Assembly (NCBI GenBank): GCA_002316795.1
Contig: DCEE01000043.1
Coordinates: 3,547 to 28,370 of the forward strand
DNA: 24,824 bases
DNA from: Synergistaceae bacterium UBA1037
GTDB taxonomy: Bacteria > Synergistota > Synergistia > Synergistales > Synergistaceae
Direction of reading: 5' to 3'
The notes beneath the pieces were generated by a model. It searched no databases. It worked only from the letters and a program-made list of their open reading frames with translations, and was not told the origin of the DNA. Every line of letters begins with the position of its first letter. The first letter of the stretch is position 1. Positions 1-24,824 of the stretch are shown here, one piece after another. The translations under genes and the position numbers were made by a program.

Positions 1-10
1 AATATTCGTC

Positions 11-52
11 AAATGGCTCCCCGCCCAATCAAATTATCAGGGGAGCCATTTT
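11..52 (+). terminator. Intrinsic terminator-like hairpin at the window edge
   Basis: Positions 11-22 (AAATGGCTCCCC) are perfectly complementary to 40-51, giving a 12-bp stem with a 17-base loop. The following T tract is short, so it could be a bidirectional terminator of a gene upstream of the window or simply a strong hairpin. It ends 27 bases before the first start codon. Confidence 0.6.
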
Positions 53-78
53 GAAATCAGGTTTAGGAGGTGTGTTGT

Positions 79-1173
79 ATGAAAATTGCAGTACTTGGAG
101 CCGGGAACGGTGCACATGCCATTGCCGGCGACATGGCTCTTAGAGGACATGAAGTGAGAATTTGGGAAAATCCTTCTTTCGCTGTTAATTTAAACCACAT
201 AATTCAAAACAATAAATCCATAGAATTAATAGGAGAGGTGCATGGCAACGCTAAACTCTCAGTAGCATCAACTGACCCTCAAGAAGTAATTTGTGGAGCT
301 GACATAATATACTGCGTAATACCTTCATTTGGACAGGAATCCGCTTTTGAGTTTGTTTCACCATTTATCGAAGAGGGACAAAAAATAGTTATTATGCCTG
401 GCAATTTTGGTTCGATATCCCTATATATGAAATTAATAAAAAGAGGTATCGCGGATAAGGTCCTTATAGGGGAATCAGATACTATTCCTTATGCTACCCG
501 CCTTCAGGAAGATAAAAGTTCTCTTGTCTTTGGTGTCAAAGAAAGCATGTGGATCTCGGCTATACCGGGAAAAAGGACATCAGAGCTGATTGGGGAAATA
601 AAAGATGTTTTTCCTATAAAATTGAACCCTTTGCCTGATGCTATATCCGTAGCGCTTGCAAACACAAATATGATCCTTCACTGTCCAACTATGATAATGA
701 ATACCGGCAGGATCGAAAGCGGACAGAGATTCCGTTTTTACAACGACGGCATGACAGAATCAGTGTGCAGGGTAATGGAAAGAATGGACATCGAACGTCT
801 TACTGTCGGCAAGGCCTGGGGTTATGACCTTATTTCCGAATACGAGGATGCCATTTCAAACTATAATCTGGACAGGAGCAAGTGCAGAAGCCTACACGAC
901 ATATTTGTTGATCATCCGGTGTATGGAAACCACGGTGCGGACTCTCCGACTTCAATGACCTTCAGATATTTGTCAGAGGATGTCCCGTATCTTCTAGTGC
1001 CGCTTTCAGATATGGCTATGCTGGCAAATATTCCTGTTCCTACGATCGATTCTGTCATACAGCTCGCTCAGGTGATCAACGGTACTGATTACAGGAAGAA
1101 CGGAAGAGGAATTGATGTTTTGGGGCTAAGAGGACTTTCATTGAAAGAGATCAAAAAAATAGTTTCAGGTTAA
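79..1173 (+). CDS. NAD/NADP octopine/nopaline (opine) dehydrogenase family protein
   Basis: This is a 364-residue two-domain oxidoreductase. The N-terminal Rossmann motif is GAGNGAHA (G7-x-G9-x-G11), followed by an acidic strand end at E30. The C-terminal half resembles the helical octopine-dehydrogenase domain, including NTNMILH (H201, likely the catalytic His of the family) and NHGADSPTSM. Family members reversibly condense an amino acid with a 2-oxo acid using NAD(P)H; the true substrates cannot be read from sequence. An in-frame GTG lies at 70, but AGGAGG at 65-70 is 8 bases from ATG 79, so 79 is preferred. The gene is more AT-rich than the rest of the window, especially 181-240. An aminotransferase follows after 87 bp on the same strand, which suggests amino-acid or opine breakdown. 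A ketopantoate-reductase-like dehydrogenase is a less likely reading. Confidence 0.8.
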   Translation: MKIAVLGAGNGAHAIAGDMALRGHEVRIWENPSFAVNLNHIIQNNKSIELIGEVHGNAKLSVASTDPQEVICGADIIYCVIPSFGQESAFEFVSPFIEEGQKIVIMPGNFGSISLYMKLIKRGIADKVLIGESDTIPYATRLQEDKSSLVFGVKESMWISAIPGKRTSELIGEIKDVFPIKLNPLPDAISVALANTNMILHCPTMIMNTGRIESGQRFRFYNDGMTESVCRVMERMDIERLTVGKAWGYDLISEYEDAISNYNLDRSKCRSLHDIFVDHPVYGNHGADSPTSMTFRYLSEDVPYLLVPLSDMAMLANIPVPTIDSVIQLAQVINGTDYRKNGRGIDVLGLRGLSLKEIKKIVSG

Positions 1174-1260
1174 AGTTGCTGTATGATGTCAGACAATAGA
1201 TTTTTTAGATCATGAACAGACAGGACTGCACAGAAATTTGCATGAAGAAGGTGTTATAAA

Positions 1261-2502
1261 ATGGCAACGGCGGGAGAATTTGTTTTCCGAGATCAGTTGA
1301 GTGTTATGGCAAAAGAGAGGCTGGAACCATCTGAAATAGGGGAGATGATCAAATTAACGATAGAAAATGACGCTATTTCATTTACAGCCGGAGAGCCTTC
1401 TCCTGACATATACCCACTTGATGAACTGAAGGAGTCATTTAAGAATGTATTCAATGAAACATCCCTTCTTGCATATTACAAGGATGATTTTGGCCTTATC
1501 GAGCTAAGGGAGTGGATCGCCGACCGGATGGCCGTTGACGGGATAGCTCCAGAATGGGTCAGCAAGGATAATATTCTTTTGACGAATGGTGCAGGCGAAG
1601 CGATCCAACTAGTTTCAGAGGCTCTCATAGATCCGGGCAGCATAGTTCTGGTTGAATCCCCGACATATACTGAATCGCTGCTGACTTTTCGTAAGCAGGG
1701 AGCACAATGCATTTCGGTGCCATCTGATGACAATGGCATAGTCCCTGAAGCACTTGAAGATGTTTTGTCTAAACGCAGAGTTCGTTTTTTATATACCATA
1801 CCTAACTTTCAAAATCCCAGCGGACGAACTTCTCCCCAAGAAAGAAGGGAAGAGATACTACGGATCGTTGAAAATTATAATGTTCCGATATTGGAAGACG
1901 ACCCATATCACTACCTTAGTTACGACAGAGTACCCCCTGACTCATACCTTAAACTTGCAGGAGAAGATAAAAGAGTTATACATACCAACAGTTTTTCTAA
2001 AACGGTCGCTCCGGGAATGCGCTGCGGTTGGGCGGTAATTCCCAGTTCATTGATAAAGCAGATGAATGCGTTGAGAGTGAGTGCCGGGCTCACAAGAGCT
2101 GCAATAGTACAAAAAGGGCTGGTTAATTATCTTAAATCCATTGATTTTAATGAAAGAGTAAACTTCTTGTGTGATACATACAGGGTCCGCAGAAATGGAA
2201 TGATGAAAGCTATAGCGGATCATCTTGATCCGCTGGGGATAAAAACTAATTATCCCTCAGGAGGATTTTTTGTATGGGCAGAAGTTCCCTTTATTGATGA
2301 CGTTAAGTCTTTTGCAAGGTTTGCTGTTGTAGAAAAAAAGATTGGCATAATCCCCGGCAGTGCTTTTTTTACACAGGATGAAGCACATAAGGGCAATAAC
2401 AGCTTCCGCATCTCTTTTGCAAAGGTGTCTCCTGAAGTTGCACAAGATGGTATGTTACGTCTTGCGGATGCATTTGACAATTATTCCTCCAATCGTCGGT
2501 GA
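1261..2502 (+). CDS. PLP-dependent class I/II aminotransferase (LysN/MocR-like subgroup)
   Basis: This 413-residue fold-type I PLP enzyme resembles 2-aminoadipate and aromatic aminotransferases. Visible family marks are the cofactor-contacting TNGAGEAI near 108-115, PNFQNPSGR (N185), EDDPYHYLS (D213/D214, Y216), the Schiff-base lysine K247 in NSFSKTVAPGMRCGW, and a C-terminal FRISFA with the carboxylate-binding Arg. The N-terminus lacks the winged-helix domain of MocR regulators, so it is a free-standing enzyme. ATG 1261 has AAGAAGGTG 8 bases upstream. It sits between the opine-dehydrogenase-family gene and an OadB-type gene, which suggests deamination of an amino acid released or used by the neighbouring dehydrogenase. 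The amino-acid substrate is unknown. Confidence 0.88.
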   Translation: MATAGEFVFRDQLSVMAKERLEPSEIGEMIKLTIENDAISFTAGEPSPDIYPLDELKESFKNVFNETSLLAYYKDDFGLIELREWIADRMAVDGIAPEWVSKDNILLTNGAGEAIQLVSEALIDPGSIVLVESPTYTESLLTFRKQGAQCISVPSDDNGIVPEALEDVLSKRRVRFLYTIPNFQNPSGRTSPQERREEILRIVENYNVPILEDDPYHYLSYDRVPPDSYLKLAGEDKRVIHTNSFSKTVAPGMRCGWAVIPSSLIKQMNALRVSAGLTRAAIVQKGLVNYLKSIDFNERVNFLCDTYRVRRNGMMKAIADHLDPLGIKTNYPSGGFFVWAEVPFIDDVKSFARFAVVEKKIGIIPGSAFFTQDEAHKGNNSFRISFAKVSPEVAQDGMLRLADAFDNYSSNRR

Positions 2503-2548
2503 TTTGTAGAAGAACCAGTTTTACTCAAATGTTGGGAGGTGTAATTTC

Positions 2549-3679
2549 TTGGATCTGATAGTTAAAATAATCAACGCAGTTACTTGGGAAAGCATGCTAA
2601 TGATCTTTATAGGTATGCTCTTAATGTATCTCGCTATAAAAAAAAATTTCGAACCGTGTCTCCTGCTTCCAATGGGGTTTGGCACCATTTTGGCAAACCT
2701 TCCCCTTTCTTCCGCTATCGACCAAATGATAGGGACGGAATTAGTGGAAGGCGGGCTTTCGATGTTGTTCAGGCTGGGTATCTCTACGGAGATATTCCCA
2801 TTGTTGATATTTATTGCAGTTGGGGCTATGTGTGATTTTGCCCCTCTTATCTCCAATCCCAAAGTCTTTTTGTTTGGACTAACCGCCCAGATGGGGATAT
2901 TCCTGACGATGGGACTCGCGATGATACTGGGATTCAACGTTTTTGAAGCTGCATCGATAGGTATCATAGGGGCGGCAGACGGTCCCACATCGATCTATGT
3001 TTCATCGCGTTTCGCACCGCACCTGCTGGGTCCTATATCCGTAGCCGCGTATACATACATGGCATTGGTCCCTCTTATTCAGCCGCCCGTAATAATGGCC
3101 ATCACAACAAAAAAAGAACGAATGATCAAGATGCCACCTTCTTATAAGGTTGTTACCCAAAGAAGCCTCATAATGTTTCCGATAATCGTGACCATGATCG
3201 GCGGAGTGATCGCTCCTGCTTCAATATCTTTACTTGGTTTTTTGATGTTTGGGAATCTTCTTCGTGTCAGTGGTGTAACTGAAAGATTGTCTCAGGCAGC
3301 ACAGAACGAGTTGGCCAATATTGTGACAATACTACTTGGCTTCTCTATCTCGGCAACGATGACTGCAGAAAAGTTTGTCAATATCAGCACGCTGGCAATT
3401 ATAGGTATGGGACTCGTCGCGTTTGTTCTTGACACAGTCGGGGGAGTTTTTACCGCAAAATTAGTGAATCTCTTCTTGCCAAAAGACAAAAAAATAAACC
3501 CAATGATTGGGGCAGCAGGAATCTCTGCCTTCCCAATGTCCGCAAGGACAATACAGAAAATGGGTCAGAAAGCCGACCCGTCAAACTTCCTCCTGATGCA
3601 TGCCATAGGAGCCAACGTTGCAGGCCAGATTGGATCAGTTCTGGCCGGGGGTGTACTTTTGGCATATTTGGGAGGATAA
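2549..3679 (+). CDS. Sodium-ion-translocating decarboxylase beta subunit (OadB/MmdB/GcdB family), orphan
   Basis: This 376-residue polytopic membrane protein couples carboxybiotin decarboxylation to Na+ export in the known family. It carries the signature GAADGPTSIY around residue 140, with the ion-binding Asp, then AAYTYMALVPLIQPP, INPMIGAAGISAFPMSAR and DPSNFLLMHAIGANVAGQIGS near the C-terminus. The last motif keeps the Asn and Ser of the family but reads GAN where I recall GPN. Length matches GcdB/MmdB-type subunits. The start is TTG 2549 behind GGGAGG with normal spacing. No carboxyltransferase alpha subunit, biotin carrier or gamma/delta subunit is seen in the window, so its partners must be elsewhere or it works differently. 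The malonate-transporter-like MadL and MadM genes follow; in Malonomonas the malonate decarboxylase uses an OadB homologue, MadB, which makes the association suggestive. Confidence 0.9.
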   Translation: MDLIVKIINAVTWESMLMIFIGMLLMYLAIKKNFEPCLLLPMGFGTILANLPLSSAIDQMIGTELVEGGLSMLFRLGISTEIFPLLIFIAVGAMCDFAPLISNPKVFLFGLTAQMGIFLTMGLAMILGFNVFEAASIGIIGAADGPTSIYVSSRFAPHLLGPISVAAYTYMALVPLIQPPVIMAITTKKERMIKMPPSYKVVTQRSLIMFPIIVTMIGGVIAPASISLLGFLMFGNLLRVSGVTERLSQAAQNELANIVTILLGFSISATMTAEKFVNISTLAIIGMGLVAFVLDTVGGVFTAKLVNLFLPKDKKINPMIGAAGISAFPMSARTIQKMGQKADPSNFLLMHAIGANVAGQIGSVLAGGVLLAYLGG

Positions 3680-3698
3680 ACGTAATGCCATTAAAAGC

Positions 3699-3780
3699 AA
3701 ATTAGGGCCAGTATCATTACCGTTTTCCTATTGGACATAAGGACAGAAATAGATTAAATTAGCCGGACGGCAGTATCATT
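3699..3780. repeat. Short direct repeat ahead of madL
   Basis: AAATTAG followed shortly by CAGTATCATT occurs twice, at 3699-3718 and 3756-3780. The second copy sits in an imperfect hairpin (CGGCA 3768-3772 with TGCCG 3784-3788, flanked by TTAG and CTAA). This is most of the 141-bp gap between the OadB-like gene and madL. No terminator U-tract follows the hairpin. It could be an operator pair or chance. Confidence 0.4.
3731..3760 (+). promoter_or_regulatory. Possible sigma-70-type promoter for madLM
   Basis: TTGGAC at 3731-3736 and TAAATT at 3755-3760 are separated by 18 bases (or TTAAAT at 3754, 17 bases). The match is moderate. It would give madL and madM their own transcript apart from the genes upstream. 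Confidence 0.35.
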
Positions 3781-3820
3781 TTTTGCCGCCCTAATCTGCG
3801 TTTTCCGGGGTGTTTTTGAT

Positions 3821-4213
3821 TTGGTCATTTACGGAGTCCTTCTTCTTTCATTGTGTTATTTTGCCGGCCTCTTTGTCGGAGAGGTCATGGGAAGGCTTGT
3901 CGGTCTCAATGCGAACGTAGGGGGAGTGGGCTTTGCGATGCTCTTTCTGCTCCTTTTGTGCAGCTATTCGGAAACTGTTAAGGCTGCGCTTAAGAATGGG
4001 CGTTTTAGCGACGGACTCACTTTCTGGCAGAATATGTATATACCGGTAGTCGTTGCCATGTCGGCTTCTCAGGACGTTGTTAAAGCGGTGAGGAGCGGGT
4101 GGCTCGCCATCCTCTGCGGGATCACCCTGACAGTCCTAAGCCTCTGCCTCATACCCTTAGTCAGCAGGATATCCTCATCCAAGTGGAGATCAGAAGAGGG
4201 AGGCCTGGAATGA
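3821..4213 (+). CDS. madL: Malonate transporter MadL-like subunit
   Basis: This 130-residue membrane protein has about four hydrophobic segments (near 3-28, 36-48, 70-84 and 92-112). The pattern GVLLLSLCYFAGLFVGE, the polar stretch GRFSDGLTFWQNMYIPVVVAM, and its position directly before MadM match MadL, the small subunit of the Na+-coupled malonate carrier described in Malonomonas rubra. The best start is TTG 3821, with GGGGTG 8 bases upstream. The stop TGA at 4211-4213 overlaps the ATG of madM (ATGA), so the two are translationally coupled. No malonate decarboxylase or malonyl-CoA genes are in the window, so a different small dicarboxylate is possible. Confidence 0.82.
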   Translation: MVIYGVLLLSLCYFAGLFVGEVMGRLVGLNANVGGVGFAMLFLLLLCSYSETVKAALKNGRFSDGLTFWQNMYIPVVVAMSASQDVVKAVRSGWLAILCGITLTVLSLCLIPLVSRISSSKWRSEEGGLE

Positions 4214-4980
4214 TGGGACTTATTGAGATCGCGGAAAAGCTCATGATAAAGAATCCCCTTGTTACAGCCTTTGCCGTTGTCGGGTCAGTCACCTTTGTCT
4301 CATATGCCCTTTCAAAATATTTAACAAAGGGAAAACTTAACGGATCTTCGATAGCCATACTCTTCGGTCTTTTGATGGCATATGTCGGAGGCCGCATGAC
4401 CGGCGGCAGCAAGGGCATCTCTGATATTACCGTTTTTGCGGGGATAGGGCTGCTGGGCGGCTCGATGATGAGGGATTTCACGATAGTCGCCACAGCCTTC
4501 GGAGCTGATTTTAATGAGCTTAGAAGATCGGGCCTGGCAGGCCTTGTCTCGCTTGTTCTCGGAGTTCTCTTTTCCTTCACCATAGGAGCGGTCTTTGCCT
4601 GGTTGGGCGGTTATACTTCCGCAGAAGATATCACAACTATCGGAGCCGGAGCAGTCACCTTCGTCGTCGGACCGGTAACGGGAGCTGCACTTGGTGCCGA
4701 TTCCTCGGTAATAGCACTTTCAATAGGCATAGGTGTGGTCAAGTCGATAGCGGTCATGGTGATAACGCCGCTTGTTTCCAAGATAATAAGGATAGATAAG
4801 CCGAGAGAGGCAATAATTTTCGGCGGACTGCTCGGTACTACCAGCGGAACTTCGGCAGCTATGGCCGCAATTGACCCTGCGCTCGTACCCTATGCCGCAA
4901 TGACAGCTACTTTTTATACCGGACTTGGCTGCCTGGTCTGCCCCTCTGTGCTATATTTTGCTGTAGCAGCCATCGTGTAA
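4210..4980 (+). CDS. madM: Malonate transporter MadM-like subunit
   Basis: This 256-residue polytopic protein has glycine-rich transmembrane segments and the conserved-looking loops GGRMTGGSKGISDITVFAG, GAGAVTFVVGPVTGAALGAD and GGLLGTTSGTSAAMAAIDP, all typical of MadM. It pairs with MadL to form the carrier; import is presumably coupled to Na+ as in Malonomonas. ATG 4210 is chosen because it overlaps the MadL stop and has AGAGGGAGG just upstream; in-frame codons further upstream lie inside madL and have no ribosome site. A second ATG follows at 4213. A patB-type gene lies 43 bp downstream on the same strand. Confidence 0.87.
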   Translation: MMGLIEIAEKLMIKNPLVTAFAVVGSVTFVSYALSKYLTKGKLNGSSIAILFGLLMAYVGGRMTGGSKGISDITVFAGIGLLGGSMMRDFTIVATAFGADFNELRRSGLAGLVSLVLGVLFSFTIGAVFAWLGGYTSAEDITTIGAGAVTFVVGPVTGAALGADSSVIALSIGIGVVKSIAVMVITPLVSKIIRIDKPREAIIFGGLLGTTSGTSAAMAAIDPALVPYAAMTATFYTGLGCLVCPSVLYFAVAAIV

Positions 4981-5023
4981 ATTAGTGATATTATTTTTTT
5001 ATTCTTTATGAGGGGGGTTTTAA

Positions 5024-6205
5024 ATGGGCAAGTATAATTTTGATGAATATATTGAACGCCGCAATACAAGTTCGATGAAATGGGACCTTATGGGGGAACG
5101 TTTCGGTGATCCGGATCTGCTCCCTTACTGGGTAGCTGACATGGATTTCAAATCACCTCCGGAGGTGATTGAGGCGATAGAGGAGAAGCTGAAGCATGGG
5201 GTCCTCGGCTATCCGACAGTAAAGGAGAGCCTTATCGAATCAGTAGTTAACTGGGAAAAAACGCGCCACGGGTGGAGTTTTGACAAAAGCGCAGTTACCT
5301 GGGCCCCGGGAGTTGTCGGCGGACTTGCCTTTGCGATCGAGGCCTACACGAAACCCGGTGACGGTATCATTCTCCAGACACCCGTATACCCCCCATTTTA
5401 CGAAATAATCGAGATGTCAGGCAGGCATATAGTGAAAAACCCGCTGAAAAGGGAAAACGACAGATTTGTTATGGACCTGGAAGGTTTGGAAAAACTTATC
5501 ACCCCGACTTGCCGTACTCTTATATTCTGCAGCCCGCACAACCCTGTATCCCGTGTATGGGCTAAGGCAGAACTTGAGAAACTGGCTGAGATAGCCGAAT
5601 GCAAAGATATGCTTATACTTTCCGATGAGATCCATCAGGATATTGTCTTCAGCGACGCGAAGCATACATGCCTTGCCACAATTCCGGGGATGGATAAGCG
5701 CACCCTGACCTATATCGCGCCAAGCAAGACTTTCAATCTCGCAGGCCTCTCCTCATCAGTTGTTGTGATCCCCGACAGCTCTCTGATGGAGCAATACAAA
5801 TCGGTGCTTGTGAGGTTCCACCTTTCAAGGCTCAATGCAATGGGGCTTGTCGCAATGGAGGCTGCCTACACAAAGTGCGCTGATTGGGCCGATGAAATGG
5901 TGGCATATCTGGAGGGCAACAGGGACTATGCCGAGAAGTTTGTAAGGGAACGGATGCCCAAAGCAAAGATGGACCATCCGGAGGGGACATATATCTTCTG
6001 GATAGATTTCAGGGGCTACGGTTTTGACGGCAAAACCCTCCCTGAATTCCTGGCGAGAGATGCCAAAGTGGCACTGAACAAGGGTCTTGACTTCGGATCC
6101 GAGGGTGACGGCTTTGCCCGTATCAATGTCGGAACTACAAGGAAGCAGCTTGAGGAAGGACTTGAAAGGATAGCAGAGGCCCTGGAGAGATCAGGCAGGA
6201 ACTGA
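5024..6205 (+). CDS. patB: PatB/MalY-type PLP-dependent C-S lyase / aminotransferase
   Basis: This 393-residue fold-type I PLP enzyme belongs to the MalY/PatB branch. Marks are YWVADMDFKSPPEV near residue 35, GYPTVKESL, CSPHNPVSRVW (N173), SDEIHQDI (D201, H204), the PLP lysine K235 in APSKTFNLAGL, and FARINVGTTR near the C-terminus with the carboxylate Arg. Family members cleave cystathionine or cysteine S-conjugates to pyruvate, ammonia and a thiol, and some act as aminotransferases. AGGGGGG at 5011-5017 precedes ATG 5024. Its place at the end of a transport and aminotransferase block suggests amino-acid catabolism rather than methionine synthesis. It ends one base before the convergent CDF gene, with no terminator between them. 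Confidence 0.88.
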   Translation: MGKYNFDEYIERRNTSSMKWDLMGERFGDPDLLPYWVADMDFKSPPEVIEAIEEKLKHGVLGYPTVKESLIESVVNWEKTRHGWSFDKSAVTWAPGVVGGLAFAIEAYTKPGDGIILQTPVYPPFYEIIEMSGRHIVKNPLKRENDRFVMDLEGLEKLITPTCRTLIFCSPHNPVSRVWAKAELEKLAEIAECKDMLILSDEIHQDIVFSDAKHTCLATIPGMDKRTLTYIAPSKTFNLAGLSSSVVVIPDSSLMEQYKSVLVRFHLSRLNAMGLVAMEAAYTKCADWADEMVAYLEGNRDYAEKFVRERMPKAKMDHPEGTYIFWIDFRGYGFDGKTLPEFLARDAKVALNKGLDFGSEGDGFARINVGTTRKQLEEGLERIAEALERSGRN

Positions 6206-6206
6206 C

Positions 6207-7397
6207 TCATTCAAACTCGTTTATGTGCATCGTTACATAGTTCCTGTCGACTGTTATAACAGGGAAAAATGTCGGGTCTTTTTCTCTGATCGCATCCTCT
6301 ATTTTCTGAACGGTTTTTTTGCCCGAGGTATGGTAGTCTGCCGGTATAAGAACGTCAAAGATCAGGTTAGTGTGCGTATCACCCCTGACCACCCTGAAGT
6401 CATGGATGCTTAAAGAAGGGTCGACAGAGTTCACGATATCTTCGGTCATCTTCTTTAACCCGTTCATCTCATTGTCGTCAGTAATTACCGGATCTATATG
6501 TATTACTAGGTTGATGTTCATCTCCCTCGCACAGTCTCTCTCGATGCAGTCGATCAGGTCGTGGGAGCTGATAAAGCTGCCCTTTGCGTCCACTTCGGCG
6601 TGCACGGTGGCGAAAAGCACGTTTGGGCCGTAGCTGTGTACCACAAGGTCATGAACATTTATTATTCCCTCGTAAGAAAGGATCTTTCGTTCTATACTTT
6701 CAACAAGCTCAGGGTCGGGCATCTCTCCCAGAATGGGGCCCAAAAGGGATCTGAGGATCATGATCCCCGAGCGCAGAATGAATAGAGCAACTCCTATGCC
6801 CATCCATCCGTCGATCTGATATCCGAAATATCTGGACACCAGCACACCACAAAGCACTGCTGAAGTTGTAAGGACATCGTTCATCGAATCCGCGGAGGCT
6901 GCCCTTACTGCCGATGAGGATATGATATCCGCGATCCTTGAATAAAATATTGCAAGCCAAAGCTTTACCGCGATAGAGATCACCAGTATGGCGATCATCA
7001 AATCTGAGGTGAGTGTAGGCCTTGGGTAGATTATCCTGTTTACGGACAACTTTATCAGTTCTACCCCTACGATCAGGATGACTATCCCAAGGATGAATCC
7101 GGTGAGGTATTCGATGCGCTCATGCCCGAAGGGGTGGTCCCTGTCAGCGGGCTTGCCCGACAATTTGAAGCCGATCAATGTGACTACGGACGATCCTGCG
7201 TCGGAAAGGTTGTTGATGCCGTCAGCAGTGACAGATATGCTGCCGAATAGGGTCCCGGCTGTAATTTTGGCAAGGCTCAGGCCCAGATTCACCATGATCC
7301 CGATGATCCCGGCAAAGGCCCCGTACCCCCTCCTTACGGCCGGATCAGATATATTTCCGCTGTTTCTGACAAATTTGCTGATCAGGAAATCGATCAT
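6207..7397 (-). CDS. Cation diffusion facilitator (CDF) family metal exporter
   Basis: This 396-residue protein has an N-terminal six-helix membrane region and a long cytoplasmic C-terminal region. The first metal-site helix reads SVTADGINNLSDAGSS (DxxxD type), followed by the family motif DHPFGHERIEY, and a later helix carries SADSMNDVLTT. The C-terminal part includes VHDLVVHSYGPNVLFATVHAEV and, further on, a second similar half (SIHDFRVVRGDTHTNLIFDVLI), so it appears to hold two tandem ZT-dimer-like domains; canonical CDF proteins are around 300 residues. A TTG at 7412 is in frame, but ATG 7397 has AGGTGG (complement of 7403-7408) 5 bases upstream and is preferred. The transported metal (Zn, Fe, Mn, Co) is not determinable here. 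Confidence 0.88.
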   Translation of the reverse strand: MIDFLISKFVRNSGNISDPAVRRGYGAFAGIIGIMVNLGLSLAKITAGTLFGSISVTADGINNLSDAGSSVVTLIGFKLSGKPADRDHPFGHERIEYLTGFILGIVILIVGVELIKLSVNRIIYPRPTLTSDLMIAILVISIAVKLWLAIFYSRIADIISSSAVRAASADSMNDVLTTSAVLCGVLVSRYFGYQIDGWMGIGVALFILRSGIMILRSLLGPILGEMPDPELVESIERKILSYEGIINVHDLVVHSYGPNVLFATVHAEVDAKGSFISSHDLIDCIERDCAREMNINLVIHIDPVITDDNEMNGLKKMTEDIVNSVDPSLSIHDFRVVRGDTHTNLIFDVLIPADYHTSGKKTVQKIEDAIREKDPTFFPVITVDRNYVTMHINEFE

Positions 7398-7506
7398 CCG
7401 GACCACCTTCAAATGAAAAAATTTGGTTTAGTTGATATTGCCCGGCCCGGCAATTTGTCGGCAGGCATGATCTTCCGTATATCATAGCAGTAAAGAAGCA
7501 GATGGG

Positions 7507-7555
7507 ATCGATAATTATTTCCAGTGATGCTTTCTATCGATAAAAAGTTTATACT
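7507..7555 (+). promoter_or_regulatory. Candidate promoter/operator for the flavin-reductase-like gene
   Basis: ATCGATAA occurs at 7507-7514 and again at 7536-7543, both built on the palindrome ATCGAT with a 29-base offset. TATACT at 7550-7555 is a plausible -10; no good -35 is present at normal distance. The repeated palindrome could be a regulator site. Confidence 0.35.
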
Positions 7556-7600
7556 GGATAAAGTCTGTGACACTCTTTTTTAATTATGGAGGTGCATACG

Positions 7601-8176
7601 GTGGAAAAAATCAATATCGGAAACAATGCATTTTTACTCCCCATGCCGATGGTCCTTGTCGGATCGCGCATTGTGGGCAGACCAAATTTTATGGCGGTGG
7701 CTTGGGCCAGCCGCGTGAATGCCTCGCCCAATGTCATGTGTGTCGCGATAGGGAACAAATTTACCGCCGAGGGGATCTTCGAAAACAAAGAGTTCAGCAT
7801 AAACATCCCATCAGTGGATCTTATGCCCCTGACTGATCTTATGGGCCTTGTAAGCGGCAGGGATTACGATAAGTCTAAGCAATTTGACATTTTTTACGGG
7901 ACCCTGAAAAATGCTCCGATGATATGTGAGTGTCCTGTCACGATGGAATGCCGTCTGATCGAATCTGTCCGGCTTGACGTCGACACCCTTTTCATAGGCG
8001 AGGTCAGGAACGTCTGGTCGGAAGAAAAGTATCTGAGCAACGGAGCCCCTGACATTACGAAGGTTTCCCCCTTCTGTCTCAGCATGCCGGACAACCGTTA
8101 CTGGTCTGTCGGAAAAGAAATCGGAAAGGCCTGGCATGAGGGGCTGAAGCTCAAGGATAAGCTTGAAAAAATATAA
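7601..8176 (+). CDS. Flavin reductase-like, FMN-binding split-barrel protein
   Basis: This 191-residue protein resembles flavoredoxin-type and flavin-reductase-domain proteins. LLPMPMVLVGSRIVGRPNFMAVAWASRVNASP is the typical first strands and FMN phosphate-binding loop, and SINIPSVDLMPLTDLMGLVSGRDYDKS is a second conserved block. ATG 7586 is in frame, but GGAGGTG at 7588-7594 sits inside that extension and is 6 bases from GTG 7601, so GTG 7601 is chosen. It probably transfers electrons between NAD(P)H or ferredoxin and an acceptor via FMN; its partner is unknown, though a rubredoxin-like gene lies just downstream on the other strand. A strong hairpin follows. Confidence 0.85.
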   Translation: MEKINIGNNAFLLPMPMVLVGSRIVGRPNFMAVAWASRVNASPNVMCVAIGNKFTAEGIFENKEFSINIPSVDLMPLTDLMGLVSGRDYDKSKQFDIFYGTLKNAPMICECPVTMECRLIESVRLDVDTLFIGEVRNVWSEEKYLSNGAPDITKVSPFCLSMPDNRYWSVGKEIGKAWHEGLKLKDKLEKI

Positions 8177-8191
8177 CTGAAAGTCCATTGT

Positions 8192-8235
8192 ATGATACAA
8201 GGGGGGCTCCGCTCAGGGAGTCCCCCTTGTGTCAT
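8192..8235. terminator. Bidirectional terminator-like hairpin
   Basis: Positions 8192-8210 pair with 8217-8235 through a G/C-rich core (ACAAGGGGG with CCCCCTTGT) and only wobble mismatches, with a 6-base loop. It lies between convergent genes. The U tract is poor on both strands, so termination rests on stem strength. Confidence 0.6.
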
Positions 8236-8258
8236 TTAGAGTGTCAGCTCTATATTAC

Positions 8259-8588
8259 CTACCACTTGCCTCTGCTTACATGGCCTGCGATCTCTGCTTT
8301 GCTTCTCTGCTTGATCACTGTGGCTTCTTCGGATGCCTGTTTGAAAAGCGCTACGCACGGAGGATCGAGGTTGATCTCTATGCCCTCTTCTGCAAGCTTT
8401 TTGAGCTTGTTTGCAAGCCTTACGATCTCCATATGGATATCGTTGGTGCGGACAGACATAAGGACTTTCTTTGCTTCTTCCTCTGTAAGCGCGGCGAACT
8501 TCTCTTTCTCAACTCCGCATTTAGGGCACTTTTCAGGAGCTTCGGGACCTTCGTGGATGTAACCGCATACTGAACACTTGAACAACAT
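8259..8588 (-). CDS. Short rubredoxin-like zinc-ribbon/iron protein
   Basis: This 109-residue protein begins with a rubredoxin-like knuckle pair, C5-x2-C8 in FKCSVCGYIHEG and C21-x2-C24 in KCPKCG, like the C-terminal domain of rubrerythrins. The remaining ~80 residues appear helical (charged heptad-like SVRTNDIHMEIVRLANKLKKL) and lack the ExxH diiron motifs of rubrerythrin, so it is not a truncated rubrerythrin with an intact diiron site. ATG 8588 has GGGAGGT 7 bases upstream and is chosen over an in-frame extension to 8672. Likely a small Fe(Cys)4 electron carrier or redox sensor; exact role unknown. Confidence 0.8.
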   Translation of the reverse strand: MLFKCSVCGYIHEGPEAPEKCPKCGVEKEKFAALTEEEAKKVLMSVRTNDIHMEIVRLANKLKKLAEEGIEINLDPPCVALFKQASEEATVIKQRSKAEIAGHVSRGKW

Positions 8589-8690
8589 GATATCTACCTC
8601 CCAAGTATTTGTTAAGCTCATTCCCTGCTGCATTCGATTTAGTTTTACCGCAGTGGACCGGCAAAATGTCAAATATTTAAGACGGTTATA

Positions 8691-8699
8691 ATTATAGCA
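8691..8699 (-). promoter_or_regulatory. Extended -10 promoter for the rubredoxin-like gene
   Basis: On the minus strand TGCTATAAT is a full extended -10 element. No clear -35 is seen at 17 bases. It lies about 100 bases upstream of the start at 8588. Confidence 0.5.
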
Positions 8700-8810
8700 T
8701 GGAAAGGTATTAATACTGCATTTCTAAAGTTGCGACTATTTGGCTTGGAGCGCAGATCGTCGGCAGAGATGAGCAAAAATGAATAATAAGTTAAAGTAGG
8801 GACAAATACA

Positions 8811-8840
8811 TTGACACTTTTATCACAAGGTGGTTATATT
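8811..8840 (+). promoter_or_regulatory. Strong sigma-70-type promoter for the hydrogenase-maturation leader
   Basis: TTGACA at 8811-8816, 17 bases, then TTATAT/TATATT at 8834-8840. Transcription would start near 8847, about 215 bases before the first start codon, producing the structured leader described next. Confidence 0.75.
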
Positions 8841-8846
8841 ACGGTA

Positions 8847-9034
8847 TCTGAAAAGGATATGAACTATAAAGGATAAATTCCACTTTGCCGGCCTTTCCGT
8901 CAGAGTGGAGGCGAAAAATATAACAATGCTGTCTGTTTGCGGGGAAATCGTCCGTGCAAAGGGAAGGGCTGAATAAGGGTCATTTACATGACATATTCAG
9001 GGATCTTCCGCCTTTGCGAAGGATCCCTTTTTTT
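8847..9034 (+). ncRNA. Structured 5' leader or small RNA, unknown class
   Basis: Four hairpins follow one another. H1 pairs 8879-8891 with 8897-8909 (13 positions, one mismatch, loop CCTTT). H2 pairs 8936-8945 with 8951-8960 (one mismatch, one wobble). H3 pairs CTGAATA 8969-8975 with 8994-9000, with an inner GTCAT/ATGAC. H4 is an intrinsic terminator at 8999-9034, sharing A8999-G9000 with H3. GGAGGCG (8907-8913) could instead pair with CGCCTTT in the terminator, a possible antiterminator. I see no T-box, TPP, SAM, cobalamin, FMN or glycine riboswitch signature. It is either a cis attenuator for the TM1266-family, binding-protein and hydF genes or an independent ~190-nt RNA. Confidence 0.65.
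8999..9034 (+). terminator. Intrinsic terminator in the leader before the TM1266-family gene
   Basis: AGGGATC (8999-9005) pairs with GATCCCT (9022-9028), extended inward by CGC/GCG around a CTTT loop, and is followed by seven T. It lies between the promoter at 8811 and the start codon at 9064, so downstream genes need readthrough or another promoter. Confidence 0.8.
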
Positions 9035-9063
9035 GAGATGAAAGAAAGGCAGGTGTTTTTCTG

Positions 9064-9321
9064 ATGGAAGAGAATCGTATAGGGGTTGCCGCGATAATCG
9101 TTGAAGATCCTGAGTCAGTCAGGGAGGTAAATGATGTTCTGCACGACCACAGCGGGATCATTATCGGAAGGATGGGAATACCATACCGGGAGAGAAATGT
9201 CAGCGTCATATCCCTGGTACTTGATGCCTCACCCGACGAGATCAGCGCACTGACAGGGAAGCTTGGCAAGATAAGGGCGGTCTCTGTCAAAGCGGTAATG
9301 TCAAAGGCGCGAACTTCCTGA
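9064..9321 (+). CDS. TM1266-family protein (putative iron-only hydrogenase system regulator)
   Basis: This 85-residue protein with an ACT-like (beta-alpha-beta) look matches the small family found with [FeFe]-hydrogenase maturation genes. Recognisable pieces are RIGVAAIIVEDPESV, the central HSGIIIGRMGIPYRERNVSVISLVLDA (IGRMG-P is characteristic) and a C-terminal GKLGKIRAVSVKAV. AGGTG at 9051-9055 precedes ATG 9064 by 8 bases. Family members are annotated as regulators because of genome context; no DNA-binding motif is visible, so an effector-sensing or partner role is equally possible. Occurrence upstream of hydF supports the assignment. Confidence 0.88.
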   Translation: MEENRIGVAAIIVEDPESVREVNDVLHDHSGIIIGRMGIPYRERNVSVISLVLDASPDEISALTGKLGKIRAVSVKAVMSKARTS

Positions 9322-9428
9322 AGCCCGGGCATGGACAGACGCTATCGAACAGGACTCTGACTTTATGATCCGGATCTGTCAAAAGAGATAAATAGATCAA
9401 TATTAAAAATTTAAAGGAGAGATTTTTC

Positions 9429-10355
9429 ATGAAAAAAATATTACTGGCAGTACTGATCATACTTTCTGTGGCGGCAGGCTTTGCATTTGCGGCTGATATG
9501 CCGAAGGCCCTGGGAATCACATACGTCAAGGCTCCCCTCAATGTTCCGTCTATCGTCGCAAAGCACAATCAGGCATTCGAAAAGGCATATCCCGGTGTTA
9601 GCCTAAGTTTTCCTGAGATCACAGAAGGCCCAAAGCAGACAGCGGCACTTGCAGCGGATGAGATCGGCATAGCCAGCTGCCTCGGATCTACGTCAGCGAT
9701 CCTCGCCGCATCGGAAGGGCTTGATGTAAAGATAATAGGGATCTACTCGAGAGCCCCCAAAGCCTTCATGGTAATAGTCAGAGATCCGGCCATAAAGAGC
9801 GTAAAAGATCTCAAGGGAAAAAAGGTGGCAGGCCCCAAGGGCACCATCCTTCACCAGCTTCTTGCCGCGGTCCTTGGTAAAGAGGGTATGTCTGTCAAGG
9901 ATGTTGAATTTGTCCAGATGGATCTCTCTTCAGGCGCCAATGCGCTATCTGCGGGAAGCGTCGACGCCGCACTTCTCGCCGGACCTGCCGCCTACAAAGC
10001 CCTGACCTCGGGTGCGCGCATGCTTAAAAACGGAGAGGGCCTGGTGGATGCAACTATAGTCATAGCTACCACGGAAAAGTTTGCCCAAAAGTATCCCGAG
10101 GCGGTCTCGAGATTTATGACGGCGCATAAGAAAACGCTCGAATGGATCAAAAAGAACCCCGATAAGGCCGCTGAGATGACACAGAAGGAAACAGGACTTC
10201 CGATGGAGGGGGTCAGGATGATGACCCCGTGGTATGATTTTGACAGCAAGATCAGGAAGAGCGATATGGATGAACTTGCGAAGACCCAGGAATTTATGAT
10301 AGAGAACGGACTACAGCGTAATAAGATAGATGTGGATTCACTGATAATGAGGTGA
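9429..10355 (+). CDS. ABC-transporter-type periplasmic substrate-binding protein (NMT1/TauA/SsuA-like)
   Basis: This 308-residue protein has a clear signal peptide (MKKILLAVLIILSVAAGFAFA, cleavage probably around AFA-AD at ~21-22) and a fold-II binding-protein body: GITYVKAPLNVPSIVAKHN, ALAADEIGIASCLGSTSAILAA, the hinge block VRDPAIKSVKDLKGKKVAGPKGTILHQLL, and ANALSAGSVDAALLAGPAA. These resemble nitrate/sulfonate/taurine/pyrimidine-precursor binding proteins. AAGGAGAG precedes ATG 9429. No permease or ATPase is adjacent: a TM1266-family gene is upstream and hydF starts 4 bases after its stop, inside a shared ribosome-binding stretch. The ligand is unknown; the company it keeps suggests something used in hydrogenase assembly or a thiol/metal complex, which is inference only. 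Confidence 0.85.
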   Translation: MKKILLAVLIILSVAAGFAFAADMPKALGITYVKAPLNVPSIVAKHNQAFEKAYPGVSLSFPEITEGPKQTAALAADEIGIASCLGSTSAILAASEGLDVKIIGIYSRAPKAFMVIVRDPAIKSVKDLKGKKVAGPKGTILHQLLAAVLGKEGMSVKDVEFVQMDLSSGANALSAGSVDAALLAGPAAYKALTSGARMLKNGEGLVDATIVIATTEKFAQKYPEAVSRFMTAHKKTLEWIKKNPDKAAEMTQKETGLPMEGVRMMTPWYDFDSKIRKSDMDELAKTQEFMIENGLQRNKIDVDSLIMR

Positions 10356-10359
10356 GGCA

Positions 10360-11598
10360 ATGGATCTTCAGTCAACTCCGAGGGGCAACCGGCTCCACAT
10401 AGGTTTTTACGGCAGGCGGAATGCCGGGAAATCAAGTCTTATAAACCTTGTCACCGGCCAGCAGACAGCACTTGTATCGGATCATGCGGGGACGACCACC
10501 GACCCTGTCATAAAGAGCATGGAGCTGCTGCCTCTGGGACCTGTCGCGGTGATCGACACAGCCGGTCTTGATGATGAAGGCGATCTTGGAAGGCTTCGCA
10601 TTTCAAGGACCATGGAGATGATGGACAGGACAGACCTTGCCCTGCTCATCGTCTCCGCTGCTGATGCCTATGATACATCGCTGGAAAGAGGCTGGCTCGA
10701 AGAGCTTAGGAAGAGAAATATACCTGTTGTAGGCGTACTCAATCAGATAGACAGGGTCGGGCCGGAAAAGGCTGAAAAGATAAGGTCGGACCTTGAGGCC
10801 GGCCTCGGCATATCCTTTGCGGCAGTCTCAGCTAACGGAAGAGAATACAGAGCCGAGCTCCTGTCGGCAATAGTAAAAAATGCGCCGACTGATTTTGAAA
10901 GCCCGACGCTTGTCGGCGACATCTTCAGCAGGGGAGACTCTATAATACTGGTAGCCCCTCAGGACATCCAGGCACCCAAGGGAAGGCTCATACTTCCCCA
11001 GGTCCAGGTGATAAGGGACATCCTTGACAACAGGGGGATCGCCCTCACTGCCACGCTGGATCAGTTTCCGAAACTGTTGGATTCTCTGAAGGAACCTCCG
11101 GCGCTTGTCATAACGGACTCGCAGGTATTTCCGCAGGTAAATTCGATCCTTCCCCGCGATGTTCCCCTGACATCCTTCTCAATAGTTATGGCGAGGAACA
11201 AGGGGGATCTGGCTACCTTCGTCAGGGGGGCAAGGGTTATATGCGAACTGAAGGAGAGCGACAAGGTGCTTGTTGCCGAGGCCTGCACCCATGCGCCTCT
11301 GGAAGAGGATATAGGAAGGGAAAAGATCCCGAGGTGGCTCAGGGATAGAGTGGGCAGCGGGCTGACTGTGGACATTTCGACAGGACTTGATTTCCCCCCC
11401 AACATTAAGGAATACTCGCTGATCCTGCATTGCGGCGGATGCATGTTCACAAGAAAACAGCTTATGTCCAGGATGATAAAAGCTGATGCAGAGAATGTCC
11501 CGATAACAAATTACGGCATCGCGATCGCCGCGATCAACGGGATCCTGGAAAGAGTAATTGAAGTCTTCCCCGAATTCAGGAATGATGGCCCAAAATAG
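10360..11598 (+). CDS. hydF: [FeFe]-hydrogenase H-cluster maturation GTPase HydF
   Basis: This 412-residue protein has the HydF domain order. The N-terminal GTPase carries the P-loop GRRNAGKSS (18-26), the Thr switch in HAGTTTDP, DTAG (66-69), NQID (128-131) and SAN (157-159). A dimerisation domain follows, then the C-terminal [4Fe-4S] ligand set C309-x-H311 and H357-C358-x2-C361, matching CxH...HCxxC with the expected spacing. HydF is the scaffold that assembles the 2Fe subcluster and hands it to apo-hydrogenase. GAGGTGAGG overlapping the end of the upstream gene serves as its ribosome site, so it is coupled to the binding protein. HydE, HydG and the hydrogenase are not in this window. A strong terminator follows. 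Confidence 0.97.
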   Translation: MDLQSTPRGNRLHIGFYGRRNAGKSSLINLVTGQQTALVSDHAGTTTDPVIKSMELLPLGPVAVIDTAGLDDEGDLGRLRISRTMEMMDRTDLALLIVSAADAYDTSLERGWLEELRKRNIPVVGVLNQIDRVGPEKAEKIRSDLEAGLGISFAAVSANGREYRAELLSAIVKNAPTDFESPTLVGDIFSRGDSIILVAPQDIQAPKGRLILPQVQVIRDILDNRGIALTATLDQFPKLLDSLKEPPALVITDSQVFPQVNSILPRDVPLTSFSIVMARNKGDLATFVRGARVICELKESDKVLVAEACTHAPLEEDIGREKIPRWLRDRVGSGLTVDISTGLDFPPNIKEYSLILHCGGCMFTRKQLMSRMIKADAENVPITNYGIAIAAINGILERVIEVFPEFRNDGPK

Positions 11599-11647
11599 CG
11601 ATAATATTTGTTGATCTTTAATTCCTGAAAAGGTATTTTCTCCGCAT

Positions 11648-11694
11648 AAACGGCAGTAGCCCTGCCTCAGTCATCAGGGTACTGCCGTTTTCTT
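11648..11694 (+). terminator. Intrinsic terminator after hydF
   Basis: AAACGGCAGTA (11648-11658) pairs with TACTGCCGTTT (11680-11690), extended by CCCTG/CAGGG with one bulged G, followed by TTTTCTTATT. Confidence 0.88.
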
Positions 11695-11775
11695 ATTAAA
11701 TGTGCTATGCTATGCGCGTATGAGCGCATATTGCCACACAGGGCTGCGTTCATGATCAATCAAGGAGGTCGATCG

Positions 11776-13065
11776 TTGGTGAGTTCCGACATATCCGGCA
11801 GTATTATCCTGCTGGTCGTGCTATTGATATTTTCATTCTATTTCAGTGCCACAGAGACGTCAATAACGGCAGCAGGAAAAGGGAAACTACTTGCTCTATC
11901 TGATGAATACCCACATCGCCGAAAGGGTTTCTTCTGGCTCGTAGACAACACAGCCAAGGCGATAAACGTTACCCTGATAGGAAATAATGTAGTAAATATC
12001 GCAGCAAGCGCAGTCGCCACTACACTGGCGCTGAAATTTTTTGGTGCACTGGGACCTGCTCTGGCAGTCGCTGTAATGACGATCCTTATCGTAATATTCT
12101 GTGAGATCCTGCCCAAAAATTTCGCGATAGCAAAAAAAGAGGCCGTACTCCTTTTCTCCCTCCCATTTCTACGGGTCATAAGCACGTTAATGACTCCTCT
12201 GACGTGGTCTTTGAGGATGGTCCTCAGGCTCTTCGGGAAAATAGCAGGTATGGACCTTGTCTCATACAGCTCCCTCATATCACGCCAGGAGATAGATCAT
12301 ATCGTCTCCGAAGGCAGCGCTGCCGGCGCACTTGAAGAGGACGAGCGTAAGATGATCCATGGGGTCATAGCATTTGAAGAGACCAGGGTCTCTGAAGTCA
12401 TGGAACCCAGGACCGACGTTTATGCGATCGAGCAGGACGGGATGGCAGAAGAGGCGGTAAACATATTCCTTGAAAGCGGCCATTCAAGGATCCCGGTATA
12501 CAGGGAGGACCTTGACCAGGTGATCGGGATACTTTATGCAAAGGACCTTCTGGGCCCGCTTGCCCACAACGAAAAGAACATCTCTATAGTAAAACTGATG
12601 AGAAAGCCCCTCTTTGTGCCGGAGACGATGAAGACCGACGAGGCCCTTGATGTGATGAAAAAATCAAGGACCCACATTGCTATCGTAATTGACGAATATG
12701 GTGGCATGGCCGGGCTTATAACGCTTGAAGACCTTATAGAGGAGATAGTCGGCGACATACAGGACGAATACGATACTGAGATCCCGGAGATACAGGCTGA
12801 GGACGACAGTACCTACATTGTCCAGGGACAGGTGAATCTAGAAGAGCTTTCCGATGCTCTGGCATATCCTTTCGATACGGCCTTCGAAGATGTAGATACC
12901 CTTGCAGGAATGGTCCTTGAGCTTTCCGGAGATTTCCCGAAGCAGGGACAGCTGATAACTTACGGATCATGGGACATACATGTGCTTGAGGTCAGGAACC
13001 ACAGGATAATGCAGGTCCGCATGCAATACATAAAAGAGCGGACAGAGGGACCTGTATCTGATTAG
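11776..13065 (+). CDS. CNNM/CorC (HlyC) family membrane CBS-domain protein
   Basis: With the start at 11776 this is 429 residues. An N-terminal DUF21/CNNM membrane domain has about four segments (first near SGSIILLVVLLIFSFYFSATE, with NNVVNIAASAVATTLA later). A CBS pair follows, with the marks VMEPRTDVYAIE, SGHSRIPVYREDLDQVIGILYAKDLL and AIVIDEYGGMAGLITLEDLIEEIVGDIQDEYD. A C-terminal CorC_HlyC domain ends the protein. Family members are linked to Mg2+/Co2+ or Na+-coupled Mg2+ transport; the old name hemolysin is misleading. An ATG at 11707 is in frame but has no ribosome site. AAGGAGG at 11762-11768 is 7 bases from TTG 11776 and 10 from GTG 11779, so one of these two is the real start. Confidence 0.92.
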   Translation: MVSSDISGSIILLVVLLIFSFYFSATETSITAAGKGKLLALSDEYPHRRKGFFWLVDNTAKAINVTLIGNNVVNIAASAVATTLALKFFGALGPALAVAVMTILIVIFCEILPKNFAIAKKEAVLLFSLPFLRVISTLMTPLTWSLRMVLRLFGKIAGMDLVSYSSLISRQEIDHIVSEGSAAGALEEDERKMIHGVIAFEETRVSEVMEPRTDVYAIEQDGMAEEAVNIFLESGHSRIPVYREDLDQVIGILYAKDLLGPLAHNEKNISIVKLMRKPLFVPETMKTDEALDVMKKSRTHIAIVIDEYGGMAGLITLEDLIEEIVGDIQDEYDTEIPEIQAEDDSTYIVQGQVNLEELSDALAYPFDTAFEDVDTLAGMVLELSGDFPKQGQLITYGSWDIHVLEVRNHRIMQVRMQYIKERTEGPVSD

Positions 13066-13086
13066 GGCCCGGCACTGAAAAGGAAG

Positions 13087-13132
13087 AATAAAGCGGAGGA
13101 TCGCCTTAAGCAGGCCGGTCATCCGCTTTATT
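13087..13132. terminator. Bidirectional terminator between convergent genes
   Basis: AATAAAGCGGA (13087-13097) pairs with TCCGCTTTATT (13122-13132). A/T-rich flanks on both sides allow use from either direction. It lies between the CorC-type gene and the stop codon of the minus-strand gene at 13135. Confidence 0.8.
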
Positions 13133-13134
13133 TA

Positions 13135-13611
13135 TCATTCGGGTTTGGGGTAGCGGTTGACCTTGCCTGTAATTTCTGTTATCCGGATCTTTACTACAGC
13201 GGTAACGCTCAGCTTTTCTTCCGTCATCGGTCCCTTGGGTCCCCTGTAATGTTCCATCATTATTTCGAGGGCCTCTCTCTTTTCTTTATTGTCCTCGATG
13301 AATTCTGCGATTCCCCGGCCCGATACGCTTTTGTACTTCATGCTGAATTTTGTTGGATCTTCTTCGTGCCGGATGATTTCGGCATCGACGGCAACGTTGA
13401 ATGCGACCTTATTGTTCTCTCTCAGAAGGTCGATCTTTTTGCCCTCTTTGGCGCAGTGGATTATTATGAAGTCATCACTGAACCCGTAATTTAGCGGAAC
13501 TATATAAGGCCAGCCATCCTTGCCCGCCAATGCCAGCTCCATCCATTGCCCCTGGTCAAGGACTTCCATCATCCAGTCATGGGATTCCACTTCCCTGTCA
13601 TTTCTCCTCAT
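13135..13611 (-). CDS. NimA-like pyridoxamine 5'-phosphate oxidase-family protein, copy A
   Basis: This 158-residue FMN-binding split-barrel protein of the COG3467/NimA type shows GKDGWPYIVPLNYGF and DDFIIIHCAKEGKKIDLLRENNKVAFNV, with the His followed by a Lys-rich flavin-phosphate loop, and a C-terminal VVKIRITEITGKVNRYPKP. Such proteins bind FMN or heme and some reduce 5-nitroimidazoles; the natural substrate is usually unknown. ATG 13611 is preferred over an upstream in-frame start at 13668 because AGGAGGTG lies 6 bases before it. It is a tandem paralogue of the next gene upstream (about 115 of 157 residues identical by eye). Confidence 0.85.
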   Translation of the reverse strand: MRRNDREVESHDWMMEVLDQGQWMELALAGKDGWPYIVPLNYGFSDDFIIIHCAKEGKKIDLLRENNKVAFNVAVDAEIIRHEEDPTKFSMKYKSVSGRGIAEFIEDNKEKREALEIMMEHYRGPKGPMTEEKLSVTAVVKIRITEITGKVNRYPKPE

Positions 13612-13733
13612 ATAGTACACCTCCTGAAATATTCTCAGATGAGTATAGAACATGAGGCTCCGGAGCACAACAAAATGGCCGGGACCGGCACGGCAGTTTG
13701 GCGTTAAAGCAGAGAGACCGTAGAAAATTACTG

Positions 13734-14207
13734 TCAGGGTTTGGGATAGAAGTTTATCTTTCCTGTAATTTCCGTTATCGATATCTTTATGACGGCAGTG
13801 GCTTTGAGCATACCTTCCGTAATGGGTTCCTTTGGTCCGTGGTAATGCTCCATAATTATTTTCAAGGCTTCTCTTTTTTCTTCGGCATCCTCGATAAACT
13901 TTGCAGTCCCGAGTCCGGAGACGCTCCTGTACTTCATGCTGAATTCGGATGGGTCATTTTCGTCCCGTATGACTTCTGTGTCGATGGCAACGTTGAATGC
14001 GACCTTATTGTTTTCCCTGAGGAGGTCGATCTTTTTACCCTCCCTTGCTCCGTGGACAATTATGAAATCCTTTCCGAACCCGTAATTGAGCGGGACGACA
14101 TAGGGCCATCCGTCTTTTCCTGACATCGCTAGTTCCATCCAGATGCCCTTTTCCAATACTTCCATCATCCATTCTCGCGAAGTGACTTCCTTATCTTTTC
14201 TTCTCAT
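13734..14207 (-). CDS. NimA-like pyridoxamine 5'-phosphate oxidase-family protein, copy B
   Basis: This 157-residue paralogue of copy A keeps the same length, GKDGWPYVVPLNYGF, the flavin loop FIIVHGAREGKKIDLLRENNK and the C-terminal EITGKINFYPKP. The Cys after the conserved His in copy A is Gly here. GGGGGTG precedes ATG 14207 by about 5 bases. About 120 bases separate its stop from the start of copy A, with no terminator seen, so both could be on one transcript. Together they look like a recent tandem duplication. The hisF stop lies 126 bases upstream on the same strand. Confidence 0.85.
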   Translation of the reverse strand: MRRKDKEVTSREWMMEVLEKGIWMELAMSGKDGWPYVVPLNYGFGKDFIIVHGAREGKKIDLLRENNKVAFNVAIDTEVIRDENDPSEFSMKYRSVSGLGTAKFIEDAEEKREALKIIMEHYHGPKEPITEGMLKATAVIKISITEITGKINFYPKP

Positions 14208-14333
14208 AAAAACACCCCCGTATGTGTGCTTGGATGATTATAAAACCTGCAGGGACACAGAACAATCACAGGGGAGTAATAAGGGTGGGAATACCCTCTA
14301 TTGCAGTATGCGCTCGAATGAAAAAAGACTAAG

Positions 14334-15092
14334 TTAAAGGCGTACCGGGATCCCCTTGTCTGAGAGGTATTTTTTTAATTTCGGTATGGGGATCTGATTG
14401 TAATGGAAGAGCGACGCTGAAAGCACGGCATCTGCTCTGCCTTCAGCAAATGCATCGTAGAAGTGCGAATAGTCTCCCGCTCCCCCGGAAGCTATGACGG
14501 GTATGTTTGCACGTGAACTTACCTCAAAGGTCAGGTCTAGGTCGTAACCTGCTTTTGTCCCGTCTCTGTCCATGCTCGTAAGGAGGATCTCACCTGCCCC
14601 AAGCCTCTCTGTTTCCTTTGCCCATTCAATGACGTCCAGGCCTGTGGCAGTACGTCCTCCTGCGGTGTAGACTTCCCAGGAACCATCAGCTTTTCTTTTG
14701 GCGTCTATTGCGACGACGATGCACTGGCTGCCAAAATCTTTAGCGCCCTCGGTTATGAGTTCCGGCCTCCTTACGGCGGCAGAATTGAGGGAAACCTTGT
14801 CCGCACCGGCCCTGAGGAGCGTACGGATATCTTCGGAGGTGCGAATGCCGCCTCCGACAGTTATGGGGATGAATACCCTTGATGCCACTGCCCTGACCAG
14901 ATCTGCGACTGTGTTTCGCGCATCGCTGGTCGCTGTTATGTCCAGGAAGACAATCTCATCGGCTCCGGCAGCTTCGTAAGCGACAGCACATTCCACTGGG
15001 TCGCCCGCATCCTTCAGGTCCACGAAATTAATGCCCTTGACGACCCTCCCGTCTTTTATATCAAGGCATGGAATTATCCTCTGTGCGTACAT
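14334..15092 (-). CDS. hisF: Imidazole glycerol phosphate synthase, cyclase subunit HisF
   Basis: This 252-residue (beta/alpha)8 barrel joins with HisH to convert PRFAR and glutamine-derived ammonia to imidazole glycerol phosphate and AICAR. The catalytic aspartates are D11 ([14 protein letters not shown]) and D130 (VVAIDAKR). Phosphate-binding glycines are seen in TVGGGIRT and [13 protein letters not shown], and the C-terminal [10 protein letters not shown] is standard. It is the last gene of the his operon. ATG 15092 is two bases after the hisH stop, with GGAGGAAAC inside the end of hisH as ribosome site. Confidence 0.98.
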
Positions 15093-15094
15093 TT

Positions 15095-15712
15095 TCAGTT
15101 TCCTCCTGCCAGTTCCGCAAAACGTCTCAATATGGAAATGCCTTCAGTCCCGCTCTTTTCAGGGTGGAACTGACATCCGAAAAGATTTTCCTGCTCAACT
15201 GCCGCATCGAAAGTTGTTCCGTAATCTGATAGGGCAGATACTATCTCTTGATCTTCCGCCTTTACATAATATGAGTGTACAAAATACATGTATGGTGAAC
15301 CGGAGAGCTTTCCAAGAAGCCTGCTTTCCTTTTTTGTTCTTATTGAATTCCATCCCATGTGGGGTATTTTCAGTCCTTTGTCCGCAGGAAAGAGCAGTAC
15401 CCTTCCTTTCAGCACTCCCAGTCCCGGAACGTCGGGGCTCTCTTCGCTTTCTTCGAATAGCAGCTGCATCCCGGCACAGATCCCAATAAAGGGTTTACCG
15501 CTTTTGGCTGCACTTTTGACTGTCTCTGTGAGTCCCTTGCGTTCCATCTCTGCCATGGCGCTTCCGAACGCACCGACACCGGGGAGTATGATCCCATCTG
15601 CTGAAAGTATTTCTGCGGGGTCTGATGTTATTGTCCCGGGACACCCTATAAAGTCGAGTGCATTCCTGACGCTCTGAAGATTGCCCGCTCCATAATCTAT
15701 TATCGCGATCAT
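15095..15712 (-). CDS. hisH: Imidazole glycerol phosphate synthase, glutamine amidotransferase subunit HisH
   Basis: This 205-residue class I glutaminase has the triad C79 ([11 protein letters not shown]), H183 and E185 (CQFHPEKSG). The N-terminal [11 protein letters not shown] and the oxyanion-region LPGVGAFG are typical. It supplies ammonia to HisF. Its ATG at 15712 overlaps the hisIE stop (ATGA), indicating coupled translation. Confidence 0.98.
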
Positions 15713-16347
15713 CGGTCGTCGTCCTTCTTGTGCCGGGACATAAGTTCTTCAAGGACCTCGTTGAAAGTTATGCCTGAAGAGATGCAGGCTACCAGAAGAT
15801 GATAGATCAGGTCCGCCGCCTCATAACGGAAACTTTCCCTGTCTCCTGTCGCTGCGGCAATCGCCGTTTCGACCCCTTCTTCCCCAACTTTCTGGGCGAC
15901 CCGTGAAGGCCCTTTTGCAAGGAGTCGCGCCGTGTAGCTCTCTTCGGGATCTTCTGATTTCCTTATGTTCAGGTACCCCCAGAGGCGTCCAAGGAATGTG
16001 GCTTCTGTTGAGTTTTCTTTTCCCCATAGGGAACGGTAAAAACAGGTCCGTTTTCCCGTATGGCAGGCGGGTCCGGCAGGATCAACAATGGCAAGCAGAG
16101 TGTCCCCGTCGCAGTCGATACGAAGTTCGATAACCCTCATCACATTCCCGCTTGTTTCGCCCTTTTTCCAAAGCTCTTTCCTGGAGCGGCTCCAAAGGGT
16201 CAGTTCTCCGGAATCAGCAGTCAGTTTCAGGGCCTCTTCGTTTGCCCATGCTGTCATAAGCACTTCCGCAGTCGTTGAATCCTGTACAATGACCGGAACG
16301 AGCCCATTTTCATCAAATTTGACGAGACGCATATCTATGTCGGACAT
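15709..16347 (-). CDS. hisI: Bifunctional phosphoribosyl-AMP cyclohydrolase / phosphoribosyl-ATP pyrophosphohydrolase HisIE
   Basis: This 212-residue fusion has HisI at about 1-108 and HisE at about 115-205. HisI shows the metal ligands in DCDGD (78-82) and the zinc cysteines C79, C95 (with H96) and C102 in PACHTGKRTCFYR. HisE shows KVGEEGVET (153-161) and EAADLIYHLL with the acidic residues that hold Mg2+. It carries out steps two and three of histidine synthesis. ATG 16347 lies 3 bases after the hisA stop. The C-terminus is strongly charged (RHKKDDDR) and overlaps hisH. Confidence 0.97.
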   Translation of the reverse strand: MSDIDMRLVKFDENGLVPVIVQDSTTAEVLMTAWANEEALKLTADSGELTLWSRSRKELWKKGETSGNVMRVIELRIDCDGDTLLAIVDPAGPACHTGKRTCFYRSLWGKENSTEATFLGRLWGYLNIRKSEDPEESYTARLLAKGPSRVAQKVGEEGVETAIAAATGDRESFRYEAADLIYHLLVACISSGITFNEVLEELMSRHKKDDDR

Positions 16348-16350
16348 TGT

Positions 16351-17070
16351 CTATCTTTCCCTTCCGCATGCCGCTTTCAGCGCATCCGAGATAGTTATCC
16401 CGCCCTCGTAAAGGCTTTTGCCGACTATTGCGCCGGCCAGCCCCAGAGCATTCAGTGATGTGATGTCGTTTACAGAGGTTATTCCTCCTGCTGCAACTAT
16501 GTCATTCCTGTCCTCGGCCAGATCTCTGTAAAGTTCGGTGTCGGTGCCTGACATCAGTCCGTCCCGGTCGGTATTGGTCACCAAAAAAATGGAGAAACCG
16601 GTCATTCTGAGCCGATCAAGGGTTTCCTTAGGTGTCATTTTTGTCTCACTTAGCCAGCCGGAATGCACTACCTTGCCCCTTCTTACGTCTATTGCAGGCA
16701 TTGCTGCCGGTCCGAATTCGCTTGCCAGATGACATGGCATGTCTTCATCACTGAAAAGAAGGCTCCCGATCATCACCCTGTCGGCTCCCGCAGATATCGC
16801 GTCCCTTATATTGCCCTCTGAGCGGAGTCCTCCCCCGTACTGGACAAACATGCCAAGAGACGATATCTCTTCAAGTACCTGTAAATGGCAGGGGTGCCCC
16901 TCTTTTGCCCCCTCGAGGTCAACTATATGGATATGGGAACAGCCTGCCTCCAGAAACCCCTTTGCCATTTCAAAAGGTCTGATCCCGTAATCAGTGATCG
17001 TCGAAAAATCTCCTTTGGTCAGGCGGACGACTCTGCCTCCGAAAAGATCTATCGCCGGGAAAAGTATCAC
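16351..17070 (-). CDS. hisA: ProFAR isomerase HisA
   Basis: This 239-residue (beta/alpha)8 barrel isomerises ProFAR to PRFAR. Catalytic candidates are D8 (PAIDLFGGRVVRL), D128 (AIDVRRGKV) and the TNTDRDGLMSG loop (165-174). Half-barrel phosphate sites appear as QYGGGLRSEGNI and VAAGGITSVNDI. Translation starts with GTG 17070, which overlaps the hisB stop (GTGA), so the pair is coupled. Confidence 0.97.
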   Translation of the reverse strand: MILFPAIDLFGGRVVRLTKGDFSTITDYGIRPFEMAKGFLEAGCSHIHIVDLEGAKEGHPCHLQVLEEISSLGMFVQYGGGLRSEGNIRDAISAGADRVMIGSLLFSDEDMPCHLASEFGPAAMPAIDVRRGKVVHSGWLSETKMTPKETLDRLRMTGFSIFLVTNTDRDGLMSGTDTELYRDLAEDRNDIVAAGGITSVNDITSLNALGLAGAIVGKSLYEGGITISDALKAACGRER

Positions 17071-17636
17071 AGCCAGAGTCCCTTTGTGCTCGGTGCCCGG
17101 TCCGAAGGTGAAAGCGCCTGCCAGAGAGCCATGCCGACAGCCTTGAAGACCGCCTCCGCAGCGTGGTGTGAGTTGTCGGTCTCAAGAAGCGCAATATGGA
17201 GTGTTATGCCTCCCTCTCTTGCAAAACCCCTGAAAAATTCAGGTATGAGCTCCATGTCAAAATCGCCGCATTTTTCTGAGGGGAAGGACCCTGAGAAGTA
17301 AGAATCTCCTCTCCCGCTGAAATCAAGGGCTACTCTTGCGAGAGAACCGTCCATAGGCAGGATGCACCAGCCGTAACGTGCGATGCCGCCCTTTTTTGCG
17401 ATCTCCCTGAGCATCTGTCCAAGAACGATCCCGATATCCTCCGTGAGGTGGTGGAAGTCGACCTCGGTGTCTCCTTTGGCCTTAAGACATATGCCGATCC
17501 CGGTCCTGCTGAACATAAGGTCGACCATGTGGGCAAGGAATCCGCAGCCGATCTCGACCTTTCTCTCTTTGCCCGGAAATTCGAGAGAAACTTCGATCTC
17601 AGTCTCATTAGTCTTCCTAAGGGCCTCCTTCTTCAT
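17067..17636 (-). CDS. hisB: Imidazoleglycerol-phosphate dehydratase HisB (divergent)
   Basis: This 189-residue single-domain dehydratase has the family layout TNETEIEVSL at the start, two His-rich metal motifs (VDFHHLTED, H62/H63/E66; NSHHAAEAVFKA, H157/H158/E161), RYGWCILPMDGSLA and DFSGRGDSYF. ATG 17636 overlaps the hisG stop (ATGA); ATG 17642 is an alternative. Two conserved positions look changed: the usual FLDHM reads FLAHM (A35, H36 kept) and PMDEAL reads PMDGSL. The His and Glu metal ligands are all present, so activity is still likely. No fused histidinol-phosphatase domain is present. Confidence 0.94.
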   Translation of the reverse strand: MKKEALRKTNETEIEVSLEFPGKERKVEIGCGFLAHMVDLMFSRTGIGICLKAKGDTEVDFHHLTEDIGIVLGQMLREIAKKGGIARYGWCILPMDGSLARVALDFSGRGDSYFSGSFPSEKCGDFDMELIPEFFRGFAREGGITLHIALLETDNSHHAAEAVFKAVGMALWQALSPSDRAPSTKGLWL

Positions 17637-18280
17637 GCACATGCCGCCCCTTTCACATAATTTTCTATGGCATTTACCACTCCGAACATAGAGCGCCATC
17701 TGAGCTGGACAGATCCGGAGCCTGCCACCAGGCGCAGCGATACCGGAGCTGTCTCCTTGATGACCATCAGTCCGTTGGCTTTGAGTGTGCTTCCTGTCTG
17801 GACTATGTCAAAAATGCAGTCGCTCAGCCCAAGCGCCGGGGCGAGTTCGACCGAGCCGTTTAGTTTGAGGATCTTGATCTGGACCCCCCATGAGTTGAAA
17901 GTGTTTTCCGCGATCCTCGTGTACTTTGTAGCCACCTTGAGTCCCATAAGGCTGCTGGTGTTGCCGTTGAACTTCTCCGCGGCGTCTTTCGTTCCGGCGA
18001 CGGCCATGAAGCACTTTCCCCTTCCGGTGTCGAGAAGCTCCACTAAAGATATGCCGGATTCCTCAACCACGTCGTTTCCTGCTATCGCAAGGTCTGCTGC
18101 TCCGTAGTGGACCATGGCCGGAACGTCGGAGGGCTTTGAAAGCAGATAGCGGAAACTTCCTTCATCTATGACGAGGTTTCTGCCGTGATTTTTGAGATTT
18201 TTGACCGGAAGCCCCGCACCCTCCAATATTTCTATGCATTCCTGAAGCGAACGCCCCGTGGGCAGAGCGAAAGTCAGCAT
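17633..18280 (-). CDS. hisG: ATP phosphoribosyltransferase, short form, HisG
   Basis: This 215-residue catalytic subunit of the short (HisZ-dependent) class performs the first committed step, ATP plus PRPP to PR-ATP. Marks are FALPTGRSL at the N-terminus, the ATKYTRIA stretch (117-124) and the PRPP loop DIVQTGSTLKANGL (158-171). It lacks the C-terminal histidine-binding domain of long HisG, which fits the presence of hisZ directly upstream. ATG 18280 overlaps the end of hisZ by 7 bases. Confidence 0.97.
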   Translation of the reverse strand: MLTFALPTGRSLQECIEILEGAGLPVKNLKNHGRNLVIDEGSFRYLLSKPSDVPAMVHYGAADLAIAGNDVVEESGISLVELLDTGRGKCFMAVAGTKDAAEKFNGNTSSLMGLKVATKYTRIAENTFNSWGVQIKILKLNGSVELAPALGLSDCIFDIVQTGSTLKANGLMVIKETAPVSLRLVAGSGSVQLRWRSMFGVVNAIENYVKGAACA

Positions 18281-19479
18281 GACAGAACCTCCCTGTCGAA
18301 ATCTGTCAGATCAAAGATCTGACCCGTCATAATATTTATTACCTGCTTTGATGAGAAATCGGCCCAGAATTTATATTTACGGAGCCCGGCAGTCTTCATC
18401 GATTCTTCTTTGTCCGTGGTCCAGCTAAGTTCGAAGGATATTCCCTTCTTATAAAGCCCATCTGCATAGCGCAGCCCTTCTGCAGGGTCGCTGCATCCGC
18501 ACCAGAGCATTATTTTGGGGGAGGGCGAACCATCTACACAGTGTTCGGCCAGTTCCTTTATATTCAGAGCGAAGCCGGAAGCCTCCCCTTCCATTCCAAC
18601 CTTTGCCAGAAGTCCGTCGTATCTGCCTCCGCCGCCAAGAAGAGAAGCTGTTACGGAAGAGTATGCGTTGAATATAGGTCCGCTGTAGTAACCGAGGTCT
18701 CGTATGAAACCCAGATCTATGCGTATCCTGTCTGAATATCCCAGTTTGCAGAGCGAGTCGCACAGTTTTTTGAGAGGCATGAGGAGCGAGGGGTCGTCCA
18801 TCATCAGCATCGCCTCACTTATAACGGAGCAGTCACCTTTGAGTGACGGCAGAGCTTTGAGCAGCTTCCGGCGTTTATCATCCGTCTCCGTCTCATCCAG
18901 TATCCTTGAATATGTCGTGTATATCCCTTCCTGAAGAGCACCCACCAGCTGTTCTGCACTCTTTTCCGGGAGACCTTCAAAAAGTTTTGCGACCACTGAC
19001 ATGTCTCCTATGACAACGATCGATCTTTCAATTGATAGTTCATCAAGTGTCCTCAGGAGGAGGGATATGACCTCTGCATCGGTGCCTGAACCTTCCCAGC
19101 CGATCAGCTCGATCCCGACCTGATTTTCCTCAAGGTTGCCCCTGGGGGGCACAGGTGCAGAAAAGACCCTGTCAGCATAGCAGAGCCGCAGCGGCCTTTC
19201 ATTCTCCTCATAATGGCTGCTCAGGTAGGCAACTGCCGAGAGGGTCAGGTCGCCTCTCAGGACACACGGTTCTCCGAATGGGGAGTTCAGTGCGATCAAA
19301 CGCCTTGCCCGCGACTTCGAGAGCTTGTCCCACACGTCCTCTACGAGCTGGAGCTCTGATGGGCTGAAAGGCCTGTAACCATACGCAGAGAAAATTTTCA
19401 GAGCCATGTTGCGGCAGTATTCGAGTTTTGCCGCTGCCGGTCCTCCGATGTTGCTGCAGCCTTTGGGGTTTCTGTTCAT
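18274..19479 (-). CDS. hisZ: ATP phosphoribosyltransferase regulatory subunit HisZ
   Basis: This 401-residue class II aminoacyl-tRNA-synthetase-like protein is related to HisRS but diverged. It keeps a motif-2-like region (RPLRLCYADRVF), QVGIELIGWEG and the motif-3-like GGGGRYDGLLAKVGMEGEASGFALNIKEL. Position directly before a short HisG, and absence of a tRNA-binding anticodon domain, favour HisZ over HisRS. HisZ forms the octameric complex with HisG that gives feedback inhibition by histidine. ATG 19524 is in frame but has no ribosome site, while GGAG lies 7 bases before ATG 19479, so 19479 is chosen. First gene of the minus-strand operon. Confidence 0.93.
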   Translation of the reverse strand: MNRNPKGCSNIGGPAAAKLEYCRNMALKIFSAYGYRPFSPSELQLVEDVWDKLSKSRARRLIALNSPFGEPCVLRGDLTLSAVAYLSSHYEENERPLRLCYADRVFSAPVPPRGNLEENQVGIELIGWEGSGTDAEVISLLLRTLDELSIERSIVVIGDMSVVAKLFEGLPEKSAEQLVGALQEGIYTTYSRILDETETDDKRRKLLKALPSLKGDCSVISEAMLMMDDPSLLMPLKKLCDSLCKLGYSDRIRIDLGFIRDLGYYSGPIFNAYSSVTASLLGGGGRYDGLLAKVGMEGEASGFALNIKELAEHCVDGSPSPKIMLWCGCSDPAEGLRYADGLYKKGISFELSWTTDKEESMKTAGLRKYKFWADFSSKQVINIMTGQIFDLTDFDREVLSC

Positions 19480-19529
19480 AACGATTCTCCGTTCCCTCTT
19501 TTGATGTGATATATTTGATATCATTTTAC

Positions 19530-19575
19530 TTAGCTAAACTGATAGCTTGCTAGTTTTACAAACGGGCTTTATAAT
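19530..19575. promoter_or_regulatory. Divergent his regulatory region with palindromes and a plus-strand promoter
   Basis: TTGCTA (19547-19552), 17 bases, TATAAT (19570-19575) forms a promoter for the HAD-hisC pair. It overlaps an imperfect inverted repeat (AAACT 19536-19540 with AGTTT 19552-19556) and lies beside the perfect 8-base palindrome TTAGCTAA (19530-19537). These CTAG/AGCT-rich sites would suit a TrpR-family style repressor acting on both divergent his transcripts; that is inference. The minus-strand promoter is not clear. Confidence 0.55.
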
Positions 19576-19617
19576 AACACGCGTTTGTCTCTTTTGCAAA
19601 TATTGGAGGAATAATTC

Positions 19618-20421
19618 ATGAAGATAGACTTTATCCCCGATGCGTTGATATTTGACGTGGACGGAGTACTCCTGAATGTTGAGAGGTCTTTTCCGGAAGT
19701 CATCCGGCTTGCTGTCGAAATGGCATGGGGATCCATTTGCGGGGGAAAGACAGATTCTCCCGGATACACACCCGGTCATGAAAAAATCTTCAAACGGCAC
19801 GGATCTTTCAATGACGATTATGACATTGCATGGACTATGCTTACGCTAGCTGCCTCAAACGGGAGTAAAGATCTTTCTGATGCATTGCCTTCTCCGGACA
19901 GGCTTAGCGAAGAGCTTGCCACATTCAGCGGAAATGTCATATCATGGATAAGTTCCAGGTATGGTACCCCTGTGCTTAGGGATCCAGTCAGAAAACTGTG
20001 TGCCGGACTTTATTTCGGCACAGATGAAGAACCGGGTCTTTACAGCCTAGAGGTTCCGATGCTGAGTTTACACTGGGAAGATCTGCCGCTCCCAGTAGGT
20101 GTCTACACCGGAAGGAACCTCCCCGAATGGCAGCTTGCAAAAAAAGCCTTGGGGTGGCAGGATTTTCCGGATGACAAAATAATACACAGCGATACAGGAA
20201 TTCACAAACCGTCACCAGAGGGACTGGAATTGCTTTCGAAAAGGCTTGGGTGCACCGATCCTGTCTTTTTCGGCGATACCGGGAGCGACATGAAGGCGCA
20301 GGCAGCCTTCGGAAAGGGCCGTTTCGTGGCTATAGGAAAGCTTCTTTCTGAAGCGGATTACATATATGACCACACCGAAAGAGCTGTGAAGGATATAATT
20401 TCCCTCATTGAGGAGGAGTAA
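19618..20421 (+). CDS. HAD-superfamily hydrolase, candidate histidinol-phosphatase
   Basis: This 267-residue HAD phosphatase has all four motifs: DVDGVLL with nucleophile D13 and acid/base D15, the motif II Thr in VGVYTGR, the motif III Lys in HKPSPEGLELL, and motif IV GDTGSDMKAQ. An extended insert between motifs I and II makes a cap domain. GGAGGA at 19605-19610 precedes ATG 19618. It is 3 bases from hisC on the same strand and divergent from the other his genes. The window has no hisN/HisB-phosphatase or PHP-type HisK, so this could supply the histidinol-phosphate dephosphorylation step. I recall a HAD subfamily (TIGR01548 type) associated with histidine genes, but membership was not tested. 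Other sugar-phosphate roles remain possible. Confidence 0.82.
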   Translation: MKIDFIPDALIFDVDGVLLNVERSFPEVIRLAVEMAWGSICGGKTDSPGYTPGHEKIFKRHGSFNDDYDIAWTMLTLAASNGSKDLSDALPSPDRLSEELATFSGNVISWISSRYGTPVLRDPVRKLCAGLYFGTDEEPGLYSLEVPMLSLHWEDLPLPVGVYTGRNLPEWQLAKKALGWQDFPDDKIIHSDTGIHKPSPEGLELLSKRLGCTDPVFFGDTGSDMKAQAAFGKGRFVAIGKLLSEADYIYDHTERAVKDIISLIEEE

Positions 20422-20424
20422 GCA

Positions 20425-21546
20425 ATGGATAAAAAAGAGCTTTTCTACAGCATCGCGCGCCCAAATATAAGAGACCTTGAAGAATATGACCCCGGGCCGG
20501 TATTCCCCGATCTTGTCCGCATCTCGTCAAACGAAAACAACCTGGGTGTTTCGGGAAGGGCTATAGAGGCAATAAAAAACGCCGCTTCGGAATGCAACAG
20601 ATACGGCGACAGCAGGTGCGACAGCCTGAGGGATAAGCTTGCCCGCAAATACGGAATGACTCCGGGCCGGTTCGTGATCGGCAACGGCCTTGACGGTGTA
20701 TTTACGATGTTGGGACGCGCCTTCATCGAACCGGGGGACGAGGTGGTCTGCGGAGAACTTACCTTCTCCGTGTATGCGGAGACGGCTGAGATCATGGGGG
20801 GTAAAGCGGTCAAGGTCCCGATGACCGATGATATGGAACTGGATGTCGACGGGTTTGTCAGCGCGGTCACAGATAAAACCAGGATGGTCGTTTTCTGCAA
20901 TCCCAACAATCCGACTGGAACGGGAACGGGCATCGTGGATATCAGGAAAATGCTTGATGCTATACCCGAAAAGGTGCTTTTTGTCCTCGATGAGGCATAT
21001 ATAGAATTTGCCGATGAAAATACGGCTGACGGGATGACCCTGCTTGATGAATATCCTAATCTTATGGTCTGCAGGACATTCTCAAAGGTATACGGCCTGG
21101 CGGGTCTCCGTGTCGGATGGGTCGCAGGCGACGAAGATCTGATGAGATACCTTTACAAAGTCAGGGAACCTTATGTCGTATCAGTTCCCGCTGCTGCAGG
21201 AGCGGAAGCCGCTCTTGACGACATTGAGTTTTTGAGCAAAAGCGTTGATATGGCAAGAAATGAGAAAAAGAGGCTTTATGATTTCTTCCGCTCAAACAGC
21301 ATAAAATTCATCCCTTCACAGACCAACTTCATCCTTCTTCCGCTCGGTGATCTCTCTGCACCGCTTAGAGACGGCCTGCTTGAAGAGGGTATTATAGTAC
21401 GCCTTCTCCGTTTTCGGAGCAAAGGGATAATAAGGATCACCGTAGGACTTCCAGAAGAGAATACCCTGCTGATGGAAAAATTCATGGGGGTATACCGGGA
21501 GGCAAAATGTGACATTAAGGTTGACAATTATACAAAAGGTGAATAG
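20425..21546 (+). CDS. hisC: Histidinol-phosphate aminotransferase HisC
   Basis: This 373-residue fold-type I PLP enzyme has ISSNENNLGVSG near residue 34, CNPNNPTGTGTG (158-169), LDEAYIEFADE (D189, Y192), the PLP lysine K221 in RTFSKVYGLAGLRVGW, and a C-terminal IRITVGLPEEN with the substrate-carboxylate Arg. It transaminates imidazole-acetol phosphate with glutamate. GAGGAGGAG at the end of the upstream HAD gene is its ribosome site, so they form an operon. A promoter for the next transcription unit lies inside its last 30 bases. HisC-type enzymes may also transaminate aromatic 2-oxo acids. Confidence 0.94.
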   Translation: MDKKELFYSIARPNIRDLEEYDPGPVFPDLVRISSNENNLGVSGRAIEAIKNAASECNRYGDSRCDSLRDKLARKYGMTPGRFVIGNGLDGVFTMLGRAFIEPGDEVVCGELTFSVYAETAEIMGGKAVKVPMTDDMELDVDGFVSAVTDKTRMVVFCNPNNPTGTGTGIVDIRKMLDAIPEKVLFVLDEAYIEFADENTADGMTLLDEYPNLMVCRTFSKVYGLAGLRVGWVAGDEDLMRYLYKVREPYVVSVPAAAGAEAALDDIEFLSKSVDMARNEKKRLYDFFRSNSIKFIPSQTNFILLPLGDLSAPLRDGLLEEGIIVRLLRFRSKGIIRITVGLPEENTLLMEKFMGVYREAKCDIKVDNYTKGE

Positions 21547-21549
21547 AAT
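21521..21549 (+). promoter_or_regulatory. paaK: Promoter of the first paaK leader, inside the end of hisC
   Basis: TTGACA (21521-21526), 17 bases, TAGAAT (21544-21549), a near-consensus match. Transcription would start around 21556, giving a leader of about 285 bases before the ligase gene. Confidence 0.75.
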
Positions 21550-21602
21550 TACCTCCAACATCTTAAAAACAACGAACTGAAGTCGAGAGGAGGCACTGGG
21601 AC

Positions 21603-21704
21603 ATGACACATATCAAATACAGCATCACATCTTGTGGCAATGTTACGCAGTTCTCCTTTATCGGCGCGGGTCCCCTTCACGGGATCTGCGCTCGGGCTGC
21701 ATGA
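21603..21704 (+). CDS. 33-residue leader ORF 1 upstream of paaK copy 1
   Basis: ATG 21603 follows AGAGGAGG (21586-21593) within the string GGAGGCACTGGGACATGA, which is nearly identical to the one before the second leader ORF. The product is T/S/I-rich with single Tyr, two Phe, two Cys and no Trp, so it is not a run-of-one-amino-acid attenuator. Ungapped comparison with leader ORF 2 gives identical residues at positions 1, 9 (T), 10 (S), 13 (N), 23 and 27 (G), with similar residues at 14, 15 and 19. The stop TGA overlaps the base of a hairpin. Probably a translated leader peptide or small protein of unknown role. Confidence 0.5.
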   Translation: MTHIKYSITSCGNVTQFSFIGAGPLHGICARAA

Positions 21705-21805
21705 TTCGGACAGATTGACCGAATAACAGTATCGTTGCGTAAATCGCCGTTGAAGCAGGGCCCGCTCAAATGCGGACCCTGTTTTTTGTGCCTGCGTCAC
21801 GGCAC
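21664..21805 (+). promoter_or_regulatory. paaK: Attenuator-like fold of paaK leader 1
   Basis: Successive elements are a hairpin 21664-21674 with 21681-21691 (GCGC and GGTCCC with GGGATC and GCGC), a hairpin ATTCGG 21704-21709 with CCGAAT 21719-21724, the terminator at 21756-21787, and a small hairpin GTGCC 21788-21792 with GGCAC 21801-21805. GGGTCC (21668-21673) is also complementary to GGACCC (21774-21779) in the terminator's 3' arm, giving a possible alternative fold. The first hairpin lies inside the leader ORF, so ribosome position could influence the choice. Confidence 0.55.
21756..21787 (+). terminator. Intrinsic terminator in paaK leader 1
   Basis: CAGGGCCCGC (21756-21765) pairs with GCGGACCCTG (21772-21781) with one mismatch, loop TCAAAT, then six T. 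It sits between the leader ORF and the ligase start, 54 bases before ATG 21841. Confidence 0.85.
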
Positions 21806-21840
21806 ATAAGGATTAAAAAATTTACCTCAGGGAGGAAAAG

Positions 21841-23133
21841 ATGATGAAACTTGTAATAAGAAACGTTGAGACGAAAATATCAAGGATACGCTACACTTTG
21901 GAAAAAATGGTGGAAAGAGATCATCCATATGCACAGAAGATGAAGGAGTACGGTGTCAAGCCTGAACACATAAAGACGGCCCGCGATATGCAGCTCCTTC
22001 CCTACACGACGAAGCAAGATCTGCAGGAGCACTATCCTCTCGGCTGGCTCAACGTTGACAGGAAACACGTTGTTCGTTTTCATGCGACTTCCGGTACTAC
22101 AGGGAATCCTACAGTTGTATGCTACACACAGAATGACATAAAGATGTGGAGCGAGTGCGGAGCCTGGTGCCTTGGGCTCGCCGGGCTCGACGAGTGGGAC
22201 ACCCTCCAGGTCTCCTACGGATATGGACTCTTCACCGGAGGACTGGGAATGCACTACGCAGGTGAACATCGCGGACTTGCTGTGATACCGGCGTCGGGGG
22301 GAGCTACGGAAAAGCAGGTCAGGATGATAAAGGAGATGGGCGTCACTGCGATTGCATGCACTCCTTCCTACGCCCTCCGAATATCGGAGGTATGGGATGA
22401 CATTGACCCTGACCGTTTTTCAAACGGAGGCACAATGCTCAAGATAGGCATATTGGGCGCCGAACCTTGGTCGGAGGGGCTCAGGAAGCGTCTTGAGGAA
22501 AAACTAGGGATAAAGGCACTCGATATATATGGGCTGAGCGAGGCCATGGGCCCCGGAGTCGCAATGGAGTGCATCCATCAGAGCGGCCTCCATGTCAACG
22601 ACGAGGCGTTCCTTCCTGAAATAATCCACCCGGAGACGCTGAAGAATGTGGAAGACGGAGAAGAGGGAGAACTTGTCCTCACTTCGATCAAGAAGGAGGC
22701 ATACCCGATAATCCGCTACCGAACGAGAGACCGTACACGCATCCTGCCCGGTCCCTGCCCGTGCGGAGACCCCAGTGTACGCATAGACAGGATAGGGGGA
22801 AGGACCGACGATATGCTCATAGTTAGGGGCGTCAATGTCTTCCCGTCCCAGGTGGAGGCAGCCCTCTGCAGAGTAAAGGAGCTGACCCCCAATTTTGTGA
22901 TCGATGTATGGAAAAAGGACGGAATGGATGATATCGAAATTACATGCGAACGCGCTCCGGAGAGTGATCCGGGGGAAGTTGAACACATCAGGAATGAGAC
23001 CAAGAAGCGGCTGAAGGACAGCCTCGGGGTCAATATCGAGGTAAATGTCGCCGAACCGGATACCGTGCCGCGCTCTGAAGGAAAGGCGGTACGCATCAGG
23101 AGACATAAGGAAGAGCACGGCGCCAAAATTTAA
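21841..23133 (+). CDS. paaK: Phenylacetate-CoA ligase (AMP-forming) family, copy 1
   Basis: This 430-residue adenylate-forming enzyme of the PaaK branch has the P-loop-like ATSGTTGNP (82-90), GAEPWSEGLR (206-215), YGLSEAMGPGV (230-240), RYRTRD (292-297), the Cys pair in PGPCPCG, GRTDDMLIVRGVNVFPSQVE (320-339) and the likely catalytic K416 in PRSEGKAVRIR. It activates an arylacetate to the CoA thioester, or in peptide fermenters may run with arylacetyl-CoA made by ferredoxin-dependent oxidoreductases. Substrate could be phenyl-, hydroxyphenyl- or indole-acetate. GGGAGG at 21830-21835 is 5 bases from ATG 21841 and 8 from ATG 21844; either may be used. Preceded by its own promoter and attenuator-like leader. 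Confidence 0.9.
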   Translation: MMKLVIRNVETKISRIRYTLEKMVERDHPYAQKMKEYGVKPEHIKTARDMQLLPYTTKQDLQEHYPLGWLNVDRKHVVRFHATSGTTGNPTVVCYTQNDIKMWSECGAWCLGLAGLDEWDTLQVSYGYGLFTGGLGMHYAGEHRGLAVIPASGGATEKQVRMIKEMGVTAIACTPSYALRISEVWDDIDPDRFSNGGTMLKIGILGAEPWSEGLRKRLEEKLGIKALDIYGLSEAMGPGVAMECIHQSGLHVNDEAFLPEIIHPETLKNVEDGEEGELVLTSIKKEAYPIIRYRTRDRTRILPGPCPCGDPSVRIDRIGGRTDDMLIVRGVNVFPSQVEAALCRVKELTPNFVIDVWKKDGMDDIEITCERAPESDPGEVEHIRNETKKRLKDSLGVNIEVNVAEPDTVPRSEGKAVRIRRHKEEHGAKI

Positions 23134-23169
23134 TAAAGAAAAGCGGTAAAATAGTAACTCTTTTGGGGC

Positions 23170-23198
23170 TTGACAATCTCTGAAATATTATCTAAACT
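23170..23198 (+). promoter_or_regulatory. paaK: Promoter of the second paaK leader
   Basis: TTGACA (23170-23175), 17 bases, TAAACT (23193-23198). Both paaK promoters start TTGACAAT and use the same 17-base spacing. Transcription would begin near 23205. Confidence 0.75.
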
Positions 23199-23235
23199 TA
23201 CGCGCAATGTCGCACGAACGAAGGAGGCACCGGAC

Positions 23236-23349
23236 ATGAAAATGGGTCTTGTAATAAAAACTTCAGCCAGAAACCTTTCTGTCGCAGTGTACTCTTATCC
23301 AGGCACGGATCCCGGCTCGCGGGATCAGTGTTTAGGTGCTGTGCGCTGA
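23236..23349 (+). CDS. 37-residue leader ORF 2 upstream of paaK copy 2
   Basis: ATG 23236 follows AAGGAGG (23221-23227) in the string GGAGGCACCGGACATGAA. The product begins MKMGLVIKTSARNLSVAV, contains YSYPGTDPG, one Cys and no Trp. It has weak position-for-position similarity to leader ORF 1 (T9, S10, N13, G23, G27). The stop falls inside a hairpin (23329-23352) and about 20 bases before the terminator. A transcript-regulating leader peptide or an unrecognised small protein family are both possible. Confidence 0.5.
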   Translation: MKMGLVIKTSARNLSVAVYSYPGTDPGSRDQCLGAVR

Positions 23350-23362
23350 ACATCTGATCCGT
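23305..23362 (+). promoter_or_regulatory. paaK: Mutually exclusive hairpins in paaK leader 2
   Basis: GATCCCG (23308-23314) pairs with CGGGATC (23320-23326), while ACGGATC (23305-23311) pairs with GATCCGT (23356-23362). The two share GATC 23308-23311 and cannot form together. TGTTTAG (23329-23335) pairs with CTGAACA (23346-23352) between them. This is the sort of switch seen in attenuators; the signal sensed is unknown. Confidence 0.5.
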
Positions 23363-23367
23363 AAGTG

Positions 23368-23408
23368 AGGACGGGGTCCGTGATTGTCGGGCCCCGTCCT
23401 TTTATTTT
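23368..23408 (+). terminator. Intrinsic terminator in paaK leader 2
   Basis: A 12-bp stem, 23368-23379 (AGGACGGGGTCC) with 23389-23400 (one G-U), loop of nine, followed by TTTTATTTT. It ends 32 bases before the ligase start at 23441. Confidence 0.9.
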
Positions 23409-23440
23409 GCATTTTTCAGTATGAAGCGGGAGGAATCATA

Positions 23441-24697
23441 ATGGTACACAGTGAAGCAGCGTCAGGTAAAACAACAGAACTTCAGGCAGTCTTGAGCAGG
23501 CTTTGGGACCGCAACCATCCCTATGCGGACAAGATGAAGGATGTCAGGGTCAAGCCCTCGGATATCCGTACGCCAAAAGATATTGAAAAACTGCCCTTCA
23601 CGACCAAACAGGACCTTCAGGCTCATTATCCGCTTGGGTGGCTTGGCTGCGACAAGGATGACCTGGTGCGCTTCCATGCCACATCAGGAACGACGGGCAA
23701 TCCTACTGTGGTCGGATACACGGCAAACGACATATTCTGGTGGAAGAAGGCCATGAAGACCGCATTCAAACGGGCTACGCTCACATCGAAGGATATACTG
23801 CAGATATCGACAGGTTACGGTCTCTTTACCGGAAGCCAGGGATTCCACGATGCGGCGGAAGATATGGGCATCACGGTCATCCCCGCAAGCGGAGGTTTTA
23901 CCGAACGTCAGTTCAAACTCATGCGCGATCTTGGCACGACAGTCTTCACATGTACCCCGTCCTATGCCGTAAAACTCTGTGAAGTCTGGGAAACATTCTC
24001 AGAGGAGGAAAAGGCAAAATACTGTCTCCGCCTTGGCATCTTCGGAGCTGAAGCATGGTCGGAAGGCCTGAGGGCGAAGATCCAGGATACTCTCGGCATA
24101 CCTGCGATCGACAGCTACGGCCTCTCAGAGGCTATGGGGCCGGGTGTGGGAATGGAATGTCTTGAGAGGAACGGGATCCATCTTTTTGACGAGGGTTTCA
24201 TATTTGAGATAATCGATCCTGAGACACTGAACCCCCTCGGGCCGGGCGAAGAGGGAGAACTTGTCATTACCTCACTTAAAAAAGAAGCCTTTCCGATAGT
24301 GCGCTACAGGACCCGTGACCTTACGAGCATAATACCCGGTGTCTGTAAATGCGGCGACAGGAGCACCAGGATCAAAAGGATCAAGGGACGCTCTGACGAC
24401 ATGATAATCTTCCACGGCGTGAACGTCTTCCCATCAGTAATTGAGAAGGCGCTCTGCAGGGTCTCGGGACTTACGGCCAACTATCAGATCAGGGTCTGGG
24501 AGGTCGATGGCTTCCAGCAGATGAGCGTCGCCTGTGAAAGGTCCGCTGACAGCACACAGGATATGGCGGACGCGCTCCTGGAGAAGGGCAAAAAATCCAT
24601 CCACAGCGCGCTCGGCATCCATGTTCCGCTGACGGTGGCAGAGCCCGGGACCCTTCCCAGGTTCGAGGGGAAATCAAAGCATATAGTAAGGGAATAA
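23441..24697 (+). CDS. paaK: Phenylacetate-CoA ligase (AMP-forming) family, copy 2
   Basis: This 418-residue paralogue of the gene at 21841 has the same motifs in order: FHATSGTTGNPTVV, GAEAWSEGLR, SYGLSEAMGPGVGMEC, RYRTRDLTSI, GVCKCGD, GRSDDMIIFHGVNVFPS and a C-terminal PRFEGKSKHIV with the likely catalytic Lys. Differences cluster in the region between the P-loop and the GAE motif, where substrate specificity is expected, so the two probably use different aryl acids. An in-frame start at 23384 lies in the terminator; GGGAGG about 7 bases before ATG 23441 marks the real start. It is also preceded by a small ORF and terminator. Confidence 0.9.
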   Translation: MVHSEAASGKTTELQAVLSRLWDRNHPYADKMKDVRVKPSDIRTPKDIEKLPFTTKQDLQAHYPLGWLGCDKDDLVRFHATSGTTGNPTVVGYTANDIFWWKKAMKTAFKRATLTSKDILQISTGYGLFTGSQGFHDAAEDMGITVIPASGGFTERQFKLMRDLGTTVFTCTPSYAVKLCEVWETFSEEEKAKYCLRLGIFGAEAWSEGLRAKIQDTLGIPAIDSYGLSEAMGPGVGMECLERNGIHLFDEGFIFEIIDPETLNPLGPGEEGELVITSLKKEAFPIVRYRTRDLTSIIPGVCKCGDRSTRIKRIKGRSDDMIIFHGVNVFPSVIEKALCRVSGLTANYQIRVWEVDGFQQMSVACERSADSTQDMADALLEKGKKSIHSALGIHVPLTVAEPGTLPRFEGKSKHIVRE

Positions 24698-24702
24698 CGA
24701 TC

Positions 24703-24737
24703 CATCACAAGCCCGATACACATCACAAGCCCGATAC
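24703..24737. repeat. Two-copy 18-bp tandem repeat
   Basis: CATCACAAGCCCGATACA at 24703-24720 is repeated at 24721-24737 (17 of 18 bases, the last differing). It begins just after the paaK copy 2 stop and ends at the -35 box of the tRNA promoter. Confidence 0.8.
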
Positions 24738-24765
24738 TTGACGAAAATCCATAATAATGTAAAAT
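24738..24765 (+). promoter_or_regulatory. Promoter for the tRNA gene
   Basis: TTGACG (24738-24743), 16 bases, TAAAAT (24760-24765), about 40 bases before the tRNA 5' end. Confidence 0.65.
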
Positions 24766-24805
24766 GCTTTTCGGCGTTCTATAACAGGAACGGAATGGTT
24801 TGTTT

Positions 24806-24824
24806 GCCGGTGTAGCTCAGTTGG
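24806..24824 (+). tRNA. tRNA gene, 5' end only (cut by window edge)
   Basis: GCCGGTGTAGCTCAGTTGG has the 7-base acceptor strand, the U8 position and the D-arm start TAGCTCAGTTGG of a bacterial tRNA. The anticodon lies beyond the window. The 5' sequence would suit tRNA-Thr among others, but identity is not determined. Confidence 0.85.

Follow-up and report, generated by a model that had tools for sequence, protein, structure and literature searches.

A putative phenylalanine- and tyrosine-sensing transcription attenuator upstream of phenylacetate-CoA ligase genes in Synergistota

Organization of the two paaK leaders

Analysis of a 24,824-nucleotide stretch of the genome of Synergistaceae bacterium UBA1037 (hereafter, the window) revealed two genes of the phenylacetate-CoA ligase family (AMP-binding), paaK1 (21841..23133) and its paralogue paaK2 (23441..24697; 53% identical). 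Both genes and all elements described below lie on the forward (+) strand. The product of paaK1, whose substrate is putative only, scored 460 bits against the NCBIfam model TIGR02155 (cut-off, 646.3 bits); it is 99% identical to a protein of Synergistaceae bacterium UBA1358. A complete leader (leader 1) is positioned between hisC and paaK1. Its predicted promoter (TTGACA-17-TAGAAT; 21521..21549) lies in the end of hisC and matches the consensus at 11 of 12 positions; the 4.4 kb scanned contained 8 promoter-like sites, compared to 3.7 (standard deviation, 1.8) in shuffled sequences. The same promoter sequence precedes the leaders L005 and L030. Downstream, the Shine-Dalgarno (SD) sequence AGGAGG (21588..21593) leads an open reading frame (ORF) of 33 codons (MTHIKYSITSCGNVTQFSFIGAGPLHGICARAA; 21603..21704) that is conserved in relatives. 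The ORF includes the codons TTC TCC TTT (Phe-Ser-Phe [FSF]; 21651..21659), here termed sensor codons, which in relatives are represented by Phe/Tyr runs, Tyr-Ser-Tyr (YSY), or Ile or Leu runs. The SD sequence is a partial complement of the Phe-Ser-Phe codons (UUCUCCUUU).

The sensor codons are followed by a hairpin within the ORF (1:2; 21663..21692), with arms at 21663-21674 and 21681-21692, which is the candidate anti-antiterminator. The 5' arm of this hairpin together with its loop constitutes the putative antiterminator strand 1L (GCGGGUCCCCUUCA; 21666..21679). Strand 3 with its 5' extension (UGAAGCAGGGCCCGC; 21751..21765) can pair either with 1L, giving the antiterminator, or with strand 4, giving the predicted intrinsic terminator (3:4; 21756..21787), which consists of the stem CAGGGCCCGC/GCGGACCCTG (21756-21781) and six T residues (21782-21787). 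The terminator stem has one internal mismatch and was unlisted by a simple terminator scan. Folding of leader 1 (21556 to 21800) yielded -87.7 kcal/mol (z = -3.70), and 0 of 200 shuffled sequences folded as well. The first-pass annotation, made from the sequence alone, had proposed the near-consensus promoter at the end of hisC, the well-placed SD sequence with its 33-codon ORF, and the ORF hairpin and intrinsic terminator before the ligase gene, and all of these were recovered, the ORF, hairpin, and terminator being conserved as well. It had recognized no known riboswitch class; likewise, the Rfam scan of the whole window returned no family at the gathering score, and neither leader matched.

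The leader upstream of paaK2 (leader 2) has the same build. It comprises a predicted promoter (TTGACA-17-TAAACT; 23170..23198), an ORF of 37 codons (MKMGLVIKTSARNLSVAVYSYPGTDPGSRDQCLGAVR; 23236..23349) in which TAC TCT TAT (Tyr-Ser-Tyr; 23290..23298) replaces Phe-Ser-Phe, strand 1L (GGAUCCCGGCUCGC; 23307..23320), and a segment (23365..23408) containing strand 3 (GUGAGGACGGGGUCC; 23365-23379), the terminator stem (23367-23401), and a T-rich tail (23400-23408). Its fold had a z score of -3.75, and again none of 200 shuffles folded as well. Seven genomes (G000, G005, G006, G007, G008, G040, and G041) combine an FSF leader upstream of the first PaaK gene with a YSY leader upstream of the second. 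The distance from YSY to the hairpin was the same in six of them and two codons longer in G040 (YSYYY). This leader pair, apparently one sensor of Phe and one of Tyr for two PaaK paralogues, probably goes back to one evolutionary event and is hence counted once. A third PaaK paralogue (G000:C36), located about 0.7 kb behind the gene for the indolepyruvate ferredoxin oxidoreductase (IOR) alpha subunit, had no such leader directly upstream.

Conservation of the leader and of its competing helices

A search of the family for PaaK homologues gave matches at an E value of ≤1e-80 in 43 of 52 genomes, and the upstream regions of those fetched were read. The base pattern of the FSF region was run on 185 Synergistota genomes and matched in 59 of them, some by chance; the matches in G002:C4 and G039:C24 were taken as chance because a closer look revealed no leader. 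A permissive DNA pattern was dropped because its reversed control gave a similar number of matches. A stricter motif occurred at 40 separate positions of the fetched loci, and in 40 of 40 cases it lay in frame in a small ORF with a good SD sequence, these positions being mutual relatives in loci fetched for PaaK or for the pattern itself. With an intrinsic terminator before the gene required in addition, 51 leader instances were obtained in Synergistota, near-duplicates included. The ORF is common to all 51, with the aromatic motif (FSF in leader 1) located directly before the ORF hairpin and the stop codon 45 to 93 bases after the motif. The first half of the leader peptide is variable; most peptides then carry FSF[TI][GS]x[GD]P and G[IV]C.

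A covariance model built from 30 leaders was run on the 185 genomes. Matches at E ≤ 0.05, chance matches included, were obtained in 100 genomes, and 84 matches, seeds included, had E values below 1e-5. From the weakest 20 of the latter, 19 were inspected (G068 was left out), and all 19 contained a leader whose sensor motif is aromatic or branched chain, some of their ORFs being read by eye because the SD filter of the script had missed them. Eighty further matches were fetched, down to an E value of about 0.009, and 68 were judged to be leader bearing; 11 of the 40 weaker matches in one batch and 1 of 40 in the other were leaderless by reading. L249 was ambiguous as a leader, and G000 contained a third match at E ≤ 0.05.

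The competing helices were assessed by a swap test, in which the duplex energy of a strand with its own partner was compared with its energies with the partners from other leaders, and a permutation P value was calculated. In 36 nonredundant leaders, 1L:3 reached -25.1 kcal/mol with its own partner versus -19.4 kcal/mol with others' (P = 5e-5), and the ORF hairpin reached -21.0 versus -19.2 kcal/mol (P = 5e-5); L145 and L059 were left out because the script had misplaced their terminators. The same preference was observed among the further regions for 1L:3 in divergent leaders outside the definition set (-23.4 versus -19.0 kcal/mol; 55 of the 80 regions, 37 nonredundant; P = 5e-5), in all 68 leader-bearing regions (-22.5 versus -17.5 kcal/mol; 49 nonredundant; P = 5e-5), and in all 80 fetched regions (-20.2 versus -15.9 kcal/mol; n = 61; P = 5e-5). 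In the 12 control regions without a leader, there was no preference (-10.6 versus -10.0 kcal/mol; P = 0.24). Pairing of arm 2 with arm 3, the first idea for the antiterminator, was significant (P ≤ 0.05) in 6 of 51 leaders, and own partners were no better than swapped ones (P = 0.42). The antiterminator is thus 1L:3, not the strand 2-strand 3 helix of trp-type leaders.

Alignments of four groups of leaders took in 14 of 17 (A1, the group of leader 1), 18 of 19 (A2), 9 of 9 (A3), and 30 of 36 (A4) members. Loop and preterminator segments change jointly (CUUCA/UGAAG, GUUUC/GAAAC, GCUUU/AAAGC, CACAUG/CAUGUG, and CUCGC/GUGAG). The first-pass annotation had called for a covariance analysis of paaK leaders in Synergistota; in A2, this revealed 86.4% of the 1L:3 cells paired and two-sided changes in 8 of 16 pairs, and 0 of 500 shuffles reached the covariation score. 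In A3 and A1, 92.2% and 94.5% of the cells were paired, compared to 19 to 53% when the strands were slid; the covariation score was reached by 36 of 500 shuffles in A3 and, variation being too low in A1, by 88 of 500 there. These shuffle counts are not probabilities. The RNAalifold consensus also contained a helix between the SD sequence and UUCUCCUUU in A2 and A3, which was absent in A1.

Comparative analysis therefore supports mutually exclusive antiterminator and anti-antiterminator helices. A complementarity of GGGTCC in the ORF hairpin to the 3' arm of the terminator had been pointed out in the first-pass annotation. GGGTCC does complement GGACCC of that arm, but as a switch pairing it gives way to the comparatively supported pairing with the 5' arm. 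The proposal of transcription attenuation itself gains support from the conserved ORF and from competing helices that prefer their own partners over swapped ones. Lack of conservation in relatives, which would have spoken against it, was not what was found, as the ORF and hairpins are kept in the 51 leader instances.

Sensor codons and the genes downstream

FSF-type leaders precede genes for PaaK, AroB, AroA, and prephenate dehydrogenase, as well as an ELFV dehydrogenase gene with an SNF transporter gene, an MFS transporter gene, and an acylphosphatase operon with genes for PaaK and an ACT protein. Nine leaders of shikimate/tyrA operons have Tyr codons close upstream of FSF (VYSYSAVFSF, VYYYTTLFSF, and YFYFTSFSF), and tblastn placed L177 to L180 immediately upstream of tyrA. 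No leader was found by a scan covering the aro and phe gene neighborhoods of G000 (C24).

Downstream genes of the 68 divergent leaders were named by tblastn with Pfam-tested representatives, which identified 50 of them. Twenty encode PaaK and lie behind leaders with RFFF, FYFYYF, VFSF, RYYF, GYFF, FAFTYYY, FGFVYFY, FFFF, FFFFF, or FFFSF. F and Y codons precede four TyrA genes, three 3-deoxy-D-arabino-heptulosonate 7-phosphate (DAHP) synthase genes, one PheA gene, and one AroB gene, one of these leaders (L278) being cut by a contig end. Branched-chain codons precede two threonine-dehydratase-like genes (IIII), 10 pyruvate:ferredoxin oxidoreductase (POR)-type gamma subunit genes (Ile runs), three LeuA genes (LLLG), and two genes for the small subunit of acetolactate synthase (mixed I, L, and V). 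Two of these names are approximate: the threonine-dehydratase-like proteins scored below every NCBIfam cut-off, and the POR-type gamma subunit passes only the broad model TIGR02175. Four membrane proteins of one type, whose representative has no Pfam match, are encoded behind leaders with F, Y, W, or I codons. In the other 18 leader-bearing regions, the downstream gene had no match to the representatives; many of these have I/L/V leaders, and in one (L238), a Tyr/Phe leader stands upstream of a gene that looks unrelated. In G142:C40, a Tyr/Phe leader precedes a gene without an evident link to aromatic amino acids. FYFGYFYFF was found before a relative of DAHP synthase and, by eye, WWW before a trpE-like gene.

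The PaaK leaders span families f1, f2, f4, f5, f7, and f10 and, by eye, f6. The sensor codon sets seen on the module are Phe, Tyr, Phe plus Tyr, Ile, Leu, and mixed I/L/V. In a table made by hand, two aromatic codons, adjacent or one apart, were present in 32 of 32 PaaK leaders and 15 of 15 shikimate/Phe/Tyr leaders, none of which has III. III was present in all 11 leaders of threonine-dehydratase-like and POR-type gamma genes, and two leuA leaders also satisfied the loose aromatic criterion. Since many of the PaaK and shikimate leaders had been picked by FSF, the divergent leaders carry the weight of this comparison. The sensor codons thus suit the downstream genes, a match that for PaaK and POR assumes a supply role.

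Two points of the first-pass annotation are modified by these results. The ORF of leader 1 indeed lacks a run of one amino acid; as an objection to attenuation, this falls away because PaaK relatives carry FFF, FFFF, FFFFF, FYFYYF, or YYF at that place. Attenuation of a gene of aromatic acid metabolism was upheld, but the context looks like amino acid supply rather than aromatic catabolism, because the same class of leader precedes aroA, aroB, aroF, tyrA, pheA, leuA, and the gene for the small subunit of acetolactate synthase.

Proposed mechanism, alternatives, and physiological role

Ribosome-mediated attenuators are represented by the trp, phe, his, leu, and ilv leaders of Escherichia coli and its relatives. 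The Synergistota leaders resemble them in their SD-led ORF, whose codons specify the amino acid produced, and in their competing hairpins and intrinsic terminator. In trp-type leaders, strand 1, which is hidden by the stalled ribosome, is the partner of antiterminator strand 2. Here, in contrast, the antiterminator strand follows the sensor codons, and the sequestering strand lies downstream of it, inside the ORF. Further differences from the E. coli attenuators are that the loop of the ORF hairpin takes part in the antiterminator and that the downstream gene encodes PaaK.

We consider it likely that charged tRNA-Phe is sensed by leader 1, acting as a ribosome-mediated transcription attenuator, and that leader 2 is the tRNA-Tyr counterpart. 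A ribosome would translate the leader ORF close behind RNA polymerase. In a shortage of Phe (leader 1) or Tyr (leader 2), it would stall on F-S-F or Y-S-Y, a few bases upstream of the ORF hairpin, and its front edge would cover the 5' part of that hairpin and cripple 1:2. The remaining 5' arm and loop (1L) could then bind the terminator's 5' arm (1L:3), and transcription would enter paaK. When the amino acid is plentiful, the ribosome would finish and depart, the ORF hairpin would re-form, and strand 3 would be left free for the terminator (3:4). The conserved ORF, the mutually exclusive helices, and the gene-suited codons are observations; translation, stalling, and the direction and size of the response are inferred from them.

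Toeprinting footprints of ribosomes imply that, with the second Phe codon in the A site, RNA is hidden to about +18 of the motif. As the first free base was moved from +12 to +19, the median energy of the ORF hairpin changed from -19.8 to -6.2 kcal/mol and that of 1L:3 changed from -25.0 to -16.9 kcal/mol (n = 36). The hairpin loses more than 1L:3, so a ribosome stalled there would disable the hairpin, whose formation sets strand 3 free, yet leave much of the antiterminator intact, the loop portion being beyond its reach. At equilibrium, with strand 4 not yet synthesized, 1L:3 was dominant even without a ribosome (mean, 0.81), and masking to a first free base of +19 lowered this value to 0.60; the OFF state would therefore depend on the ORF hairpin forming first, i.e., on kinetics. 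These computations supplemented a cruder comparison in which arm 2 was barred and which is biased against 1L:3. In it, stalling brought no benefit to the antiterminator at the first or second Phe codon (medians, +0.9 and +2.5 kcal/mol; -1.1 kcal/mol between them), an ambiguous outcome, and it favored the antiterminator by 8 to 10 kcal/mol with the ribosome near the stop codon. The outcome is sensitive to the footprint, three bases being sufficient to change it.

The value obtained near the stop codon fits the opposite logic, in which the same parts work in the reverse direction: a ribosome lingering at the end of the ORF would cover arm 2 and free 1L, so that the gene would be ON when Phe is plentiful. 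The lowering of 1L:3 at equilibrium by masking from the sensor codons agrees with this reading, as does the usual role of phenylacetate-CoA ligase as a catabolic enzyme. Against it stand the biosynthetic genes that share the module, from aroA to the acetolactate synthase small-subunit gene, the scattered position of the stop codon relative to the motif, and the greater damage that stalling at the sensor codons does to the ORF hairpin than to 1L:3. We regard the reverse direction as unlikely. As the energies are partly ambiguous, the preferred direction, in which starvation would switch transcription ON, is based mainly on the biosynthetic genes downstream of the module.

An arrest peptide of the TnaC type, with a nascent FSFTGxGP stalling the ribosome upon metabolite binding, would explain the conservation of FSF[TI][GS]x[GD]P among leaders of Synergistaceae. 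The conserved hairpin, however, encodes the residues that follow FSF, and in relatives the same hairpins carry FFFFF, YYF, IIIIII, or LLLG, matched to the gene. A stall-site peptide conserved irrespective of RNA and gene was thus not found, and we consider this explanation very improbable. Scarcely more can be said for FSF as a by-product of a helix masking the SD sequence (UCUCCUUU versus AAAGGAGG) in a leader that senses general translation, which we rate marginally lower still. This helix is the one in the RNAalifold consensus of A2 and A3, and TTCTCCTTT is nearly invariant; but much of the complementarity is missing from leader 2 and from the divergent leaders, as judged by eye, and these retain aromatic, Ile, or Leu codons there. 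At the base level, FSF hardly varies, and its pairing with its own SD sequence in two groups is a second cause of conservation. Least probable of all is a metabolite-binding riboswitch with an incidental ORF, which the long structured leader with its terminator and z score would suit, since the window had no Rfam match, no aptamer-like conserved core was found outside the competing arms, and ORF, SD sequence, and codon identity follow the gene.

Attenuation as a class is known; the strand order, in which the sensor codons are followed immediately by the antiterminator strand and then by its sequestering strand, and the swapping of sensor codons on a single module throughout a phylum look new. 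Among the matches listed in a search of the open-access literature, there was nothing on attenuation before paaK or on amino acid attenuators in Synergistota; the closest descriptions were those of PMC8632094 and PMC6429828. In the accessible text of PMC8632094, the uORFC-13-1 motif, a candidate Phe-codon uORF upstream of aroF in Acholeplasma, is similar in combining such a uORF with a terminator before a shikimate gene, and it differs in genus and in its restriction to aroF. The legend to Fig. 6b of PMC6429828 ties two candidate F/Y uORFs to shikimate genes, and Thermovirga lienii (Synergistetes) is among the five genomes analyzed there; these uORFs possibly belong to the same class in the same phylum, and that work may already hold a relative of the present leaders. 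The term "phenylacet" has no occurrence in its main text. According to the part of PMC1262725 available, classical attenuators of Actinobacteria have leader peptides with Trp, Leu, or Cys codons, with conserved complementary triples in trp; the codon-bearing leader peptides are alike, and phylum and genes differ. PMC9413887, in the portion available, concerns HisR in Synergistetes and not these leaders.

Genes that could connect PaaK to amino acid supply were surveyed in the 52 genomes of the family: chorismate synthase was found in 24, prephenate dehydratase in 26, and the IOR alpha subunit in 49, and all three are present in the genome of the window. Among genomes at least 90% complete whose FSF leader before PaaK was read, chorismate synthase and prephenate dehydratase were both present in 12 and both absent from nine (G022, G023, G024, G032, G041, G042, G045, G046, and G048; G022 and G023 with 7% contamination); eight of these nine have an IOR alpha match. 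PaaK and IOR together would convert phenylacetate to phenylpyruvate, which would make a Phe-codon attenuator on PaaK sensible in genomes lacking both chorismate synthase and prephenate dehydratase. In Methanococcus maripaludis, aryl acids feed aromatic amino acid synthesis (Porat et al., as cited in PMC4162585). We infer that PaaK1 activates phenylacetate and PaaK2 activates 4-hydroxyphenylacetate, so that IOR can form the Phe and Tyr keto acids by reductive carboxylation, or that both enzymes contribute to Phe/Tyr supply in some other way; phenylacetate may also have different uses. PaaK thus seems to be regulated as a Phe/Tyr supply gene, perhaps for arylacetate assimilation with IOR.

The evidence is evenly balanced on the wider proposal of a phylum-wide modular attenuator with interchangeable sensor codons, under which the genes of PaaK and POR-type enzymes, generally taken to be catabolic, are run as starvation-induced amino acid supply genes working by reductive carboxylation. 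If this is true, scavenged acids would be assimilated, phenylacetate to Phe and 4-hydroxyphenylacetate to Tyr, and the substrate of each paralogue could be predicted from the codons of its leader. The annotation of phenylacetate catabolism thereby gives way to a hypothesis of the opposite role that can be tested. The phylum, whose members are mostly uncultured anaerobes, would also gain a readable regulatory code, in which the codons name the amino acid served.

Additional features of the window

Visual inspection of the window revealed two similar neighboring ORFs on the minus strand (13135-13668 and 13734-14207). Both appear to encode a pyridoxamine-phosphate-oxidase-like protein and to have arisen by tandem duplication. 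The ORF at 10360-11598 was assigned by eye as putative HydF, a hydrogenase maturation GTPase. A putative tRNA gene (GCCGGTGTAGCTCAGTTGG), likewise identified by eye, is located at 24806-24824, where it is interrupted by the window end.

Aromatic amino acid codons in other leaders

Two leaders found in Synergistaceae appear to be attenuators of the classical type. A WWW leader precedes a trpE-like gene, recognized by eye, in genome G001 (locus L174, position 10226, plus strand), and a MKQFAAYQFYFGYFYFFSPQS leader is positioned upstream of a DAHP synthase relative in genome G004 (locus L173, position 3282, plus strand). A Tyr/Phe leader of the paaK-leader class, with the peptide sequence SYSYVAWFYF, was found at 331-474 of locus L238. 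The gene that follows it starts MANELQSLSVLFQNRLFRIPDYQRGYAWKYEQL, and a role in aromatic metabolism is not apparent from its look.

Leaders upstream of membrane protein and oxidoreductase genes

Membrane proteins of a single type are encoded downstream of leaders with Phe, Tyr, Trp, or Ile codons at loci L226, L232, L248, and L251. These proteins, which are 38 to 87% identical to the L226 protein, are perhaps amino acid transporters; the L226 protein, the sole member tested, had no match in Pfam or NCBIfam.

Leaders with Ile-codon runs were detected in 10 Synergistaceae genomes (loci L261, L262, L264 to L269, L272, and L274) upstream of the gene for the gamma subunit of a pyruvate/2-oxoacid:ferredoxin oxidoreductase. 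Because Ile-run leaders precede this gene, their position suggests that the oxidoreductase is an enzyme of isoleucine supply.
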